DNA of 64,000 nucleotides from Leptospiraceae bacterium (lineage in GTDB: Bacteria; Spirochaetota; Leptospiria; Leptospirales; Leptospiraceae): assembly GCA_022402465.1 (NCBI GenBank), contig JAKRSH010000014.1, positions 124,001-188,000 of the forward strand, in the 5' to 3' direction. The position numbers were made by a program, and so were the translations under genes. Below, in pieces: positions 1 through 64,000 of this stretch. Every line of letters starts with the position of its first letter. Within the stretch, counting starts at the first letter, position 1. The notes under the pieces are model-generated. The model searched no databases. It had not been told where the DNA came from and saw only the letters and a program-made list of their open reading frames with translations.

Positions 1-1
1 A

Positions 2-712
2 ATTCTAGGTGAAGATAAACGGAAAATGTCCAAATCCTTAGGAAATGTAGTAAATCCTGACCAGGTCGTAGAAGAATTTGGCGCTGATTCTTTGCGATTA
101 TTTGAAATGTTTATGGGGCCCTTTGAGATGGTGAAGCCTTGGTCAACCAAAGGTGTAGAAGGTGTGCATAGATTTCTAGCAAGAGTTTGGCGACTCTTCC
201 ATCAGGGCAAGGAAGAATCTTTCCGTTTGGATGAGATAGAACCAACTGAGAGTGAACTAAAAGTTCTTAATAAGACAATTCATAAAGTTCAAGAAGATAT
301 TGAAGGATTTTCCTTTAATACCGCCATCTCGCAGATGATGATACTTGTGAATGAAATTACTCCCTCAGAGAGAAGACCACGTAAAGTACTAGAAACTCTT
401 TTAATTCTTTTAAATCCTTTTGCGCCTCATATAACTGAAGAATTATGGTCTCTCTGTGGCAAGAAGACAGATCTTGTATTAGAAAAATTTCCTATTGCAG
501 ATAGTAAATACTTAGTGGATGATGAAATCACTCTTCCCATCCAAGTAAATGGTAAATTACGTGGTGAGGCTCTAGTCCCAAAAGATATTAGCCAAGACGC
601 CGCAGAAAAAATCGCTCGCGAGCATGATAAAGTGATGCCATTTCTAGAAGGAAAGACAATCCGAAAGATTGTATTTGTTCCGGGTAAAATTCTTAATTTT
701 GTTGTAAGTTAA
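2..712 (+). CDS. leuS: Leucyl-tRNA synthetase, C-terminal part (5' truncated)
   Basis: Class I aminoacyl-tRNA synthetase that charges tRNA-Leu in the cytoplasm. The frame is open from base 2, so the gene runs in from the left edge. The KMSKS signature lies at once at the start (codons 20-34), followed by the typical LGNVVNPDQVV stretch. About 200 residues of anticodon-binding helical domain follow, with the LNPFAPHITEELW motif, and then the leucine-specific C-terminal domain with LPIQVNGKLRGE. Only about the last quarter of a roughly 850-residue enzyme is present. An apparent ATG at base 26 is the Met of KMSKS and not a start. The stop is TAA. No clear terminator hairpin follows in the 138-bp gap. 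Confidence 0.96.
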   Translation: MLGEDKRKMSKSLGNVVNPDQVVEEFGADSLRLFEMFMGPFEMVKPWSTKGVEGVHRFLARVWRLFHQGKEESFRLDEIEPTESELKVLNKTIHKVQEDIEGFSFNTAISQMMILVNEITPSERRPRKVLETLLILLNPFAPHITEELWSLCGKKTDLVLEKFPIADSKYLVDDEITLPIQVNGKLRGEALVPKDISQDAAEKIAREHDKVMPFLEGKTIRKIVFVPGKILNFVVS

Positions 713-850
713 CATCACAGTTTCTTCATTTTGTAATAAGAATAGCCCAGATTAATATATTCTTTGTTTGATTGAAATCTCTTCATCTTTTAAGGTATAA
801 TTTATTGACAAATACTCAACTAAATTGTTACCATCATATACATATTTAAC

Positions 851-2149
851 ATGGTAAATCCTTTGAAAAATTCCTTATTCTTTAAGAAAAGTATTCTAAG
901 AACTTATCTTTTATATAGTCTTCTGTTTGGTATAGGAATGGGTGTCGCATTCAGACTAATTACACCTTACTTTGTAGACTTCAAATCTGATTTATTGATG
1001 AATCTTTTTACAATTCTTTGTATATCTGCCGGAATTATGGTGGGATATTTTTCATTTTGGATAGGTAAAAATTCATTATTAAAAACCATTTTAAATATAG
1101 GAGATTTTTCTCTTAAATTGGCGCATGGTGATTTCACATCTAAACTAAATATTCCTTCCCAAGACGAAATAGGTGAATTCGTAAACAATTATAATGATTT
1201 AATTGATATTCTAAAAAAATCCATTTTGAATATTCAACAACTATCTATAGAATCTAACTCGTCTATGCAGGAACAAAAAATTGCTACAAATCAACTAACG
1301 GAAAATACACAAAAACTTTCTGAAAGGTATGAAATCATCCAATCTGAAACTGAATCGAATGAAAGTAAACTAAATTATGTAGTTTCTCATTTCAATATAT
1401 TAAGATTTTCAATGGATACACTAACTACTCAAATAGAAAATCTTGCTAGAGTAATTCAGGGAATTAAAGAATCTTCAGATCTGTCAATTCAGAAATCTTT
1501 AATTATTGAGCAAAGAATCCAATCTATTGAAAATAATTTAAATGATGCCAACATTTCTATGGAAAAGATATCTTCTAGTTCTAAAGAAATTTCGAAAATC
1601 ATATCAATCATTCAATCTTTTTCTGATAAAATCAACTTATTAGCGTTAAATGCAGCAATTGAATCAGCTAGAGCTGGGGAAGAAGGTAAAGGATTTGCTG
1701 TTGTTTCAGAAGAGATATCTAAATTAGCAAATCAAACTAGGAATAATATAAAAAATATTAATTCCTTGGTTCTTCTTAATTCACAAGAAGTAAACAACGG
1801 AACTTTAGCCTTTCAAAATTCTGTCGATTCAAGTAAACTACTTATCCTAGAAACTAAATCACTGATTGAATTTTTCGAAAATATGCGTGATAGCATGAGT
1901 ACACAAATAAACAACCACCATTTTGTAGCAAGTGAAGCCAATTCAGGTAAAGAAATATCAATGATAATTCAAAATCATTTAAATGAATACTATGAATCTT
2001 TTAAAAAGGTTAAGGAAATATTAAATGAAATGAATACTATAGGAATATACAACGCTTCCTCAGCAGAAGAATTATCTGCTGCCTCAGAAGAAATTGCAGG
2101 ATTCACTCACTCACTAGAAGAAAATACTAAATTTTTTCATTTTAATTAA
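851..2149 (+). CDS. Methyl-accepting chemotaxis protein with HAMP domain
   Basis: A 432-residue membrane chemoreceptor that would feed a CheA-CheW array. Two hydrophobic segments (about residues 17-40 and 48-72) with only a few residues between them mean there is essentially no periplasmic sensor domain. A HAMP-like segment follows (about 78-125, with [13 protein letters not shown]). The signalling hairpin tip is near residue 270, with the conserved [19 protein letters not shown] and [17 protein letters not shown] glutamate/alanine-rich methylation-type heptad ([12 protein letters not shown]) lies near the C-terminus. There is no C-terminal CheR-tethering pentapeptide. The input could be sensed in the membrane or the cytoplasm. 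The gene is convergent with the next one, 2 bp away. Confidence 0.9.
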
Positions 2150-2151
2150 AA

Positions 2152-2766
2152 CTATGGTTTTGTTAATTTATTTTTTAAATTTAACAAAGTATTGTAAGGA
2201 ATATCAACCACTACTAAGTTAGCTGCAAATTCAGGTATAGAACCACCCGGATCTGTATGAGCCTGGTAGACGACTTCAATTTTTCCTTCCTCCATTTGTT
2301 TGATCATCCAAGTTCCTCTAATCCTTGGTATACGCACAACTCCACTTGGACTTGGTCTTGAAATATCTGAGGACTCTTTCATCTGAATCGTAGTAGTTCC
2401 TTTATCATCACTTGAAAGATTTGCTTTGAAGATAACATCTCTGTTGCTAACAGGCCAAGGAGCCCCGTTGAGTAAATAAACATACCATTCATTTTTGCTA
2501 TTAGTTTTTAATTTTTCCGCACTCTTGCAATCATGAAGCCAAGTTGTATAGGTGGATGGGTTGGTTATAAGTGCCAAGGCTTCATCAGTGCTTGCTTGGA
2601 TAACTACTTTACCACGAAATTCTTTGAGAGGAGAATTTTCTACTTCGCGCGTATGAACAACTACTCCATTTTTGTTCTTGGCAAGCTCCCAATCAGCCGC
2701 CGCTAATGCTTGGACATTCAAAATTAAGAAAATCACTTGAAATATTGTTTGCTTAGTTAGTTTCAT
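2152..2766 (-). CDS. Secreted START-domain lipid-binding protein
   Basis: A 204-residue protein with an N-terminal signal peptide (hydrophobic residues about 8-22, AxA-type cleavage near ALAAA). The rest is a single START/Bet v1-like lipid-binding fold: WELAKNKNGVVVHTREV at the start, TYTTWLHDCKSAE, the WPVSNRDVIFKAN strand typical of START proteins, and a long C-terminal helix ending NTLLNLKNKL. Such proteins bind a hydrophobic ligand (sterol, phospholipid or similar) in a central cavity. The signal peptide places this one in the periplasm, which suggests envelope lipid handling. The ligand cannot be read from the sequence. It is divergent from the dehydrogenase at 2828 across 61 bp, so the two may share a control region. 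Confidence 0.85.
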   Translation of the reverse strand: MKLTKQTIFQVIFLILNVQALAAADWELAKNKNGVVVHTREVENSPLKEFRGKVVIQASTDEALALITNPSTYTTWLHDCKSAEKLKTNSKNEWYVYLLNGAPWPVSNRDVIFKANLSSDDKGTTTIQMKESSDISRPSPSGVVRIPRIRGTWMIKQMEEGKIEVVYQAHTDPGGSIPEFAANLVVVDIPYNTLLNLKNKLTKP

Positions 2767-2827
2767 GAATTTAAATCTTCTCTTAAAGAAGGATTTGTCA
2801 CCTTAATTACTAGGTAATAAATAAAAA

Positions 2828-3598
2828 ATGGATATAAATAATAAAAGAATCATTATAACAGGTGCCTCATCTGGTATAGGAAGAGAAACAGTTTTACAAT
2901 TTCTTAAGTTTCATAATGTAAAAATCTTTGCCGTGGACTTGAATAAAGAACAAATTCCAAAAAATGAATCTATTTTACCTTATGAAATGGACATTTCTAA
3001 TCCTAAAAACATAGAGATGATGATTGATACTGCAAGAAACTGGATGGGTGGCATAGATATATTCTTTGCAAATGCTGGATTTGCATACTATGAGAAAATT
3101 TCTACACCCAGTTGGGAAAGAATTTCCAAAATTTTTGAAACAAATGTGTACTCACCAATCTATACATTAACTGTCTTGAATGCAAAACAAGTTGAACCTG
3201 TTTTATTTATAACAACAGCATCTGCAATGAGTCACCTTCCACTTCCAGGCTACGCCTTGTATTCTTCCACCAAAGCATCCGTTCATTCTTTTATGGAAGC
3301 TTTTAGGTACGAAATGAACGCTCGAAATCGAATTATGGTCGTTTATCCTATAGCAACACGAACCAAATTTTTTGATACAGCGGGAAATCAAGTTCCTGTT
3401 CCTTTTCCGAGTCAATCATCTGAAACAGTTGCTAGAAAAATAATTTCAGGAATCAAATGGAATAAGAAAAGAGTTTATCCATCAATGATCTTCTCAATTA
3501 TGCAAGTTTTAGATCGTTTCCTTTTTGTCCCATTAAGAATCTATCAATGGATTGAGGCAGGGAAACTAAAAAATCTCTCAGCTTCGAAAGAAAACTGA
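2828..3598 (+). CDS. Short-chain dehydrogenase/reductase
   Basis: A 256-residue classical SDR oxidoreductase using NAD(P)H. The Rossmann motif GASSGIGRE is near residues 13-21, the NAG motif (FFANAGFAY) near 84, the catalytic Ser in TTASAMS, and the YxxxK pair in YSSTKAS near residue 147. The length and the PhaB/FabG-like layout are normal. The last 60 residues carry a hydrophobic, basic stretch (MQVLDRFLFVPLRIYQWIE), possibly membrane-associated as in some lipid-modifying SDRs. The substrate is unknown. The neighbouring periplasmic START protein makes a lipid or sterol-like substrate attractive, but this is only inference. Confidence 0.9.
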   Translation: MDINNKRIIITGASSGIGRETVLQFLKFHNVKIFAVDLNKEQIPKNESILPYEMDISNPKNIEMMIDTARNWMGGIDIFFANAGFAYYEKISTPSWERISKIFETNVYSPIYTLTVLNAKQVEPVLFITTASAMSHLPLPGYALYSSTKASVHSFMEAFRYEMNARNRIMVVYPIATRTKFFDTAGNQVPVPFPSQSSETVARKIISGIKWNKKRVYPSMIFSIMQVLDRFLFVPLRIYQWIEAGKLKNLSASKEN

Positions 3599-3606
3599 GA
3601 GATTTT
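3570..3606. terminator. Bidirectional terminator between convergent genes
   Basis: A 12-bp perfect inverted repeat (3570-3581 and 3595-3606, 13-nt loop) overlaps the stop codon of the dehydrogenase. On the minus strand the hairpin is followed by a six-T run, so it is a good intrinsic terminator for the TonB receptor gene. It is weaker for the plus-strand gene. Confidence 0.75.
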
Positions 3607-3614
3607 GGTTTATC

Positions 3615-6599
3615 TTAAAAGAAGCGGTAAGTCGCTCCCATAGTAAAGGTTACGCCTGTTCTGTAGGAAAGGAAAAGATCTTCTTGACCTGTTACCTGAT
3701 TTTTTTGGAACACTTTAAATCTTGTGTCCATAATATTTTTTGCAGCAGCTTTGAAATCCAATCGGTCATCTAACTTCCAAGAATAAACGATATCAGTAAT
3801 ACCAACTCCCCTTTCAATTGCATCAGGCGTTCCATTGGATCCTACTGCATAAATTCGATCACCAAAAAAATTATAGTATAATCCTATTGATTGATTTTTC
3901 TTTTTAGTAATAAAATAATCGAACTTTAGGTTATAAACATAATCGGATTGACCCTGCAATCCCCTTGATATATTAGTTGGGTCAAAAGCTGCAGACCTAT
4001 TGAGTTGGTCTATAGTACCTGTTTTAATAAGAATGAATTGTTCCCATGGTAAAACTTGTACATGTGACTTAATAAAAAAGAAGTTAGTCTCGAATCTAAA
4101 TTTATCAAGAAAATCCTTCCTAAAGTCAAATTCAATTCCTCTAATTTCCGCATTAGGTGCATTAGTGTAGGAAAAACTTTGGGAGATTCCACCTGCTGCT
4201 GGTAAACCTACAACTTCAATAGCATTGGATAAATTTTTGTTAAACAAACCTATTCCAAAGTAATCTGATTGTGTAATATAATATTCATACCGTATGTCAT
4301 AGTTATGAATATAAGTTCTCTTTAAATTTGGATTTCCAAAAACACGGTCAGCCCCAAAATATGGTGTAAATCCGAATGGTGAAAGCTCTCTTAAATCAGG
4401 GCGCGTAATAGACTGGGTATAACCCAATCTAAGATTCATATCTTTTTCAAATTCCCATACTAAATTTACCGAAGGTAGTACATCATTAGTCTTTAGCTCT
4501 CCAATACCGTTATTGTCTTGGTTACAGACGTTTGATCTTACAAGTGCAACTCGGACATCTTCATTATCAATATTACAACCATATGATAAATTAAAAGGAG
4601 AGCTTGAATCTCTGGTTCTAAAAGTTTTCACTTTCTGGTACGAATCCTCAACTCTTGCACCACCAATAAACCTCACTTTTGAGATTATTGGTAAATCGAC
4701 TTGAGCAAAATGTGCTTTTAATTTCTGAGAAGCATCATAGGCGTTAGGTTCAACTTGTCTTTCTGAAAATGATTTATTTGCTAAAGATTGACCAGGTCTG
4801 GTAATGTAATCACTTGGATTAAAAGCTATTTCGCCAGGTACAGGAAAGTAGTCATTCGGAACCTGTGTTCCAACATTGGATTTATTTCCGAACTCTCTAA
4901 AGTTAAAATCTTTAAATCTATCCAGAACTAATCCACCAATTTTTAGATCTGATTTTAAACCATCCCATTGTTCAAATGGAATGGTATATTTTAAATTAGC
5001 TTGTCTAACAATGTCTCTTGATTCAGAGAAAAATCTAGTTCCATCAGGATTATTCCCTAAGCGGAAATATGGATCAGTAAAGCTTGCAGATTGAGGTCTA
5101 CGCCAAACTTGCTGAATTAAGTTCGGTTCATCTCGTTGCGCCTGGGCATAGGCTGTATTCCATTCTAATTTGTGAGGTCTTGAATTCTTCCCAAAACTAA
5201 TTGCATGATCACCACCTAATACAGTATTAAATAAAAGTCTAGATGTTATTGTCCCTGTTTGAGAGATGAAATCAAAATTATCTATATTATTTTTTCCCAC
5301 TGAGTCTCTAACATTAGTATCCGAAGTAACTGTATAGAGATTTTTTAGATAAATTTGTTGACCTTTAGTAATTTCATAAGACAAATTAAGATTTGCGCCA
5401 AAATTTGTTTCCTTATTAAAGATTTTAGAATCTTGCTCTTGAATTGGAATTAAATATGTTCCTTCAGGAATTTGCAATCCTCCTAAGAAATTGGGAACAT
5501 ATCTTGCGGTTTTTTCTTGTTTAACTCTAAATTCTTCACTTCTAATCACTCCAAATAAAATTCCGAGCCTCTGACCACTTTCGGTTGTTTTAAAAGTATT
5601 CCCTACAGAGAAATTAAAATTCTTATCATAGCCTCCTCTACCTTGGTCAGGCGTCCACTGCTGATTAAAAGACAATGAAGAGAGATTTACAAATTGTGGA
5701 GGTAGTCCACCAAATCGATTCCCTGGTTCAAGAGGTAGGACATCTGGTAAAGAATTAACAATTCCAGGAAGCTGAAAGCTAGAATTGGGTCTACCAAAGA
5801 AATCCACTGCATCAAAGGTCTTAAACTCATATCCAGTGGTATTCATGTTTCGACCAACACCTAATCCAAGTGACATCTCAAAATTATCCGGATATTCTTT
5901 AGTCTCAATTTTAACTAATCCACCAGAGAACTCTGCAGGATCCTCAGGTACAAATGTTTTGATCACTCTAATATTTTTTAAAAAGGATGATGGAAAAATA
6001 TCTAACGGAACTACTCTCTTGTCAGGTTCGGTAGTTGGGATCAAAACTTCATTTAAGACGGTATTAGAATAACGTTCGCCTAATCCACGAACGAAAACAT
6101 ATTTTCCACCTATTAATGTAATGCCCGTTACTCGTCTTACTACGTCACCTGCGTTTGAATCAGGGGATTTCTTAATTGATTCGGCAGATATTCCATCTGA
6201 AACAGATGCTGATTTTCTCTGTAGTGCAAGTAAAGCTGAGTCTGTATTATTCAAGGCTCTATCAGTAACCTCTACTGTTTGCAATGTTTGAGCTCCAAAT
6301 GTTACATTAACCGACTGAGTCTGACCTCCTGAGATAGATACCTTTCTAGTCTGGGGTCCGTACCCATACATTTGAAACTCTACATCGTAATTCCCAGGTG
6401 GAAGTGATAGATTGTATTTTCCATCGAAATCTGTTTTGGCAAACTTATTTAGACTTCGGACAACAATGGTTGCTCCAAAGACAGCCTCCCCATTCTCCGA
6501 ATCAATAATGGTTCCTCTCAAATTGCCCGTAGCCTGGGAAAAGATAGGAAAAGATAATAAAATAAGAATAAAGTAAATAAATTTTTGTAATATTTTCAA
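3615..6599 (-). CDS. TonB-dependent outer-membrane receptor with carboxypeptidase-regulatory-like domain
   Basis: A 994-residue outer-membrane transporter. After a signal peptide (hydrophobic residues about 8-22) comes a CarboxypepD_reg-like beta-sandwich (about 25-105, beginning GNLRGTIIDSENGEAVFGA). A plug domain follows (about 125-240, with SPDSNAGDVVRRVTGI and YVFVRGLGERYSNTVLNE). A long beta-barrel ends in Phe-Phe (TMGATYRFF), the expected C-terminal aromatic. The start is TTG, chosen because AGGAG lies 7 nt upstream. The cargo is unknown. Two lipoproteins lie upstream on the same strand, and an 11-bp-phased repeat array just upstream resembles a Pho box, which suggests a role in nutrient (perhaps phosphate) scavenging. 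Confidence 0.93.
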   Translation of the reverse strand: MKILQKFIYFILILLSFPIFSQATGNLRGTIIDSENGEAVFGATIVVRSLNKFAKTDFDGKYNLSLPPGNYDVEFQMYGYGPQTRKVSISGGQTQSVNVTFGAQTLQTVEVTDRALNNTDSALLALQRKSASVSDGISAESIKKSPDSNAGDVVRRVTGITLIGGKYVFVRGLGERYSNTVLNEVLIPTTEPDKRVVPLDIFPSSFLKNIRVIKTFVPEDPAEFSGGLVKIETKEYPDNFEMSLGLGVGRNMNTTGYEFKTFDAVDFFGRPNSSFQLPGIVNSLPDVLPLEPGNRFGGLPPQFVNLSSLSFNQQWTPDQGRGGYDKNFNFSVGNTFKTTESGQRLGILFGVIRSEEFRVKQEKTARYVPNFLGGLQIPEGTYLIPIQEQDSKIFNKETNFGANLNLSYEITKGQQIYLKNLYTVTSDTNVRDSVGKNNIDNFDFISQTGTITSRLLFNTVLGGDHAISFGKNSRPHKLEWNTAYAQAQRDEPNLIQQVWRRPQSASFTDPYFRLGNNPDGTRFFSESRDIVRQANLKYTIPFEQWDGLKSDLKIGGLVLDRFKDFNFREFGNKSNVGTQVPNDYFPVPGEIAFNPSDYITRPGQSLANKSFSERQVEPNAYDASQKLKAHFAQVDLPIISKVRFIGGARVEDSYQKVKTFRTRDSSSPFNLSYGCNIDNEDVRVALVRSNVCNQDNNGIGELKTNDVLPSVNLVWEFEKDMNLRLGYTQSITRPDLRELSPFGFTPYFGADRVFGNPNLKRTYIHNYDIRYEYYITQSDYFGIGLFNKNLSNAIEVVGLPAAGGISQSFSYTNAPNAEIRGIEFDFRKDFLDKFRFETNFFFIKSHVQVLPWEQFILIKTGTIDQLNRSAAFDPTNISRGLQGQSDYVYNLKFDYFITKKKNQSIGLYYNFFGDRIYAVGSNGTPDAIERGVGITDIVYSWKLDDRLDFKAAAKNIMDTRFKVFQKNQVTGQEDLFLSYRTGVTFTMGATYRFF

Positions 6600-6669
6600 C
6601 TGAAGACTCCTACGATATTGCTATCCTTTTAAAATCATTTTGAGGGAAAAGGAGTTCTGATAAAATCAG

Positions 6670-6713
6670 GTTACGATTGGTTTAATTATTTGTTACAAAC
6701 GGATTACATTTCT
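6670..6713 (-). promoter_or_regulatory. Four 11-bp-phased direct repeats upstream of the TonB receptor
   Basis: On the plus strand four units begin at exact 11-bp intervals: GTTAC (6670), TTTAA (6681), GTTAC (6692) and ATTAC (6703). Read on the gene strand they give degenerate TGTAAC-type heptamers separated by 4 nt. The same core and spacing occurs at 8734-8751 upstream of the neighbouring lipoprotein. This is the geometry of an OmpR/PhoB-family binding site. No convincing -10 element was found at the expected distance, so the promoter position is uncertain. Confidence 0.5.
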
Positions 6714-7288
6714 TAAGGTGAAATAACTCCCACTTTAAAGCTATCACCTACTTTGAAAACCATTTTGATTTCATCGATATAGATAGTTTTTCCTTTTAAT
6801 TTAACTGTAACTCTAGGCTTAATGCCTTGAAGTTTTTTATATTCTCTTGGATTCTGAAAATGGATTTCAAACGTGGCCTTATCAGTGAAAAGCTTCATTT
6901 TTGTATTAATTTTCTCATATCCAATTTGGGCACGTTTCTCGACTAAATTTTTGTAGTCATCTAGTGGAGTTATATCTAAAGAAGTGCCACTTCCATATAT
7001 ATTGGGGTATTGAACTTCTAAATTTTCTTTTTCAGTAAAAATAAAAGGGTTTTTACTCAAATCTGATTGGGTTATTGCAATTAATAGAAATTTTTTTACG
7101 GCTTCTTCAGGAGTTTTACTTCCATTGGAAATATAATAAGATTCTTTTTCATTTGATTGAATTAATTGTTTAGAAGCTTCTAACTTAGCTTTCATCTCTG
7201 GGGAAAAATCTAAATCGATTTTTCCTCTTTCGTTTTTGCAGTTAACAAAAAGAAGAAATGGTATTATAATATAAATATATTTATTCAT
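6713..7288 (-). CDS. Putative lipoprotein of unknown function
   Basis: A 191-residue protein not recognised as a named family. The signal peptide ends in a lipobox-like LLFVNC, so it is probably a lipoprotein with Cys near residue 17. The mature part is lysine/glutamate-rich, with a helical stretch (about 30-80) and then a beta-rich C-terminal region (KLFTDKATFEIHF, PRVTVKLKGKTIYIDEIKM, VGDSFKVGVI). This resembles small periplasmic NTF2- or lipocalin-like folds, but that is a guess. It lies between the TonB receptor and a 429-residue lipoprotein on the same strand, so a shared uptake role is plausible. Its start codon sits 3 nt beyond the T-run of the upstream terminator, so expression may depend on read-through. 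Confidence 0.75.
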   Translation of the reverse strand: MNKYIYIIIPFLLFVNCKNERGKIDLDFSPEMKAKLEASKQLIQSNEKESYYISNGSKTPEEAVKKFLLIAITQSDLSKNPFIFTEKENLEVQYPNIYGSGTSLDITPLDDYKNLVEKRAQIGYEKINTKMKLFTDKATFEIHFQNPREYKKLQGIKPRVTVKLKGKTIYIDEIKMVFKVGDSFKVGVISP

Positions 7289-7290
7289 AA

Positions 7291-7315
7291 TAAAAAAACC
7301 CCAGCATAGCTGGGG
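7291..7315 (-). terminator. Intrinsic terminator after the 429-residue lipoprotein gene
   Basis: A perfect 7-bp GC-rich stem (CCCCAGC/GCTGGGG, 3-nt loop) is followed on the minus strand by seven T. It sits between the 429-residue lipoprotein gene and the start codon at 7288. The G-rich 3' arm is also the only ribosome-binding-like sequence for the downstream gene. Confidence 0.9.
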
Positions 7316-7342
7316 TCCTCACTTATTTTTAATGTTAGTAAT

Positions 7343-8632
7343 TTACTTAGCTCTGTAAACTGTCCATCCACCAGACCACCATTTCCCTTCAGCTACAGAA
7401 CCACCACCTAATGATCCATTACCAAACGTTGTTGTAAAATCTGGGAGGTTTTCACCGACACCACAATCTGTGATATTACCTAAGCTTGTTATTGGTAAAG
7501 TAGTTATTTCTGTATTATTTGTTAAATTGGTGCATCCACCGTCAATAGTAGCTCCTTTCCCACTTTGACCTTTTACATTTGTCCAAGTTGCTGGATTGGT
7601 ATTTGCATCACATCTAAAATTTCCTGCAGCATAACCATAAACTAGACCGTTACTAAATCTTCCTGTTAATCTTTCCCGTAATCGCATACCAAAACCACCT
7701 GTAACTTCTTGACCAATAGAAGTAAAGTTAGTTACAAGAGGGTTTGATGGATTTGCAATAGCGTCACCATTTTCTGTTCCATCCATCTCAAAGCCATGGG
7801 GATCAGATGAAACTGTTCCACCACAAGAGGTTGGATATTTCACTCCTATTAGATGAGTTAAAGTTCCTTGAAATCCTTCATCCATATCGAAATCATCATC
7901 CATACCACCAGTTACAAGCAAGTGAGACCCGTTAACGTTACCACCCCACCACTCAAAACCATCATCTAGACCTCTGTGAATCTGAACAAAGTCATAATTA
8001 CTATCTTGAGTAACAGTATAGCTTGATAGACCATTCAACTCATCACCAGGAGAAACTTCATTTCCAGCAAACTCTATAACAACATATTTAAGCCTTGCTA
8101 TAGCATTTTGAGTACCAGGATAACTTCTTTTATTAACTCCTTCAGTAGTATTAGGTGCAGTATTTGCAGCAATTGAGCTATTTCCAAGAACTAAAATTCC
8201 TCCCCAATTTCCTGGAGCTCTCCCTCCAACAGCTTGTGAAGAAGTGAAACAAATAGGACGATTTATTGTTCCCTCAGCTGTTAAAGTTCCACCCTCAAAT
8301 ACAAATAAAGAAGAACCAATATCAGCAAAAATAACAGATCCTGGACTTACTGTCAAAGAACCACCATTCGTTACATTTACAGTTCCTTTCAATAGTGCAG
8401 AACCAGAAACTGTTACAGCAGTAGTAATAGTTCCTTCTAATACCTGGGTTGGAGCTGGAACACCAACACCATCACAAAGTGCAGAGCCTGCAATCCCTTG
8501 GTTAGCAAATAAAAGCGCCGCCAATAAGAGCGTGTTATCTTCTTTTTTCTTTTGACAATTCGCAAGCACACCCACAGTAAAAGCAGTGATGAGGGCAACA
8601 CGAATTGATTTATTTATAAAATCTTTCATCAA
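7343..8632 (-). CDS. Large surface or periplasmic lipoprotein, probable beta-helix
   Basis: A 429-residue lipoprotein. A signal peptide with the lipobox VLANC puts the acylated Cys near residue 26, followed by a charged KKKED tether. The body is rich in Gly, Asn, Thr and Val, with short repeats (ALLKGTVNVTNGGSLTVSPG, TLTAEGTINRPICFTSS, NWGGILVLGNSSI) that suggest a right-handed beta-helix. It also has an aspartate-rich stretch (GGMDDDFDMDEGFQG) and several cysteines. TTG at 8632 and ATG at 8629 are both possible starts; AAGGAG upstream suits the ATG. The family is often found beside TonB receptors, which is also the case here. The Pho-box-like promoter about 100 bp upstream suggests regulation by a PhoB-type regulator. 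The ligand is unknown. Confidence 0.85.
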   Translation of the reverse strand: MMKDFINKSIRVALITAFTVGVLANCQKKKEDNTLLLAALLFANQGIAGSALCDGVGVPAPTQVLEGTITTAVTVSGSALLKGTVNVTNGGSLTVSPGSVIFADIGSSLFVFEGGTLTAEGTINRPICFTSSQAVGGRAPGNWGGILVLGNSSIAANTAPNTTEGVNKRSYPGTQNAIARLKYVVIEFAGNEVSPGDELNGLSSYTVTQDSNYDFVQIHRGLDDGFEWWGGNVNGSHLLVTGGMDDDFDMDEGFQGTLTHLIGVKYPTSCGGTVSSDPHGFEMDGTENGDAIANPSNPLVTNFTSIGQEVTGGFGMRLRERLTGRFSNGLVYGYAAGNFRCDANTNPATWTNVKGQSGKGATIDGGCTNLTNNTEITTLPITSLGNITDCGVGENLPDFTTTFGNGSLGGGSVAEGKWWSGGWTVYRAK

Positions 8633-8717
8633 AATGTCTCCTTGGAAGTCTTTCGAACATCCATAATTTGAATCGTATGTATTGCAGTGCTTGATTTCTC
8701 GAGTTGCAATCTTCTTA

Positions 8718-8751
8718 ACTTTAGCAAGTTCTTGTTACAGGATTGTTACAG
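8718..8751 (-). promoter_or_regulatory. Pho-box-like promoter of the 429-residue lipoprotein gene
   Basis: On the gene strand two identical heptamers CTGTAAC (8751-8745 and 8740-8734) are separated by 4 nt, giving the 11-bp spacing of a PhoB half-site pair. Exactly 10 nt downstream lies TAAAGT (8723-8718), which matches four of six -10 positions. This is the layout of activator-dependent Pho promoters, where the box replaces the -35 element. Assignment to PhoB itself is inference; another OmpR-family regulator could use the site. Confidence 0.55.
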
Positions 8752-8816
8752 GTTTGTGAGGATTTGGTAAAAATGGAGATTTTGCGGAGCGAGAGAATGG
8801 GAGGTTGCCATTTGCC

Positions 8817-8833
8817 GTGGGATTGAATCCCAC
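8817..8833. repeat. Perfect 17-nt palindrome (operator-like)
   Basis: GTGGGATT and AATCCCAC form 8-bp arms around a single central base, about 155 bp upstream of the adenylate cyclase start. The odd centre and lack of a loop argue for a dimeric protein-binding site rather than an RNA hairpin. The regulator is unknown. Confidence 0.55.
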
Positions 8834-8987
8834 ACTTCACCACTATTTCAATCCCTCAATGATTTTTTCGATTCCAATAAAAAATCCATCTACTTTATTA
8901 TGTAGTTAGAATGAAAACTTTGGAATCTAGGCAAGTACGCCCTAAATTGAATCTTATTTTGAAATTATTAGCTTCGAGGTTGACTCT

Positions 8988-10853
8988 ATGATTCGTTCCC
9001 TTTCGGATTTTCTTACTATCTATCCGTGGGAACCAGAGTGGCTAGCCCAAGGGAAGCCTTTGGACTATCTCTGGGATTTTGAGCTACCAGAACCTAGCGA
9101 AGAACTTTGGCCTTGGTTGATAGATACATCCTCTTTCAACAAAAGAATCGGCGTCCCAGAGATGCAATATACAGAAAAAGACGGCAAACTCTTCGGAACC
9201 TCAGTGAATGCGGGCATTTTGATGGAATGGGAAGAGGTTCCATGGGAGTGGGAATATTTAAGAGGCTTAAATAATGCAAGAATTTACTCTAAGGGTCTTG
9301 CAAAATATGTTAGGTCTAGATACATTTTGTACCCTAATGAAACTGGAACCAAACTCTTAGTCTATTTCGGATGGATACCTCGAGGTATTCTTGGCAAATC
9401 CATACTACCATTTGGTATGAAGAAATTGTATTCCGATTATAAAAAGGGATTAACGGATGTTATAAGTGATATTAGAAGAAAAAGAGAGTATAGTTCCTTT
9501 GGATCCAATGAATATACATTCAAAAAAGATAATATTGAATTATTTTCAAAATCCTATCCTACGAAATTAATTCAGATCTCGGAAGAATTATTAAAAAGAA
9601 AATGCAATCCTGAAATTATCCAAAAAACGATTGAATATGTTTTAACAGAAGATGACAACAATCTTTATAGAATTCGAGTAAAACAACTTGCGAAAGAATG
9701 GAATTACAATCTCACCGAAATCTTGCTAGTCTTCTTACATGGTTGTCGAATTGGACTATTTACTCTCTCTTGGGATGTTATATGCCCACATTGTCGAGGA
9801 GTTCGAACAGAAGCGAAGCACTTAGGTGATCTTAGAGATATGGATTCTTGCGATGTATGCCAGATAGATTTTGATGCAACTCAGGCTAATTCTATAGAAG
9901 TTGCCTTTCATGTTCATCCTTCTGTTCGCGAAGTACAGAAAAGATTTTTTTGTGCTGCAGAGCCATCTACCAAGCAACATATTTTCATGCAAAAATATCT
10001 TTCCCCTGATAAACAAACAGAAGCTATTCTTGAATTAGGAGAAGGAACGTATCGATTTCGAACAATAGGTGAGAAAAACTTTTCTATAGCTGAACTTACA
10101 GACGAGGATGGAATAGAAAATTTAGAATGGTCACCCAATAGTTTGCACAATGAATTCAAAATTAAAAATCATTCCAAAATTCAGATGATCAATCCAACAA
10201 ATCAAAAATTAGGATTTATAATTGAATCTAGAAAGGAAGATCAAAATGTTTTACGGCCTGCTGATCTTTTTAACCTACAAGAGTTTCGCGACCTATTCAA
10301 TGAAGAGTCTTTGGCTCATGGGCTATCTTTAGATATTGGTGTACAGACTATTTTATTTACTGATATTGTTGGCTCAACTAAACTATATAGTAAATTAGGT
10401 GATGCAAAAGCCTTTGATAAAGTAAGGCATCATTTTATTCAAGTGTATAGAATTATTCAGGAAAGCGATGGCGCTGTAATTAAAACGATAGGTGATGCCG
10501 TGATGGCATCTTTTCCCTCTTCCTTAAAGGGCTTGCAAGCATCTCAAAACCTTCAAGAATATTTTAAAGATGATTCTGATCCAAGTATACTAAAAATTAG
10601 AACTACTTTGCATACTGGTCCATGTCTTGCTGTGAATTTAAATTCAAATATTGATTATTTTGGAAATACTGTTAACTTAGCCGCCAAACTTCAAAAAGAT
10701 GCGAATGCGAGAGAAATTGTTTTTACGGAATCTATTTTTAGAGATAAAGAAGTAAGAAACTATTTGCTTGAGAATGGTATCAAACTTAGAAGATTAGAGT
10801 TTTTGCAGGAATGGAATAAGGAAACAATTCGAATTTATAAAATGAAGGCATGA
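8988..10853 (+). CDS. Adenylate/guanylate cyclase with DUF5939-like N-terminus and zinc ribbon
   Basis: A 621-residue, apparently cytoplasmic protein. Residues 1-260 form a tryptophan-rich domain of the DUF5939 type found with class III cyclases in spirochaetes. A helical linker leads to a zinc-ribbon-like CPHC...CDVC pair (about 264-290). The class III cyclase catalytic domain occupies about 450-610: TILFTDIVGSTKL carries the first metal-binding Asp, KTIGDAVMASF the second, and DYFGNTVNLAAKL the transition-state Asn region. It would make cyclic AMP (or GMP). No transmembrane segment is seen, so the input is likely a cytoplasmic ligand, redox or metal state. It ends next to a bidirectional terminator. 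Confidence 0.9.
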   Translation: MIRSLSDFLTIYPWEPEWLAQGKPLDYLWDFELPEPSEELWPWLIDTSSFNKRIGVPEMQYTEKDGKLFGTSVNAGILMEWEEVPWEWEYLRGLNNARIYSKGLAKYVRSRYILYPNETGTKLLVYFGWIPRGILGKSILPFGMKKLYSDYKKGLTDVISDIRRKREYSSFGSNEYTFKKDNIELFSKSYPTKLIQISEELLKRKCNPEIIQKTIEYVLTEDDNNLYRIRVKQLAKEWNYNLTEILLVFLHGCRIGLFTLSWDVICPHCRGVRTEAKHLGDLRDMDSCDVCQIDFDATQANSIEVAFHVHPSVREVQKRFFCAAEPSTKQHIFMQKYLSPDKQTEAILELGEGTYRFRTIGEKNFSIAELTDEDGIENLEWSPNSLHNEFKIKNHSKIQMINPTNQKLGFIIESRKEDQNVLRPADLFNLQEFRDLFNEESLAHGLSLDIGVQTILFTDIVGSTKLYSKLGDAKAFDKVRHHFIQVYRIIQESDGAVIKTIGDAVMASFPSSLKGLQASQNLQEYFKDDSDPSILKIRTTLHTGPCLAVNLNSNIDYFGNTVNLAAKLQKDANAREIVFTESIFRDKEVRNYLLENGIKLRRLEFLQEWNKETIRIYKMKA

Positions 10854-10858
10854 GGAAA

Positions 10859-10878
10859 GGTGTGAGTCTTCTCACACC
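10859..10878. terminator. Hairpin between convergent cyclase and phasin-like genes
   Basis: A perfect 8-bp stem (GGTGTGAG/CTCACACC, 4-nt loop) lies 5 bp after the cyclase stop and 18 bp before the end of the convergent gene. T-runs are short on both sides, so it is a moderate bidirectional terminator. Confidence 0.65.
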
Positions 10879-10896
10879 CATTTGAAAGTAAGATTT

Positions 10897-11178
10897 TTAA
10901 GACTTTTTTTTATCTTTTTCTTTGTTTAGCAATCCTTCGATGTTTTCTTTAATCTCATCAAATTTTACAATACCCCAAGCTGCACCAATTTTGACTTTGA
11001 GAGCATTGTCGCTGTAATCTTGCTCGCCTTCATTTTTGTATTTTTCAAAAGAACCAGCCAATTGGTCTTTTTTATTCGTAAGATTGGACATCAGTTTGTC
11101 CCAAACTTCTTGGGAGGTTTTGACTGCTCCGATTCCTACATTAATTATATCTTCTAATTTGTTCGCATCATTTGCCAT
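10897..11178 (-). CDS. Phasin-like small coiled-coil protein
   Basis: A 93-residue, almost entirely helical, charged protein (MANDANKLEDIINVGIGAVK at the start, a KDKKKS tail). The pattern of an amphipathic N-terminal helix and a heptad-containing body matches the phasin/PhaI-related family associated with polyhydroxyalkanoate granules, although a cytoplasmic stress role is also possible. I chose the ATG at 11178; a longer frame begins at 11199 but adds only MHCKNSF. A consensus TTGACA lies at 11212-11207 on the gene strand, but the -10 candidates (AAAATA and similar) are poor and would leave almost no leader. Confidence 0.75.
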   Translation of the reverse strand: MANDANKLEDIINVGIGAVKTSQEVWDKLMSNLTNKKDQLAGSFEKYKNEGEQDYSDNALKVKIGAAWGIVKFDEIKENIEGLLNKEKDKKKS

Positions 11179-11277
11179 AAAACTATTTTTGCAGTGCACA
11201 AATTTTTGTCAAGCTGGATATCGAAAATTTATTTCTTCTGAAAACGAATTTCCAAATAAAGAATTGAACACTTTTCC

Positions 11278-12372
11278 ATGAAACCATCTCCTAGATACAT
11301 GAGATCTAGACCTTTTATTTTACCCATTTTGTTATGCAATTTCATGTTTCTTGCATTTTGTTCCCAGCCAATCGCTGAGATTCGACCCTTAGGCAAACAA
11401 TCTTGTCAAAAAATTTCTGGAACTCCTGGCCCTGAAGATTTTGAATTGATACGATTGAAAAATCAAACTCAAATGATCATTAGTTCTCATGATAGAAGAA
11501 ATTTTGACTCCAATGGAAAATTATATAAAATAAATTTGGAGCCCAATGGCTTAGCCAAATCTAAGCTTAATTCTAGTTATCTGGTAGAACCTTTGAATGT
11601 AGATCGATATCCAGAAAATTTCAAGCCTCATGGAATTTCAAGTTCTTTTAAGAATGGTAAACTTAGATTGTATGTTATATCTCATCCGAATCTTAAGGAT
11701 AAAATGAATACAATTGAGATTTTTGAACTTGGAAATGAGAATACATTTTCATGGAAATATATAGGTGAATTGGTCAATGAAAAACTTAGTCATCCTAATG
11801 ATCTTTATGCACTTCCCGAAGAAAGACTATTGATTTCAAACGATGGTGATTCCGTGAATGCTGTTTTATTTTTTATAAATTTTATATTTAAAAGAGCAAC
11901 CGCAGAAATTACATATTATGAAAATGGAAAGTACTATATCGCTGATGAAAGAGTTCCATTTGGAAATGGTATCTATTATGAGGAGCTTGAGTCTGAAAAG
12001 CGGTTGTATAGATCTTCTCATTTAGACAAATCAATTTATGTTTATGATGTTAAATGGATAGAAAATTATCAACCTATGTTAACACTTAAATTCAAAATTC
12101 CTTTCGATGGTGGCCCTGACAATATTATGAAAAATGAATATGGGTTCTTTGTGACTACACATCCATCAAATCTAGCTTTCTTAAACCATGTAAAATCAGC
12201 TGAAAACTATGCGCCCTCAATGATTTATAAAATTGAAAATTTAACAAATACTAAATTAATTTATTCTAATGAAGGCAAAGAAATTTCTGCAGCTAGTACA
12301 GCCGTTGCCTACAAAAATAAATTGTTCATTGCTCAAGTATTTGAAGAATTTATATTAGCCTGCGATATATAA
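11278..12372 (+). CDS. Paraoxonase/arylesterase-like lipoprotein (beta-propeller)
   Basis: A 364-residue putative lipoprotein (signal peptide about 12-28, lipobox FLAFC). The mature part carries the spaced motifs of the serum paraoxonase/SMP-30-like six-bladed propeller: GPEDFELI (compare GAEDxE), FKPHGIS, HPNDLYAL, FGNGIYYEELES and FDGGPDNI. The Glu, Asn and Asp of these motifs would bind calcium. Family members hydrolyse lactones and aryl esters; the substrate here is unknown. The last 40 bp overlap the 3' end of the convergent response-regulator gene, leaving no room for a terminator. Confidence 0.75.
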   Translation: MKPSPRYMRSRPFILPILLCNFMFLAFCSQPIAEIRPLGKQSCQKISGTPGPEDFELIRLKNQTQMIISSHDRRNFDSNGKLYKINLEPNGLAKSKLNSSYLVEPLNVDRYPENFKPHGISSSFKNGKLRLYVISHPNLKDKMNTIEIFELGNENTFSWKYIGELVNEKLSHPNDLYALPEERLLISNDGDSVNAVLFFINFIFKRATAEITYYENGKYYIADERVPFGNGIYYEELESEKRLYRSSHLDKSIYVYDVKWIENYQPMLTLKFKIPFDGGPDNIMKNEYGFFVTTHPSNLAFLNHVKSAENYAPSMIYKIENLTNTKLIYSNEGKEISAASTAVAYKNKLFIAQVFEEFILACDI

Positions 12373-13253
12373 CTAATTGCTTCAACCAAACTGCCGTTGC
12401 CATGATAAATTACCTTGTCAAAGCTAATTGTTTTGGCAATAAGTATTCCTCTACCTGAACTAAGAAATAAATTTTCTTCTTGGGCGGATTTGTTTTGGAT
12501 ATTATTAAAATCAAATCCTTTTCCAAAATCTTCAATCCATAGATGAATTTCATTTTCTTTCTTCTCATAAATGACTTTAATGATTTTTTGATTGTATTCT
12601 GGTAATTTTATTCTTCTATGAATTTCTTCATTGTATCTATCTTCTTCTTGCCATATCTTCTTTTGATCGAAACCTATTTCTAACTTACCATGTTCTATAG
12701 CATTGTTCATTAATTCCATAATCCCTGTTAAAACTTTGTTGGGCTCAGGATAAGTATTAGATAAAACAGGCGCGAGTTCTAGAACATCACTGAAATCAGA
12801 TATAAAAAAAACACCTTCGGAGAGATAACGCATTACCTTTTTACTTAAGACGAGTTCTTCTTTGGCTTTCTTGAGACGAAAATAATTATCAACCGCTGAA
12901 TTCACAATAGAGATTAATAATTTCTTAGAATAAGGTTTGGTAAGGTAATAGAAAGCTCCAGATTCAATGCCTTCTATTACTTCAGTATGCGAATTTAAAG
13001 CAGTTTGTAGAATAACAGGAATATCTCTTAGGCTTCGATCTGATTTTATAAACTTAAGAACTTCAATACCGTCTAATTCAGGCATCAATCTATCTAATAT
13101 TATAGCTGCAAATTCAATCTTCCTTTGAATTAAAATCCCCCATGCTTGCATTCCGTTGGTAGCCTTAGTTAAAATATATCCGCTACCCTCCAAGGATTCT
13201 TCAATGATTCGTAAATTTAATTCTTCATCATCTACAATGAGTAGATTAATCAT
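12333..13253 (-). CDS. Response regulator with C-terminal GHKL ATPase domain
   Basis: A 306-residue two-domain protein. Residues 1-120 are a receiver (acidic Asp8-Asp9, phospho-acceptor Asp54 in ILDRLMPELDG, Thr84, Lys106). A linker follows (about 125-165), then a GHKL/HATPase_c domain of the anti-sigma or RsbW type (N-box ELMNNAIEHG, G1-like EDFGKGFDF, G2-like SGRGILIAKTI). The combination suggests a phosphorylation-controlled serine kinase or anti-sigma switch rather than a DNA-binding regulator. Its start overlaps the end of the sensor-kinase gene by 8 bp, so the pair is co-translated. The STAS protein at 40 kb could be a distant partner, but nothing links them directly. Confidence 0.85.
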   Translation of the reverse strand: MINLLIVDDEELNLRIIEESLEGSGYILTKATNGMQAWGILIQRKIEFAAIILDRLMPELDGIEVLKFIKSDRSLRDIPVILQTALNSHTEVIEGIESGAFYYLTKPYSKKLLISIVNSAVDNYFRLKKAKEELVLSKKVMRYLSEGVFFISDFSDVLELAPVLSNTYPEPNKVLTGIMELMNNAIEHGKLEIGFDQKKIWQEEDRYNEEIHRRIKLPEYNQKIIKVIYEKKENEIHLWIEDFGKGFDFNNIQNKSAQEENLFLSSGRGILIAKTISFDKVIYHGNGSLVEAISYISQANINSSNT

Positions 13254-15240
13254 TTTGTTTTACATCTTCTTTTAATTTTAATGAAACCAAATTTGTTTTT
13301 ACTTTAGGTAAAATGACATAGAACTCTGCCCCACCTTTACTATGGTTTTTGGCAAAAATAATTCCTTGATGGTTGTTAACAATTTCTCTACTTATTGATA
13401 ATCCCAAACCCGTACCACCTGTTCCGAGTTTGACTTTGCTTCCTTGGCGAAACTTTTCAAAAATCAACTCAGCCTCATCCTGAAGTATACCTTGTCCGAA
13501 ATCTCGAACAAGGAATCCAATTCCATCAAAGGAATCTTTTTCCGATCGATGAAAATTGCCATTTATAAATTCTAGTTCTATTCTTGAATTTTTCTGACTA
13601 AATCTTATCGAGTTATATAAAATATTGCGTATAACCTGCGCTATCTTGCATCTATCGAAATACAATTCTGTCGGAAAATCAGGAAACTTGAAATCCAATA
13701 TTAAACTATTCTGATCTAACATGGCATTCATCTCTTCGACAACTTCTTTACAAACTGAGCATAAACTTGAATTTGAAAATTCGAATTTTTCATTCCCTGA
13801 TTCTAATTTAGAAAGATCTAGGACATTTGTCATAAGTTTATAAAGTCTTTCAACCGAATCTAATATTATTTCAAAATATTCTTTAATTTTAATAGTATCA
13901 TTTTTCTCTAATCTTTCCTTTCCTAATTCTGCAAAGCTCATGATAGCATGAATTGGTGTCTTGAGTTCATGAGAAACATTTGCAAGAAAGTAAGATTTAG
14001 CTTGGTTTGCTTTTTCTGCTTTTTCTTTGGCGATTCTTAATTCATTTGTTTGAGCTGCAACAATTCCTTCAATATTATTGAGAAGCTTTTGTAACTCTGA
14101 CTTTTGTGTGATAAGTTCTAATTCGGTTTGCTTTCGTAAGGTAATGTCTTGGTTGAGCCCAAGCATTTGAATAGGCTTCCCTAACTTATCTCTCTTAATC
14201 TTTCCTTTGCTTAGGATATACTTAACCCTATTGTCGGGCATCAAAAATCTGTATTCCATATAAAAATTATCTAAACTCTCCAAAGACTTATATATCTCAG
14301 CAAGAACCATTTTCTGATCATCAGGATGAATAATTTTTAATACAGATTTGGGAACACTATAATGTTCTATATCAGTAACTTCTGCTATACTAAAGAACTC
14401 ATCAGTATAAGTCACTTTATTATTAACTAAATCCCAAAAGAATGAATAGACCATAGCTATCCTTTGGGTTTCTAATAGCATTTTTTCTTTTTCAATTATT
14501 CTATTTTGAATTTCTACCTTTTCAGTAATTTCCCTTATAATTAAAATAATTTGATCATTAAATAAAGGAAAGAATCTTGCTTCGAAGTATCTAATTGTTT
14601 TATTAAACTCCAATTGATATTCCATTGTAACAAGATGTTTTTTTAAAATAGTTTCCTTTATGCATTCCTTAATTTTTACATTTAATTTGGTCGGAAGAAA
14701 AGTTTCTATTTTTCGATTGAGAAAATCTTCTCTTGGAATATACATATCAGATAATATAGCAGATTTATAATCTAGTACGAAACCTTCCGCATTTAGCCTA
14801 AAATATATGTCGGGAATTGCATCAAAGATTGCCTTCAGCTCATTGTTCTTTTCATTCAAATCTTCCCTTGACCTTACATCTTCTGTAACATCTAGAAAGA
14901 CAATAATTGCTTGTTTATCATTTTGTTCTGAATCCGAAATGGGAAATGCATAATTCTCAAAATAAATCTTTAGAGGATTTGTATTTATGCTACATTTGAA
15001 TTTGGTGTGGTGGTTGAATTCGAAAATAGGAACTAAATCATCTTTCATATTTGGAAATAAATTATAAATATTCTTTCCATTTATACCATCTAGAGTCGTT
15101 TCTAAATAGCGATTCGTTCCTTGGGTTTCTATAATAAGTCCTTCTCTATTGATTCGAATAATAAAGAGCGGGACATAATTGTATAAACCATGTAAAATTT
15201 CGGCCTCATATGAGTTTGATAGCGTACGAAAAGAAGCCAT
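13246..15240 (-). CDS. Multi-PAS sensor histidine kinase
   Basis: A 664-residue kinase with no obvious membrane segment. It has about three PAS domains (about 15-115, 130-250 and 265-385; the last has a PAC-like end, LGLNQDITLRKQ). A coiled coil leads to the HisKA H-box LANVSHELKTPIHAIMSF (about 425). The ATPase lobe follows: N-box QVIRNILYNSIRFSQ, RDFGQGI and GTGGTGLGLSISREI. It would autophosphorylate on the H-box His and pass phosphate to the overlapping response regulator downstream. Multiple PAS domains point to redox, gas, light or small-ligand sensing. It is divergent from pyrD across 89 bp. Confidence 0.93.
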   Translation of the reverse strand: MASFRTLSNSYEAEILHGLYNYVPLFIIRINREGLIIETQGTNRYLETTLDGINGKNIYNLFPNMKDDLVPIFEFNHHTKFKCSINTNPLKIYFENYAFPISDSEQNDKQAIIVFLDVTEDVRSREDLNEKNNELKAIFDAIPDIYFRLNAEGFVLDYKSAILSDMYIPREDFLNRKIETFLPTKLNVKIKECIKETILKKHLVTMEYQLEFNKTIRYFEARFFPLFNDQIILIIREITEKVEIQNRIIEKEKMLLETQRIAMVYSFFWDLVNNKVTYTDEFFSIAEVTDIEHYSVPKSVLKIIHPDDQKMVLAEIYKSLESLDNFYMEYRFLMPDNRVKYILSKGKIKRDKLGKPIQMLGLNQDITLRKQTELELITQKSELQKLLNNIEGIVAAQTNELRIAKEKAEKANQAKSYFLANVSHELKTPIHAIMSFAELGKERLEKNDTIKIKEYFEIILDSVERLYKLMTNVLDLSKLESGNEKFEFSNSSLCSVCKEVVEEMNAMLDQNSLILDFKFPDFPTELYFDRCKIAQVIRNILYNSIRFSQKNSRIELEFINGNFHRSEKDSFDGIGFLVRDFGQGILQDEAELIFEKFRQGSKVKLGTGGTGLGLSISREIVNNHQGIIFAKNHSKGGAEFYVILPKVKTNLVSLKLKEDVKQND

Positions 15241-15329
15241 GGATCATATATATCTGAAATTTCCAAGATTGCAAGTTGTTTTAAACGTAATAGATTGAAA
15301 AAGATTGGCAATTTTATAAATTAGCACAA

Positions 15330-16409
15330 GTGAATCGAAATACTATTTATGATCTTTTCTTAAAGCCACTGTTCTTTCGTCTTTCTCCAGAAAATGCGCA
15401 TCAACTTTCGCATGGACTACTAGAATTAGGAGATAAAATTCCTTTTTTCTTTCCTACCTTGCAAGCCTTAACTACGTACGAAAGTTCTAGATTAGAATCC
15501 AAGGTTTTGGGACTTAGTTTCAAAAATCCTCTCGGCATGGCGGCAGGTTTTGATAAGACAGGCGAACTCTATCCATTTTTAAGCCGGCTGGGATTTGGTC
15601 ATGTAGAAATCGGTACGGTCACAGGGGAGGCTCAAGCAGGAAATCCTCAACCAAGATTATTTCGCTATCCTAAAGTAAATGCACTGATAAATCGTATGGG
15701 TTTTAATAATCCAGGCGCTGAGCAAATGGCTAGGACCTTGCATTCACAAAAGAAAAGTATCATTCGAGGAATTAACGCAGGTAAGACTAAGCTCGTAAAC
15801 ATAGAATACTCAGCCAAAGACTATGCAAAGTCTTTTCACCTCTTACAAAAGTACTCAGATTATGGTGTAATTAACATAAGTTCCCCTAATACTCCTGGCC
15901 TAAGGAGTCTTCAGACTAGGGAAACTTATAAAAAATTAATCAATGATATTAAATCAGAATTAGGTGAAGATTTCAAAATTCCAATCCTCGTTAAATTTGC
16001 ACCTGATCTCACTGAAACAGAACTCATAGATAACTTGGAAGAGACAGTAAATTTAAATTTGTCGGGTGTTATTTTAACAAATACAACCTTGGATAAATCT
16101 TCTCTTGGAATAGATAATCCTGAAGAAGGTGGTTTATCTGGTAGACCACTTAAAGAAAAAGCAAATCATTTTACAAAGATTGCCTTCCAACACTTGAAAG
16201 GAAAACTTCCCATCATTGGTGTCGGTGGAATTGAATCAGGCAAAGATGCTCTTGAAAGAATTCAATCAGGAGCAAGCCTAGTTCAAATTTATACTGGATA
16301 TATATATAAAGGTCCATTTTTACCGTATGATATTTGTAAGACGATTGATGATTATTTAAAATCAAACAATAAAACATCTATCTCAGAAATAATAGGCGAA
16401 AAAGTATGA
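15330..16409 (+). CDS. pyrD: Dihydroorotate dehydrogenase (quinone), class 2
   Basis: A 359-residue FMN enzyme that oxidises dihydroorotate to orotate in pyrimidine synthesis and passes electrons to quinone. The N-terminal amphipathic helical segment (FLKPLFFRLSPENAHQLSH) is the class 2 membrane-binding extension. NPLGMAAGFDKTGE, GTVTGEAQAGNPQPR and NRMGFNNPGAEQM are the substrate and FMN motifs. The catalytic base Ser is in INISSPNTPGLR, and FMN phosphate is bound at GVGGIESG. The start is GTG. The next gene overlaps by 4 bp (ATGA), so the two are coupled. Confidence 0.96.
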   Translation: MNRNTIYDLFLKPLFFRLSPENAHQLSHGLLELGDKIPFFFPTLQALTTYESSRLESKVLGLSFKNPLGMAAGFDKTGELYPFLSRLGFGHVEIGTVTGEAQAGNPQPRLFRYPKVNALINRMGFNNPGAEQMARTLHSQKKSIIRGINAGKTKLVNIEYSAKDYAKSFHLLQKYSDYGVINISSPNTPGLRSLQTRETYKKLINDIKSELGEDFKIPILVKFAPDLTETELIDNLEETVNLNLSGVILTNTTLDKSSLGIDNPEEGGLSGRPLKEKANHFTKIAFQHLKGKLPIIGVGGIESGKDALERIQSGASLVQIYTGYIYKGPFLPYDICKTIDDYLKSNNKTSISEIIGEKV

Positions 16410-17599
16410 GTGATCCTACAAATTGCCAACACTTCGGAATTTGTGGTGGATGCACTTTGCTTAAGACAAAATATCCCTCCCAGATTAAATCAAAAGAAAC
16501 TGAAATAAATAAATTGTTTCAATCTTATAGAAAGCTAACAATTCATCCCATGCTTCCAAGCCCAGAACCGTTCTTCTATCGCCACAAGGTTCAGATGCCT
16601 TTTGGTAGACGAAAGATAGGACACAAAACTCTGGTTACAGTAGGACTTCATGATGTAGATAAAAAATTTATCGTAGACCAGGCTGAATGTAAGATACAAG
16701 ATCCTGGACTAACAAAAGCAGCTCAGGCTATTCGTTTATGGGCAAGAAAGGAGAATTTAAATCCATACAATGAGAAAACTGGTTGGGGTTTACTGCGACA
16801 TGTAGTATTAAGAAAATCGCATTCAACGGGAGAAATTTTGGTTGGAATTGTAAGCTCGGAAGGCAATTGGCCTAGGCAGAAAGATGTATCTAAATCTTTA
16901 TTTTCCCATCTTCGCGATGCCCTTGGAAAGAATGGCAACTTTGGTAAGTTAGTTGGTATTGTACAAAATACAAATAGTAGAAAAACTAATATGGTAATTG
17001 GAAAAGAAACAAATTTACTCTGGGGACGCCCTTATCTTCTTGAAAAAATAGGAAACTACCAATTCAAAGTTGGCATCAATACTTTTATCCAAGTAAATCC
17101 TTACCAAATCCCTACTCTGTACAACCTTGTAAAAGAACAAATTCCGCCTAATGCAAATGTAATAGATACCTATGCAGGTATGGGAACCATTGGAATTTGG
17201 ATTTCCAAACAAGCAAGGAATGTTGTCTGCATAGAAGAAAATCCAGATTCCTTTCGAGCTGGTATTGATTCAACAAAAATGAACCAAGTTAAAAATGTTA
17301 AAATGAAAAAAGGAAGAACTTCTGACTTACTGCCACAGCTTTTAACAGAAAGTGAGACTGATGTATTAATCTTAGATCCACCACGAATTGGGGTAGATGA
17401 GAAAAGTTTATTTGCTATTAATGAAAATCCTCCAGCCAAAGTAGTTTATGTTTCTTGTGATCCAATCACTCTGCAAAGAGATGTCGGGATTTTATCAAAA
17501 AGTTTTTATCTGACGGATATTTATCCAGTTGATTTATTTCCACAGACAAATCATATCGAAAGCGTTGCTATTTTAGAAAGGAAAAAGAACAAGGATTGA
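16406..17599 (+). CDS. TrmA/RlmD-family RNA (uracil-5-)-methyltransferase
   Basis: A 397-residue SAM-dependent enzyme that would convert a specific uridine to 5-methyluridine in rRNA or tRNA. An N-terminal Fe-S motif ([10 protein letters not shown], plus a further Cys near 95) is characteristic of the RumA/RlmD group. The SAM site is in [13 protein letters not shown], the Asp-Pro-Pro motif is LDPPRIG, and the catalytic Cys is in [12 protein letters not shown] near the C-terminus. There is no N-terminal TRAM domain, unlike E. coli RlmD. Which uridine is modified (23S U1939, U747 or a tRNA site) cannot be decided from sequence alone. Confidence 0.9.
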
Positions 17600-17604
17600 T
17601 TCCC

Positions 17605-19164
17605 ATGACCATTGAAGATATTAATCGAAAATCTAGAATTATTATAAACAGAATTCATATAGGTCTTGTTCTTACTTATTGCTTTTCCATGCTAACCGCT
17701 AAGGATGCTTTTACTCCAGAGATGTTAGTAATTCATGCGAGTGCTACTGGAATTATGGCAATCTATACAGCCATTGAATATTACTTAAACCGCACCCAAA
17801 AAATCAAAGATTGGTTTATCATAACTCTTCTTTTCTTAGATTCCATTTTATTGACAGCAACTTTAGCTGGCGATTGCTTTTTGGGTGCCATACATGCAAA
17901 GTCAGCATTGACAAATATTGTAGTATATTTCATTTATTTTTTTATAATCGGATATTCAGGCTTATTGATCAATGTTAGGGTAACTTTTTTTATTTCCATA
18001 GTATCTGGTTTAGGTGCAGCACTAGCTTTGCTTGTAGCAGTTTTTGTTTCAGGAATAGAACTTACCGATGATCCTTTAGAGTCAATAAAGATAAATAAAG
18101 CAGGTCTTTCTCTTGAAATTTTAAAGATTCTTTTTATTATCATTGGTGGGATCATCTATGCAACTGTTATACGTAAGCAGAATCAACTAAACAGTATTGG
18201 TGTCTTAAAGTCTAATGAAGCCAGTGAACTACTTAAGAAGAGTGATGCTAATAGTGAAATTATTAAGAATGCAGCTATAAGCTTAGAACAATCTATTTCT
18301 AAGTTTACCAGTTTTGCTTCTGATACATCCGATAGACTAGAATCCCAAGCAGCTTCTATTGAACAAATTACAGCTGTGATTGAAGAATCAACTAGCTCCT
18401 TTGAATCCAATTCACAATCTATTGATGAACAGAACAGTAAAATCAATACTATATTTAATGGATCGAAAGAATTAACTAAGATCATTCAATCTATTACAGA
18501 TTATAGTAAAATGCTCGTTGAACTTGCATCTGATAATAAAATAGAAACAGAGAAACTTTCAGTGGAATCTCAACAAACGAATCAATTTTTGAAATCTATC
18601 CAAACTTCATTTGAAAAAGTGGATGAAATCAATAAAATAATGGGTGAAATCGGAGATAAAACCAACTTACTCGCCTTAAATGCTTCAATAGAAGCAGCTA
18701 GAGCAGGAGATGCTGGTAGAGGATTTGCTGTTGTCGCACAAGAAGTAAGCAAACTTGCCGACTTCACAGCGGAAAATGCCAAACTCATATCTACTGTCGT
18801 AAAGCAATCTAGAGCAACAATTAGTGATGCTTCAAAAACCTCAGAAACTGCAGGATCTCTAGCTAACTCTCAAATGATAAAATTAATCTCCACCTTACAA
18901 ATGATACGTGAAATGGACGATAAATATGCTGACCAGAAAAAAATCTTAAATGATTTTCTAAATGAACTAGAAAGTGTAAATAAATTATCAACCCAAATCT
19001 CTCATAGTACAAAAGAACAAATGCAAGGCAACACTGAAATAATTAGAGGTATTCAAGCCTTAGAGCAAGAAGTAAATGAGATATCCCAAGCATCCAAAGA
19101 ATTAGAAGATAATATTCTCGAAATACAAAAGCAAAGTAAAGACTTACTTGAACTTAGCAAGTAA
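17605..19164 (+). CDS. Methyl-accepting chemotaxis protein with six-helix membrane domain
   Basis: A roughly 519-residue chemoreceptor. ATG at 17605 is preferred over a TTG at 17596 because AAGGA sits at 17591-17595. The first 190 residues contain about six hydrophobic helices with short loops and no large periplasmic domain, an arrangement that suggests sensing within the membrane (for example redox state, membrane energy or a hydrophobic ligand). The signalling tip near residue 358 is well conserved ([20 protein letters not shown], [19 protein letters not shown]). It has the same size and layout as the receptor at 38046-39614, so the two are probably paralogues. Its 3' end forms part of a terminator hairpin. 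Confidence 0.9.
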
Positions 19165-19168
19165 GTCT
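19140..19168. terminator. Bidirectional terminator hairpin
   Basis: An 11-bp perfect inverted repeat (19140-19150 and 19158-19168, 7-nt loop) covers the stop codon of the chemoreceptor and lies 12 bp from the stop of the convergent outer-membrane protein gene. T-runs are weak. Confidence 0.6.
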
Positions 19169-19179
19169 CGATTTATAAA

Positions 19180-20211
19180 CTAGTTAAATTTTTTGCCAAG
19201 GGAAAAAGAATATGAAATTTCATAAAACCTATCCTTAGCCTTACTGGAAATTATTTTATCTTGAGCCACATAAACTATATCAGCTGATGATTCTAAGGCA
19301 AGATAGATTCCATAATCAAAGAAATATCTGAACCCAGCAGCTCCCCCAACTTTTCCAGCAAAACCCTTAGTAGTCGTATCATATCCCAATCCAATAATAG
19401 GCCTTACATACGGATCAAATACGGACTCAGGAAAAAAATGATAAGTTGCATTAATTTCTAAAAATAAGATACGATTTGAAACCAAGGAGTTCGCATAACT
19501 TGATAAACCTGCAAATTCATATCCGATGTATCTAGCAATATCTTCTTGGCTTGGTGCAGGAGCCCCAGGGAAGCGGAAGGTACTTACAATCGCAGTTCTT
19601 GATAATTCATTGCTAGGTACATTATTTACACGATACTCTCTATAATCTAGGCCTCCACCAAAGCCCCAATGATCTGTATAAGCCTTTTCATACAAGAAAC
19701 CAAATTTAGTGCTTTGTACTTCCACGCCTTTGTAATTCTGGATACCTGAGTAGAGTAATGCTTTCTGAGCATCTGAACCATAGGTATATGTGAAGAAAGA
19801 ATCAAAACCATTTGTTTTAAGAGTATTTGAAATATTATCAACTACGGGACCTTGGATAAATAGACTTGCTCCACCTTTTAATTCAAGATAATTAGAACCT
19901 TTGACAAATCCATTTTTCTTAGATTCAGGTCCAGAAATAGGAACATTGGATTTGGAATTTGAAATTGGATTTGCAGATTTAGAAGATTTGGAATCAGATT
20001 CGTCTTTGCTATTGGCGGAAGAAGCTCCGTCAACAGTTGTTGACTCTTTCTGAATAGGCTGCTCATTTGAACTAGGTTCCGTTGAGTAACCAGGAACTCT
20101 ATCGGGAGATAAAGCAGTAGGGTCCTTCTTGAGATCATTTTCTTCGCTGAACAAAGCCTGAGTGTTCGCTAAAAGCAATAGGCTAAAAATTACCAAAGTA
20201 TATTTAAACAT
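19180..20211 (-). CDS. Outer-membrane beta-barrel protein with Ser-rich linker
   Basis: A 343-residue exported protein not recognised as a named family. It has a signal peptide (about 1-20, with ANTQALF). A low-complexity linker rich in Ser, Lys, Asn and Pro follows (about 35-100). A roughly 230-residue region then has alternating aromatic/hydrophobic strands (YLELKGGASLFIQG, GFGGGLDYREYRV, ILFLEINATYHFFPE, VRPIIGLGYDTT, GAAGFRYFFDYGIYLALE) that ends YSFSLGKKFN. The terminal Gly/aromatic strands fit an OmpA-like or similar eight- to ten-stranded barrel. The Ser-rich linker could be a surface or periplasmic spacer. No peptidoglycan-binding motif is seen. Confidence 0.75.
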   Translation of the reverse strand: MFKYTLVIFSLLLLANTQALFSEENDLKKDPTALSPDRVPGYSTEPSSNEQPIQKESTTVDGASSANSKDESDSKSSKSANPISNSKSNVPISGPESKKNGFVKGSNYLELKGGASLFIQGPVVDNISNTLKTNGFDSFFTYTYGSDAQKALLYSGIQNYKGVEVQSTKFGFLYEKAYTDHWGFGGGLDYREYRVNNVPSNELSRTAIVSTFRFPGAPAPSQEDIARYIGYEFAGLSSYANSLVSNRILFLEINATYHFFPESVFDPYVRPIIGLGYDTTTKGFAGKVGGAAGFRYFFDYGIYLALESSADIVYVAQDKIISSKAKDRFYEISYSFSLGKKFN

Positions 20212-20303
20212 ACGTAGATTTTGAAATTCGAAATAAAATCGTCAATTCCCTTTTGAAATCTCTCTTGAATCTTTCCTAAAATCAGAAACAATGACCTAAT
20301 ACT

Positions 20304-21512
20304 ATGAAACATACTCCTAAAAAAATCATACTAGCATACTCAGGTGGATTGGATACATCCGTAATTTTAGCATGGCTTAAAGATACTTATAATTGTGAAG
20401 TGATCGCCTTTTGCGCGGACGTAGGCCAGAAAGAAGAACTCAGTGGCCTAGAGGAAAAAGGTCTCAAAACGGGGGCGTCGAAAGTCTTCATTAAAGATCT
20501 TCGCTTAGAATTTGCTAGAGATTATATTTTTCCTGCAATTCGTGGAAATGCTATTTATGAAATGAGATATCTCCTTGGAACCTCTCTAGCTAGACCCTTG
20601 ATTGCCAAGGCAATGGTGGATGTAGCAAAACAAGAATCTGCTGATGCCTTTTCTCATGGCGCCACTGGAAAAGGAAATGACCAAGTTCGCTTTGAGCTTA
20701 CCTTCAAAGCACTCGCTCCTGATTCGGTAATCATAGCACCATGGAGAACTTGGTCTTTTGGTGGACGAAATGAACTCATTGAATATGCAAAATCAAAAGG
20801 AATTCCAATTCCAGTAACAGCCGCTAAGCCTTATTCTATGGATAGAAATCTAATGCATCTTTCCTTCGAAGGAGGAATACTTGAAGATCCTTACAGTGAA
20901 CCCAAAGAAGATATGTTCCTGCTAACTGTCGCTCCAGAAAAAGCACCTGACAAGCCTACATACTTGGAATTAGAATTCGAAAAAGGAGATTGCGTCGCTA
21001 TCGATGGAAAGAAAATGAATCCTCTTGAAGTGATGGAATATTTAAATACTGTCGGTGGTCAAAATGGTATAGGTCGAGTTGACATAGTCGAGAACAGATT
21101 AGTTGGTATTAAATCTCGTGGAGTTTATGAAACTCCAGGTGGAACTATTCTTTTTCATGCACATAGAGATTTAGAATCTATTACTCTTGATAGAGATACT
21201 CAACATATGAAGGACGAAATGGTCATACCTTTTGCAAAATTGATTTACAATGGTATGTGGTTCTCTAGCCAAATGAATGCTTTAAGAGCTCTCATTGATA
21301 ATACCCAAGAGTATGTTTCAGGCACTGTAAAAGTTAAACTTTATAAGGGCAACTGTTCCATAGTCGGAAGAAAATCAACTGTCTCACTTTACAATCCAAA
21401 AATGGCAACATTTGAGAAAGAGGAACTCTATAACCAATTCGATGCTGAAGGATTCATCAATTTATATGGTCTACAACTTAAAGAAACATCTAAGCTAAGA
21501 GGCCTTAAGTAA
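20304..21512 (+). CDS. argG: Argininosuccinate synthase
   Basis: A 402-residue cytoplasmic enzyme that condenses citrulline with aspartate using ATP in arginine synthesis. The PP-loop motif [15 protein letters not shown] lies near residues 10-24. [30 protein letters not shown] and [13 protein letters not shown] are family signatures. The C-terminal helix used in tetramerisation is complete ([13 protein letters not shown]). Length and motif order are normal. coaD follows after 4 bp, so both are probably on one transcript. Confidence 0.97.
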
Positions 21513-21516
21513 AACG

Positions 21517-22005
21517 ATGAATAGCCTAGCTATCTATCCTGGCTCTTTTGATCCATTAACGAATGGCCACTTGGATTTAATAAAACGTGCCTTGCAATTG
21601 TATGATAAAATCATTATTGCGGTAGCAACAAATTCAAGGAAAAATACGCTTTTCTCTGTAAATGAACGTATTGACTTGATACGAAATGTAACAAAAGAGT
21701 GGGATAGAATTGAGATTGATACCTTTGATGGTCTTACTGTAGACTATGCTAGGAAGCGAAAAGCAAGAATCATCATTCGAGGCTTACGAGCTGTAACTGA
21801 TTTTGATTATGAATATGCTATTTCTCTAATGAATAGTAAGTTAGCTCCTGAGGTCGAGACAGTCTTTCTCATGGCAAGCAATGAACATTCTTTCATCTCA
21901 TCAACTATAGTGAAAGAGGTAGCAAGGCATGGACGAGCTGTCTACAATCAAGTTCCTGAATTAGTAAATGCAGCCTTACTTCGAAAATACGAAGAAGGTT
22001 TATAG
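21517..22005 (+). CDS. coaD: Phosphopantetheine adenylyltransferase
   Basis: A 162-residue enzyme that adenylates 4'-phosphopantetheine in the penultimate step of coenzyme A synthesis. The nucleotidyltransferase motif is [14 protein letters not shown] (T/HxGH at about 18-21). [19 protein letters not shown] binds phosphopantetheine, and the ISSTIVKE motif (about 129-136) binds ATP phosphates. Length is typical. It lies 4 bp after argG and is convergent with the ammonium-transporter fusion. Confidence 0.97.
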
Positions 22006-22045
22006 CTTACGAATAATAGTTTAGTGTCAAATAGATTGAAAGATA

Positions 22046-24328
22046 TTACATCAAATTTGGTTCTATCTGAAAGACATCAACTGCTCTTGACATTTTTACA
22101 GTTTGTCCACTGAGTTTCACACTCATTGTCTCTAAATTGTCCAATTGAGAAAGAATTTCGTTTGAGTTCTCATGAATGAGATCAAATAAACTATGGATTT
22201 GACTAATTTCTTTGAATCTAGAAGCAACTTCTGTTGAAATCTTCTGACTAAGCTCTGAATTCTCACTCATAGCTTGATGAACCTTTTGAGTCATGCTTGT
22301 ATAAGATTTAGTTGATTCTACAACATCCTTCATATAATTCAATAACTTTGGGATACGATCTAGAATACTTTGAAAAGATGTTGAAGTCTCTTCAATGGAA
22401 AGAATAGAATTATGAATTGTCTGCCATATTTCTTTAAGATAATTCGATGCTTCCTTGGAATTAGTCCCAGTCTTTATAGAAAGTTTAGATATATTATCCG
22501 CCACAACTGAAAATCCCGAAGTTGAATCGCTTGAATCTCTTCCAGCTTCTATAGAAGCATTTATGGAAAGCATACTTAATTGATCAGAAATTTTTTGTAA
22601 AACCTGGACAATCTGTTCGACTTTATGAGCCGATTCATTCATCTCCTGCATACTCTTGGTGGTTTTCAAAAGAGTTTCCTTTCCTTCGCTTGCTAAATCA
22701 TTAATCTCTTGGGTGAGTTGGTTAGAAATTATTACATCCTTGGAAATTTTATTGATGCCTAAGTTCATAGAATCACTCATATCAAGAGTCAATTTATGAG
22801 AAATCTCTTGTTGGTTAACAAGATCGATCACAGATTTTAACGAATTTTCCGTGTTTAGAATCTTTTCTAGAATGACTTCATTATGAGATTTTTGATCTTT
22901 TACCATAGAATAGATATTAGCAGTTGCGGAATCTAATCTCTTTGATTCAGACTGAATATGGTGAGAGTTACTCTTCACTATACCAATTATACTTGCAAGA
23001 CTTTGGATCAAACGATTGAATAATTCCGCAACCACTCCCGTTTCAGATCCCCTATCAATTTGGATTTTTGATCTTAAATCTTTTGACTTTTCGATATAGG
23101 ACATCATGTTCATAAGATCAACCCATACAGTTTTGGAGCCATGCTCAGACTCATTCAAGCCCTTCTCTTCATCTTCCAGTGAAACACGTATCTTCATGAT
23201 TAAATGCAAAGTATAGAAAAGAATTAACCCTAATCCAAAAGCCCAAGCTGCACAGGTGGTAATTCCTATCAATTGAACTTGAAATTGTTCCCAAGTTCTA
23301 AGACTTGCATCCAAATTAAAAATACTCACACTTAAGGTTCCCCATATACCACACAAGCCATGGACAGGGAATGCCCCCACAACATCATCTAACTTTAAAA
23401 TATCGATCATAAGTATACTAACTAAATCTACTAGTATACCAGCCACTCCACCGATCACAATAGCCATTCCTGGACTTACAGCATCACAACAGGCAGTAAT
23501 AGCAACAAGTCCACCTAATACACCATTGATTGTCCCTTCCACAGAAGGAATTCCCTTACGAAGATAGGAGAAAATGATCGCTGTAAATCCCCCACCACAT
23601 GCTGCTATGCTTGTATTTACTATAATCTTTGGAACATTATCCGATAGACTTAAGGTACTCCCACCGTTGAAGCCAAACCAACCAAACCAAAGAATAAATG
23701 CCCCTAAGACAGCAATAGGAAGATTATGGCCACTTAGGTCTTGGGCTTTTCCTGCTTCATCGAAACGATTTGTCCGTGGGCCGAGAACTATAACTCCTGC
23801 TAAGGCAACCCATCCGCCAACAGAATGAACTACTGTACTTCCTGCAAAATCTATGAAACCTAGCTGGGATAGCCATCCGCCTCCCCAAGTCCAATGACCA
23901 AAAATTGGATAGATAAGTAAGGTCACAAAAGCTGAGCAAATAATATAGGCATTGAATTTAATTCGCTCTGCCACAGCTCCTGAAACTATAGTAGCAGCAG
24001 TTCCCATAAAAGTAACTTGAAAAAGAAAAAACGCGAATTCTTGGCCTGTAGAAATTCCATCTAATAAAAATATATTCTGTCCAAAGTATCCATTATAGGA
24101 TGAACCGAACATTAAACCATATCCAAGTGTAAAAAAGCAAATTGATCCGATTACATAGTCTATGATATTCTTAATAGCAACATTAATAGAATTTTTGGAT
24201 CGAACCAATCCTGTCTCAAGTAATAAAAATCCAGCTTGCATAAAGAAAACTAGAGCAGCTGAAATAATTAACCAAAGTATATTTACATCCTTCGCTAAGG
24301 AAATTGCGGCTGGAATATTTTCATTCAT
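22046..24328 (-). CDS. Ammonium transporter fused to a chemoreceptor signalling domain (Amt-MCP)
   Basis: A 760-residue two-part protein. Residues 1-378 are an Amt/MEP/Rh channel of about 11 helices. It has the pore-lining His pair (STVVHSVGGW and AFPVHGLCGIWG), the ion-recruitment Asp in IDFAGST, and the WFGWFGFNGGS segment with its gate Phe. The conserved Amt C-terminal motif (EKGLNESEHG, about 388-397) is intact. A HAMP-like helix follows (DLRSKIQI...GVVAELFNRLIQSL, about 410-440). A complete antiparallel chemoreceptor hairpin fills about 445-750. Its tip near residue 596 is altered (NASIEAGRDSSDSTSGFSVV), with the usual AARAGExGRGF pattern lost. It probably reports ammonium passage to a kinase. 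Its ribosome binding site lies in a hairpin. Confidence 0.93.
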   Translation of the reverse strand: MNENIPAAISLAKDVNILWLIISAALVFFMQAGFLLLETGLVRSKNSINVAIKNIIDYVIGSICFFTLGYGLMFGSSYNGYFGQNIFLLDGISTGQEFAFFLFQVTFMGTAATIVSGAVAERIKFNAYIICSAFVTLLIYPIFGHWTWGGGWLSQLGFIDFAGSTVVHSVGGWVALAGVIVLGPRTNRFDEAGKAQDLSGHNLPIAVLGAFILWFGWFGFNGGSTLSLSDNVPKIIVNTSIAACGGGFTAIIFSYLRKGIPSVEGTINGVLGGLVAITACCDAVSPGMAIVIGGVAGILVDLVSILMIDILKLDDVVGAFPVHGLCGIWGTLSVSIFNLDASLRTWEQFQVQLIGITTCAAWAFGLGLILFYTLHLIMKIRVSLEDEEKGLNESEHGSKTVWVDLMNMMSYIEKSKDLRSKIQIDRGSETGVVAELFNRLIQSLASIIGIVKSNSHHIQSESKRLDSATANIYSMVKDQKSHNEVILEKILNTENSLKSVIDLVNQQEISHKLTLDMSDSMNLGINKISKDVIISNQLTQEINDLASEGKETLLKTTKSMQEMNESAHKVEQIVQVLQKISDQLSMLSINASIEAGRDSSDSTSGFSVVADNISKLSIKTGTNSKEASNYLKEIWQTIHNSILSIEETSTSFQSILDRIPKLLNYMKDVVESTKSYTSMTQKVHQAMSENSELSQKISTEVASRFKEISQIHSLFDLIHENSNEILSQLDNLETMSVKLSGQTVKMSRAVDVFQIEPNLM

Positions 24329-24336
24329 AAAAAAAC

Positions 24337-24364
24337 CTCAAGAGTATTTTACTCTTTACTTGAG
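24337..24364 (-). promoter_or_regulatory. Hairpin covering the Amt-MCP ribosome binding site, followed by T7
   Basis: On the gene strand CTCA plus AGAGTA pair with TACTCT plus TGAG around an AAA loop, with a 4-nt bulge on the 5' side. The GAGG ribosome binding site (24339-24336) is in or next to the 3' arm. Seven T follow and then the ATG. The element looks both like a terminator of the upstream lipoprotein gene and like an RBS-sequestering switch for the transporter fusion. Confidence 0.6.
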
Positions 24365-24409
24365 TTCTTTTTAGAATGGGTCTTGGTCTATGTCTATATA
24401 ATTTTTATT

Positions 24410-25123
24410 TCATTCAGAAGATGAGTCATCTGAAGCAATATCATCATCTAACATATCTAAGGTTGTAAACCCTACTAAGAAATCTGCACACTCAGCAAGA
24501 TTAAATCCAGCCCTAGCTCCTCCATATATGCCTAAAAAAAGATCAACTTGCCATAAAAATTGACTTGGGTATCCATAAGGTTTCTTATCTTCTTCGGGAA
24601 TATAGGCTTGCAATTCAGGACTGAGCCCATCTTGTATGAGTTCTTCTATAAATTTTTTACGAAATTCGGCTTTCTTTCTTTTCTTTCTTTCTGAGATTGG
24701 ATCATCAAAGTAAGAGAAGTATCTCATTTTATAGCTTTTTAAATTCGCTCTTTCATTCGATGTAAGTCCTATACCATGTTTATCAATAATTACTTTACCT
24801 TCTTCCGTGCGTAAAGGTTCTCCTGAATAAAAGTCCTCACCTCCCAAGAATCCGTAAACCAAAGCTTGGCTATGATAGGCTCCGAACTCTCCTCCTCTTA
24901 AGCCTAGACCTGAACCTAAATCTTTCTTTCCAAGTTCAGATTCTCCACCTGCGAAATAGAGACCTAGGGGCAAGGGCCCAATTCGAAATCCAGCTCCGTA
25001 TACTGGAGTTTCAACTCCTACATGAAAAATATCCTGGGCATCCTTGCGACGATTTTCCCAATATGTAGCACAATTCAAAAGAAAGCTAGAAAAGATGATT
25101 AAATAAAGACTGAACCTTTGCAT
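24410..25123 (-). CDS. Putative lipoprotein
   Basis: A 237-residue protein, not recognised as a characterised family. The signal peptide ends in a lipobox (SSFLLNC, Cys near 18), so it is probably lipid-anchored. The mature part begins ATYWENRRKDAQDIFHVGVE, then has Gly-rich stretches (GAGFRIGPLPLGLYFAGGE, GSGLGLRGGEFGAYHS), a basic helical region (DPISERKKRKKAEFRKKFIEEL), and an acidic tail (DDDIASDDSSSE). The RKDAQDIF...GxGxRIGPLxxG layout recalls a family of spirochaetal outer-membrane lipoproteins of unknown function. It is divergent from the WYL gene across only 31 bp. Confidence 0.75.
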   Translation of the reverse strand: MQRFSLYLIIFSSFLLNCATYWENRRKDAQDIFHVGVETPVYGAGFRIGPLPLGLYFAGGESELGKKDLGSGLGLRGGEFGAYHSQALVYGFLGGEDFYSGEPLRTEEGKVIIDKHGIGLTSNERANLKSYKMRYFSYFDDPISERKKRKKAEFRKKFIEELIQDGLSPELQAYIPEEDKKPYGYPSQFLWQVDLFLGIYGGARAGFNLAECADFLVGFTTLDMLDDDIASDDSSSE

Positions 25124-25154
25124 ATCTATTCTAAAAATGCTTGATTCCTAGCCT

Positions 25155-26174
25155 GTGCAAGAAAAAAATATAATCATGACAGAGGACATTGAACTTGGTA
25201 TTGATCCCTACCCTCTGAATGAAACTGAATCTAGATTAATCACACTTCTATTCAATCTACTTAAATATCCATCAGGGTTGACTTATGATAGCATACGTCT
25301 TTACATGAAGGAGCACTATAACAATGATAAAATAGATTCTGATCAGAAGAAATTACACAGAGATATGGAAGAGTTAGGGAAGCTTGGGTTTCCTGCTTAT
25401 GTTCGAAAAGAAGATAACACCTATCATGTGAAATTCCAAATCAATGAAACAAAATTCAAATTTTCGAAAGAAGAACTTCAAGTTATCTCTCAATCTTTAA
25501 TCCACCAAATACCAGAAGATAAAATTACACCAGATGTATATTCACTTGCGCAGAAAATCTTTGGTTCAGAATGGAATCTCTATCCAGAATGGAACCGTAA
25601 TTTCACTAGAACTCATAAGGATTTGGAACAAAATGACTCAGAAACTATTATAGAAACTCTATTATTTTGTATTAAAAATAAAATACCTGTTAGAATATCA
25701 TATGAGCGTAGAATTGGTCTTCCTGAAACTAAAGATTTAGATGTAGTACAATTAATCAAAAAGAACTCAAATGATTTTTACCTTTATGCATACGACAGGA
25801 ATAAAAAGGATTATCGAAATTATCTTATTCCTTGTATCCAAAAAATTTACAAATTAGAATCTTCTTTTATCAAAGACCACAAACCCAGTCAGTCTTTTGA
25901 GAATCTTCACCCTCTCATGATTCCTAAAAATCTTGATAAGAGAATTGAAGTTAGTATCCAAATAAACCATATGGACAATTGGGAAAATTTTCTATCTGGA
26001 CTTGCTTATGAGAAGGATAATAATAATTATGCTCTCACCATCCGTAATTTAGAAGCATTTTATACCTATTTATTGAAACATGGCTCTTATTTTATTTCTT
26101 TACAACCCTCTAGTATTTCGAAAGCATATTTAGAATTTCTTGATAAAATAGAATCTTCCCATGCACTTGCATGA
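25155..26174 (+). CDS. WYL-domain transcriptional regulator
   Basis: A 339-residue cytoplasmic regulator. An N-terminal winged-helix-like region (about 20-90: ETESRLITLLFNLLKYPSGL, DQKKLHRDMEELGKLGFPAY) resembles DeoR-type HTH domains linked to WYL. A central helical part leads to a WYL/Sm-like domain (about 170-250: KIPVRISYERR, FYLYAYDRNKKDYRNYLIP) and a C-terminal WCX-like extension (RIEVSIQI). WYL domains sense nucleic-acid or nucleotide ligands and often control DNA-repair or defence genes. GTG at 25155 is taken as the start; ATG at 25176 is possible, and neither has a good ribosome binding site. It overlaps the nuclease gene by 4 bp. Confidence 0.8.
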   Translation: MQEKNIIMTEDIELGIDPYPLNETESRLITLLFNLLKYPSGLTYDSIRLYMKEHYNNDKIDSDQKKLHRDMEELGKLGFPAYVRKEDNTYHVKFQINETKFKFSKEELQVISQSLIHQIPEDKITPDVYSLAQKIFGSEWNLYPEWNRNFTRTHKDLEQNDSETIIETLLFCIKNKIPVRISYERRIGLPETKDLDVVQLIKKNSNDFYLYAYDRNKKDYRNYLIPCIQKIYKLESSFIKDHKPSQSFENLHPLMIPKNLDKRIEVSIQINHMDNWENFLSGLAYEKDNNNYALTIRNLEAFYTYLLKHGSYFISLQPSSISKAYLEFLDKIESSHALA

Positions 26175-27676
26175 ATATAACCGTACCACCTAACTTACTA
26201 AAATATATAACAAAATCGAAATTACTCAATTTCAATAAATGTGAAAATTTCTTTAAGTTAAATCTTCTCCAGAACCAAGAAGGGAATAAAAGGAAGTCAC
26301 CCATTCTTTATAATCTTGAAAATGAAAAAGTAAAAGAATTGGCAAGAAGCCTGTATGGAAATTTACAAATACTCCCAAAATTCAATGATGTCCAAGAAGC
26401 ATTTCAACAAACTCTACTTAAACTTGAAGCAAAACAATCAATCTCCCATGCTGTTCTAATTTCAAAAGATTTAATTGCTTCACCAGATCTTTTAATTGTT
26501 CATGATGATGACTCTTTGGAAATTATAGAAATTGTTACATCTATTAATGCTAAAAAAGATATAGAAATAATTCTTAGTTTTTATCTTTTAGTTGCCCTTG
26601 AACTCAATCTTCCAGTTAAAAAATTGACAGTCATAAAAATAAATTCGAATTATATTTTAGATAATAACTTCGATATTCAGAGCTTTTTCAAAATTGTAGA
26701 TTACACTGACAAAATAGAAAATTCATCGAATCTTGTTCGACACACAATAGAAAGTATTCGGAAAGTACGCGATGGCATTTATGATTCAGATGAATTAAGT
26801 CATAAAATTTGTTCTAATTTAAAGAGTTGCTCCTTTCAAGCAACTTGCTTTCCGAATCTGCAAGATGGAGATTTAGTAACCCTAAGAGAATCTTCTAATA
26901 TTATAAATCAATTGTATGCGGCTAATATTTTTAATATTTCTGATATTCCGATTGAAGAATATACTGAAGATCTTACAAAAAAACAAATCATTCAAATCAT
27001 ATCAAATAAATATCAATTGGCTCAAGTTGATAAATCCAATATACTATCATTTCTAACAAGAATTAAATTTCCCGTTTATTATTTAGATTTTGAAACTATC
27101 AATCCACAGATACCTTTTTACAATAAAACGAAGGCGTTTCAGCATGTTCCATTTCTTTATTCTTTGCACATTTGGAGAGACCCAAATAATGATGAACTTG
27201 AGCATTTTGATTACATACAAGACTCCACTAGTGACCCACGGCACAAGATTTTAGAGAATTTATCTCAACTGATTCAACCCCGTGGAACTATACTTTGCTT
27301 TAATGATTTCTTTGAAAAAAGATGTATCCAAGAATCCGTACAATTTGTACATGAATTCCAAGATTGGTTTGAAACAATTCGTGGAAATTTTTTAGATGCT
27401 GCTATTCCTTTTAAATCTTTAGATTACTACAGCTACAAACAAAATGGATCAGCATCTCTTAAAGATATTTTGCCAGCCTTAACAGGAGCTTCTCATAGCC
27501 ATCTTGATATCCAAAATGGACATTCGGCTAATCTAATCTATTTGAAATGGATCCAGTCTTTTTCAGGAAATACAATTCCTGATGGAAAAGTACTCGAACA
27601 ACTTCGGGAATATTGTAAAATGGATACATTAGCACTCTATTTAATTCATAAAAAATTATTAGAAATTGTAAATTAA
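26171..27676 (+). CDS. Cas4/RecB-like and DnaQ-like two-domain nuclease (DUF2779 type)
   Basis: A 501-residue protein with two nuclease modules. The N-terminal half has the iron-sulphur staple of Cas4/AddB nucleases: one Cys early (Cys24, LLNFNKCENF) and three later (CSNLKSCSFQATC, about 215-227). The PD-(D/E)xK site is present as SPDLLIV then IIEIVTS, but the usual Lys of ExK is replaced. The C-terminal half (about 295-500) is a DEDDy exonuclease: YYLDFETINP, then CFNDFFEKRC, and YCKMDTLALY with the final Asp. It is translationally coupled to the WYL regulator (4-bp ATGA overlap). A DNA-repair or defence role is plausible but unproven. Confidence 0.8.
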   Translation: MNITVPPNLLKYITKSKLLNFNKCENFFKLNLLQNQEGNKRKSPILYNLENEKVKELARSLYGNLQILPKFNDVQEAFQQTLLKLEAKQSISHAVLISKDLIASPDLLIVHDDDSLEIIEIVTSINAKKDIEIILSFYLLVALELNLPVKKLTVIKINSNYILDNNFDIQSFFKIVDYTDKIENSSNLVRHTIESIRKVRDGIYDSDELSHKICSNLKSCSFQATCFPNLQDGDLVTLRESSNIINQLYAANIFNISDIPIEEYTEDLTKKQIIQIISNKYQLAQVDKSNILSFLTRIKFPVYYLDFETINPQIPFYNKTKAFQHVPFLYSLHIWRDPNNDELEHFDYIQDSTSDPRHKILENLSQLIQPRGTILCFNDFFEKRCIQESVQFVHEFQDWFETIRGNFLDAAIPFKSLDYYSYKQNGSASLKDILPALTGASHSHLDIQNGHSANLIYLKWIQSFSGNTIPDGKVLEQLREYCKMDTLALYLIHKKLLEIVN

Positions 27677-27678
27677 CT

Positions 27679-28749
27679 ATGACATCCATACAAAGATTTT
27701 TTTTAAAAATACTCTTAAGCTTTCCAGATTCTTGGAAAATCAAACTAACGGGTGGTAGACCAATTGAAATCAATGGCAAAACTCTACATCCTGATTTTCA
27801 ATTAATTGCCTGGATCGACCGATTTATATCCAAATTTCATAATTATAAACCTACCAAAGCTAAGAAAGTATTTGAATCCAAGATTAAAATTATTTCCAAT
27901 AAACCTATTTCCCTTCCAAAAGTTGAAACAACTGTTATAGGAGGAATCAACGACTCTATTAAAATAAGAATCTACAATCCAGATCCAACAAGAGATGGTC
28001 ATCCTATTCTTCTTTATTTTCACGGAGGAGGGCATGTAGTTGGTAGCATTAATACACATGATAATCTTTGTAGATATCTAGCTTACTTTACTCCTTGTTT
28101 AGTGTTTTCAGTAGATTATAGATTAGCTCCCGAATTTCCTTTCCCCAATGCAATCAATGACACTTTTAGAGCTTATAAATGGATTAAATCAAATGCAATG
28201 CGTTTAGGAGGGAATCCAGACAAAATTGCTTTAGCAGGTGATAGTGCAGGAGGCAATCTTGCAATGGCAACAACAATTCTTCTGAAAGAATCAAAGCAAG
28301 ATCTACCAAATTTTATAGGTTTACTCTATCCATATTTAGATCTATCCCAAGAAACCGCTTCTTATGAAACCTACCAAGAAGGATATCTACTTTCACGATC
28401 TCAGTTACGTTGGTTTAAAAGTCACTACGCCCCGAATACAAACGATAGATCCAAACCGGAAGCAAGCCCTTTGCTATATCCTAACTTTAAAGATTTTCCA
28501 AATTGCTACGTTGCGACAGCAGGATTTGATCCACTCTTAGATGAGGGTGTAGAACTTGTGTCCAAACTCCAGAAGGACAGAGTTCACGTAGTCCATACTA
28601 ACTTTCCAGGATTAGTCCATGGCTATGCGAGTTTTGCTGATATAATTCCAGCCGCTTGGGATGCAGTACAAGATTTTATTAAATATTTAAAGACAGAATG
28701 GTCAGGTCACTTAAAGACTGAGTCTCCAGATCACGATACTAATGAATAG
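27679..28749 (+). CDS. Alpha/beta hydrolase of the hormone-sensitive lipase family
   Basis: A 356-residue esterase/lipase. The oxyanion-hole motif is YFHGGGHVVGS (about 113-123) and the nucleophile Ser is in GDSAGGNLA (near 190). The catalytic Asp is probably in GFDPLLDEG, and the catalytic His is in LVHGYASF. These match family IV bacterial esterases that cleave short- to medium-chain acyl esters. No signal peptide is seen, although the N-terminus (RFFLKILLSFPDSW) is hydrophobic and might touch the membrane. It begins 2 bp after the nuclease stop, so it belongs to the same plus-strand run. Confidence 0.9.
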   Translation: MTSIQRFFLKILLSFPDSWKIKLTGGRPIEINGKTLHPDFQLIAWIDRFISKFHNYKPTKAKKVFESKIKIISNKPISLPKVETTVIGGINDSIKIRIYNPDPTRDGHPILLYFHGGGHVVGSINTHDNLCRYLAYFTPCLVFSVDYRLAPEFPFPNAINDTFRAYKWIKSNAMRLGGNPDKIALAGDSAGGNLAMATTILLKESKQDLPNFIGLLYPYLDLSQETASYETYQEGYLLSRSQLRWFKSHYAPNTNDRSKPEASPLLYPNFKDFPNCYVATAGFDPLLDEGVELVSKLQKDRVHVVHTNFPGLVHGYASFADIIPAAWDAVQDFIKYLKTEWSGHLKTESPDHDTNE

Positions 28750-28760
28750 GGACAATTAAG

Positions 28761-29564
28761 ATGAACCAAGCCAAAATCCTTTTTTCAATATTACTCTTAC
28801 TAAGCACTTTAGGTTCAGTATTTGCTGAACGCGCCAAAAGCCTTACATTTAAGGAACGTGAAACCTTAAAACAGATAGAAGCCCAAAGAAAAGCAGGATT
28901 CTCTGATGTCGAAATTGATACTCTTCATGAGTCAATTGCAAAGAATATCGGAGAAATTAAAAAGTTAAATGAGCTAGGTGTAGACAAACAGGCTTCTGTC
29001 TATTTAACCGATATTCCAGCAACTAATTCTGATATTTTTAAATTAGATAAAGAGAACAAAACGTTTTTGGAATTTTCTTTACCACAGGGTCAATCTTATG
29101 TAGACTGGCCTAAAATTTATCTGTATGATGGTTATGCTTATATCTATCCCTCTGAAAATTTCCAAGATATCTCAAAGATCGTCTTAATGTTTCGTAGAGT
29201 AAATGCTGAAGGTGATGTCTATGTAAAAGAAATGAGAAGACTCATCAATCCAACTCCCAAATCTATCGTTTTCAAAGAAGATAACACAGTTGAAACAGAT
29301 TCCAATTCTGATATTATTTTAGAATACTATCAATCTAACACATCTAATACGATTTGGCCAAATGAACCAATACAAGCTATGGAACCAAATGTAACCATGG
29401 AATTGAATAAAGCTGATTCTCCACTTCCATATGAAAAACAAAAAATGATCATGCAACAATACAAAAAAATTCTTAGAAACATTGATAAGACAGTATCAAA
29501 AAAGTTAAGAGGATTGCAACTGGATCAAAGAAGAATGGTGACAAAAATGCTTGAGTTCAAATAA
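28761..29564 (+). CDS. Exported protein of unknown function
   Basis: A 267-residue protein not matched to a known family. It has a clear signal peptide (MNQAKILFSILLLLSTLGSV..., cleavage near VFA-E). The mature part starts with a charged helical segment (FKERETLKQIEAQRKAGFSDVEIDTLHESIAKNI, about 30-70), then a beta-rich middle (FLEFSLPQGQSYVDWPKIYLYDGYAYIYPS), and ends with a basic helix (MIMQQYKKILRNIDKTVSKKL). It is probably periplasmic. It is followed 9 bp later by the S1/P1-phospholipase-like gene. Confidence 0.75.
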   Translation: MNQAKILFSILLLLSTLGSVFAERAKSLTFKERETLKQIEAQRKAGFSDVEIDTLHESIAKNIGEIKKLNELGVDKQASVYLTDIPATNSDIFKLDKENKTFLEFSLPQGQSYVDWPKIYLYDGYAYIYPSENFQDISKIVLMFRRVNAEGDVYVKEMRRLINPTPKSIVFKEDNTVETDSNSDIILEYYQSNTSNTIWPNEPIQAMEPNVTMELNKADSPLPYEKQKMIMQQYKKILRNIDKTVSKKLRGLQLDQRRMVTKMLEFK

Positions 29565-29573
29565 ACTCATTCC

Positions 29574-30917
29574 ATGAAACAATTAGTTGCATTATCTTTA
29601 GCCTTAATTATTCCATATCAAACTTTCCTTTATGCCTGGGGGGAACATTCCCTCGGCACCTACCCAGCACTAAGAATTGATGAAGAACTTTCCAAAGCCA
29701 AAAAGGTTAAAGTCGAAAGCTTAGAATCCTTTTTACTTTCCGAAGAAGACTCTCTGATTTCCTTCCTAGATGAAAAAGATAAACTCTACTCAGCTCAGTT
29801 CCCATCCTATCCTTTACTTCCTACGGAATTAAAACTTATGAAAGGAAACTCCAAAGCAGAGATTAAGAAAAAATTCTTAATGGCAATTAGAATCAATCCA
29901 AACTTTAAGACCTTATCATACATACAAACATTACCAGGCGAGAATTTTCCAAACTGTAGAAAGCTTAAAGCAGAGAAAGTTACAATTTTTAAAGATAATT
30001 CATTCTGGGACGAAGTAAATTTTTGTGAGCTAAATCTAGGACAAAGTGTACATCCAATTGATATAATTGCCACAGCATCTGATGAGCCTGATTACGGAAT
30101 TGATATAGGTTTATTCGAAGATAATGAATCTGATTATGGAAAAATCTATGGATTTGGACAACAGTCTTATGGAAACCCTGCTTTAGAGTTCTCAAGTCAG
30201 ACTCCTTTTCACATTGGATATTATTATGAGAATTTTATAATGTTCGGACTAGCAGGATATTTAAAGAAAAATTATCCACACTTTCGTGCACAACAATTTC
30301 TGGACTTAGCCAAATTTGCATTTTCTAAGGGTCATGACTATTGGGGATATCGCTTCCTAGGTTGGGGCTTACACTATGTACAAGATCTTACTCAACCTTA
30401 CCATTCAACGGTTTCACCCAATGCATCAACAGCAAGTTTGATGTGGGTAAATCTAAAATCTGGACTTGGTTTTGAGACTTCAATGAAGCAAACAATTACC
30501 CTGCTCTCTAATAGACATTTAGTAATTGAAGATATACAAAGACATTCTTTAACATTTCTTACTAAGAAAAAAGAGATTACTCATCCTTACCTTCTTGCCT
30601 TCCAAAATACGAAAATCGATTCAACTTATCCCAAATTTGATGCAAGCTATGTAGTCTCGGTTGTTGCTAAAGAATCTAATTCAAAAGCAAAGATACTAGA
30701 CAAGGCCATAGTTGAAGCTGTTCCTGAAAAATTTGTAGATGACCCTACTCATTCCTATGACAGTCACAATGGAAATGAAAATGTTTATGATTACCTTATA
30801 AGAGAAGACCCAAAATCTCTTGAGCTATTGAGCCCATCTCTAATTGATTTGTTCCAATCTTTTGGCTCTCATTCTAGAAATTTTGTTAAAGCTGGAATTG
30901 AACCAAAGAAAAAATAA
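29574..30917 (+). CDS. Exported S1/P1 nuclease / zinc phospholipase C-like protein
   Basis: A 447-residue protein. The signal peptide (about 1-20) is predicted to be cut just before WGEHSLG, which would leave Trp1 and a nearby His at the mature N-terminus, as zinc-coordinating S1/P1 nucleases and zinc-dependent phospholipases C require. A second signature, GWGLHYVQDLTQPYHSTVSP (about 262-281), matches the HxxxDxxxPxH zinc motif. A third His-Asp cluster occurs near THSYDSHNGNENVYDYL. Together these suggest a trinuclear zinc enzyme in the periplasm or outside, cleaving phosphodiester bonds. The length is larger than typical phospholipase C. Substrate (lipid or nucleic acid) is undecided. Confidence 0.7.
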   Translation: MKQLVALSLALIIPYQTFLYAWGEHSLGTYPALRIDEELSKAKKVKVESLESFLLSEEDSLISFLDEKDKLYSAQFPSYPLLPTELKLMKGNSKAEIKKKFLMAIRINPNFKTLSYIQTLPGENFPNCRKLKAEKVTIFKDNSFWDEVNFCELNLGQSVHPIDIIATASDEPDYGIDIGLFEDNESDYGKIYGFGQQSYGNPALEFSSQTPFHIGYYYENFIMFGLAGYLKKNYPHFRAQQFLDLAKFAFSKGHDYWGYRFLGWGLHYVQDLTQPYHSTVSPNASTASLMWVNLKSGLGFETSMKQTITLLSNRHLVIEDIQRHSLTFLTKKKEITHPYLLAFQNTKIDSTYPKFDASYVVSVVAKESNSKAKILDKAIVEAVPEKFVDDPTHSYDSHNGNENVYDYLIREDPKSLELLSPSLIDLFQSFGSHSRNFVKAGIEPKKK

Positions 30918-30984
30918 AATAATCTAAAGCCAGAGTAACCTCTTTCTATATTTTTCGAATTCATTTCGGATAGCAGAGGTTGTA

Positions 30985-31431
30985 ATGAATAAGATTCGTT
31001 TATTTTGTTTTGTAATTGGTTGTTTAGTATCTGGTTCCCTCTTCTCTGAGGATATCAATAAATCTTTCTTTGGAAATGTTGCAATAGAAGGTTATGATCC
31101 TGTTGCATACTTTACTGAGGGAAGACCAGTCAAAGGAAGTTCTGAGTTCGAATTCATTTGGGAAGATGCCAAATGGAGATTTTCTTCTGACAAAAATAAG
31201 AAACTTTTTATGGAACAACCTAAAAAGTATGCTCCTCAATTCGGAGGATATTGTGCTTTTGCAATGAATCTTGGAAAGAAGTATAAAATATCCCCTGAAT
31301 ACTTTGCCATACACAATGGTAAGCTATATTTAAATTTCAATTCTGATGTACAGGAAAAATGGTTAAAGGATAAAGAAAGTATGATTGAAAATGCCAATAA
31401 AAATTGGGAAAAACTGGAGAAGAACAAGTGA
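30985..31431 (+). CDS. Exported YHS-domain protein
   Basis: A 148-residue protein with a signal peptide (about 1-21, CLVSGSLFSED). One YHS domain follows (about 30-105: VAIEGYDPVAYFTEGRPVKG, FSSDKNKKLFMEQPKKYAPQFGGYCAFAM), with the Tyr, Phe and Cys of the fold. YHS domains accompany metal-handling proteins and may bind a metal or redox cofactor; no enzymatic activity can be assigned. AGAGG lies 5 nt before the ATG. The downstream membrane protein begins with GTGA overlapping the stop. Confidence 0.85.
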   Translation: MNKIRLFCFVIGCLVSGSLFSEDINKSFFGNVAIEGYDPVAYFTEGRPVKGSSEFEFIWEDAKWRFSSDKNKKLFMEQPKKYAPQFGGYCAFAMNLGKKYKISPEYFAIHNGKLYLNFNSDVQEKWLKDKESMIENANKNWEKLEKNK

Positions 31432-31811
31432 AGTATTATTTGGAATTAGTTATTAAAATGATCGTTGCTTTTATTATGGGTCAAACTCTTTTCTTCAAGT
31501 TCTCTGGTGCTGAGGAATCTATTTATATTTTTGCAAAAATAGGTATTGAACCTTGGGGAAGATACCTTACTGGTATGAGTGAACTTATAGCGATCATACT
31601 TTTGTTCTATCCAAAGACTGTATTTTACGGAGCTGCATTAACATTTGGAATTATGTTTGGTGCAATTCTCAGTCATTTTCTCTTTCTGGGAATCGAGGTT
31701 TACGATGATGATGGCTTACTATTTGGATTAGCACTCACTGCTTTAGTTGGGAGTTGTTTCCTGCTTTATAAAAATTGGAAAAAAGGTCCTTACTTTTTAC
31801 CGTTTAATTAA
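31428..31811 (+). CDS. DoxX-like integral membrane protein
   Basis: A roughly 127-residue protein with about four membrane helices. It is like the DoxX/DoxD-type small membrane family: VIKMIVAFIMGQTLFFKFSG at the start, FAKIGIEPWGRYLTGMSEL, and two further hydrophobic helices. I start it at GTG 31428 (GGAGA at 31416-31420, 7-nt spacer), not at a TTG 24 bp upstream; the GTGA overlaps the stop of the YHS gene. Function is unknown; DoxX proteins have been linked to quinone or redox and to envelope stress, and the YHS partner may act with it. Confidence 0.8.
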   Translation: MKYYLELVIKMIVAFIMGQTLFFKFSGAEESIYIFAKIGIEPWGRYLTGMSELIAIILLFYPKTVFYGAALTFGIMFGAILSHFLFLGIEVYDDDGLLFGLALTALVGSCFLLYKNWKKGPYFLPFN

Positions 31812-32006
31812 ATATTGTGAGATAGTCTTTTCTTCAGTAACATATTTCTTCTTTAGATAAGAAATAGCATTATTGATAAATCTTGGAATGGATTTGCCAG
31901 CATCCAGCAAATCCAACTTAATTACAGTTAACTCATCAATCGTATTCAAAGCCAATATTCTTTGGCTTTGGTGCGTTTCGAATTCGTCATCCAATTCTAA
32001 ATTCAT
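31797..32006 (-). CDS. Small protein of unknown function
   Basis: A 69-residue reading frame starting 22 bp after the transporter gene on the same strand. Its last 15 bp overlap the end of the convergent DoxX-like gene. It is acidic at the N-terminus (MNLELDDEFETHQSQRI), hydrophobic/basic in the middle (GKSIPRFINNAISYLKKKYV) and Lys/Arg at the end. It lacks any known motif. A purine-rich stretch (GAGCTAGAGAAAATT) precedes the ATG. It may be a small helical regulator or simply an ORF of chance; an overlapping plus-strand frame at 31873-32094 looks less convincing. Confidence 0.4.
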   Translation of the reverse strand: MNLELDDEFETHQSQRILALNTIDELTVIKLDLLDAGKSIPRFINNAISYLKKKYVTEEKTISQYLIKR

Positions 32007-32028
32007 AATTTTCTCTAGCTCACCAATA

Positions 32029-33366
32029 TCAATCTACATGATTATTGGCTTGCGCGATTCCTCTCTTTTCATCAACGAAAAAATTCACTACTAGTGATAA
32101 GAAATAAAAAAGAGCAACGATAAGGAAAGAATTGCGAAGGGTAAAAATTGTCTGCAATCCACCTAAGGCTAAAAGCCCAACTGCAGCTGCAACCTTACCG
32201 GACAAGCCCCATAAGCCATAGAATTCCCCTGTCTTGGTTGCAGGTGAAAAAAGACCAACAATTGCTCTTGATGCAGACTGGGTAGATCCGATTCCAAGTC
32301 CCGCAAGAACCGCTATTACTATAAAGATCCATTGTGGAGTCCAGTTCAATCCTAAGTTATCAATAGCAATCACAGAAATATCTTTCACAAAATAGATTAA
32401 AGAACAAGTAAAAATCCAAAGATACAATGTTAGATTAAAAGTTTTCTTAGCTCCATAGGAATCTTGTAGAACGCCAAAAGCAAAAGCTCCAAGTGCAGCA
32501 GATATCTGAAGAAAGATAAACATGAAAGCAACCTGGGATGGACTCAATCCTATTTCTTGCTCACCATAAATAAATGCAAAGCCAATCACAATTCCATGAG
32601 AAGCCATAGCAAAAAACAAAGAAAATAAATAGATCATAAGATCTTTAAATTTTGCAGCATCTTTCAAAGTTCTTATCACAACAAAGGTTGCATGTTTAAT
32701 ATACGTTACACCTGGAGGAAGTACTGATTTTACTTCAGGTTCTTTGAGAAAAAGAAATGTAGGAATAGCAGCTATTAAGAAAAATATTGCAGTATACGGT
32801 CCAACCCATTTTAAATTTTCATAATTTGTAATATCTATATCTCCAAGAGTCTGAACCAAGGCAACAGAACCTAATCCACCGAAGTATCCAATTCCCCAAG
32901 CATAACCTGAAATCTTACCAAGTTCATTCTTATCTCCTAGAAAAGGAAGAAAGGATGAAACGATGTTCTCTGTGGATGTAAAACTAAAAAAGGACAATAT
33001 GACCAAAATCATTGCAAGAGCAACCATACCTGGCTCAACAAAATACAAAAGTGCAGTTGGTACTATGCACATAAAAGAAGTAAGAATCAAAGCTTTCTTT
33101 TTAGTTGGTGAGAAATCCGTGATGGCTCCAATAATTGGAGCAGAAATTACAACCAATAGATAACCCACAGCTTGGGCTATAGACCAGAGCAAATTCCCCA
33201 ATGAATAGGGATTCTCAGTGCCTGGCTCAGATGGAACAATTAACTTAGTAAATATATTACAGAAAATAACTGTAATAATTACTGTAGTATAGGATGAATT
33301 GGCGAAATCAAACATACACCAGCCAAAAATTTGCTTCTTCTGCGTTGACTTAGAAAGTTGAGACAT
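32029..33366 (-). CDS. Atg22/UMF1-family major facilitator transporter
   Basis: A 445-residue integral membrane protein with 12 predicted helices. The start is characteristic of the UMF1/Atg22 branch of the MFS (FGWCMFDFANSSYTTVI). Other family-like segments are GAITDFSPTKKKALI (MFS loop 2-3 motif), GYFGGLGS and FGVLQDSYGAKKTF between the halves, and IVGLFSPATKTGEFYGLWG. In fungi Atg22 exports amino acids from vacuoles, but for bacterial members the substrate is unknown. It is divergent from the ferredoxin-like gene at 33496. Confidence 0.9.
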   Translation of the reverse strand: MSQLSKSTQKKQIFGWCMFDFANSSYTTVIITVIFCNIFTKLIVPSEPGTENPYSLGNLLWSIAQAVGYLLVVISAPIIGAITDFSPTKKKALILTSFMCIVPTALLYFVEPGMVALAMILVILSFFSFTSTENIVSSFLPFLGDKNELGKISGYAWGIGYFGGLGSVALVQTLGDIDITNYENLKWVGPYTAIFFLIAAIPTFLFLKEPEVKSVLPPGVTYIKHATFVVIRTLKDAAKFKDLMIYLFSLFFAMASHGIVIGFAFIYGEQEIGLSPSQVAFMFIFLQISAALGAFAFGVLQDSYGAKKTFNLTLYLWIFTCSLIYFVKDISVIAIDNLGLNWTPQWIFIVIAVLAGLGIGSTQSASRAIVGLFSPATKTGEFYGLWGLSGKVAAAVGLLALGGLQTIFTLRNSFLIVALFYFLSLVVNFFVDEKRGIAQANNHVD

Positions 33367-33495
33367 AAGTTAATTTGTTCCTAATAGAAATAGTATGATG
33401 GAAGTATCTGAATAAGATTGAAAATGTCAATTGATTCTCATAAAAAATGATAGCTAGAATATACATACCACATATTTTTTTACTAAGGATTGTAT

Positions 33496-33711
33496 TTGGA
33501 AGAAATTGATCTATATTCTCTAATGAGACCAAGAAAGGTCTGTGTATGCAAGCAAGTCAGTGAATCCGAAATAGTTGCATCCATACAGAATGGTGCCAAT
33601 TCAGTAGAAGAAATCTCTAAAATAACTCTCGCAAGCACAGGATGTGGAACCTGTCGCAGATCTATTCAAAATATCCTAGATCGTGAACTTAAAGTAGGCA
33701 AAATAAATTAA
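33496..33711 (+). CDS. BFD-like [2Fe-2S]-binding protein
   Basis: A small (about 71-residue) protein with the spacing of the bacterioferritin-associated ferredoxin/BFD fold: CVCKQV (two Cys) then TGCGTCRRSI (two Cys), about 30 residues apart, with the helix-turn ANSVEEISKIT between. The four Cys would hold a [2Fe-2S] cluster. The start is uncertain; TTG at 33496 fits AAGGA at 33485-33489 best, while a longer frame starts at 33490 and ATG at 33523 also keeps the domain. The role could be iron storage release, nitrate/nitrite reductase-like electron transfer or regulation. It overlaps the next gene by 1 bp (TAATG). Confidence 0.85.
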   Translation: MEEIDLYSLMRPRKVCVCKQVSESEIVASIQNGANSVEEISKITLASTGCGTCRRSIQNILDRELKVGKIN

Positions 33712-34361
33712 TGAAACAAACTCTCTCAATCAATATGGCAATGAGTATAGACGGTAAAGTTGCAAGACCAGATGGTCGATGGTATGGTCTTACATCGGAA
33801 GCAGATAAACGACAAATGGATAATTACAGATCTAAATCTGATGCAATTATTGTAGGTAAAAATTCTATTCTCAATGATAACCCTAGAGTTAAATTGAAAT
33901 TTGTTGAAAATGCAATCAATCCTAGACCTATAATTCTTATTCGTAGAGGTACTCTCACTCCAGATAAGAAAATTTTTGAAGAATCTGATCATATCCCTTT
34001 AGTTATTTGTTGCAAAGCAAACAAAAAAGAAATTGAAGAAAATCTCAAGAACAGAGTTGAGATACATGCCTTGGATAGTGATGATATTGATCCGAAGAAA
34101 GTTTTGGGAATTCTTTCGAGACTAGGTTATGAAAGAATTTTATTAGAAGGTGGTCCCAAACTGAATTATGCTTTTCTAAAACAAGGGCTAGTGAACAGAA
34201 TTCACATAACACTTGTTCCTTTTTTGATTGGAATGAAAACTTTACCAGCCATCGCTGATGGAGATTCTGATCTTCCAGACTTTGATAAGAAAAAGTGGAA
34301 ACTAACTTCTTCTATCCAAGAAGAGAATGAAGTCTTTCTTACTTATGAAAATATCGAATAA
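33711..34361 (+). CDS. RibD C-terminal-domain reductase
   Basis: A 216-residue dihydrofolate-reductase-like protein of the RibD-C family, NADPH-binding. Family motifs are NMAMSIDGKVARPDGRW, RSKSDAIIVGKNSILNDNP, GYERILLEGGPKLNYAFL and ITLVPFLIG. In fused RibD this domain reduces the ribosylamino-pyrimidine of riboflavin synthesis; stand-alone copies such as this one (with no deaminase domain) act on riboflavin intermediates or other substrates. A second ribD was not seen in this window. Its end is overlapped for 35 bp by the transglycosylase gene. Confidence 0.85.
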   Translation: MKQTLSINMAMSIDGKVARPDGRWYGLTSEADKRQMDNYRSKSDAIIVGKNSILNDNPRVKLKFVENAINPRPIILIRRGTLTPDKKIFEESDHIPLVICCKANKKEIEENLKNRVEIHALDSDDIDPKKVLGILSRLGYERILLEGGPKLNYAFLKQGLVNRIHITLVPFLIGMKTLPAIADGDSDLPDFDKKKWKLTSSIQEENEVFLTYENIE

Positions 34362-34944
34362 TTATATTCTTATTTTTTCTATTTGTTTAGCACCATTTTT
34401 TTCTTTACTCCTTATCAGTCTTGAGTTCCTGGAAGGAAGATATTTCTTATTTAAAGAAAATTCCATCAAGTTTTTAATTGATCAATCCTATTCAATTGAA
34501 TTGAACCAAGACTGGGTTAATTTAGAAGAACTACCACAAGGAGCGGTTCAAGCTTTGGTTTCTGTGGAAGATTCTCGATTTTACAATCATAAAGGATTTT
34601 CTTTATTCGATATTCATTCTGCAATGATTCAGAATCTAGTTTTAGGTAAAAAATTGCGAGGTGCAAGCACAATAACTCAGCAACTTTCAAGAACACTTTT
34701 TCTAAATCGTGAAAAAACAATTAAAAGAAAATTACAAGAAATCCGAATTGCTGTCGCCCTAGAAAGATCCTTAACAAAAAAAGAAATCTTAGAATACTAT
34801 CTCAATACCGTCTATTGGGGAAAAGGCTTCAATGGAATTTACTTCGCATCAAGATATCATTTTAGAAAGCCACCTAACGAGTTGACCTTAGATGAATTCA
34901 AAGAGTTAGTTCAAAAGTTGAAACGACCAGATCGAAATCCTTGA
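34327..34944 (+). CDS. Monofunctional peptidoglycan glycosyltransferase (GT51)
   Basis: A 205-residue membrane-anchored enzyme that polymerises lipid II into glycan strands. It has one hydrophobic anchor (about 11-30). GT51 motifs appear in order: VSVEDSRFYNHKGFS (catalytic Glu in EDxxFxxHxG), GASTITQQLSRTLFL, KLQEIRIAVALERSLTKKEILEYYLN and YWGKGFNGIYFAS. There is no transpeptidase domain, so it is of the MtgA type. The ATG at 34327 lies inside the end of the reductase gene; a second ATG at 34345 would also work. Confidence 0.9.
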   Translation: MKSFLLMKISNNYILIFSICLAPFFSLLLISLEFLEGRYFLFKENSIKFLIDQSYSIELNQDWVNLEELPQGAVQALVSVEDSRFYNHKGFSLFDIHSAMIQNLVLGKKLRGASTITQQLSRTLFLNREKTIKRKLQEIRIAVALERSLTKKEILEYYLNTVYWGKGFNGIYFASRYHFRKPPNELTLDEFKELVQKLKRPDRNP

Positions 34945-35883
34945 TCAGCGATATACACCTGGAAAGATAAAATTTATTCCAAAGATCATACCTTTTGCTT
35001 TTACTTCGTCTGGGACTCTACCAAAATTTTGACCTCGTAAACTATCTAAACATGCTCTATCAACCAGAGTTTGACCTTGGGAGCTAACAAGATTTACATC
35101 AATCACTTTACCGTCATCATTGAGCAAAAACAAAACCTTAGTCATCCCAGGTTTTATTCCTTCTCTAACAACCGTTCCTGCTATATCTCTATAGGCAAAA
35201 TTTCCACCACCTGGGGGTGCAAAAGATCCTTCTATCAATTTAAGCATATTTTTGAAATAATGGTATCCAGCAAGTTGCTTGGTTGCAACAGACATGGCTC
35301 TATTTCCATCCCAACGAAAGAGAAAATCTTGCTGAAATCTATAATTGAATGGGATTTTCATCATTTGACTGGCATTGGATGGATTGGAAGAATTAGGGTT
35401 TAATATAGCTGTTGTCAATGGATCTGCCTTAAATAATCCAACTTCATAAAGATCATCCTCTTTCTTCTGCTCTTCTGGATTTGCTTGGTTAGGATTACTT
35501 GCTTGGGAGTTGGATCCAAAGATAAATTCTCTAAAAGAAGAAAGTGTGTGAAATCCTTTTTCTTTGGTTATTCCCCCAGATCCTGCACTTTCTTGGTCTG
35601 AAAGTGCTTTATATTCATCTTTTTTCTCAGGCTTTATAAATTGCTGTTCAACTAACACTTCATAGATTTTTTCTTTTTCTTGAGGAAGACTTTGCGCGAT
35701 TTCAGATTCTGAACCGAGAACCTTCCAAAGTAGATTTCTTGTAATTAAATGTCCAACGAGTAAGGATACTATTAAAAAAACAATAGCTGCAGAGACAAGT
35801 AGCCTCTTCTCTCCTTCTTCTGATTCTTGGTAATCAAAAGAGAGTAGGTTCTTTTTTAGGCTGGTCCAGTCCAAGGTGCTCAT
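34945..35883 (-). CDS. TonB-family C-terminal-domain membrane protein
   Basis: A 312-residue protein with one membrane helix (about 30-50, [17 protein letters not shown]), a charged linker and a Ser/Asn-rich region (about 125-175). A C-terminal TonB-like domain follows (about 250-312: [40 protein letters not shown]). The long proline-rich linker of classical TonB is absent. It may couple inner-membrane energy to an outer-membrane receptor or act in envelope integrity. Its start lies 50 bp inside the 3' end of ruvB and its stop abuts the convergent transglycosylase gene. Confidence 0.75.
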
Positions 35884-36790
35884 ATGCTTTTGTACTTACT
35901 ACTCTTCCTTGTGGTGTTCGATCGATCAAGCCTATTCTGACTAAATAGGATTCATAATTATCCTCTATAGTTCTCTCTTCCTCACCCAAAATTGCGGAAA
36001 TAGGTTTCAATCCAACTGGTCCACCGTTGAATCTTTGTATTATGATGCGAAGAATTTGCCTATCCACATCGTCAAGTCCCAACGAATCAATTCCCATTCG
36101 AGAGAAAGCTAGCTTGCAAGTTTTATCAGAAATTTCTTTCTCTCCTGCAACCTCTGCAAAATCTCGAACTCTTTTCAACAAATGATTTGCAATACGCGGA
36201 GTCTTTCGTGATCTCTTTCCTATTTCAAAGTCAATTCCCTTGCCCAATTCTATTCCCAAAATCTCAGAAGATCGCGAAACTATTGTAGCCATTTCTTCAT
36301 CCGTATAGTAATCCAATTTGAGTTGAATCCCAAATCGGTTTCTAAGTGGTTCACTGATGATTCCAGATCTAGTTGTTGCTCCGACTAAGGTAAAAGGACG
36401 AAGTGGTATCTGAATAGCCTGGGCTGTCATTGCCTCACCAGCTACAAAGTCCAAAATAAAATTTTCCATAGCGGGATAAAGAAGCTCTTCAAGTTTTTTC
36501 TGAAATCCATGAATCTCATCTATGAAGAGAACTTCTTTGTGGTTTAATTGCGTTAAAAATTTTCCAAGATCCGCTCCACGTGATATAGCAGGTGCAGAAG
36601 TTGGTGTGAAAGCTACGCCCATTTCATTAGCGATTATATTTGCAAGTGTTGTCTTACCTAGACCTGGTGGGCCAGAAATCAAGACATGATCCAATACAAC
36701 ATTTCGTTTAACAGCTGATTGAATGTATACTCCAAGATTGGAAAGAATTGATTTTTGTCCTATAAACTCAGAGAGTCTTAAGGGTCTCAA
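35834..36790 (-). CDS. ruvB: Holliday junction branch-migration helicase RuvB
   Basis: The AAA+ motor of RuvAB, which moves Holliday junctions. It has Walker A ([10 protein letters not shown]), Walker B with sensor (LFIDEIH), the arginine-finger region (GATTRSG) and [16 protein letters not shown]. The C-terminal winged helix carries [22 protein letters not shown] and [12 protein letters not shown]. The coordinates begin at a TTG just before [11 protein letters not shown]. The frame stays open upstream with an acidic tail ([12 protein letters not shown]) typical of RuvB, so the true start is probably earlier; a CTG at 36862-36860 that overlaps the htrA stop as CTGA is one candidate. The last 50 bp overlap the downstream TonB-C gene. 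Confidence 0.93.
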
Positions 36791-36810
36791 CCCAGGATCA
36801 TCATCCTGGG
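36791..36810 (-). repeat. Perfect 8-bp stem hairpin directly before the ruvB TTG
   Basis: CCCAGGAT and ATCCTGGG pair around a 4-nt loop and end at the base next to TTG 36790. No T-run follows, so it is not an intrinsic terminator. It would block initiation at the TTG and therefore favours the upstream start discussed for ruvB. Confidence 0.6.
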
Positions 36811-36858
36811 ATTCTGCAAGGAGATTTGCTGGTTTTAGACTTTCAGATTCTTGTGCAC

Positions 36859-38019
36859 TCAGTTGGGTCTCGCTCTTAGAACTATAGAAGTAATAATTTC
36901 ATTATTCTTTCGAATGAGTTTAAGTTCTACCCTTTTTCCAACTTTGCCAGCACGAACCATAGAAACTAGATCATTGCTATCTTTCACTTCCTTCCCATCA
37001 AAATGTGTAATCACATCCATGATTTGAATTCCCGCTTGGTCAGCAGGAGAGCCTCTTTGTATTTGGTTCACCAAAGCACCTTGGTCGATTTTTAATTTGA
37101 GTTCTTCCTTGATTTGGTCATTTAAAGAATAAATTTCTACGCCTATCCAAGGTCGGATCACTCTTCCATTTACTTTGATTTCTTCAGTGATTCGTTTTGC
37201 TTCATTGATAGGTATTGCAAAACCAATACCAACAGAACCACCACTCTGGGAAGCAATCATGCTATTTACACCTATGACTTCCCCATTGATATTGAGTAAG
37301 GGGCCACCACTATTCCCTTGGTTGATAGCTGCGTCGGTTTGGATATAACTCAAGCCTGAACTATTTAAACCACCTCTTTGTATTGCGCTAACTACACCCA
37401 CTGTGAATGACTGTTCAAATCCCAAAGGTGCTCCTATAGCAATAGCCCAATTCCCTACTTTTACCTGTTCGGAATTTCCTAAGGTTGCAGGTTTAATGGA
37501 ATCTTTGGGTGCATCGATTTTCAAGAGGGCTATATCCATTAATTCATCGGAGCCAATTAACTTGGCTTCAAAAGTCTTTTGGTTCTTTAATTTAACAGTA
37601 AGCTTATCCATGTCTTTGATAACATGATGATTTGTCAGGATATAACCTTCTGTATTCAGAATCACTCCAGATCCAAGACCTGTTTGTTTCTGTTGCATTT
37701 GTCTTCCGCTACGAGGATCATTTCCATAAAATCTTTCGAAAAATGGCCCGTTCATAAATGGATTTACGTTCACATTAACCGTACGTTCTGTAGCAATTGA
37801 TACTACACTGGGACTTACTTTATCGAATACTTCTTCAAAAGCATTCTGTAGTGTTATTGCTTGTGTCTGAGCTGGAGAGGATTTAGAATTAGGGTCTGCG
37901 TTAAGGAATAGAGAACCAGAATTATTAAATCCACATGTCAAGATGGGGGATAAAAAGGTTCCTATCCATAAAGAAATTGCCGCAACTGCGAGCATACTGG
38001 ACTTATTAAATTTTTTCAT
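36859..38019 (-). CDS. HtrA/DegP-type periplasmic serine protease
   Basis: A 386-residue S1C protease with an N-terminal signal or anchor sequence (about 8-30). The catalytic triad is visible: His in LTNHHVIKD, Asp in MDIALLKID, Ser in [10 protein letters not shown]. One PDZ domain follows (about 295-386: [24 protein letters not shown]). It would degrade or refold misfolded envelope proteins under stress. A Cys in the hydrophobic stretch (ILTCGFNN) is a weak lipobox-like position. ruvB follows within the same minus-strand run. Confidence 0.93.
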
Positions 38020-38045
38020 AGATATTACCGGCTAGTTTTTGATTA

Positions 38046-39614
38046 TTAGACAGTAAGAGAAGATGCTTGGTTTTCTAAATGATTGATAGTTTCTTGCAAA
38101 AGTTGAGAATTCTGTGCAAGTTCGCTAACTGCACCATCAAGATGACCTATTGCAGTTGCAACCTGCTCTGTTGTTGCAGTTTGTTCTCTAGAATTTATTT
38201 CTATCTCATTTGAAATTTCATTAATGTCTTTAAGTGAATTTAGAATTTCCATATTTATAGCTTTTTGGTCACGTAAACTTTCAGTTAAATGAGAAATATG
38301 AAATGTCAATTCTTTAAAATTCTTTTGTTGTTCAGCGATTCTAATGTTTGTATCAGTAGCTGATTCTGATCCTTTACGAATCAATCCACCAGCCTGCTTG
38401 ATGATTTTTTCTATAGTGCTTGCATTTTCTGCGGAGTTATCAGCTAACTTACCAACTTCTTGAGCTACAACAGCAAACCCTCTTCCATGTTCCCCAGCAC
38501 GAGCCGCTTCAATGGAAGCATTCAAGGCTAGCAGATTGGTTCTATCTGCTATCTCAGACATTATTTGGTTCACCTCAGATACTTTTTGAAAAGACTGATT
38601 GATCTCCTTAAGTATAACATCAAGATTTTGAATGGATTGGAAAACCAACTCTCCCGATTCTCTTGAATGTTTCATATTCAATGAAATTCCATCAGTTGTC
38701 TTCGAAACATCTTCTAGAATAGTGTCAAGGCGATCCGTTTCTTTAGAGACATTGGATACTTTCTCGTTTTGGCTTTTTACATAATTACTCGAATTAGCCA
38801 TTGAACTTGAAAACTCTTCCATAGATGCGGATATCTCTTCCACATTGGAAGCTTGGTTCTGAAGCTGATCATTGAACTCATTGATTGCCTTATTGAGTTC
38901 TGATATACTCATATTGAGTAATTCACCAATAGAGTGAATTTTATCTTTTGAATTTTGCAATCGGATCTTATCCCTTTCAGCATTATTAAATTGATCAGAT
39001 GCCTCTTCCTTCATAGCAATGAGCAATTTGATTACGGATCTGACTAAGTAACCCGCAGCAATTAAAAATAGTATTTTCAATATCTCATTCGAAGGAGGAA
39101 CTAAGCCTGAAGTTTCTAGTGCTTCGGGAGAATCAATAAATTGAACTCCCATCTGAAATGCGGCGATATTCATAACAAGAAGAAGGAAGGCAGAATAATA
39201 AGTACATAATAAAACAAAACCTGCTGAAAATAAAAAGGAAGAATAGATAATATAAAAATAATACAAAACATAAAGTATAGGATTTTTCATTATAAAGGTG
39301 GTTTCATTTATAGATTGAAATCCAGCAATAGTCACCGCAAATGCGATTGTAATATCAAGTAGAACAAAAATTTTAGCATAGAGTAATTTTAAATTTTTGA
39401 TTTTAATAAGATAGGTTTGGATTCCCCCATATAAAAACATAAGAAATATACCAATAAAATAAACCATGGTTTGAAAATCAGAAGTTGTTTTCAAAGAGGC
39501 GAGAACTGCTACTATGTAAAATGTAGCCAAACTAAACCGAATACGGTTAATAAAAATTGGCCCAAGCTCACCTAGTTTTATGTTTTTTAATTTTACTTTA
39601 GTTTCTGTTGCCAT
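38046..39614 (-). CDS. Methyl-accepting chemotaxis protein with six-helix membrane domain
   Basis: A 522-residue chemoreceptor. The N-terminal 200 residues hold about six membrane helices and no large extracytoplasmic loop. The signalling hairpin follows (about 215-510), with the tip near residue 375 ([38 protein letters not shown]) and typical methylation-type sequence (VEEISASMEEFSSSM; TTEQVATAIGHLD). It is the same length and design as the receptor at 17605-19164, probably a paralogue. It precedes htrA by 26 bp on the same strand, an unusual neighbour for a chemoreceptor. Confidence 0.9.
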   Translation of the reverse strand: MATETKVKLKNIKLGELGPIFINRIRFSLATFYIVAVLASLKTTSDFQTMVYFIGIFLMFLYGGIQTYLIKIKNLKLLYAKIFVLLDITIAFAVTIAGFQSINETTFIMKNPILYVLYYFYIIYSSFLFSAGFVLLCTYYSAFLLLVMNIAAFQMGVQFIDSPEALETSGLVPPSNEILKILFLIAAGYLVRSVIKLLIAMKEEASDQFNNAERDKIRLQNSKDKIHSIGELLNMSISELNKAINEFNDQLQNQASNVEEISASMEEFSSSMANSSNYVKSQNEKVSNVSKETDRLDTILEDVSKTTDGISLNMKHSRESGELVFQSIQNLDVILKEINQSFQKVSEVNQIMSEIADRTNLLALNASIEAARAGEHGRGFAVVAQEVGKLADNSAENASTIEKIIKQAGGLIRKGSESATDTNIRIAEQQKNFKELTFHISHLTESLRDQKAINMEILNSLKDINEISNEIEINSREQTATTEQVATAIGHLDGAVSELAQNSQLLQETINHLENQASSLTV

Positions 39615-39794
39615 ATAAGAATTTTATGATTTTACATTTCCAATAATTCATTATCGACATAGAAGAGGTAGGTTCTAAAACCTTGTATGGAATTTAATTT
39701 CCACATTCATAGACTGTCAACTATGAAAGATTATGAGAATTGAAATGCTTTAAGAAAGAATCGAATTAAATTAGTAATCTGGTAGAAAAAAAGT

Positions 39795-40136
39795 TCAAGA
39801 TGGACGAAAAGACTCTACTGCCTCTTTCACCGTAGAAAAAACTTCTAAGTGACTTTCCATGCCAGTCAATTTAAATACCTTAGCCACTGAACCAGATATT
39901 CCAGAGACCTTTAAATTGCCGTGGTATTTCTTTAATTTGTACATGCTTGTAACCAGAGTACCTATTCCTGAAGAATCCATGAACGGAACTTTCTCTAGGT
40001 TGATTACAATCTCATACTGCTGATTCTTCACTATTTCGTCTATTGCCTCTTTCAGCTCTTTGGCATTGTAGAGATCTACCTCGCCTATTATGTCTAAAAC
40101 TGGAATAGAATCAACAACTCTGGGCAATATCTCCAT
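39795..40136 (-). CDS. STAS-domain anti-sigma factor antagonist
   Basis: A 113-residue SpoIIAA/RsbV-like protein: IPVLDIIGEVDLYNAKEL, then NLEKVPFMDSSGIGTLV with the phosphorylatable Ser, and GNLKVSGISGSVAKVFKL. Such proteins relieve a cognate anti-sigma kinase by partner switching. The start at 40136 (ATG, MEILPRVV) is the domain boundary. A longer frame to 40220 would add a poorly conserved 28 residues and run into the P-II terminator hairpin, so it is not preferred. A possible kinase partner is any RsbW-like protein in the genome. Confidence 0.88.
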   Translation of the reverse strand: MEILPRVVDSIPVLDIIGEVDLYNAKELKEAIDEIVKNQQYEIVINLEKVPFMDSSGIGTLVTSMYKLKKYHGNLKVSGISGSVAKVFKLTGMESHLEVFSTVKEAVESFRPS

Positions 40137-40202
40137 ACAATCTGAGTATTTGAGAGTAGAAGCATTTTGCAAAGAAAAAAAAATTAGAATGTTGAAAAAT
40201 GA

Positions 40203-40228
40203 ATTGGAGGTTGGTTGCAACCTCCAAT
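40203..40228 (-). terminator. Intrinsic terminator of the P-II gene
   Basis: An 11-bp perfect stem (40203-40213 and 40218-40228, 4-nt loop) begins 7 bp after the P-II stop. On the minus strand it is followed by a T-rich tract. It separates P-II from the STAS gene, though some read-through is likely because the two share orientation. Confidence 0.75.
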
Positions 40229-40234
40229 CAATTC

Positions 40235-40579
40235 TTAAATGGCAGAGCTACCTTTTTCTCCTGTTCGGATACGAATGGCTTCTTCTAGTGGCATAACGAA
40301 AATCTTTCCGTCACCAATCTTGCCTTCTCCTGTCTTCGCACCTTTCAAAATTGCGTCTATTGTCGGTTTTACGAACTCATCATTAACTGCAATTTCGATT
40401 CGAACTTTTCTTAAAAGATTTACTTGGTATTCGTGGCCTCTGAAAACTTCAGTTTTGCCTTTTTGTTGGCCATATCCTTGAACATCACTTACCGTAAGTC
40501 TATAAATCTCATTTTTTGTCAGTTCGGCTTTCACCTCTTCAACCTTGTGTGGTTGGATAATCGCAACGATTAATTTCAT
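40235..40579 (-). CDS. P-II family nitrogen regulatory protein
   Basis: A 114-residue trimeric signal protein that reports 2-oxoglutarate, ATP/ADP and nitrogen state to transporters and enzymes. It has the P-II start MKLIVAIIQPHKVEEVK, T-loop with the uridylylation-type Tyr51 (RGHEYQVNLL), the B-loop GAKTGEGKIGDGKIFV and C-terminal RIRTGEKG. GlnB and GlnK cannot be told apart from sequence alone. It is preceded by AAGGAG (5 nt from ATG) and a sigma-54-like promoter. A P-II gene often lies beside amtB; here the Amt-MCP gene is 16 kb away. Confidence 0.95.
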   Translation of the reverse strand: MKLIVAIIQPHKVEEVKAELTKNEIYRLTVSDVQGYGQQKGKTEVFRGHEYQVNLLRKVRIEIAVNDEFVKPTIDAILKGAKTGEGKIGDGKIFVMPLEEAIRIRTGEKGSSAI

Positions 40580-40612
40580 TTTAACTCCTTACCTCATGGA
40601 TAGAGTTAGTGA

Positions 40613-40629
40613 TGCAAAAAAGGTACCTA
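40613..40629 (-). promoter_or_regulatory. Sigma-54-like promoter of the P-II gene
   Basis: The gene strand reads TAGGTACCTTTTTTGCA. The invariant GG (-24) and GC (-12) are exactly 10 nt apart, and TTGCA matches the -12 consensus in full. The -24 element differs from TGGCAC at two positions. The ATG lies about 36 bp after the GC, leaving a short leader with AAGGAG. Confidence 0.65.
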
Positions 40630-40806
40630 AATACTAATTTTTATTTGAAAAAAAAATTTTGTGAAAAGAGCTCTAAATTTTAATGAATTTGAGATAATTT
40701 TACAGGATCCCTTGCTCAAAATAGTTACAATCTAGAAATGGGAAAATGATAAAGTTTAGAATGTACGCATATCGCTGATTCGTACTTCATTCTCATTTTA
40801 TGCCTT

Positions 40807-42414
40807 TCACATTCTAAAAATTCCAAATCCAGAATCTTCTCTCTTCTGACCTTGAACAACTGCCAAGGAAAGTCCGAGAACACTTCTAGTATTTATAGGA
40901 TCAATAATTCCATCATCCCACAACCTTGCACTACTGTAAATTGCTGATGATTTAGATTCATAATCTTGGAGGATGGGACGCTTAAATTCCGCTTCTTCTT
41001 CCGTGGACCAAGATTTACCTTCTTTTTCATATTGATCTCGCTTAACGGTTGCTAAAACACTAGAAGCCTGCTCTCCACCCATGACTGAAATTTTAGCATT
41101 GGGCCACATCCAAAGAAAATTCGGTTGAAAAGCACGACCACACATCCCATAATTTCCAGCCCCATAAGATCCTCCGATAATAACTGTTAGCTTAGGAACC
41201 CTTGTAGTTGAAACAGCAGTTACCATCTTGGCACCATCTCTTGCTATTCCCGCGTTTTCATACTTCTTACCAACCATAAAACCAGTAATATTTTGCAAGA
41301 ATAGCAAAGGAATATCACGCTTATCACAAAGTTGAATGAAATGTGCTGCTTTGAGGGCTGATTCAGAAAAAAGTATTCCATTGTTTGCTATGATGCCTAC
41401 GGGATAGCCATAAATTTTTGCAAAGCCACAGACTATAGTTGTTCCATATAACTTCTTAAATTCTTGGAATTCAGATCCATCAACCAACCTTGCTATAATT
41501 TCTCTAATTTCAGTATTCTTACGACTATCTTTCTGAAGAATGCCGTATATTTCTTCTTCAGGATACAAGGGATCTCGGTATTCAATCTGATTTTGCTTAG
41601 ATTGTTTCTTGATATTTAAATTTCTAACGATACTTCTCGTTATTTCTATTGCATGTGCATCATCTTCAGCATAATGATCTGTAACGCCCGATATACGACA
41701 ATGCACATCGGCTCCACCCAATTCCTCAGGCGTAACAACTTCTCCAGTTGCTGCTTTTACTAATGGTGGACCACCTAGAAAAATTGTTCCATTTCCTTTG
41801 ACAATAACTGATTCATCGGACATTGCTGGAATATAAGCTCCACCTGCTGTGCAGCTTCCCATAACAACTGCTATCTGTGAAATTCCTTTGGCTGACATTT
41901 GAGCTTGGTTGTAGAAAATTCTTCCAAAGTGATCTCTATCAGGAAAAACTTCATCCTGCATAGGAAGAAAAGCACCTCCGGAATCTACAAGATAGATACA
42001 AGGAAGATAGTTCTGCATGGCTATTTCTTGGGCACGGAGATGCTTCTTGACTGTCATCGGATAATAGGTTCCACCTTTGACAGTAGCGTCATTTGCAACG
42101 ATCATACATTCGATGCCCTCAATGATGCCTATGCCAGTAATGATTCCAGCTGATGGTACACTATCTTTGTACACTTCCTGTGCTGCGAAAGCTCCTATCT
42201 CAAGAAATGCTGTATTTCTATCGACTAGACCTCTAATCCTTTCTCGAGCAGTTAACTTTCCACGAGCCTTGTGCTTTTGAATAGATTTCTCTCCACCCAT
42301 TTCTTTGATAGAGTGAAGTACATTTTGTACATCTTTAGATTTATTGATTAAGAATTCTTTATTTTGTAGGTAATCTGGGGAAGTTTTGCTTACTTTTGTT
42401 GAGAGGATATCCAT
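40807..42414 (-). CDS. Acyl-CoA carboxylase beta subunit (methylcrotonyl-CoA carboxylase-like)
   Basis: A 535-residue carboxyltransferase. The crotonase-like fold motifs include [56 protein letters not shown], and [14 protein letters not shown]. Length and layout match methylcrotonyl-CoA carboxylase beta (leucine catabolism) better than propionyl-CoA carboxylase beta. It would accept CO2 from a biotin-carrying alpha subunit, which is not in this window. Its first 25 bp overlap the upstream alpha/beta hydrolase gene, so they are coupled. The 227-bp region after its stop holds the P-II promoter. Confidence 0.9.
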
Positions 42415-43313
42415 GGCTTTTTCCCCGGAATTTTTTTATTTGTATGTCGGTTCATAGCTTCCAGAAGAGGTTCAATTTTTTTGGCAAAAGATAAAGGTGC
42501 TTCTTCCATAGCCATATGACCAGCTTCAATTCTATGAATATAAGATAATCGCATAACTTCCATTAGATATTCTGTCTGCTTTTCGTTTTCTAGCCTGTCT
42601 TCAGAACCTTGGATAATTTGCCTAGGTCCTACCATTTTCTTAAGTCCTGATTCCATGTCTCTTTGAGCATAAATAGTTGTATCTATATTAGAACAGAAGG
42701 CGGCAAGATTCAATTTTGCTGTTCCCTGAAATAATAATGTATAATAATCATTTGCTACTTCTTGACTCATAGGACGGGAAGAAGAATGAAAGAACAAATT
42801 GTAAACAAATCTTAAGACAATAGGATGCATGCAATAGGTGAAATACTTTCCAATAAATGGAATTCTAAATACTTTAACAGGTAGAGGAAATTTGATTTTC
42901 TTAATCTTTAGATACGAAGACAGAATTGAAATAGACTTTACTTTTTCAGGAAATTCATTCACCATTAAGAAAGAAATTGGTCCTGCATAATCGTGACTTA
43001 CGATATGAACTTTTTCATCCCCTGCAATCTGCTCCAAGAAATCAGAAAGCATCTTAGCAAGCAATCTATGTGAATATGGTTGATTTGGCTTCTCTGAGAA
43101 TCCTATACCTGGCCAATCAAGTGAGATAGCGTTATAATTTTCAGAAAGGATTTCAATGACCTTTCTATAAGAATAAGAACTCGCCATTAGTCCGGGTAGG
43201 AGAATTACTTTATCCCCTTTTCCCTTGGAAATGAAAAATATTTTAGAATCAAAAACATTTATAAACTGTCCAGATTGGTAGTGGTTCTTTAATTCCCAAC
43301 TTTGTTCTATCAT
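42390..43313 (-). CDS. Alpha/beta hydrolase
   Basis: A 307-residue hydrolase of the haloalkane dehalogenase/epoxide hydrolase-like superfamily. Signature regions are [19 protein letters not shown] (oxyanion region), [15 protein letters not shown] and [12 protein letters not shown], which places an Asp rather than Ser at the nucleophile elbow (SHDYAG). Others are [15 protein letters not shown] (acid region) and [12 protein letters not shown] (catalytic His). The Asp elbow is typical of dehalogenases and epoxide hydrolases. The substrate is unknown. It is 7 bp after the GlmU-like gene and overlaps the carboxylase by 25 bp. Confidence 0.85.
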
Positions 43314-43320
43314 ACTATTC

Positions 43321-44370
43321 CTATTTTATGCAACGATTGTAAAGAGAAGTTATGAGAGCTTCCTCTTCCATATTTAATACTATAGATCTTCTTGCCATGA
43401 TTTTCTTAGTGTCTTGGAGAAATCGATCTAATCTATAATTTTGCCCATCATCTATCCAAGTAAATGGATATTTATAACCTGTTATACGATTGGATACTAA
43501 ATTACAAGCTATATCAACAACTGTTCCTGTATTTAACATCACCCCAATTCCAACCTTGGAAAAGTCTGCTATGATAGATCCAAATTTAATTGTTCCTGTT
43601 TGAACTTTTCCAGATTGGGATGTTATTTCTATCATACCATAATTATTCTTCAAATCACTTGTTGTTGATAAGGCTCCCATATTCACCCAGGAGCCTAAAA
43701 AGGAATGACCTAAGAATCCCTCATGGTGTTTATTCGAATAATCTTGTATGATAGAATTTTCAATCTCACCACCTATACGGCAATTTCTGCCGATAATGGA
43801 ACCACCACCAATTTTTGCATTATCAATTTGAGAGTCCGCTCCTATGTAGAGTGGACCTTCAAGAAAAGAAAATGGGCTTATCTTAACATTTTTATCTATA
43901 ACAATTGGACCAGATGTAGTATCTAGAACAACTCCAGGATAGATTTTCGCATCAGGGTGAAGGAAGAGGTATTTATCTTTGCCCACCAAATCAAAATTAG
44001 ATGACTTCGGTTTGAACTTATTCTTCCATTTGGAAATATCTTTTGATAAGGAAATATCTTCATCTATGAATCTAGGTATATTTTGAATCAAATCCCAAGG
44101 TTGAAAATTCGAAGACTTTAATTCAAAATCATAATCCTTTCCATCATCTGGAAGAATAAATGGATGCTGTGATAAGAAAAATTGGTTAAACTCAGAATCT
44201 AAGTTTCTATAATAGAGTTTTGCAGATGGATAGAGTTTTTTTAATTTTTGAAGAGAATTGAAATATCCAGTTCGAAGTTCAATAAAGGATTTAAATCTAG
44301 TTAAAACTTCAATTCCAGGAATTCCTGCCTCATCATGAATTAATATCCTCTTGATCTTCTGATTTGACAT
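43321..44370 (-). CDS. GlmU-like left-handed beta-helix protein
   Basis: A 349-residue protein. An N-terminal region (about 1-140) has the reduced layout of a GlmU-like family. The left-handed beta-helix (about 140-310) is visible as hexapeptide repeats: HPDAKIYPGVVLD, VIDKNVKISPFSFLEGPLYIGADS, IGGGSIIGRNCRIGGEI and IKFGSIIADFSKVGIGVMLNTG. The classical uridylyltransferase start (GxGTRM) is absent, so it is probably an acyl- or acetyltransferase or a divergent GlmU. Its place directly after glmS and the mutase (5 bp) supports a role in amino-sugar nucleotide supply. Confidence 0.8.
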   Translation of the reverse strand: MSNQKIKRILIHDEAGIPGIEVLTRFKSFIELRTGYFNSLQKLKKLYPSAKLYYRNLDSEFNQFFLSQHPFILPDDGKDYDFELKSSNFQPWDLIQNIPRFIDEDISLSKDISKWKNKFKPKSSNFDLVGKDKYLFLHPDAKIYPGVVLDTTSGPIVIDKNVKISPFSFLEGPLYIGADSQIDNAKIGGGSIIGRNCRIGGEIENSIIQDYSNKHHEGFLGHSFLGSWVNMGALSTTSDLKNNYGMIEITSQSGKVQTGTIKFGSIIADFSKVGIGVMLNTGTVVDIACNLVSNRITGYKYPFTWIDDGQNYRLDRFLQDTKKIMARRSIVLNMEEEALITSLYNRCIK

Positions 44371-44375
44371 CTAAT

Positions 44376-46211
44376 CTACTCTACTGTCACTGATTTAGCA
44401 AGATTTCTTGGTTGATCCACATTGCAACCTCGGTAGATAGCAATATAATAAGAAAGCAATTGCAATGGTATAACACTGAGTAAAGGTATAAAGCAATCTT
44501 CCGTCTTAGGAATTTGGACAGTGTATTCTGACATATTTTGTATGTCCTTATCGCCCTCTGTAACAATTGCAATTACCTTTCCCTTTCGCGCCTTTACTTC
44601 TTGGATGTTGGAAATAATTTTATCATAGGTAGCATCCTTAGTAGAGATAAAAACCACAGGCATATCCTCATCTATCAAGGCTATAGGTCCATGTTTCATT
44701 TCGGCAGCAGGGTATCCTTCCGCATGGATATAAGAAATTTCTTTCAATTTCAATGCGCCTTCTAAGGCTACTGGAAAATTGTAACCTCTTCCTAAATACA
44801 AAAAGTTCTTAGCAGATTGAAAAGTGGAAGCAATGCGTTTAATTGGTTCAGCATTTTCCAAAATTTTTTGGATTTTGTCAGGAATAGTATCCAATTCAAA
44901 AAGTAATTCACGGTATCTACTTTCTGAAAGAGTACCCTTCTTTAAACCTAGAATCAATGCCATCATTGCAAGAACTGTAACTTGTCCTGTAAATGCTTTG
45001 GTAGAAGCGACTCCTATTTCTGGACCAGCATGTATGAAAGCTCCCGCATGAGAAGCACGCGCTATAGAACTTCCAACTACATTGCAGACTCCAAAGATAG
45101 TTGCTCCCTTGGATTTAGCTAATTCAATAGCGGCTAAGGTATCTGCTGTCTCACCAGATTGAGATATTGGAATGACTACATCGTTTTCACGAATAACTGG
45201 ATTTCGATAGCGAAACTCTGATGCATATTCAACTTCTACACTAATCCTTGCTATATCTTCAAATAAATATTCAGCTACCAAGGCAGCATGCCAGGAAGTT
45301 CCACATGCAATAAAAATCAATCGATCTGTGTTTAAGAATTTATTCATGTACTGGCTCATGCCATTTAAAAAAAGATGATTATCCTTAGGGATCAATCTTC
45401 CTCGCAGGCAATCACGAATAGATTTAGGTTGCTCATGGATTTCCTTGAGCATAAAATGTTCGAATCCACCTTTTTCAATGGACTCAAGTTCCATTTCTAA
45501 AGTATGAACGAAGGGGGTTTTTGCAACGTCCTCAATACTTTTGAGAGTTAGTTTCCCATTTTTAATGATGGCTATTTCATAATCATCCAAATAGACAACA
45601 TTATTCGTATATTCAATGATAGGCGTAGCATCAGATGCTATAAAAAATTCTCCATCTCCAACACCGATCACAAGAGGAGAACCTTTTCGAGCTGCGATCA
45701 ATTGTTTATCTTCATCCGATGAAAGAATGCAAATTGCATAGGCGCCAACAATTTCTTGTAGACTTAAGCGAACAGCTTCTTCTAAGGAACAGTTATTGCT
45801 CTTTTTTATTTCCTCAACAAGATGTATAATAACTTCGGAATCAGTTTCACTTTTAAATTTATGACCTTTTTGTTCTAGCTCAGTCTTTAAGGATTGGTAG
45901 TTCTCAATAATTCCATTGTGGATGATAGCAAGCTTTCCATCTGAAGAAGTATGTGGGTGAGCGTTCACATCGTTCGGTTCACCATGAGTAGCCCATCTAG
46001 TATGTCCAATTCCTAAAGTACTATCTAGACTTTCTCCAGTAATGGAAGCTTCTAAATCAGAAACTTTTCCTTTCTTCTTCATGATCTTAAGATCACCATT
46101 TAACAGAGCAATTCCAGCGCTATCATAGCCTCGGTATTCCAATCTCTTAAGACCTTTAATTATGATTGGGTAAGCTTCTCTTTTACCAATGTATCCAACA
46201 ATTCCGCACAT
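44376..46211 (-). CDS. glmS: Glutamine-fructose-6-phosphate aminotransferase
   Basis: A 611-residue cytoplasmic enzyme that makes glucosamine-6-phosphate from fructose-6-phosphate and glutamine. The catalytic Cys is at position 2 (MCGIVGYIG), with the glutaminase motifs EYRGYDSAGIAL and GIGHTRWATHGEP. Two SIS domains follow (about 285-610: ACGTSWHAALVAEYL, ISQSGETADTLAA; LGRGYNFPVALEGALKLKE). The C-terminus NLAKSVTVE is the usual isomerase tail. No glmS ribozyme fits in the 21-bp gap to the upstream mutase gene. Confidence 0.97.
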   Translation of the reverse strand: MCGIVGYIGKREAYPIIIKGLKRLEYRGYDSAGIALLNGDLKIMKKKGKVSDLEASITGESLDSTLGIGHTRWATHGEPNDVNAHPHTSSDGKLAIIHNGIIENYQSLKTELEQKGHKFKSETDSEVIIHLVEEIKKSNNCSLEEAVRLSLQEIVGAYAICILSSDEDKQLIAARKGSPLVIGVGDGEFFIASDATPIIEYTNNVVYLDDYEIAIIKNGKLTLKSIEDVAKTPFVHTLEMELESIEKGGFEHFMLKEIHEQPKSIRDCLRGRLIPKDNHLFLNGMSQYMNKFLNTDRLIFIACGTSWHAALVAEYLFEDIARISVEVEYASEFRYRNPVIRENDVVIPISQSGETADTLAAIELAKSKGATIFGVCNVVGSSIARASHAGAFIHAGPEIGVASTKAFTGQVTVLAMMALILGLKKGTLSESRYRELLFELDTIPDKIQKILENAEPIKRIASTFQSAKNFLYLGRGYNFPVALEGALKLKEISYIHAEGYPAAEMKHGPIALIDEDMPVVFISTKDATYDKIISNIQEVKARKGKVIAIVTEGDKDIQNMSEYTVQIPKTEDCFIPLLSVIPLQLLSYYIAIYRGCNVDQPRNLAKSVTVE

Positions 46212-46232
46212 AGTATCTCCTTCTCTATTCGA

Positions 46233-47588
46233 TTAAGATAGAGCTTTTTCCGTATTTTGTAAAATTTCGTTCAATCTGTCCTCCGAATCTGCTTCCGCTA
46301 TGATTCGGACGATGGGTTCTGTATTGGATGGTCTTACATGAACCCATCCATAATCCCAAGAAATTCGTAATCCATCTTGGCTTGAGATAGTTCCGTCTGT
46401 AAATTTAGATTGCAATTTTGCAAACATTTCTTCCACCTTAGCACCCTCTCTAGAAAACTTGGTCTTCTTCATATGCAGTGCAGGAAGTTTATTATGCAAA
46501 GTATCTATGGATAGATTCTCTCTTGCCATCAAATTCAAAATATGTCCAATACCAGAAAGAGAATCTCTACCAAAAGAATTAATCTTAGGGTCTATGACTC
46601 CACCATTTCCTTCTCCACCAAACATAGCCTTGGACTCTATCATCATGCTAACGACATTGGCTTCACCCACTTTGGATCTAAGCACTGTTCCACCATAGGC
46701 ATGTACAACCTTATCAGAGAGAAAGCTGGAGGATTCATTCAAAACAACTCTAGCCTTTCCGACAAAATTAGGAAGAACCGACATAAGACTCAGAGGAACT
46801 GTATATTCTTCTGAAATAGCACCTTTTTCAGGAGTGAGAACCACCAAGCGATCTGCATCCGGATCAAGTGCAAAACCTATATCTACACCTAGCCTCTTGG
46901 TATCTTTGGATGTCTCAACCAAGGCTTCTTCTGTTGGCTCGGCTGGTCTTGGGAAAATTCCATCGGGAGTACAATTGATTTTGAAGACTTCGCAGCCTAG
47001 AAGTTCTAAAAATTCTGGAACTAAGGTACTCCCAGCCCCATTCACAGCATCAATGAGAACCTTATATTTTTTATTTCGAATGGCTAGAACATCAATCTGA
47101 GCGAGAACAGAATCAATATGCAATTTGCTATCTTCATAAGACCTTTCGATTTTCGGACTTGCGAGAGGATCTACCTTAGGGTATTGGTCGGTTTTTAAAA
47201 ATTCCAAGACTCTATCGATCTCTGCTTGGGAGAAAAAGAATCCATGCTTTCCAACAAATTTGAAAGCATTCCACTCTAGAGGATTGTGCGAAGCAGTAAC
47301 AATGACTCCAGCAGCAGCTTTCTTAGCTTGGACCACGGCTTTTACCGTGGGAGTGGGAACTATTCCAAGAGAAAGAACAGATTTACCCATGGAAAGGACA
47401 GCACCCGTTAACAGAGCTTCTATAAAAAGTCCACTGGGTCTTGAATCCCGTCCGATTACAACTAAGTCACCCTCAATGGAGGCTGCGAATGCTCGGGAGA
47501 ATTGAAAAATCGTATTTGGATCAAAGCCATCTTGGAGTTTTCCACGAACACCGGAGACAGAAACCATGATTTGAGAAAGATCGATCAT
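46233..47588 (-). CDS. Phosphoglucosamine mutase (phosphohexomutase)
   Basis: A 451-residue alpha-D-phosphohexomutase that would interconvert glucosamine-6- and glucosamine-1-phosphate. The phosphoserine loop is VTASHNPLEWNAFKF (Ser in TASHNP), the metal-binding loop ALDPDADRLVV, the sugar-binding loop GGEGNGGVI and the phosphate-binding loop RPSNTEPIVRI. Neighbouring glmS makes GlmM activity likely, although the WNAFK variant after the Ser also occurs in archaeal-type bifunctional mutases. The start at 47588 has no clear ribosome binding site; an in-frame ATG at residue 8 is a possible alternative. Confidence 0.88.
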   Translation of the reverse strand: MIDLSQIMVSVSGVRGKLQDGFDPNTIFQFSRAFAASIEGDLVVIGRDSRPSGLFIEALLTGAVLSMGKSVLSLGIVPTPTVKAVVQAKKAAAGVIVTASHNPLEWNAFKFVGKHGFFFSQAEIDRVLEFLKTDQYPKVDPLASPKIERSYEDSKLHIDSVLAQIDVLAIRNKKYKVLIDAVNGAGSTLVPEFLELLGCEVFKINCTPDGIFPRPAEPTEEALVETSKDTKRLGVDIGFALDPDADRLVVLTPEKGAISEEYTVPLSLMSVLPNFVGKARVVLNESSSFLSDKVVHAYGGTVLRSKVGEANVVSMMIESKAMFGGEGNGGVIDPKINSFGRDSLSGIGHILNLMARENLSIDTLHNKLPALHMKKTKFSREGAKVEEMFAKLQSKFTDGTISSQDGLRISWDYGWVHVRPSNTEPIVRIIAEADSEDRLNEILQNTEKALS

Positions 47589-47662
47589 TTCAGTAGATGG
47601 TAAAATTTCGAGGACTCTGGAGTAAATAGGAAAAGATTTCTTGCTAGAAGGAAATGGGAACC

Positions 47663-47735
47663 TGGGCGATGACAGGATTGAACTGCCGACCCTCTGCTTG
47701 TAAGGCAGATGCTCTCCCAGCTGAGCTAATCGCCC
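47663..47735 (-). tRNA. tRNA-Val (anticodon TAC)
   Basis: The 73-nt cloverleaf folds on the minus strand. The acceptor stem GGGCGAT pairs with ATCGCCC, the D-arm is GCTC/GAGC, the anticodon stem is TCTGC/GCAGA with loop CTTACAA (anticodon TAC, reading GTA codons). The T-arm is GGCAG/CTGTC with loop TTCAATC, and the discriminator base is A. The 3' CCA is not encoded. It lies upstream of the phosphoglucosamine mutase gene on the same strand. Confidence 0.95.
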
Positions 47736-47794
47736 CTCAGGTTCACTCTTGCTATGAAATTGTAAGTGGTTCTACTGTCAAAGAAAAAATAAAA

Positions 47795-47815
47795 AAGACC
47801 CCGAAATGGAGTCTT
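47795..47815 (-). terminator. Intrinsic terminator of rpsT
   Basis: On the minus strand AAGACTCC pairs with GGGGTCTT (one G-T pair) around a 5-nt loop and is followed by a six-T run. It lies 39 bp after the rpsT stop and before the tRNA gene. Confidence 0.85.
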
Positions 47816-47854
47816 ATTTTTAAAAAGTGGGAATACCTGTTCGAAAAATTAAAA

Positions 47855-48136
47855 TTAAGCCGTAGCTGTTGGTGCTTGGCTCTTGTGAATAGCTATTGCC
47901 ATTCTAGATTTCTTACGATCCGCGTTTTTAGGATGGATTAAGTTTACCTTGGCAGCTTTATCTAGTAAAGAAGAATAGCTAACATACAAGGTCTTAGCCT
48001 TATCTACATCGCCTTCTTTGATAGATTTAATGATATTTTTAGCAAAAGTTCTGATTTTAGATTTTTTTTGGGTATTGAGCTCAGTTCTACGAGCTGTTCT
48101 TCTTATGTCTTTTTTCGATGAGCGTAAATTTGCCAC
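47855..48136 (-). CDS. rpsT: 30S ribosomal protein S20
   Basis: A 93-residue basic, helical 16S rRNA-binding protein. Signature regions are ANLRSSKKDIRRTARRTELN at the N-terminus and NLIHPKNADRKKSRMAIAIH near the end, the normal layout for S20. The start codon is GTG, with AGAGG 5 nt upstream. It stands alone with its own terminator. Confidence 0.96.
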   Translation of the reverse strand: MANLRSSKKDIRRTARRTELNTQKKSKIRTFAKNIIKSIKEGDVDKAKTLYVSYSSLLDKAAKVNLIHPKNADRKKSRMAIAIHKSQAPTATA

Positions 48137-48250
48137 GGTATTCCTCTTTTTTTACTAGATTTTAGAGAGTATACCATAAGTCGATAGTTTTTTCCCAAAA
48201 TTCTTTGTTTGTACTAAGCAAATTCGGAAAGATATTTCTAAGGAGATTGT

Positions 48251-48526
48251 ATGGAAATATATTGCACGATAGAATTGGGCTTGAGTAGATATTTGAGAGA
48301 ATTGAATATTTCGCCTAACATTTTATTCAAAATGGCGATCTTAGATCCTCCTTCACCTGAAAATAGCTTTTTAAAAGCTAGGAAACGTTTTCTAAAAGGA
48401 ATTCATCTTGAATGTATGCCAGAAGAATTCGATTTTTTATTTACACAATCCTTCCATAATGGAAAATACATCGGAGAGATGGCTGAAGAATATATTTTGC
48501 ATGCCTTCCTAAAATATATACACTAA
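48251..48526 (+). CDS. Small protein of unknown function
   Basis: A 91-residue protein not recognised as a known family. It is preceded by AAGGAG (strong ribosome binding site, 6 nt before the ATG). It has a mixed hydrophobic and charged pattern (MEIYCTIELGLSRYLRELNI, FKMAILDPPSPENSFLKARK, FLFTQSFHNGKYIGEMAEEY) and no signal peptide. Its stop overlaps the next start (TAATG), so it is the first gene of a run with at least three further co-directional genes. Confidence 0.7.
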   Translation: MEIYCTIELGLSRYLRELNISPNILFKMAILDPPSPENSFLKARKRFLKGIHLECMPEEFDFLFTQSFHNGKYIGEMAEEYILHAFLKYIH

Positions 48527-49770
48527 TGAGTACTAATTCTGATTACATAAGGGTTGATTCTATCACTGATATTGATCCCAATAAGCTTACCCTATCATAC
48601 GTAGGGAAGAAATTTATTGATAAAGACAACAATCGCTTTTCTATCCGATTCAATAGAGATTCGAGAAAGATGGAAATAGTAAAAATAATCATAAGATCTG
48701 GTGGTAAGATCCAAGAAGAATCAGCACTGAAGCCTTGGGAGGCATCAACTTCCATTGACAAAGAAAAATTGGAAAGATTGAAATCTAGCCAAACGCCAAT
48801 TAGTATTGATGATGCTAGATTCAATGTTAGCACTAAACCTAGTCCGAATAAAAATGAAACCAGCCCACAAGCCAATCCGAAAGAAAAATTAATTCTTTCT
48901 GAGAAGAAGAAAGAATTGAGAAATTTGCGAAGTCAAAATGAAGATTGGAACCTATCAGGACTGGATTTAGATGTGGGTATTGAACCATCTTTTCGAAAAA
49001 GCGCTGAAAACAAGAACCAATTAGGTGATACGTCAAAAATGCCTTCAACTCAGAATGACAGTTTTATGGAAGAAGAGTTTAACCAAGAGCCCTCCTTGAA
49101 TCGAACTCAACATTTGAATGCAGATTCAGAAGCTGATTTGAATATCAATTCAGAATCTAGTAAAATTCAAAGCTCACCAGAATTAGCTAAAAACTTAGAA
49201 AAAGAAGCTAAACGAAAATCTCTCAACGAAATTACACGAATTGAAGAAATGATGAAAGAACTCGAAGTTGTAAAGAATAGAATTAATTCTGTTTTGATCA
49301 ATATAAAGTCATCCCGAATCTTCGAAATAACAGGTGATCCATCTGAGAATCAAAATATAATCGGAAACCTAACGCGCGATTTTGATGTAGAAGCATTTCA
49401 AAATCTAGACAAGCTTTCTAATTATTTGAAAGAACTTATTTCCTATCCTAGAGCTATCAATTACTATACTGCTAAATTCGAACGCAGTAGAAAGGATGAC
49501 TTAAGAGAAGCCAGATCTGAGAAAGAGAAGCTTGATTTAGTGATTCGTTGGGAGATGCAAGAAGGATTTACACTTTGCCTAGATAAATTAAAGGTACTAA
49601 TTCTGAGTTTATTGAATGTTTTGAATATGAAATCCGATACTCATATTAAGCAGTTGCAATATCCAAATCAATTGATGTTTACGGATGCTAAAAATGCTGC
49701 AATCTACTGTTCACAAGATGTTGAGAGACTGATTCGTGAATTAGAAGATTGGAAATATAAAACGACATAA
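48526..49770 (+). CDS. Large coiled-coil protein of unknown function
   Basis: A 414-residue, probably cytoplasmic protein. Residues 1-65 form a small beta-rich domain (YVGKKFIDKDNNRFSIRFNR). A low-complexity acidic/polar linker (about 75-230) is rich in Ser, Asn, Glu and Lys. The C-terminal 180 residues are helical with coiled-coil character (EMMKELEVVKNRINSVLINI, EKEKLDLVIRWEMQEGFTLC). The modular layout recalls scaffolding or adaptor proteins. No enzyme motif is seen. It is translationally coupled to the 91-residue protein upstream and lies 9 bp before the next gene. Confidence 0.7.
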   Translation: MSTNSDYIRVDSITDIDPNKLTLSYVGKKFIDKDNNRFSIRFNRDSRKMEIVKIIIRSGGKIQEESALKPWEASTSIDKEKLERLKSSQTPISIDDARFNVSTKPSPNKNETSPQANPKEKLILSEKKKELRNLRSQNEDWNLSGLDLDVGIEPSFRKSAENKNQLGDTSKMPSTQNDSFMEEEFNQEPSLNRTQHLNADSEADLNINSESSKIQSSPELAKNLEKEAKRKSLNEITRIEEMMKELEVVKNRINSVLINIKSSRIFEITGDPSENQNIIGNLTRDFDVEAFQNLDKLSNYLKELISYPRAINYYTAKFERSRKDDLREARSEKEKLDLVIRWEMQEGFTLCLDKLKVLILSLLNVLNMKSDTHIKQLQYPNQLMFTDAKNAAIYCSQDVERLIRELEDWKYKTT

Positions 49771-49779
49771 AGGCTAATT

Positions 49780-50562
49780 ATGAGTTTGAATATACAAGAA
49801 GTAAATGAAATCCTAGACAAACTAAGGACTGAATACAAAAACTTTTCTAAAGAAAATCCAAAAGCATTTGATCTAGCTGGATTCGAGAAGCGTTATTTAC
49901 AAACCTTACAAATGAAAGGAAATGTAATTCGCTTCTTAAATGATGAGGTTAGTTTTCTTGAACAACTTAAAGCAAAACACAAAGAACTTATAGCAAAGAA
50001 AGAAGCGGGAAAGGGAGCTACCATAAACAAAATTATGGATGAGGCAATCTCGAAGTTAGAAAAATATCCTAAGATAGATTTCCATCCTATAGCTAAACCA
50101 GAGATTAGATATTTTTATGGAGCACTTAAAGATTTTGGAGAGATGGAATTGCAAGCCTTGATTCATATTTTTAGAGGGACTCCCGAATATAGTATGTTTA
50201 ATGACTTGATACATACCATTGAAAGAATAGCAATTTCTAGAGGGAATATGTCTTCTGCTCGCATAATTGAACACACCAAAGCATTGTTAGATGCCAATGG
50301 AAATCAAATGCAAATGGAAAAAGATACACAGGACGTTCTTAAATCTACATCCTTAGCCTTAAAAAAAATTGCAGATCATTGCAAAGAATGTATTATAAAG
50401 AAAAGAATCAGCCCTGAACTTCCTATGCGTATTGATGAAAAAACTTATCCAAAGACAGTAGAGTTAAATAAGTTAACTCATAAGACTGCACTGGAAAGTA
50501 TAATTCAAAAAATTGAAATCATACTAGAAGATTTCCGTATGACAGCAATAGTTGGAAATTGA
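49780..50562 (+). CDS. Helical protein of unknown function
   Basis: A 260-residue cytoplasmic protein, nearly all helical by composition, with the segment KAFDLAGFEKRYLQTLQMKG, a Lys-rich middle (ISKLEKYPKIDF) and a C-terminal helix (AIVGN end). No transmembrane segment or known motif was found. It follows the coiled-coil protein by 9 bp with AAGG near the ATG, and precedes the thiolase-like gene by 3 bp, so it is part of the same run. Confidence 0.65.
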   Translation: MSLNIQEVNEILDKLRTEYKNFSKENPKAFDLAGFEKRYLQTLQMKGNVIRFLNDEVSFLEQLKAKHKELIAKKEAGKGATINKIMDEAISKLEKYPKIDFHPIAKPEIRYFYGALKDFGEMELQALIHIFRGTPEYSMFNDLIHTIERIAISRGNMSSARIIEHTKALLDANGNQMQMEKDTQDVLKSTSLALKKIADHCKECIIKKRISPELPMRIDEKTYPKTVELNKLTHKTALESIIQKIEIILEDFRMTAIVGN

Positions 50563-50565
50563 TTT

Positions 50566-52107
50566 ATGAATCCATACATTCTTGGCATCTGCGATACTAT
50601 AGAAAATGATATCGCTAATTACCAAGAGCTAAGCAATGTTGAGAAATATTTTGCACTCCTTACCAAATCAGTTGATGGATTGTGTGATTTCTTAGGAACG
50701 AATCGGGCTCTACTAAGTCAGCACCTAACAGATTATGTAGGTATAGATGCAAATTCTCTAGCAAGAGAAGGATATGGTCAAATAGTCAAAGATGCTAATG
50801 AATTAGGTTTCACTGGCATACAATCGCATATAGTAGATTTAGGAGGAGCTTCTGTTGCAGGAGCCATAGGAGAAGCACATAGAATTGCTATGAGCAATCC
50901 TTATGCAGTAGTATTAATTGCTGGTGCTGATGTTCCTAAATCAGCTTTCAAACAAGTCTCAGATTTGAAACGCTTAACAAAAACTGTTGCCCATCCTGAA
51001 TACGAGATTCCTTATGGAGCGACCTTGATTGGAATGTATGCTCTAATGGCAAATCTTCAGATGGAATCAAATGATATATCGATTGAAGATTATATTTCTA
51101 TCACTAAAAAATTCAGATCTTATGCTATAGATAATCCTAGGGCATTTTATTATAATAAGGAAGTCTCAGACAAACAACTAACAAAGCCCCTTGCGAATCC
51201 ATATTCTACACCAATGATAGCAATTGTTACAGATCATGGTTTTGCAACTTTAGTTGTTGGTGCAAAGGCTTATGATTCTTTTGTTAAAGAAACAGGGGTT
51301 AGAAGTGATCTTACAAAACTTGCAATTCTTGGGTCAGGACATTCTATCCACTCTGAATATTTTACCCTTAAAGGTAAATTAGAAAGCCCATCTGGACTTG
51401 CCGCTGAGCGTGCATTTAGTTCTGCTAATTTAAAAAGATCTCAGGTTGAATATGCTTGGATCTATGATTGCTTTATTGGAATGATTATTTCCCAGGCTTC
51501 ACAGTATTTCGGAGAGAATCCAAAAAAAGTAGCTGAATCTTTAAAAAATGGAAATATTCCAATTGGAGATAAAGAAATTCCAATTAATATGGGAGCTGGA
51601 ATTTTAAATTACCAAGCAGCGATGTCAATGTCTGGAGCATGCGGTCTTGTGGACATACTAAGTCAGTACAACTTGTCCAAATTTCGAATCAATCATTGTC
51701 TTGAGAGATTTCCACAAGTTAGCCTTTTGGGTGGGAATGGAGGAATTGATTCTATCAATACTGTTGTGTTATTTGGAACAAATACATCTCACAATGCCGA
51801 AGTTCAAAAGCCCACAGTTCATAGAAAATTATCCCTCAACCCTATACATGAAATTTATAATGATTCTAGTATAAATTCTTTGGATGCTATTTTGTTTTCA
51901 AACACACTCATTCAATTCAATCCTGGAGCGGATATGAAAACACCTTATGTCCTTGCCCTAGCTAAATTGGAAAATGAAAGTTTTATTATGGTAAATCTAT
52001 TTGATAAAATGAACAATGTATTAAGATCCACAACTGGTCTAATCAATGGAAAGACTAGAATCCAACTTGTTCGACAAGATGGTATTTGGAATGGAATTGT
52101 AAGCTAA
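50566..52107 (+). CDS. Thiolase-fold protein lacking the usual catalytic Cys
   Basis: A 513-residue protein with the layout of the SCP-x/lipid-transfer thiolase superfamily: a first half with VDLGGASVAGAIGEAHRI and AVVLIAGADVPKSA, and a second half with IYDCFIGMIISQAS and MSMSGACGLVDILSQY. The active-site Cys expected after the first core strand (where thiolases have a NxCxSG-like stretch) is replaced in GGASVAG, and the C-terminal GHPxGASG motif is not visible. It therefore looks catalytically altered, or a scaffold/acyl-binding relative. It lies 3 bp after a helical protein and just before the haemerythrin gene. Confidence 0.7.
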   Translation: MNPYILGICDTIENDIANYQELSNVEKYFALLTKSVDGLCDFLGTNRALLSQHLTDYVGIDANSLAREGYGQIVKDANELGFTGIQSHIVDLGGASVAGAIGEAHRIAMSNPYAVVLIAGADVPKSAFKQVSDLKRLTKTVAHPEYEIPYGATLIGMYALMANLQMESNDISIEDYISITKKFRSYAIDNPRAFYYNKEVSDKQLTKPLANPYSTPMIAIVTDHGFATLVVGAKAYDSFVKETGVRSDLTKLAILGSGHSIHSEYFTLKGKLESPSGLAAERAFSSANLKRSQVEYAWIYDCFIGMIISQASQYFGENPKKVAESLKNGNIPIGDKEIPINMGAGILNYQAAMSMSGACGLVDILSQYNLSKFRINHCLERFPQVSLLGGNGGIDSINTVVLFGTNTSHNAEVQKPTVHRKLSLNPIHEIYNDSSINSLDAILFSNTLIQFNPGADMKTPYVLALAKLENESFIMVNLFDKMNNVLRSTTGLINGKTRIQLVRQDGIWNGIVS

Positions 52108-52118
52108 GGGAGTTGGTT

Positions 52119-52553
52119 ATGTCAATAGAATGGAATGATAAATACAAAACAAATATAATAGAAGTTGATACTCAACACAAAAGATTATTTGCTTTAATGA
52201 AAGAGCTTGAGACTCTTTATAATGCACATAAAGGTTCTCTGGTTGAAAATCATAATACCATCCAAAAAGCAATTAGTGATCTTGAACAATATACAATCAG
52301 TCATTTTTTGATTGAAGAAAGAATCATGGAAGAAAACAACTACCCTGACTTAGAGAATCATAAACTTCAACATGATAAATTTACGGACAAGATTCTTGAG
52401 TTCAAGGAAATTTTGAAAGCAAAGAATAATTTACAAGAATCAGAATTAGAAGAAAATCTAGATCATATTTTGAAATTCTTAGGAACATGGTTAACAAATC
52501 ATATTATGATAAAGGATATGGATTATAAACCTTTCATTAAACATGTATTATAG
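52119..52553 (+). CDS. Bacteriohaemerythrin
   Basis: A 144-residue four-helix protein with all seven expected di-iron ligands: His20 (DTQHKRLF), His62 and Glu66 (SHFLIEER), His81 and His85 (NHKLQHDKF), His128 and Asp133 (NHIMIKDMD). The carboxylate-bridged di-iron site binds O2 and may sense or deliver oxygen or handle iron. ATG 52119 is chosen because AAGGGAG lies 6 nt upstream; an upstream frame at 52086 only overlaps the previous gene. It ends 6 bp inside the 3' end of the convergent 7TM kinase. Confidence 0.92.
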   Translation: MSIEWNDKYKTNIIEVDTQHKRLFALMKELETLYNAHKGSLVENHNTIQKAISDLEQYTISHFLIEERIMEENNYPDLENHKLQHDKFTDKILEFKEILKAKNNLQESELEENLDHILKFLGTWLTNHIMIKDMDYKPFIKHVL

Positions 52554-54566
52554 ATTTTTCGATGGAATAGTAAATGTAATTTTAGTTCCCGAACCTTTCG
52601 TTGAGTTAATTTGAATCATACCATGAAAAGATGTTATGATATCATGAACTAAAGGCAAACCTAAGCCTGTTCCAGGTTCTCCAAAAGTTCCTAAGGTTGT
52701 GGTTCGAATTTCTTTTTCAAAAATATTTGGAAGCAAACTAGGTTCAATTCCCATCCCATAATCTTGAATAGAAAATTCAACTCCATCTATTAGTTTTGTA
52801 GATTCAATACTAATTCTACCTTCCTTATTTGAAAATTTGACAGAATTAGTTAAAAGATTTATAAAAACTTCGTTCAAAAGATTCTTATCTGCCTCTATAA
52901 CTAAATCCTTATCAATTGTATTTTCTATTTTAATTTTCTTCTCTTGAATTTGTGACCAAAGTTTATTAATCACTTTTTCAACTTCAGAAAAAGCAGAATA
53001 AGGTACAAGTTCTAACTCAAATTCACCTGATTGCAATCGGTTGATATCTAATAATGTCCCAATTAAATTTAAAGAATTTCTAGAACTCATTTCAGCTCTT
53101 TGAATGAATAATAATTTCTCATCATTCGACATTTCATTTATTTCACTTTTCAAAATACTTAATATTCCAATAACAGAGGCAATTGGTGATTTAAGATCAT
53201 GAGAGACTAAAGAAATAAATTTATCTTTTAGCTTATTCGCATTTTCAGCCAAGACTTTGGCATTTTCTAATTCAATTGTTCTTTCTTTAACTTTCAAATC
53301 TAAGGATTTCTGCAATTCTTCTAACCTAAAATATGCCATAGAAAATCGTCTAGACAGCATTATAGTTTGAGAAAAAAGAAAAATCAATAAACCCCAATTA
53401 GCATAATAACCCGTTCTAATTAGTAACATTTGATTCAATATATCATTGATAGCGATGATAAAAAGAAAAATTGAGCCATTAAAAAATATTATACTTCCCT
53501 CTCTCTTATGAATTAAGGCTCGAATTAAAATATAAATACAATAAATTATACCAACTACCATCAATAATTGATAAATTGCAATTACCTTCATGTAGAAATT
53601 GGAGTAAGTTAGAAGAACGATAAGTGCAAATATAACACCTGCAATAGTAATTATCTTTAGTGGAATCTTATGAACTTCATCTGGGAAGATTGATTGGAGA
53701 AAATAAACAAAGAACGGTAAGGATATTACAAAAGTTAATAAATCTAATTTATGAATATAAACCCAATACTCATCGGGTAAAACTTCATAGAGAAAAACTG
53801 ATCCTGTGAAAAAAGTTCTAAAACTAACATCCAAACAAAAAATAGAAAACATTAAAGCTGATTTATCACTTTTGCGCATAAGATAAATAATCAAATGATA
53901 AAGGCCCATCATGAATGTAGCTCCAAAAACCAACCAACCAATTGCATTTTCATTTTTCTTGCTTTCATTGAAATATTGGATATCGGATAGATTAATGGAT
54001 TTTCTTAATCCGCCAGTTGGATGATAGAAATTAGATATTTGAATACATAACTCAATTTCATCCCCAAACGAATTTTCTAAAATAAGGCTTGGATGCTTAT
54101 AGGATGGAACCATTTCGGTTCGAGATTTGCCAATTCTTCCATTTTCTTTAACCAATACGCCATTGATGTAGAATTTAAATGCAGTAGAAGTATCATTAAA
54201 TTGGAAAATAAGATTCTTTGAATCTTGGGGAAGTAAAACTTTTAATGTATACGTTCCTATTCCCTGCCCGGATTGAACCTTACCATGATGATTGTGATTG
54301 TTCCATTTGCTTGGAACTTTTATGATACTGGGATTATTTAGAACGGATTTGTAATCTAGAAATTCAGGACTGAATAACCATTCCCCATCAAGATTGACTG
54401 TTTGGATTTTTTTGGTATTCCAAGTTCTTAAATCTAGAATTCCTTTCTCCGCCTTGGCATAGAATTTTAACTCAGTTGGAATGTTACATTTTAAATTAAG
54501 AAGTAATGGTAATAGAAGAATGAATGTATGAGCTATATATTTTTTCATTTTTATAAACCCATACAT
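52548..54566 (-). CDS. 7TMR-DISM-type sensor histidine kinase
   Basis: A 672-residue membrane kinase. The N-terminus has a hydrophobic export segment. An extracytoplasmic jelly-roll-like DISMED domain follows (about 40-200: VNLDGEWLFSPEF, GIGTYTLKVLLPQ, STAFKFYINGVLVKENGRIG). Seven membrane helices (about 205-420) lead to a coiled coil and HisKA (H-box FISLVSHDLKSPIASVIGIL, about 450). HATPase_c motifs are NEVFINLLTNSVKFS, IQDYGMGIEP and GEPGTGLGLPLVHD. It has no receiver of its own. The start may also be the ATG at 54548. It could respond to an extracellular sugar or envelope ligand. It overlaps the haemerythrin gene end by 6 bp. Confidence 0.9.
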   Translation of the reverse strand: MYGFIKMKKYIAHTFILLLPLLLNLKCNIPTELKFYAKAEKGILDLRTWNTKKIQTVNLDGEWLFSPEFLDYKSVLNNPSIIKVPSKWNNHNHHGKVQSGQGIGTYTLKVLLPQDSKNLIFQFNDTSTAFKFYINGVLVKENGRIGKSRTEMVPSYKHPSLILENSFGDEIELCIQISNFYHPTGGLRKSINLSDIQYFNESKKNENAIGWLVFGATFMMGLYHLIIYLMRKSDKSALMFSIFCLDVSFRTFFTGSVFLYEVLPDEYWVYIHKLDLLTFVISLPFFVYFLQSIFPDEVHKIPLKIITIAGVIFALIVLLTYSNFYMKVIAIYQLLMVVGIIYCIYILIRALIHKREGSIIFFNGSIFLFIIAINDILNQMLLIRTGYYANWGLLIFLFSQTIMLSRRFSMAYFRLEELQKSLDLKVKERTIELENAKVLAENANKLKDKFISLVSHDLKSPIASVIGILSILKSEINEMSNDEKLLFIQRAEMSSRNSLNLIGTLLDINRLQSGEFELELVPYSAFSEVEKVINKLWSQIQEKKIKIENTIDKDLVIEADKNLLNEVFINLLTNSVKFSNKEGRISIESTKLIDGVEFSIQDYGMGIEPSLLPNIFEKEIRTTTLGTFGEPGTGLGLPLVHDIITSFHGMIQINSTKGSGTKITFTIPSKNL

Positions 54567-54611
54567 TTCCGTTTTTATTTTAAAACTTAGAATAAAGTCT
54601 AAAAATAATTT

Positions 54612-55682
54612 CTATATTAATAGAAGTATCAGAACTAATAAAATCATTATTGCAGCGCCTGCGATCACCAAGAGCCCCATATTATTTGCTGGTGCGTTAC
54701 TTTTATCGATCTTCTTCTTAACAATCTTCTTAGGAGTAGCTATTCTAACTGGTCTTTCTTCAATTGCATGAAGAACGGTATTTGCTGGTCCTTCTGCAAG
54801 TATATGATATTCATTTTTACCATTGACGATAGTAATAAATTTACCAACTATAGGTAGCAAATTTCCATCTTTGTCAACTACATCTAGAGCCTTCGCTGTC
54901 GCTTTTTCTTCCGAGCTTGAATAGGGAAGTTTGAATAAAATCTCTTGCCCTTCTACTAAATCATCGAATTCGACTCCTGAAACGGGGGAAAGGATCGATT
55001 CACAAGTTAATTCACGAGAATAACCTTTAACAGTTGCATCTATGAGTTTCTCAAAAGGCAATAATTCACGTTCATCCTCTTTGAGTGCAGCTTCTTCCTC
55101 TTCATTAAGAGGAGGAGTTATAGGAGAAACTATACCTTGCATAGGATTTTTATATCTAAATTTAACTGAGGATATTCTTTCAACTTCTGCTGTAAGCTTT
55201 ACACGATTCACTTTCACATGTTTGATAAAACTTTGTTGCAAAAGATTAATAGTATTCGTAGCGTCTCGCTTCTCCCAAGCAGGAATTGAAACTTCAATAA
55301 CAGATGTTACAATAGATTTATAAACTGCTCTACCTACCATATCTGATACACTGTTATCAACTCCTCCTGCATTGACCACCGCAACAAAATCACGAGATAG
55401 TTGTTGGTAATCTTCAAAGGTATGAATCTTTCGAAGTAAGGGAGAATTTCCTATTAAAGAGTAAACTTCAAGGATTCTTTTCTTGTACATTGATATGAGG
55501 ACCATTAGCATACCTGCTCTATTCTCAACATCAACTTTAATTTTTAATAAAAAAGCATCTTGAATTCGACCATTGATAAGTTCTTTAGCTTGATCTTCAT
55601 TATTTACAGACTCTAGGGCAATATTTATTTGTTCAGCTTGTACTTTTAATTGATCTTTAGGTTGGTTCTGTTGATCAGTCAT
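54612..55682 (-). CDS. Tail-anchored membrane protein of unknown function
   Basis: A 356-residue protein with a cytoplasmic body (helical 1-130, an acidic loop NEEEEAALKEDERELLPFEK near 200, and beta-rich 230-310) and one C-terminal transmembrane helix (MGLLVIAGAAIMILLVLILL at the end), preceded by Lys-rich sequence. Such topology places the body in the cytoplasm facing the membrane. No enzymatic motif is seen. It starts with a TAATG overlap on the GHKL ATPase gene, suggesting a stoichiometric pair. Confidence 0.7.
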   Translation of the reverse strand: MTDQQNQPKDQLKVQAEQINIALESVNNEDQAKELINGRIQDAFLLKIKVDVENRAGMLMVLISMYKKRILEVYSLIGNSPLLRKIHTFEDYQQLSRDFVAVVNAGGVDNSVSDMVGRAVYKSIVTSVIEVSIPAWEKRDATNTINLLQQSFIKHVKVNRVKLTAEVERISSVKFRYKNPMQGIVSPITPPLNEEEEAALKEDERELLPFEKLIDATVKGYSRELTCESILSPVSGVEFDDLVEGQEILFKLPYSSSEEKATAKALDVVDKDGNLLPIVGKFITIVNGKNEYHILAEGPANTVLHAIEERPVRIATPKKIVKKKIDKSNAPANNMGLLVIAGAAIMILLVLILLLI

Positions 55683-56437
55683 TAAGATAATACTTCCTTT
55701 ATTTGCTTTAAGGTTAGAGAGTCAGAAATAACTTGTTGACCATTGTAAATCATTGGTAAAACAGAGTTTGGTTTCAGAGGAATCTCTACTTTTGCTATAG
55801 TTATATTTGCGAGATCAGATGAAATAACTATAAAATTCTTTCTATCAAATCCACTTTGAGACAATAGAATTTCCACCATAGTTATACCCATACCAGCACC
55901 TTCAGTGTTGTCACCGTGAGCCATGAAAAATTCAAATAGATTATCAAATTTCTTAGCATGTTCGAATTTTTCTCGAACTCTATCTTCTTCTACAGGTATT
56001 AGAGAAAAATTATTCATAACAAGCAATGCGACACTGTCTTCAGAATGAATAAAGGTAATTTTTATGAAATAATTATTTTCCTTCATTTTACTTCGGTATG
56101 CTGGAAACTTTCTTTCGTTTAGATAGCTTTTGAATCTTTCCATTCCCTTGCGATAATCATGCTCTTCTTTGATATTCAAACCCATTTCTTCAAAGATCAT
56201 GCGCTTAATAGCTGCTTTTGTGGAATTGGCTATGAGCTCTTTGGCTGCTGTATAAAATAATTCCATGAGATCTTGCCTTCCATAATTAGTAAGGGTTTTC
56301 TCTAAAATATATTTCAACTTAGCTTCACCGAAATTGCCTAAAACATAAGTAATTAAAGAAAGCTTAGTGCCTTCTTTAATAGCACGATCAATCAGATCGC
56401 GTTCTGTTTTAGGAATTTCTAAGTCAACTATCGACAA
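55682..56437 (-). CDS. GHKL-type ATPase-like protein
   Basis: A 251-residue protein with the spaced motifs of a histidine-kinase-like ATPase: an N-box-like KELIANSTKAAIKR (about 66-79) and a G2-like HGDNTEGAGMGITMVEILL (about 175-193). No H-box or receiver is present, so it resembles a stand-alone HATPase such as an anti-sigma or checkpoint kinase. TTG is the start; AAGGA 7 nt upstream lies inside the end of thrC. It overlaps the tail-anchored gene (1 bp) and begins 2 bp after thrC. Confidence 0.7.
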   Translation of the reverse strand: MSIVDLEIPKTERDLIDRAIKEGTKLSLITYVLGNFGEAKLKYILEKTLTNYGRQDLMELFYTAAKELIANSTKAAIKRMIFEEMGLNIKEEHDYRKGMERFKSYLNERKFPAYRSKMKENNYFIKITFIHSEDSVALLVMNNFSLIPVEEDRVREKFEHAKKFDNLFEFFMAHGDNTEGAGMGITMVEILLSQSGFDRKNFIVISSDLANITIAKVEIPLKPNSVLPMIYNGQQVISDSLTLKQIKEVLS

Positions 56438-56439
56438 GT

Positions 56440-57780
56440 TTATATCCTTGATTCTAAAACTTTCATAACCTTTTCAATATTGGCTTCGCATTCGACAATA
56501 CGGTTGATTAGACGAGAATCTGTGTTCGGAATCTCACCCTTATGGTATTGAACCTTAAATTCTGTAAATTTTAATCCATGAGCAGTTGAAATTACAACAA
56601 CTTTATCATTCTTTTGGATATTTCCTGATTCGATTAGTTTGAAAGTAGCTGCTAATGCAACTCCCGTGTGAGGGCAATTGTACAAACCATAACGATCTGC
56701 TCTATGAGCGGCGTCCGAAAGTTCTTCTTCAGTAGCGATTTCCACAACTCCTTGGAATTTTTGTAAAATTTTTACTGCTTTTTTAACTGAAACAGGATCC
56801 CCAATTTGAATCGCTGATGCTAAAGTTTTCTTTGCTGTGATGGGAGAGAATTCTTTATAGCCTGATTTAAAAGATGCATACAGTGGGCTTGCATTCGCTG
56901 CCTGAGCTAGACATATTCTAGGGAGTTTATCAATCAATCCAAGATCCTTCATCATTTCAAACCCTTTGCCAAGAGCAGAAACATTTCCCAAATTCCCACC
57001 TGGAATCACAACCCAATCAGGAACCTGCCAAGCCAGTTGTTGGACTATCTCTATAGAAATTGTTTTCTGGCCTTCAATCCGAAGTGAATTCATAGAATTA
57101 GCAAGGTAGATATTTTTTCTTTGGGTAACTTGCTTCACAATATTCATACAACCATCAAAATCTGTTTCAAGTGCTAGTACAAGTGCTCCATTCGAGACGG
57201 GTTGAATCAATTGTGCAGCTGAGACCTTATTGGCTGGTAGAAAAATGATAGAAGGAATCCCAGCTTTTGCCGCATAGGATGCTAGAGCCGCAGAAGTATC
57301 GCCCGTTGAGGCACATGCCACCGCTTGGATGTCTTGGCCCTCTGCTCTCATTTGGTTCACCTGGGAAACCAAAACTGTCATACCTAAATCCTTAAAGCTA
57401 CCTGTGTGGGAAATTCCACACTGCTTGACAAAGAGTCCAGAGAGACCAAGTTCTTTTGCAAGACGACCAGTATCGTATAAATGAGAATTCCCTTCCCCCG
57501 AACTTACTATATTTTCATCCGCAATATTGGGCAGGACCCATTCTTTCTTGGACCAGACTCCAGAATTGTTTGGCTTATGAATAGAACCTAGCCTGGAATC
57601 AAACTTTTCTCTCCATTGCTTTCCTGAAAGTTTAGAAAGTTCCTCGATATCATGCGAAACTTCTAAAAGCTCACCATCATCCTTGCAAGTATAGATGATT
57701 TCATTTAAAGGATACTTGCGACCACAACCTTCTTTGATACATTGGAATTCAGCGTTAAATTTTGGTGTTGATAAAGACAT
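56440..57780 (-). CDS. thrC: Threonine synthase
   Basis: A 446-residue PLP-dependent enzyme that makes threonine from O-phosphohomoserine. The PLP-binding Lys is in SHTGSFKDLGMTVLVSQ, and GGNLGNVSALGKGFEMM binds phosphate. The N-terminus (EFQCIKEGCGRKYPL, YTCKDDGELLEV) has a small Cys-rich motif typical of this class. I use the ATG at 57780; a longer GTG start at 57819 adds 13 residues that are not conserved in such enzymes and would leave only 8 bp before lepB. It is divergent from lepB across 47 bp. Confidence 0.93.
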   Translation of the reverse strand: MSLSTPKFNAEFQCIKEGCGRKYPLNEIIYTCKDDGELLEVSHDIEELSKLSGKQWREKFDSRLGSIHKPNNSGVWSKKEWVLPNIADENIVSSGEGNSHLYDTGRLAKELGLSGLFVKQCGISHTGSFKDLGMTVLVSQVNQMRAEGQDIQAVACASTGDTSAALASYAAKAGIPSIIFLPANKVSAAQLIQPVSNGALVLALETDFDGCMNIVKQVTQRKNIYLANSMNSLRIEGQKTISIEIVQQLAWQVPDWVVIPGGNLGNVSALGKGFEMMKDLGLIDKLPRICLAQAANASPLYASFKSGYKEFSPITAKKTLASAIQIGDPVSVKKAVKILQKFQGVVEIATEEELSDAAHRADRYGLYNCPHTGVALAATFKLIESGNIQKNDKVVVISTAHGLKFTEFKVQYHKGEIPNTDSRLINRIVECEANIEKVMKVLESRI

Positions 57781-57827
57781 GCAGATTCTAATGTTTTTAT
57801 ATTGTAGAAGAAATTCCACGATTTTTT

Positions 57828-58433
57828 ATGGGGAAGCGAGAGAACATAGAGAAATTGAACCAAAAACCCTATTCTAAACTACTAAGACGATTTCGGTATT
57901 TTCTGTTTTTAGCTTTGGTTGCTATTCTCATAAGAACCTTTATCTTTCAAATCTATGTAGTTAGTGGTAATTCCATGGCACCAACCCTACGAAATGGAGA
58001 CATAGTTTTTGTAAGTAAGCTTGGATTTCCTGTTTTTGGAGAATTTTTCCCTTTTGATTTTATCTATGGAAATCCATCTCTCAATCGACTTGATATTGTT
58101 ATCTTCGAAGACCAGAATTCTGAAACAAGCATCAAAAGATTGGTTGGTGAACCTTCTGAATACTATGAAATCAATTATGGTAAGGTAATGATAGAATCAA
58201 ATGTCTTGCAAGAAGAATATCTACCTGACGGTTCATTGACCTCTGAACCTTCCAATAGTATGTTCTACCAATTTCCCAATAGTCCATTTTTAGAAATGCA
58301 AAAAGCAGGTAGAATACCAGATAACTATTATTTGTTGCTAGGTGATAATAGAGAATACAGTACCGACTCAAGAAGTTTTGGCTTGGTTCCTTTAGAAAAA
58401 ATGCGTGGCAAGGTTTTCTATACATTCCAATGA
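57828..58433 (+). CDS. lepB: Signal peptidase I
   Basis: A 201-residue membrane protease that removes signal peptides. One N-terminal membrane helix (about 26-45). The catalytic Ser is in VSGNSMAPTLRNGDIV, the catalytic Lys in SIKRLVGEP, and a third conserved box is GDNREYSTDSRSFGLVP. The size is on the short side for the family but complete. The next gene begins at 58430, overlapping by 4 bp (ATGA). Confidence 0.95.
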   Translation: MGKRENIEKLNQKPYSKLLRRFRYFLFLALVAILIRTFIFQIYVVSGNSMAPTLRNGDIVFVSKLGFPVFGEFFPFDFIYGNPSLNRLDIVIFEDQNSETSIKRLVGEPSEYYEINYGKVMIESNVLQEEYLPDGSLTSEPSNSMFYQFPNSPFLEMQKAGRIPDNYYLLLGDNREYSTDSRSFGLVPLEKMRGKVFYTFQ

Positions 58434-60244
58434 TGCAACTTCAGAAAACTAGACTGACGTATTTTGTAGGCTTTATATTTATTCTCTTTAATATACTTCT
58501 TGTTCGTGTAGTTTATTTAGTTTTCTTCAATGATAAAATCAAGAATTACCAAATCAATAAAAATGTTAAACGAGGAATGATTCTTGACAAGAGAGGCATT
58601 GAGCTCGCGGTTTCTATAGAATCTGCAACCATAGGCATCAATCCAGCAAATGTATATGATCCATATTTTACAGCTCAATATCTTTCAGAACCTTTAAATA
58701 TTCCTCAAGATAAATTAGAATCAACAATTAAGGAAAAATCGAATTACTTTTTACTTAAAAGAGAAATAGATAAAGATATAGGAAATAAAATTGCTAACCT
58801 AGCCTTACCTGGTGTTCGCATCGAAAAAGAATTCAAAAGAATCTACCCTCAGGGCAAACTTGGTGCAAATTTAATTGGCTTTACTGGTCTTGATGATGAT
58901 AAGGCATTGGCTGGACTTGAAAATGAATACAATTTAGAATTGATGTCACCACCTAATAGCTCCTCTGAACGTGGCAATGATATCCATCTCTCTATTGATA
59001 GTTTAATACAATACAACCTTGAAAAAGCATTAGGGAAGGTTTATAGATCCACTGAATCTACAAAAGCGATAGGAATCTTTATGGATATTGATTCTGGTGA
59101 TATCCTAGCTATGGCTAGCTACCCAAATTTTGATCCCAATCAATACAATAACTATCCTTCTAATAACCATACCAACTGGGCGATACGACATGTGTATGAA
59201 CCAGGAAGTACAATGAAAATTTTTATAGCTTTAATGCTTGCCAACGAAGGTGTGCTAGGTGATAAAGAACGATTCTATTGTCCTGGTTATCTAGAATTCG
59301 GCAATTCCTTGATTCGTTGTACGGATAAACATGGTTCTGTAAATTTAGAAGAAATTTTACAATATTCATGCAATGTGGGAATCATTAAGGCTTCGCAAAA
59401 GGTCTCAGATAAAATATTCCATTCCTATTTAGAAAAATTTCATTTTGGTAAAAGAACAGGTTTTCTTAGCAACGAGAACAAGGGCTATCTACCCCCTTTA
59501 AATAAATGGAAGCAATCTACTCCTTACTTTTTATCTATAGGCCAAGGACTTTCTGTAACACCCATACAACTTGTAGCATCTGCTGCAAGTGTAGTGAACG
59601 GTGGAAGATTTATCAATCCTAGACCCGTAACAAAAATTACCAACTCTTATGGCGAACTAGTTCACCAATTTAGTGTTAAATCTACAGATATCGGAATCAA
59701 GAAGTCATCTCGTGATTCCATCCTTAAAGCAATGACTAAGGTTGTTAAATCAGGAACAGGAAAGAATGCTTACTTAGCAGACATTAGTATCGCTGGCAAA
59801 ACTGGAACTGGTCAAAAGGCAACTCCTGGAAAAGGATACCAAGATGGACTTTGGTCAGCATCTTTTCTTGGCTTTTTTCCAGCTGAAAATCCAAAGATAG
59901 TAGGTTTAATTCTTTTTGATGAACCAGCGGGCAATGTGTATTCTGGAGGAGGTCTTGCGGCACCAGTGTTTCGAGAAGTTGTAGAAGGAATTCTTCCCTT
60001 ACTAGACCGCAATGAACCTCTTTTAAGTTATAAATTAAAACACATTCAACCTAAAAAGTTTCTAGTCAATCCAAACCTTGCTCCTAATTTAATAGGACTA
60101 AGCTTGATAGAAGCTATTGCTGCCTTGAATGATGCAAAGATTCGATTCACCGTCTCTGGAAATGGATTTGTCCTAGATCAAACTCCTAAGCCTGGGGAAC
60201 CAATCAATGATAAATCGGTCATTCGCCTAACTCTTGAAAAATGA
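58430..60244 (+). CDS. Class B penicillin-binding protein with PASTA domain (FtsI-like)
   Basis: A 604-residue peptidoglycan transpeptidase. It has an N-terminal anchor (about 10-32), a dimerisation domain (KRGMILDKRGIELAVSIES), and the transpeptidase with the SxxK motif (EPGSTMKIFIAL), SxN (YSCNVG) and KTG (AGKTGTGQK). A C-terminal PASTA domain (about 545-604: LAPNLIGLSLIEAIAAL) binds cell-wall material. It resembles FtsI/PBP3, and septation is likely, although the gene is outside a classic dcw cluster. It overlaps lepB and the next gene by 4 bp each, so it is in a tight operon. Confidence 0.9.
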   Translation: MMQLQKTRLTYFVGFIFILFNILLVRVVYLVFFNDKIKNYQINKNVKRGMILDKRGIELAVSIESATIGINPANVYDPYFTAQYLSEPLNIPQDKLESTIKEKSNYFLLKREIDKDIGNKIANLALPGVRIEKEFKRIYPQGKLGANLIGFTGLDDDKALAGLENEYNLELMSPPNSSSERGNDIHLSIDSLIQYNLEKALGKVYRSTESTKAIGIFMDIDSGDILAMASYPNFDPNQYNNYPSNNHTNWAIRHVYEPGSTMKIFIALMLANEGVLGDKERFYCPGYLEFGNSLIRCTDKHGSVNLEEILQYSCNVGIIKASQKVSDKIFHSYLEKFHFGKRTGFLSNENKGYLPPLNKWKQSTPYFLSIGQGLSVTPIQLVASAASVVNGGRFINPRPVTKITNSYGELVHQFSVKSTDIGIKKSSRDSILKAMTKVVKSGTGKNAYLADISIAGKTGTGQKATPGKGYQDGLWSASFLGFFPAENPKIVGLILFDEPAGNVYSGGGLAAPVFREVVEGILPLLDRNEPLLSYKLKHIQPKKFLVNPNLAPNLIGLSLIEAIAALNDAKIRFTVSGNGFVLDQTPKPGEPINDKSVIRLTLEK

Positions 60245-62166
60245 ATTCTATCTATCAGAAAAATTTTCAATCCTTAAATGACAAAACACGAAATATTTTA
60301 TCTAAGATCCAAGATACTGAGATGTTGGATTTCGTATTAGAAGAATCTAAGACTAAAATTCCTATTCTTAGAATTGAAAATCACTACCTTCATAGCAAGC
60401 ATGATCCCATTAAAGAAGCATATCGATTTGCAACCGAACTTCCTTATGATGGAAAAGAAAGAATTTATTTATACATCGGTGCGGGTCTAGGTTATATCAT
60501 TCAAGAGTCACTTGCTAAAGAGAACCTAAGTCATTGTTGGATAGAATCCGATCCAAGGATTCTCAAATTGGCTTTAAGTCTTTATGATTATTCATCTTAT
60601 CTTATAAATCAAAAATTACAAATTCTAATTCTTCCTATCTCAGAAGATGATTTATATGAAGCCTTTAAAGGTAAGTCCACAGTTCCAGTAACACTAGTGC
60701 CACATAGAGCAAGCTTCCAATGGAAGGAAAAAGAATACCTTTCGATTAAATTTATCTGCGAAAAGTTTTTTCATAAGAAAGATGTAAACTTGGCAACCTT
60801 AGTTCGATTTGAGAAAATCTGGACTAAAAATATGATCTTGAATCTACCAAGTCTCATAAATCTGCAACCTGTCTCAAGATTATTTGGAATTGCGAAAGAT
60901 TGCAATATACTTGTAGTTTGTGCTGGCCCTTCTTTAACAGAAAGTATACCTGATATTATAAAGTATAGAGATCAATTTATACTTATTGCGGTTGATACAG
61001 CACTTGCAATTTTAGATGCCTCAGGAATCGAACCTGATTTAATTTATTCTGTAGATCCTCAATCATTAAACAGCTATTATCTGGAAGGATACAATGGAAA
61101 AGGCAAATTAATTTTCGATCCAACTTCAACTTACTTAAGTCTACGATTGAATATTGGTCCCAAGGAAGGATTCTTTTCCTCATCCCCTTTTCCTTTCATT
61201 AAAATCCTAGATGAAGTTTCTCAAGAAGAAATTGGTGAGATTCCTTATGGTGGTTCTGTCTCTACCAATGCAATAGCTCTTGCTAAACTTATGGATGCAG
61301 ATAAAATTTATATAACAGGACAAGATCTTGCTTTTTCCCATAAACTCGCACATGCCAAAGGTGCGATCTTGGAAGAAAGATTAAATCATCTTGAATCCAG
61401 AAAATTCAGAAGAGAAAAGCACAATCAATTTCAATTGAGTGCTTTACCAAAATTATGGGAAAAGAGTTTAGATGGTGGCAAGATTCACACAAATGAAAAA
61501 TTAGTAATCTTCCGAAATTGGTTCCAAGAAAATGCAAAAGAAGTAATCAATCTAACTTATTCGGGATTAAGCATAGACGGATTGCGTACTTCCCACTTTC
61601 AAGATGAATTTGAGGATTCTCAAAGAACCATTTTAGAAGAAGATTCTAAGAAAGAAATTATTGCCAAGCAATCAAGCAAACTCAAAGAAAGAAAAGATCT
61701 CGTAAGGAATGCACGAGATCGAATTCAATCCCTCTGCATAGAGAAGAAAGCTTGGCTTCAACCAAAAGCCTTACGAAAGAGTTTAGCAGAATTGCATATT
61801 CAGCTGAAAGAATTTTTGCCTGAAGTTGAAAAGGGAGTCAAGCTAAGTTCATTGATATATAAAAATATAGAGTCAGGATCCGAAAATGCAGAATACCTTT
61901 CCAAGAAAATCCAAGAAATGAATCATGTTGATGAAGCTGTTTCTACTCGAAAAAATTTAAATCAAATACTTTCTACTAGTTTACAAAGAGTAATTTTCTC
62001 AGTTACGGAAGGTTATGAATCCAACCTCAGCGTCCAAGAAAGAGAAAATGAAAGGCTAGGAATCGCAAAAAAATCCATACTACTCTATGAAGGATTGAGA
62101 AATTCCATCCAAAATTTCAAATTCCATATCTCAAGAGTCATACTGCAATTATCAGATGAATCATAA
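60241..62166 (+). CDS. Maf/DUF115-type motility-associated glycosyltransferase-like protein
   Basis: A 641-residue protein of the motility-associated factor family. The core, about residues 220-390, has CNILVVCAGPSLTESIPDII, FILIAVDTALAILDASGIEPDLIYSVDP and PYGGSVSTNAIALAKLMDADKIYITGQD. Related proteins add nonulosonic-acid sugars to flagellins in other bacteria; the function in spirochaetes is unproven. The C-terminal third is helical and charged. No signal peptide. It overlaps the PBP gene by 4 bp. Confidence 0.8.
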   Translation: MNSIYQKNFQSLNDKTRNILSKIQDTEMLDFVLEESKTKIPILRIENHYLHSKHDPIKEAYRFATELPYDGKERIYLYIGAGLGYIIQESLAKENLSHCWIESDPRILKLALSLYDYSSYLINQKLQILILPISEDDLYEAFKGKSTVPVTLVPHRASFQWKEKEYLSIKFICEKFFHKKDVNLATLVRFEKIWTKNMILNLPSLINLQPVSRLFGIAKDCNILVVCAGPSLTESIPDIIKYRDQFILIAVDTALAILDASGIEPDLIYSVDPQSLNSYYLEGYNGKGKLIFDPTSTYLSLRLNIGPKEGFFSSSPFPFIKILDEVSQEEIGEIPYGGSVSTNAIALAKLMDADKIYITGQDLAFSHKLAHAKGAILEERLNHLESRKFRREKHNQFQLSALPKLWEKSLDGGKIHTNEKLVIFRNWFQENAKEVINLTYSGLSIDGLRTSHFQDEFEDSQRTILEEDSKKEIIAKQSSKLKERKDLVRNARDRIQSLCIEKKAWLQPKALRKSLAELHIQLKEFLPEVEKGVKLSSLIYKNIESGSENAEYLSKKIQEMNHVDEAVSTRKNLNQILSTSLQRVIFSVTEGYESNLSVQERENERLGIAKKSILLYEGLRNSIQNFKFHISRVILQLSDES

Positions 62167-62220
62167 TTTTTTGTTTTTCTTTGCAATTATAATTTTGAAG
62201 AAACAACCGATAGATCTAGT

Positions 62221-62724
62221 ATGATGCTTTCAAAAAATAAAAAATACTATCCTTGGGTTATTCTTATTTCTTGCTTTCATGTCATATCTTGCGCTAGCAA
62301 AACACAGATACCGATTGAAGAACCACCTAAGAAATCAATCACAGCACAATTGAGCAATCAGACTCGTGATTCTATTCTACTTTCTGATAGAGTAGTATAT
62401 TATGAACTTCCTGAAACTTCCATAACACAAAATCCAGAAGACTATTTAACCTTCTCTCAACCCGTAAAAAATTTAACTTATATTGATAGGTTTAAGACCT
62501 TGGTTACCTCCAAAGAACAAACCTATTTAGAAAAACCACCTAAAAACTGTTTACCGACTTATAATTCGGCACTAGTTTTTAATCTGAAGGAAAAGAAAAA
62601 TATTATTTTATTCTCAATAAACTGTGCTGTTTTGTTTCTCTACAATGATAAACTGTTTGTAGACATCTCAGAAAATCTAAATCAATTGGAAGACAACTTC
62701 CGAATGATTCGATCTGGAAGATAA
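62221..62724 (+). CDS. Putative lipoprotein
   Basis: A 167-residue protein not recognised as a known family. The signal peptide ends in a lipobox (CFHVISC, Cys near 23). The mature part has a polar N-terminal linker and a beta-rich body with short repeated hydrophobic strands (LLSDRVVYYELPE, NSALVFNLKEKKNIILFSINC). It is 54 bp after the Maf-like gene and may still be co-transcribed with it. Confidence 0.65.
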   Translation: MMLSKNKKYYPWVILISCFHVISCASKTQIPIEEPPKKSITAQLSNQTRDSILLSDRVVYYELPETSITQNPEDYLTFSQPVKNLTYIDRFKTLVTSKEQTYLEKPPKNCLPTYNSALVFNLKEKKNIILFSINCAVLFLYNDKLFVDISENLNQLEDNFRMIRSGR

Positions 62725-62768
62725 TTCAAGAAAAATATACTATGCTAATTTAAAAAAAGTCTGGTTTT

Positions 62769-62798
62769 GATGGAATTGTTTTATTTACCAATTCCATC
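62769..62798. terminator. Bidirectional terminator hairpin
   Basis: A 10-bp perfect stem (62769-62778 and 62789-62798, 10-nt loop) lies between the convergent lipoprotein and FxLYD-like genes. A T-run follows on the minus strand about 10 nt away, so it is moderate. Confidence 0.6.
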
Positions 62799-63778
62799 TA
62801 TTGACTTGGTAGATAAGAAAAATACACGTCTGTACTAAATGGAATCTCTTTAGAAAAATAGACATTAACTTCTACTGGAAAGCTTTTTAATGCTGGAATT
62901 TTATAATTTTCCTTATCAGATGCTAGATATTTTCTTTCTAATCCAATTATCAGTCCATCTTTGTTCCGCATAACAATTATAATCTGCGGAAAGCCAATAA
63001 TAGAATTTGTTTTATTGATGAAATTTGTTTTGTAAGTCATAGTATAATTTGATTTTGTCCAGCGTCCTGTTCCAAATGAAACTTGAACATCTTGGATATT
63101 ATCATTATAAAAAGGCTCACTGTCTGCATAGAAAAACAACTCTCCTTTTCCATCCCATCCTTTTACATAAATTTCAAAAGGTACTTTTTCACCTGGCAAA
63201 GTGAACGCATTATAAGAACTTCCTTCATAGTATTTCGTAGAATCCTTTTCTAAAGTAACCGAAACTCTGATTGGACCGAGAGTTTTAGAAGTAACATTTT
63301 CAACGATGCCAAAAATCTTGACATCATTTCCTGAATTAAGAATTGAAAACTCATTTATGTTTCCTATCGTTTCACTAGATGTTTCTACCTCATCGGTGGA
63401 GCCCGTATTTGCATTTGGTTCAGTCTCATCTGTTTCAGAGCTAGAGGATGAGTTCAAAGCAACTTCTATTTCTTCCATAATGCTATTGAAGAGATTTTTC
63501 TTCTCTTCTAGCCATAAACCAAAACTTTCCGTAATGTTTTGGTTGGTATCTTCGGTTGAAGAAATATTTGCACTAGGATTGGTCTCAGATGTGGTATCAT
63601 AATCTGAAAAATTGAAATAAGCATAGATTGCGCCTGCTATTACAAAGAGGAATAGGAAATTTTTTAGAGCACCGCCAATATTTCCAGCTGTGCTTCCTCC
63701 ATGTTCAAAAGTTTTCTGATCAGGAAAATACTTTCCTTCATGATCGTTATGTTTATATGGCTCTCTAAAATCTGTCAT
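62798..63778 (-). CDS. Single-pass membrane protein with FxLYD-like domain
   Basis: A 326-residue protein. It has a cytoplasmic N-terminus and one membrane helix (about 36-56: ALKNFLFLFVIAGAIYAYFN). A Ser/Thr/Glu/Asn-rich spacer follows (about 58-145). Then come two beta-sandwich-like units (about 150-225: KIFGIVENVTSKTLGPIRVSVTLE; about 240-326: KTNFINKTNSIIGFPQIIIV) of FxLYD type. Such domains are often found in envelope proteins of unknown function. The long acidic spacer would hold them off the membrane in the periplasm. Confidence 0.75.
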   Translation of the reverse strand: MTDFREPYKHNDHEGKYFPDQKTFEHGGSTAGNIGGALKNFLFLFVIAGAIYAYFNFSDYDTTSETNPSANISSTEDTNQNITESFGLWLEEKKNLFNSIMEEIEVALNSSSSSETDETEPNANTGSTDEVETSSETIGNINEFSILNSGNDVKIFGIVENVTSKTLGPIRVSVTLEKDSTKYYEGSSYNAFTLPGEKVPFEIYVKGWDGKGELFFYADSEPFYNDNIQDVQVSFGTGRWTKSNYTMTYKTNFINKTNSIIGFPQIIIVMRNKDGLIIGLERKYLASDKENYKIPALKSFPVEVNVYFSKEIPFSTDVYFSYLPSQ

Positions 63779-63964
63779 AGTGTACCCGACCTACCGTCTT
63801 ATACTTTCTATTGATACAAAATCTTTTGTCAATTATTAAATTCTTTCATTCTACCAGACTCAAGGATATTTTGCAAAATATAGCAATTTATTCGAAATTT
63901 GGTTTATTCAAATTATTTCTGTTAGGTGCTAATTTTATTAGCGAATTTGGAGAATGTTTATAAA

Positions 63965-64000
63965 ATGAAAAATTGGTTCCGTCTGGTGTATTTCCTTTCC
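63965..64000 (+). CDS. Start of a gene cut by the right edge
   Basis: Only the first 12 codons are visible (MKNWFRLVYFLS), hydrophobic and basic like the start of a signal peptide. GGAGAATG precedes it by about 11 nt. Nothing further can be said about function. Confidence 0.4.
   Translation, partial: MKNWFRLVYFLS

Follow-up and report, generated by a model that had tools for sequence, protein, structure and literature searches.

A PhoB-type direct repeat before a LipL48-like lipoprotein gene suggests a phosphate-linked TonB system in a Leptospiraceae bacterium

Pairs of a lipoprotein and a TonB receptor linked to low phosphate have been published for Caulobacter and Flavobacterium. In Caulobacter crescentus, the surface lipoprotein ElpS is produced exclusively during phosphate starvation and is found in genomes together with the TonB receptor CC0171 (PMC2996285). 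The phoBR operon of Flavobacterium johnsoniae (PUSIV) comprises Fjoh_0543 (PhoR), Fjoh_0544 (PhoB), Fjoh_0545 (a TonB-dependent transporter, TBDT), and Fjoh_0546 (the lipoprotein FII); the cluster is strongly induced by phosphate depletion, the bacteria are said to lack PstSABC, and FII is annotated as a pectin-lyase fold, IPR011050 (PMC8115612). In Leptospira interrogans, LipL48 (LA3240), LA3241, the TonB receptor LA3242, and tonB/exbD/exbD/exbB (LA3247-3244) form a locus that was reported to be activated by PerRA/PerRB and not by phosphate (PMC7567364, PMC8638967). It was stated that the cargo of this receptor and of LipL48 cannot be predicted from sequence, activation by PerR was described as surprising, and vicR, exbD, TonB-receptor, and lipL48 mutants had paraquat sensitivity in common (PMC7567364, PMC8638967). 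No Leptospira phosphate regulon was found in the literature searched.

The locus studied here lies in a window of 64,000 nucleotides, the whole stretch of DNA that was analysed, and its features are listed in Table 1. The gene order (lipoprotein, LA3241-family protein, TonB receptor) is that of the LipL48 locus, and as in L. interrogans the motor has two ExbDs. In contrast, the L. interrogans locus is described as PerR-dependent, with an unassigned cargo and without a phosphate link (PMC7567364, PMC8638967), and its motor genes are adjacent, whereas here they are on another contig. The 191-aa protein weakly matched NF047470, "LA3241 family PerA/PerB upregulated protein" (E 1.8e-10), falling short of the cutoff, and the TonB receptor shared 58-60% identity with its counterparts in family relatives. 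A lipoprotein of inferred surface location is thus paired with a CarboxypepD_reg TonB receptor. The 428-aa lipoprotein is predicted to adopt a beta-helix-like fold: its AlphaFold model (mean pLDDT 86) has a beta-helix-like strand pattern, and Foldseek returned weak pectate-lyase-type matches (best PDB match, E 2.3e-3, TM-score 0.21). Because these matches are weak, no enzymatic function is claimed for the lipoprotein.

Table 1. Positions of the features of the lipoprotein/TonB-receptor locus in the window.
Feature	Position	Strand	Remarks
PhoB-type box CTGTAAC-aatc-CTGTAAC	8734..8751	minus	exact copy; matches TGTAAYNNNNYTGTAACAA exactly, as do three other genomic sites
-10-like hexamer TAAAGT	8718..8723	minus	10 nt past the box
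LipL48-like lipoprotein gene	7343..8629	minus	428 aa; ATG at 8629; lipobox-like LANC in the translation
Intrinsic terminator separating the lipoprotein and LA3241-like genes	7294..7320	minus	12-pair stem, then a T run
LA3241-family lipoprotein gene	6713..7288	minus	191 aa
Second PhoB-type box TGTAAT-ccgtT-TGTAAC-AA	6690..6708	minus	exact core match; 93 bp before the TonB-receptor gene
TonB-dependent receptor gene	3615..6599	minus	994 aa; CarboxypepD_reg, Plug, beta-barrel (Pfam)
Terminator after the TonB-receptor gene	3570..3606	minus	16-pair stem

The initial annotation had placed the lipoproteins and the TonB receptor in one run. A single transcript is not clear, given the terminator at 7320-7294 and the receptor's own box, which that annotation had missed. 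Since the terminator between the first two genes is strong, one transcript is not required. Divergent from the lipoprotein gene, at 8988-10853 on the plus strand, is a gene for a protein with DUF5939 and adenylate/guanylate cyclase domains, and a homologue of this protein is also found near the lipoprotein/TonB-receptor pair of one family relative (L068).

The repeat itself was as first described: TTGTTACAGG is present at 8732-8741 and again at 8743-8752 on the plus strand, a period of 11 bp, with the -10-like TAAAGT 10 nt further on. Read on the gene strand (8751..8718, minus), this gives CTGTAAC-N4-CTGTAAC, 10 nt, and TAAAGT, and the box is 102 bp upstream of the lipoprotein gene. Two 7-bp direct half-sites with an 11-bp period are the feature of a PhoB box, and a -10 element about 10 nt downstream with a dispensable -35 is that of a Pho promoter. 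Compared with the E. coli PhoB box (structure 1gxp), the two 7-bp half-sites, the 4-bp spacer, and the position upstream of the -10 are alike and the recognition helix is homologous, but the half-site is TGTAAC/T here and TGTCAT/C there. Across 16 boxes, similarity to TATAAT was highest exactly 10 nt past the box (mean, 3.25 of 6), compared with means of 1.1-2.4 for the remaining offsets between 2 and 17; the 10-nt spacing exceeds what chance would suggest.

We considered whether the repeat is a functionless chance occurrence. Across the 3.99-Mb genome, CTGTAAC-N4-CTGTAAC had no second exact copy, and with two mismatches allowed it was not enriched and was even rarer than its reversed control; this is because the other copies have TTGTAAT or ATGTAAT half-sites. 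The generalised core TGTAAYNNNNYTGTAACAA (TGTAAY-N4-YTGTAAC-AA) had four exact matches, against 0.043 expected under an order-2 Markov model, an expectation that is indicative and not a clean test because the core was generalised once three of the four sites had been seen. The fourth came after, and it is this site, together with the conservation in relatives, that constitutes the independent evidence. With up to one mismatch, the core had 8 matches and the core read backwards had 2, and a weaker one-mismatch pattern was hardly enriched (21 versus 14 in the control). The matches of the one-mismatch scan were mostly inside genes and chance-like. The four exact sites all fall between genes, each pointing at a gene that begins 46-102 bp further on. 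As these four copies stand at functionally related promoters and are conserved in relatives, a chance origin is already strongly disfavoured, and we regard it as extremely unlikely.

Two of the four exact sites are those of the present locus, 2 kb apart, and precede the LipL48-like lipoprotein gene and the TonB-receptor gene. Of the other two, one is in front of an exbB-exbD-exbD-tonB-pstS operon and one in front of a GNAT acyltransferase gene that has a PiT-like gene behind it. Upstream of the genome's own phoB-phoR there is a degenerate triple repeat, the Na/Pi cotransporter gene has a half-site-like match only, and no site was found in front of the orphan phoU. The proposed co-occurrence of the repeat with phosphate genes was therefore borne out in this genome, with exact boxes before the operon containing pstS and before GNAT-PiT-like and a degenerate one before phoBR. 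Three intergenic one-mismatch boxes (C22:108484, C42:114453, and C19:98426; L174, L180, and L172) precede genes of small or exported proteins by 22-63 bp, and these may be additional members of the regulon.

The exbB-exbD-exbD-tonB-pstS operon is on another contig than the lipoprotein/TonB-receptor locus, and its pstS product matches solved phosphate-binding proteins. A search of the genome for PstC gave none over the cutoff, the best weak matches adjoining a generic solute-binding protein. The PstS-like protein has no evident ABC partner, and a Pst ABC transporter, with PstC/PstA permeases alongside PstS, was not found. Divergent from the boxed operon is a gene for a 726-aa protein with RNase-Z-like and cyclic-nucleotide-binding stretches (L055:2133-4313; G000:C19), and the box region may work in either direction. 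The boxed acyltransferase gene encodes a GNAT protein with an Acetyltransf_5 domain, a domain family to which OlsB-like enzymes belong. The gene directly 3' of it (L081:2800-3936; G000:C6:105799-106935) encodes a very divergent PiT/PHO4-like permease, with a weak match below the Pfam cutoff and a PiT-like motif, GNDAVQTVG.

The genome encodes a single PhoB/PhoR pair. The product of phoB (C37:100512-101174) has the top PhoB-family score among the OmpR-type regulators of the genome (248 bits; next, 190), and the adjacent kinase scores best for PnpS/PhoR-type models; both this PhoB (248 bits) and PstS (197 bits) are just under the curated NCBIfam cutoffs. The nearest solved structures to the PhoB DNA-binding domain are those of E. 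coli PhoB (3t72, 1qqi, and 1gxp), and the recognition helix is nearly identical to that of E. coli PhoB (VTDRTVDVNIKRLR versus VEDRTVDVHIRRLR), whereas the other four OmpR-type regulators differ in this helix. Near phoB-phoR, at L054:14223-17405 (G000:C37), are tandem near-identical cassettes in at least three repeats, each consisting of a lipoprotein of ~160 aa and an exported protein of ~110 aa.

Other OmpR-type regulators also use direct repeats of 11 bp, so the box might belong to one such as HemR and the system might import heme or iron. Iron compounds are the usual cargo of TonB systems, and in L. biflexa the OmpR/PhoB-type regulator HemR binds TGACA-N6-TGACA, which likewise has a period of 11 bp, in front of exbB1/exbD1 and of a TonB-receptor gene (PMC11426443). 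However, the hem-box has another half-site (TGACA, compared with TGTAAY here), heme targets, and another regulator (PMC11426443), and no TGACA-N6-TGACA was found near the locus. The co-targets here are the PstS-like protein and the PiT-like permease, the neighbours in relatives are phoB, phoR, and phoU, and in L. biflexa the orthologous receptor is dispensable for iron or heme uptake (PMC8638967). We therefore consider a HemR-like box very unlikely.

Conservation was tested with a pattern trained on the source genome, whose nearest named relatives are MAGs of Leptospiraceae, and applied to relatives; no Leptospira genome was among the matches of the collection scans. In Leptospirales, the site was found before all six exbB operon heads (6/6; combined p 1.6e-5), and before many of the lipoprotein genes (p 2.9e-4) and TonB-receptor genes (p 0.017), although these relatives share ancestry and combined p-values consequently overstate their independence. 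Operon-internal tonB genes in Leptospirales had no site, several relatives lacked a good box where the TBDR or lipoprotein gene was internal to a longer operon, and none of the relatives tested had a separate box for the LA3241-like gene. After correction of gene starts in the family relatives, the box was located at the operon head, in many cases preceded by a third half-site (CTTTATTTaccTGTAATtaattTGTAAC). In five of them (L058, L059, L068, L071, and L090), CTTTAT is conserved at a distance of 11 bp ahead of the two half-sites and looks like a third, weaker half-site. PhoB is kept across Leptospirales, and the site is also found upstream of phoB in several members. The refuting condition named in the initial annotation, loss of the repeat from relatives that retain the genes, was checked in this way and did not refute the PhoB reading.

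Outside the order, in Gammaproteobacteria whose contig also encodes a PhoB scoring over the NCBIfam cutoff, classical CTGTCAT boxes precede the orthologous genes, for example TTGTCATAAATCTGTCAC before the TonB-receptor gene of L136 and CTGTCATctacCTGTCATttgaCTGTCAT before the lipoprotein gene of L141. Relatives of the lipoprotein gene were found next to a TonB-receptor gene in many phyla, and such related pairs adjoin phoB, phoR, phoU, or pstS in several phyla. One contig of a Spirochaetia MAG (L095) carries GNAT-phoB-phoR-lipoprotein-LA3241-TonB receptor and, further on, exbB-exbD-tonB-phoU-pstS; phoB, phoR, phoU, and a PstS-like gene are nearby in the gammaproteobacterial L141 and L146; and phoB is one or two genes away in L126, L136, L138, L157, and L158. 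The Crocinitomicaceae relative (L157) has the same gene order as the F. johnsoniae phoBR cluster.

The reports on L. interrogans suggest another explanation, in which PerR/Fur-type regulators of oxidative stress and host adaptation mainly control the locus, with a secondary role for the direct repeat. In L. interrogans perR mutants, tonB/exbD/exbB, the TonB receptor, LA3241, and LipL48 are strongly down, and PerR ChIP gave a signal 436-617 bp ahead of the operon (PMC7567364). However, no PerR-like palindrome was found in the promoter region of the present locus, and H2O2 had no marked effect on the L. interrogans locus (PMC7567364). Also lost in the perR mutant are vicR and a "putative hemolysin" (PMC7567364), which may be the orthologues of phoB and of the GNAT gene, respectively; if so, one Pho regulon would act downstream of PerR. 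Predominant control by PerR is judged very unlikely.

The other genomic copies, the PhoB/PhoR pair, the conservation before orthologues, and the phosphate-gene linkage together support PhoB, and we consider the repeat very likely to be a genuine PhoB binding site. The link to phosphate limitation suggested by the initial annotation is likewise supported at the level of sequence, by the genomic copies, the E. coli-like PhoB, and the linkage to phoB/phoR/phoU/pstS. We are fairly confident in the whole explanation, a PhoB-type activator site driving phosphate-scavenging genes. It suggests that the outer-membrane system formed by the LipL48-like lipoprotein, the TonB receptor, and the TonB motor scavenges phosphate or phosphate compounds.

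The sites, their spacing, their conservation, and the gene linkage can be read directly, and from them we infer binding, phosphate response, cargo, and the order of transport and hand-over as follows. At low phosphate, PhoR would phosphorylate PhoB, which would bind as dimers to the two 11-bp-spaced half-sites and, standing in for a -35 element, bring RNA polymerase to the -10 that is 10 nt further downstream. Expression would then rise for the LipL48-like lipoprotein, the TonB receptor, and the ExbB-ExbD-ExbD-TonB motor with the PstS-like protein, as well as the GNAT (ornithine-lipid-type) acyltransferase and the PiT-like permease. At the cell surface, the lipoprotein and receptor would bind a source of phosphorus, and TonB energy would pull the cargo through the outer membrane. 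It may then be handed over in the periplasm to the PstS-like protein, with phosphate entering through PiT or Na/Pi permeases in the inner membrane in place of a Pst ABC transporter.

The initial annotation regarded such an uptake system as undescribed for this gene set. This holds within Leptospira and fails elsewhere: with the ElpS and F. johnsoniae systems published, the kind of system is already known. By description, ElpS/CC0171 resembles the present pair in being a phosphate-starvation surface lipoprotein co-occurring with a TonB receptor, but ElpS undergoes cleavage and release assisted by type II secretion, CC0171 is constitutive, and no exbB/tonB/pstS link is described there (PMC2996285). 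The F. johnsoniae cluster, also compared by description, shares a CarboxypepD_reg/Plug TBDT beside a lipoprotein and the lack of a Pst ABC system (PMC8115612), whereas here the genes are spread over several loci joined by boxes and the motor operon carries pstS. What is new is the assignment of the leptospiral LipL48/TonB system, PerR-dependent in earlier reports, to the Pho regulon, and the finding of pstS in the TonB operon of a genome in which no Pst ABC transporter was found.

These results reinterpret an outer-membrane system of leptospires, although the kind of system itself is not new. The site joins four transcription units into one regulon, and this regulon proposes a cargo class for the TonB receptor and the LipL48 lipoprotein. 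More tentatively, the LipL48/TonB-receptor system, that of pathogens included, may be a PhoB-run, TonB-driven, Pst-free importer of phosphorus, in which the PstS-like protein of the TonB operon receives the cargo from the receptor and gives it on to PiT or Na/Pi permeases, with the PerR effect in L. interrogans exerted via VicR as the PhoB homologue. For this bacterium, the system points to phosphate uptake without the Pst ABC pump.
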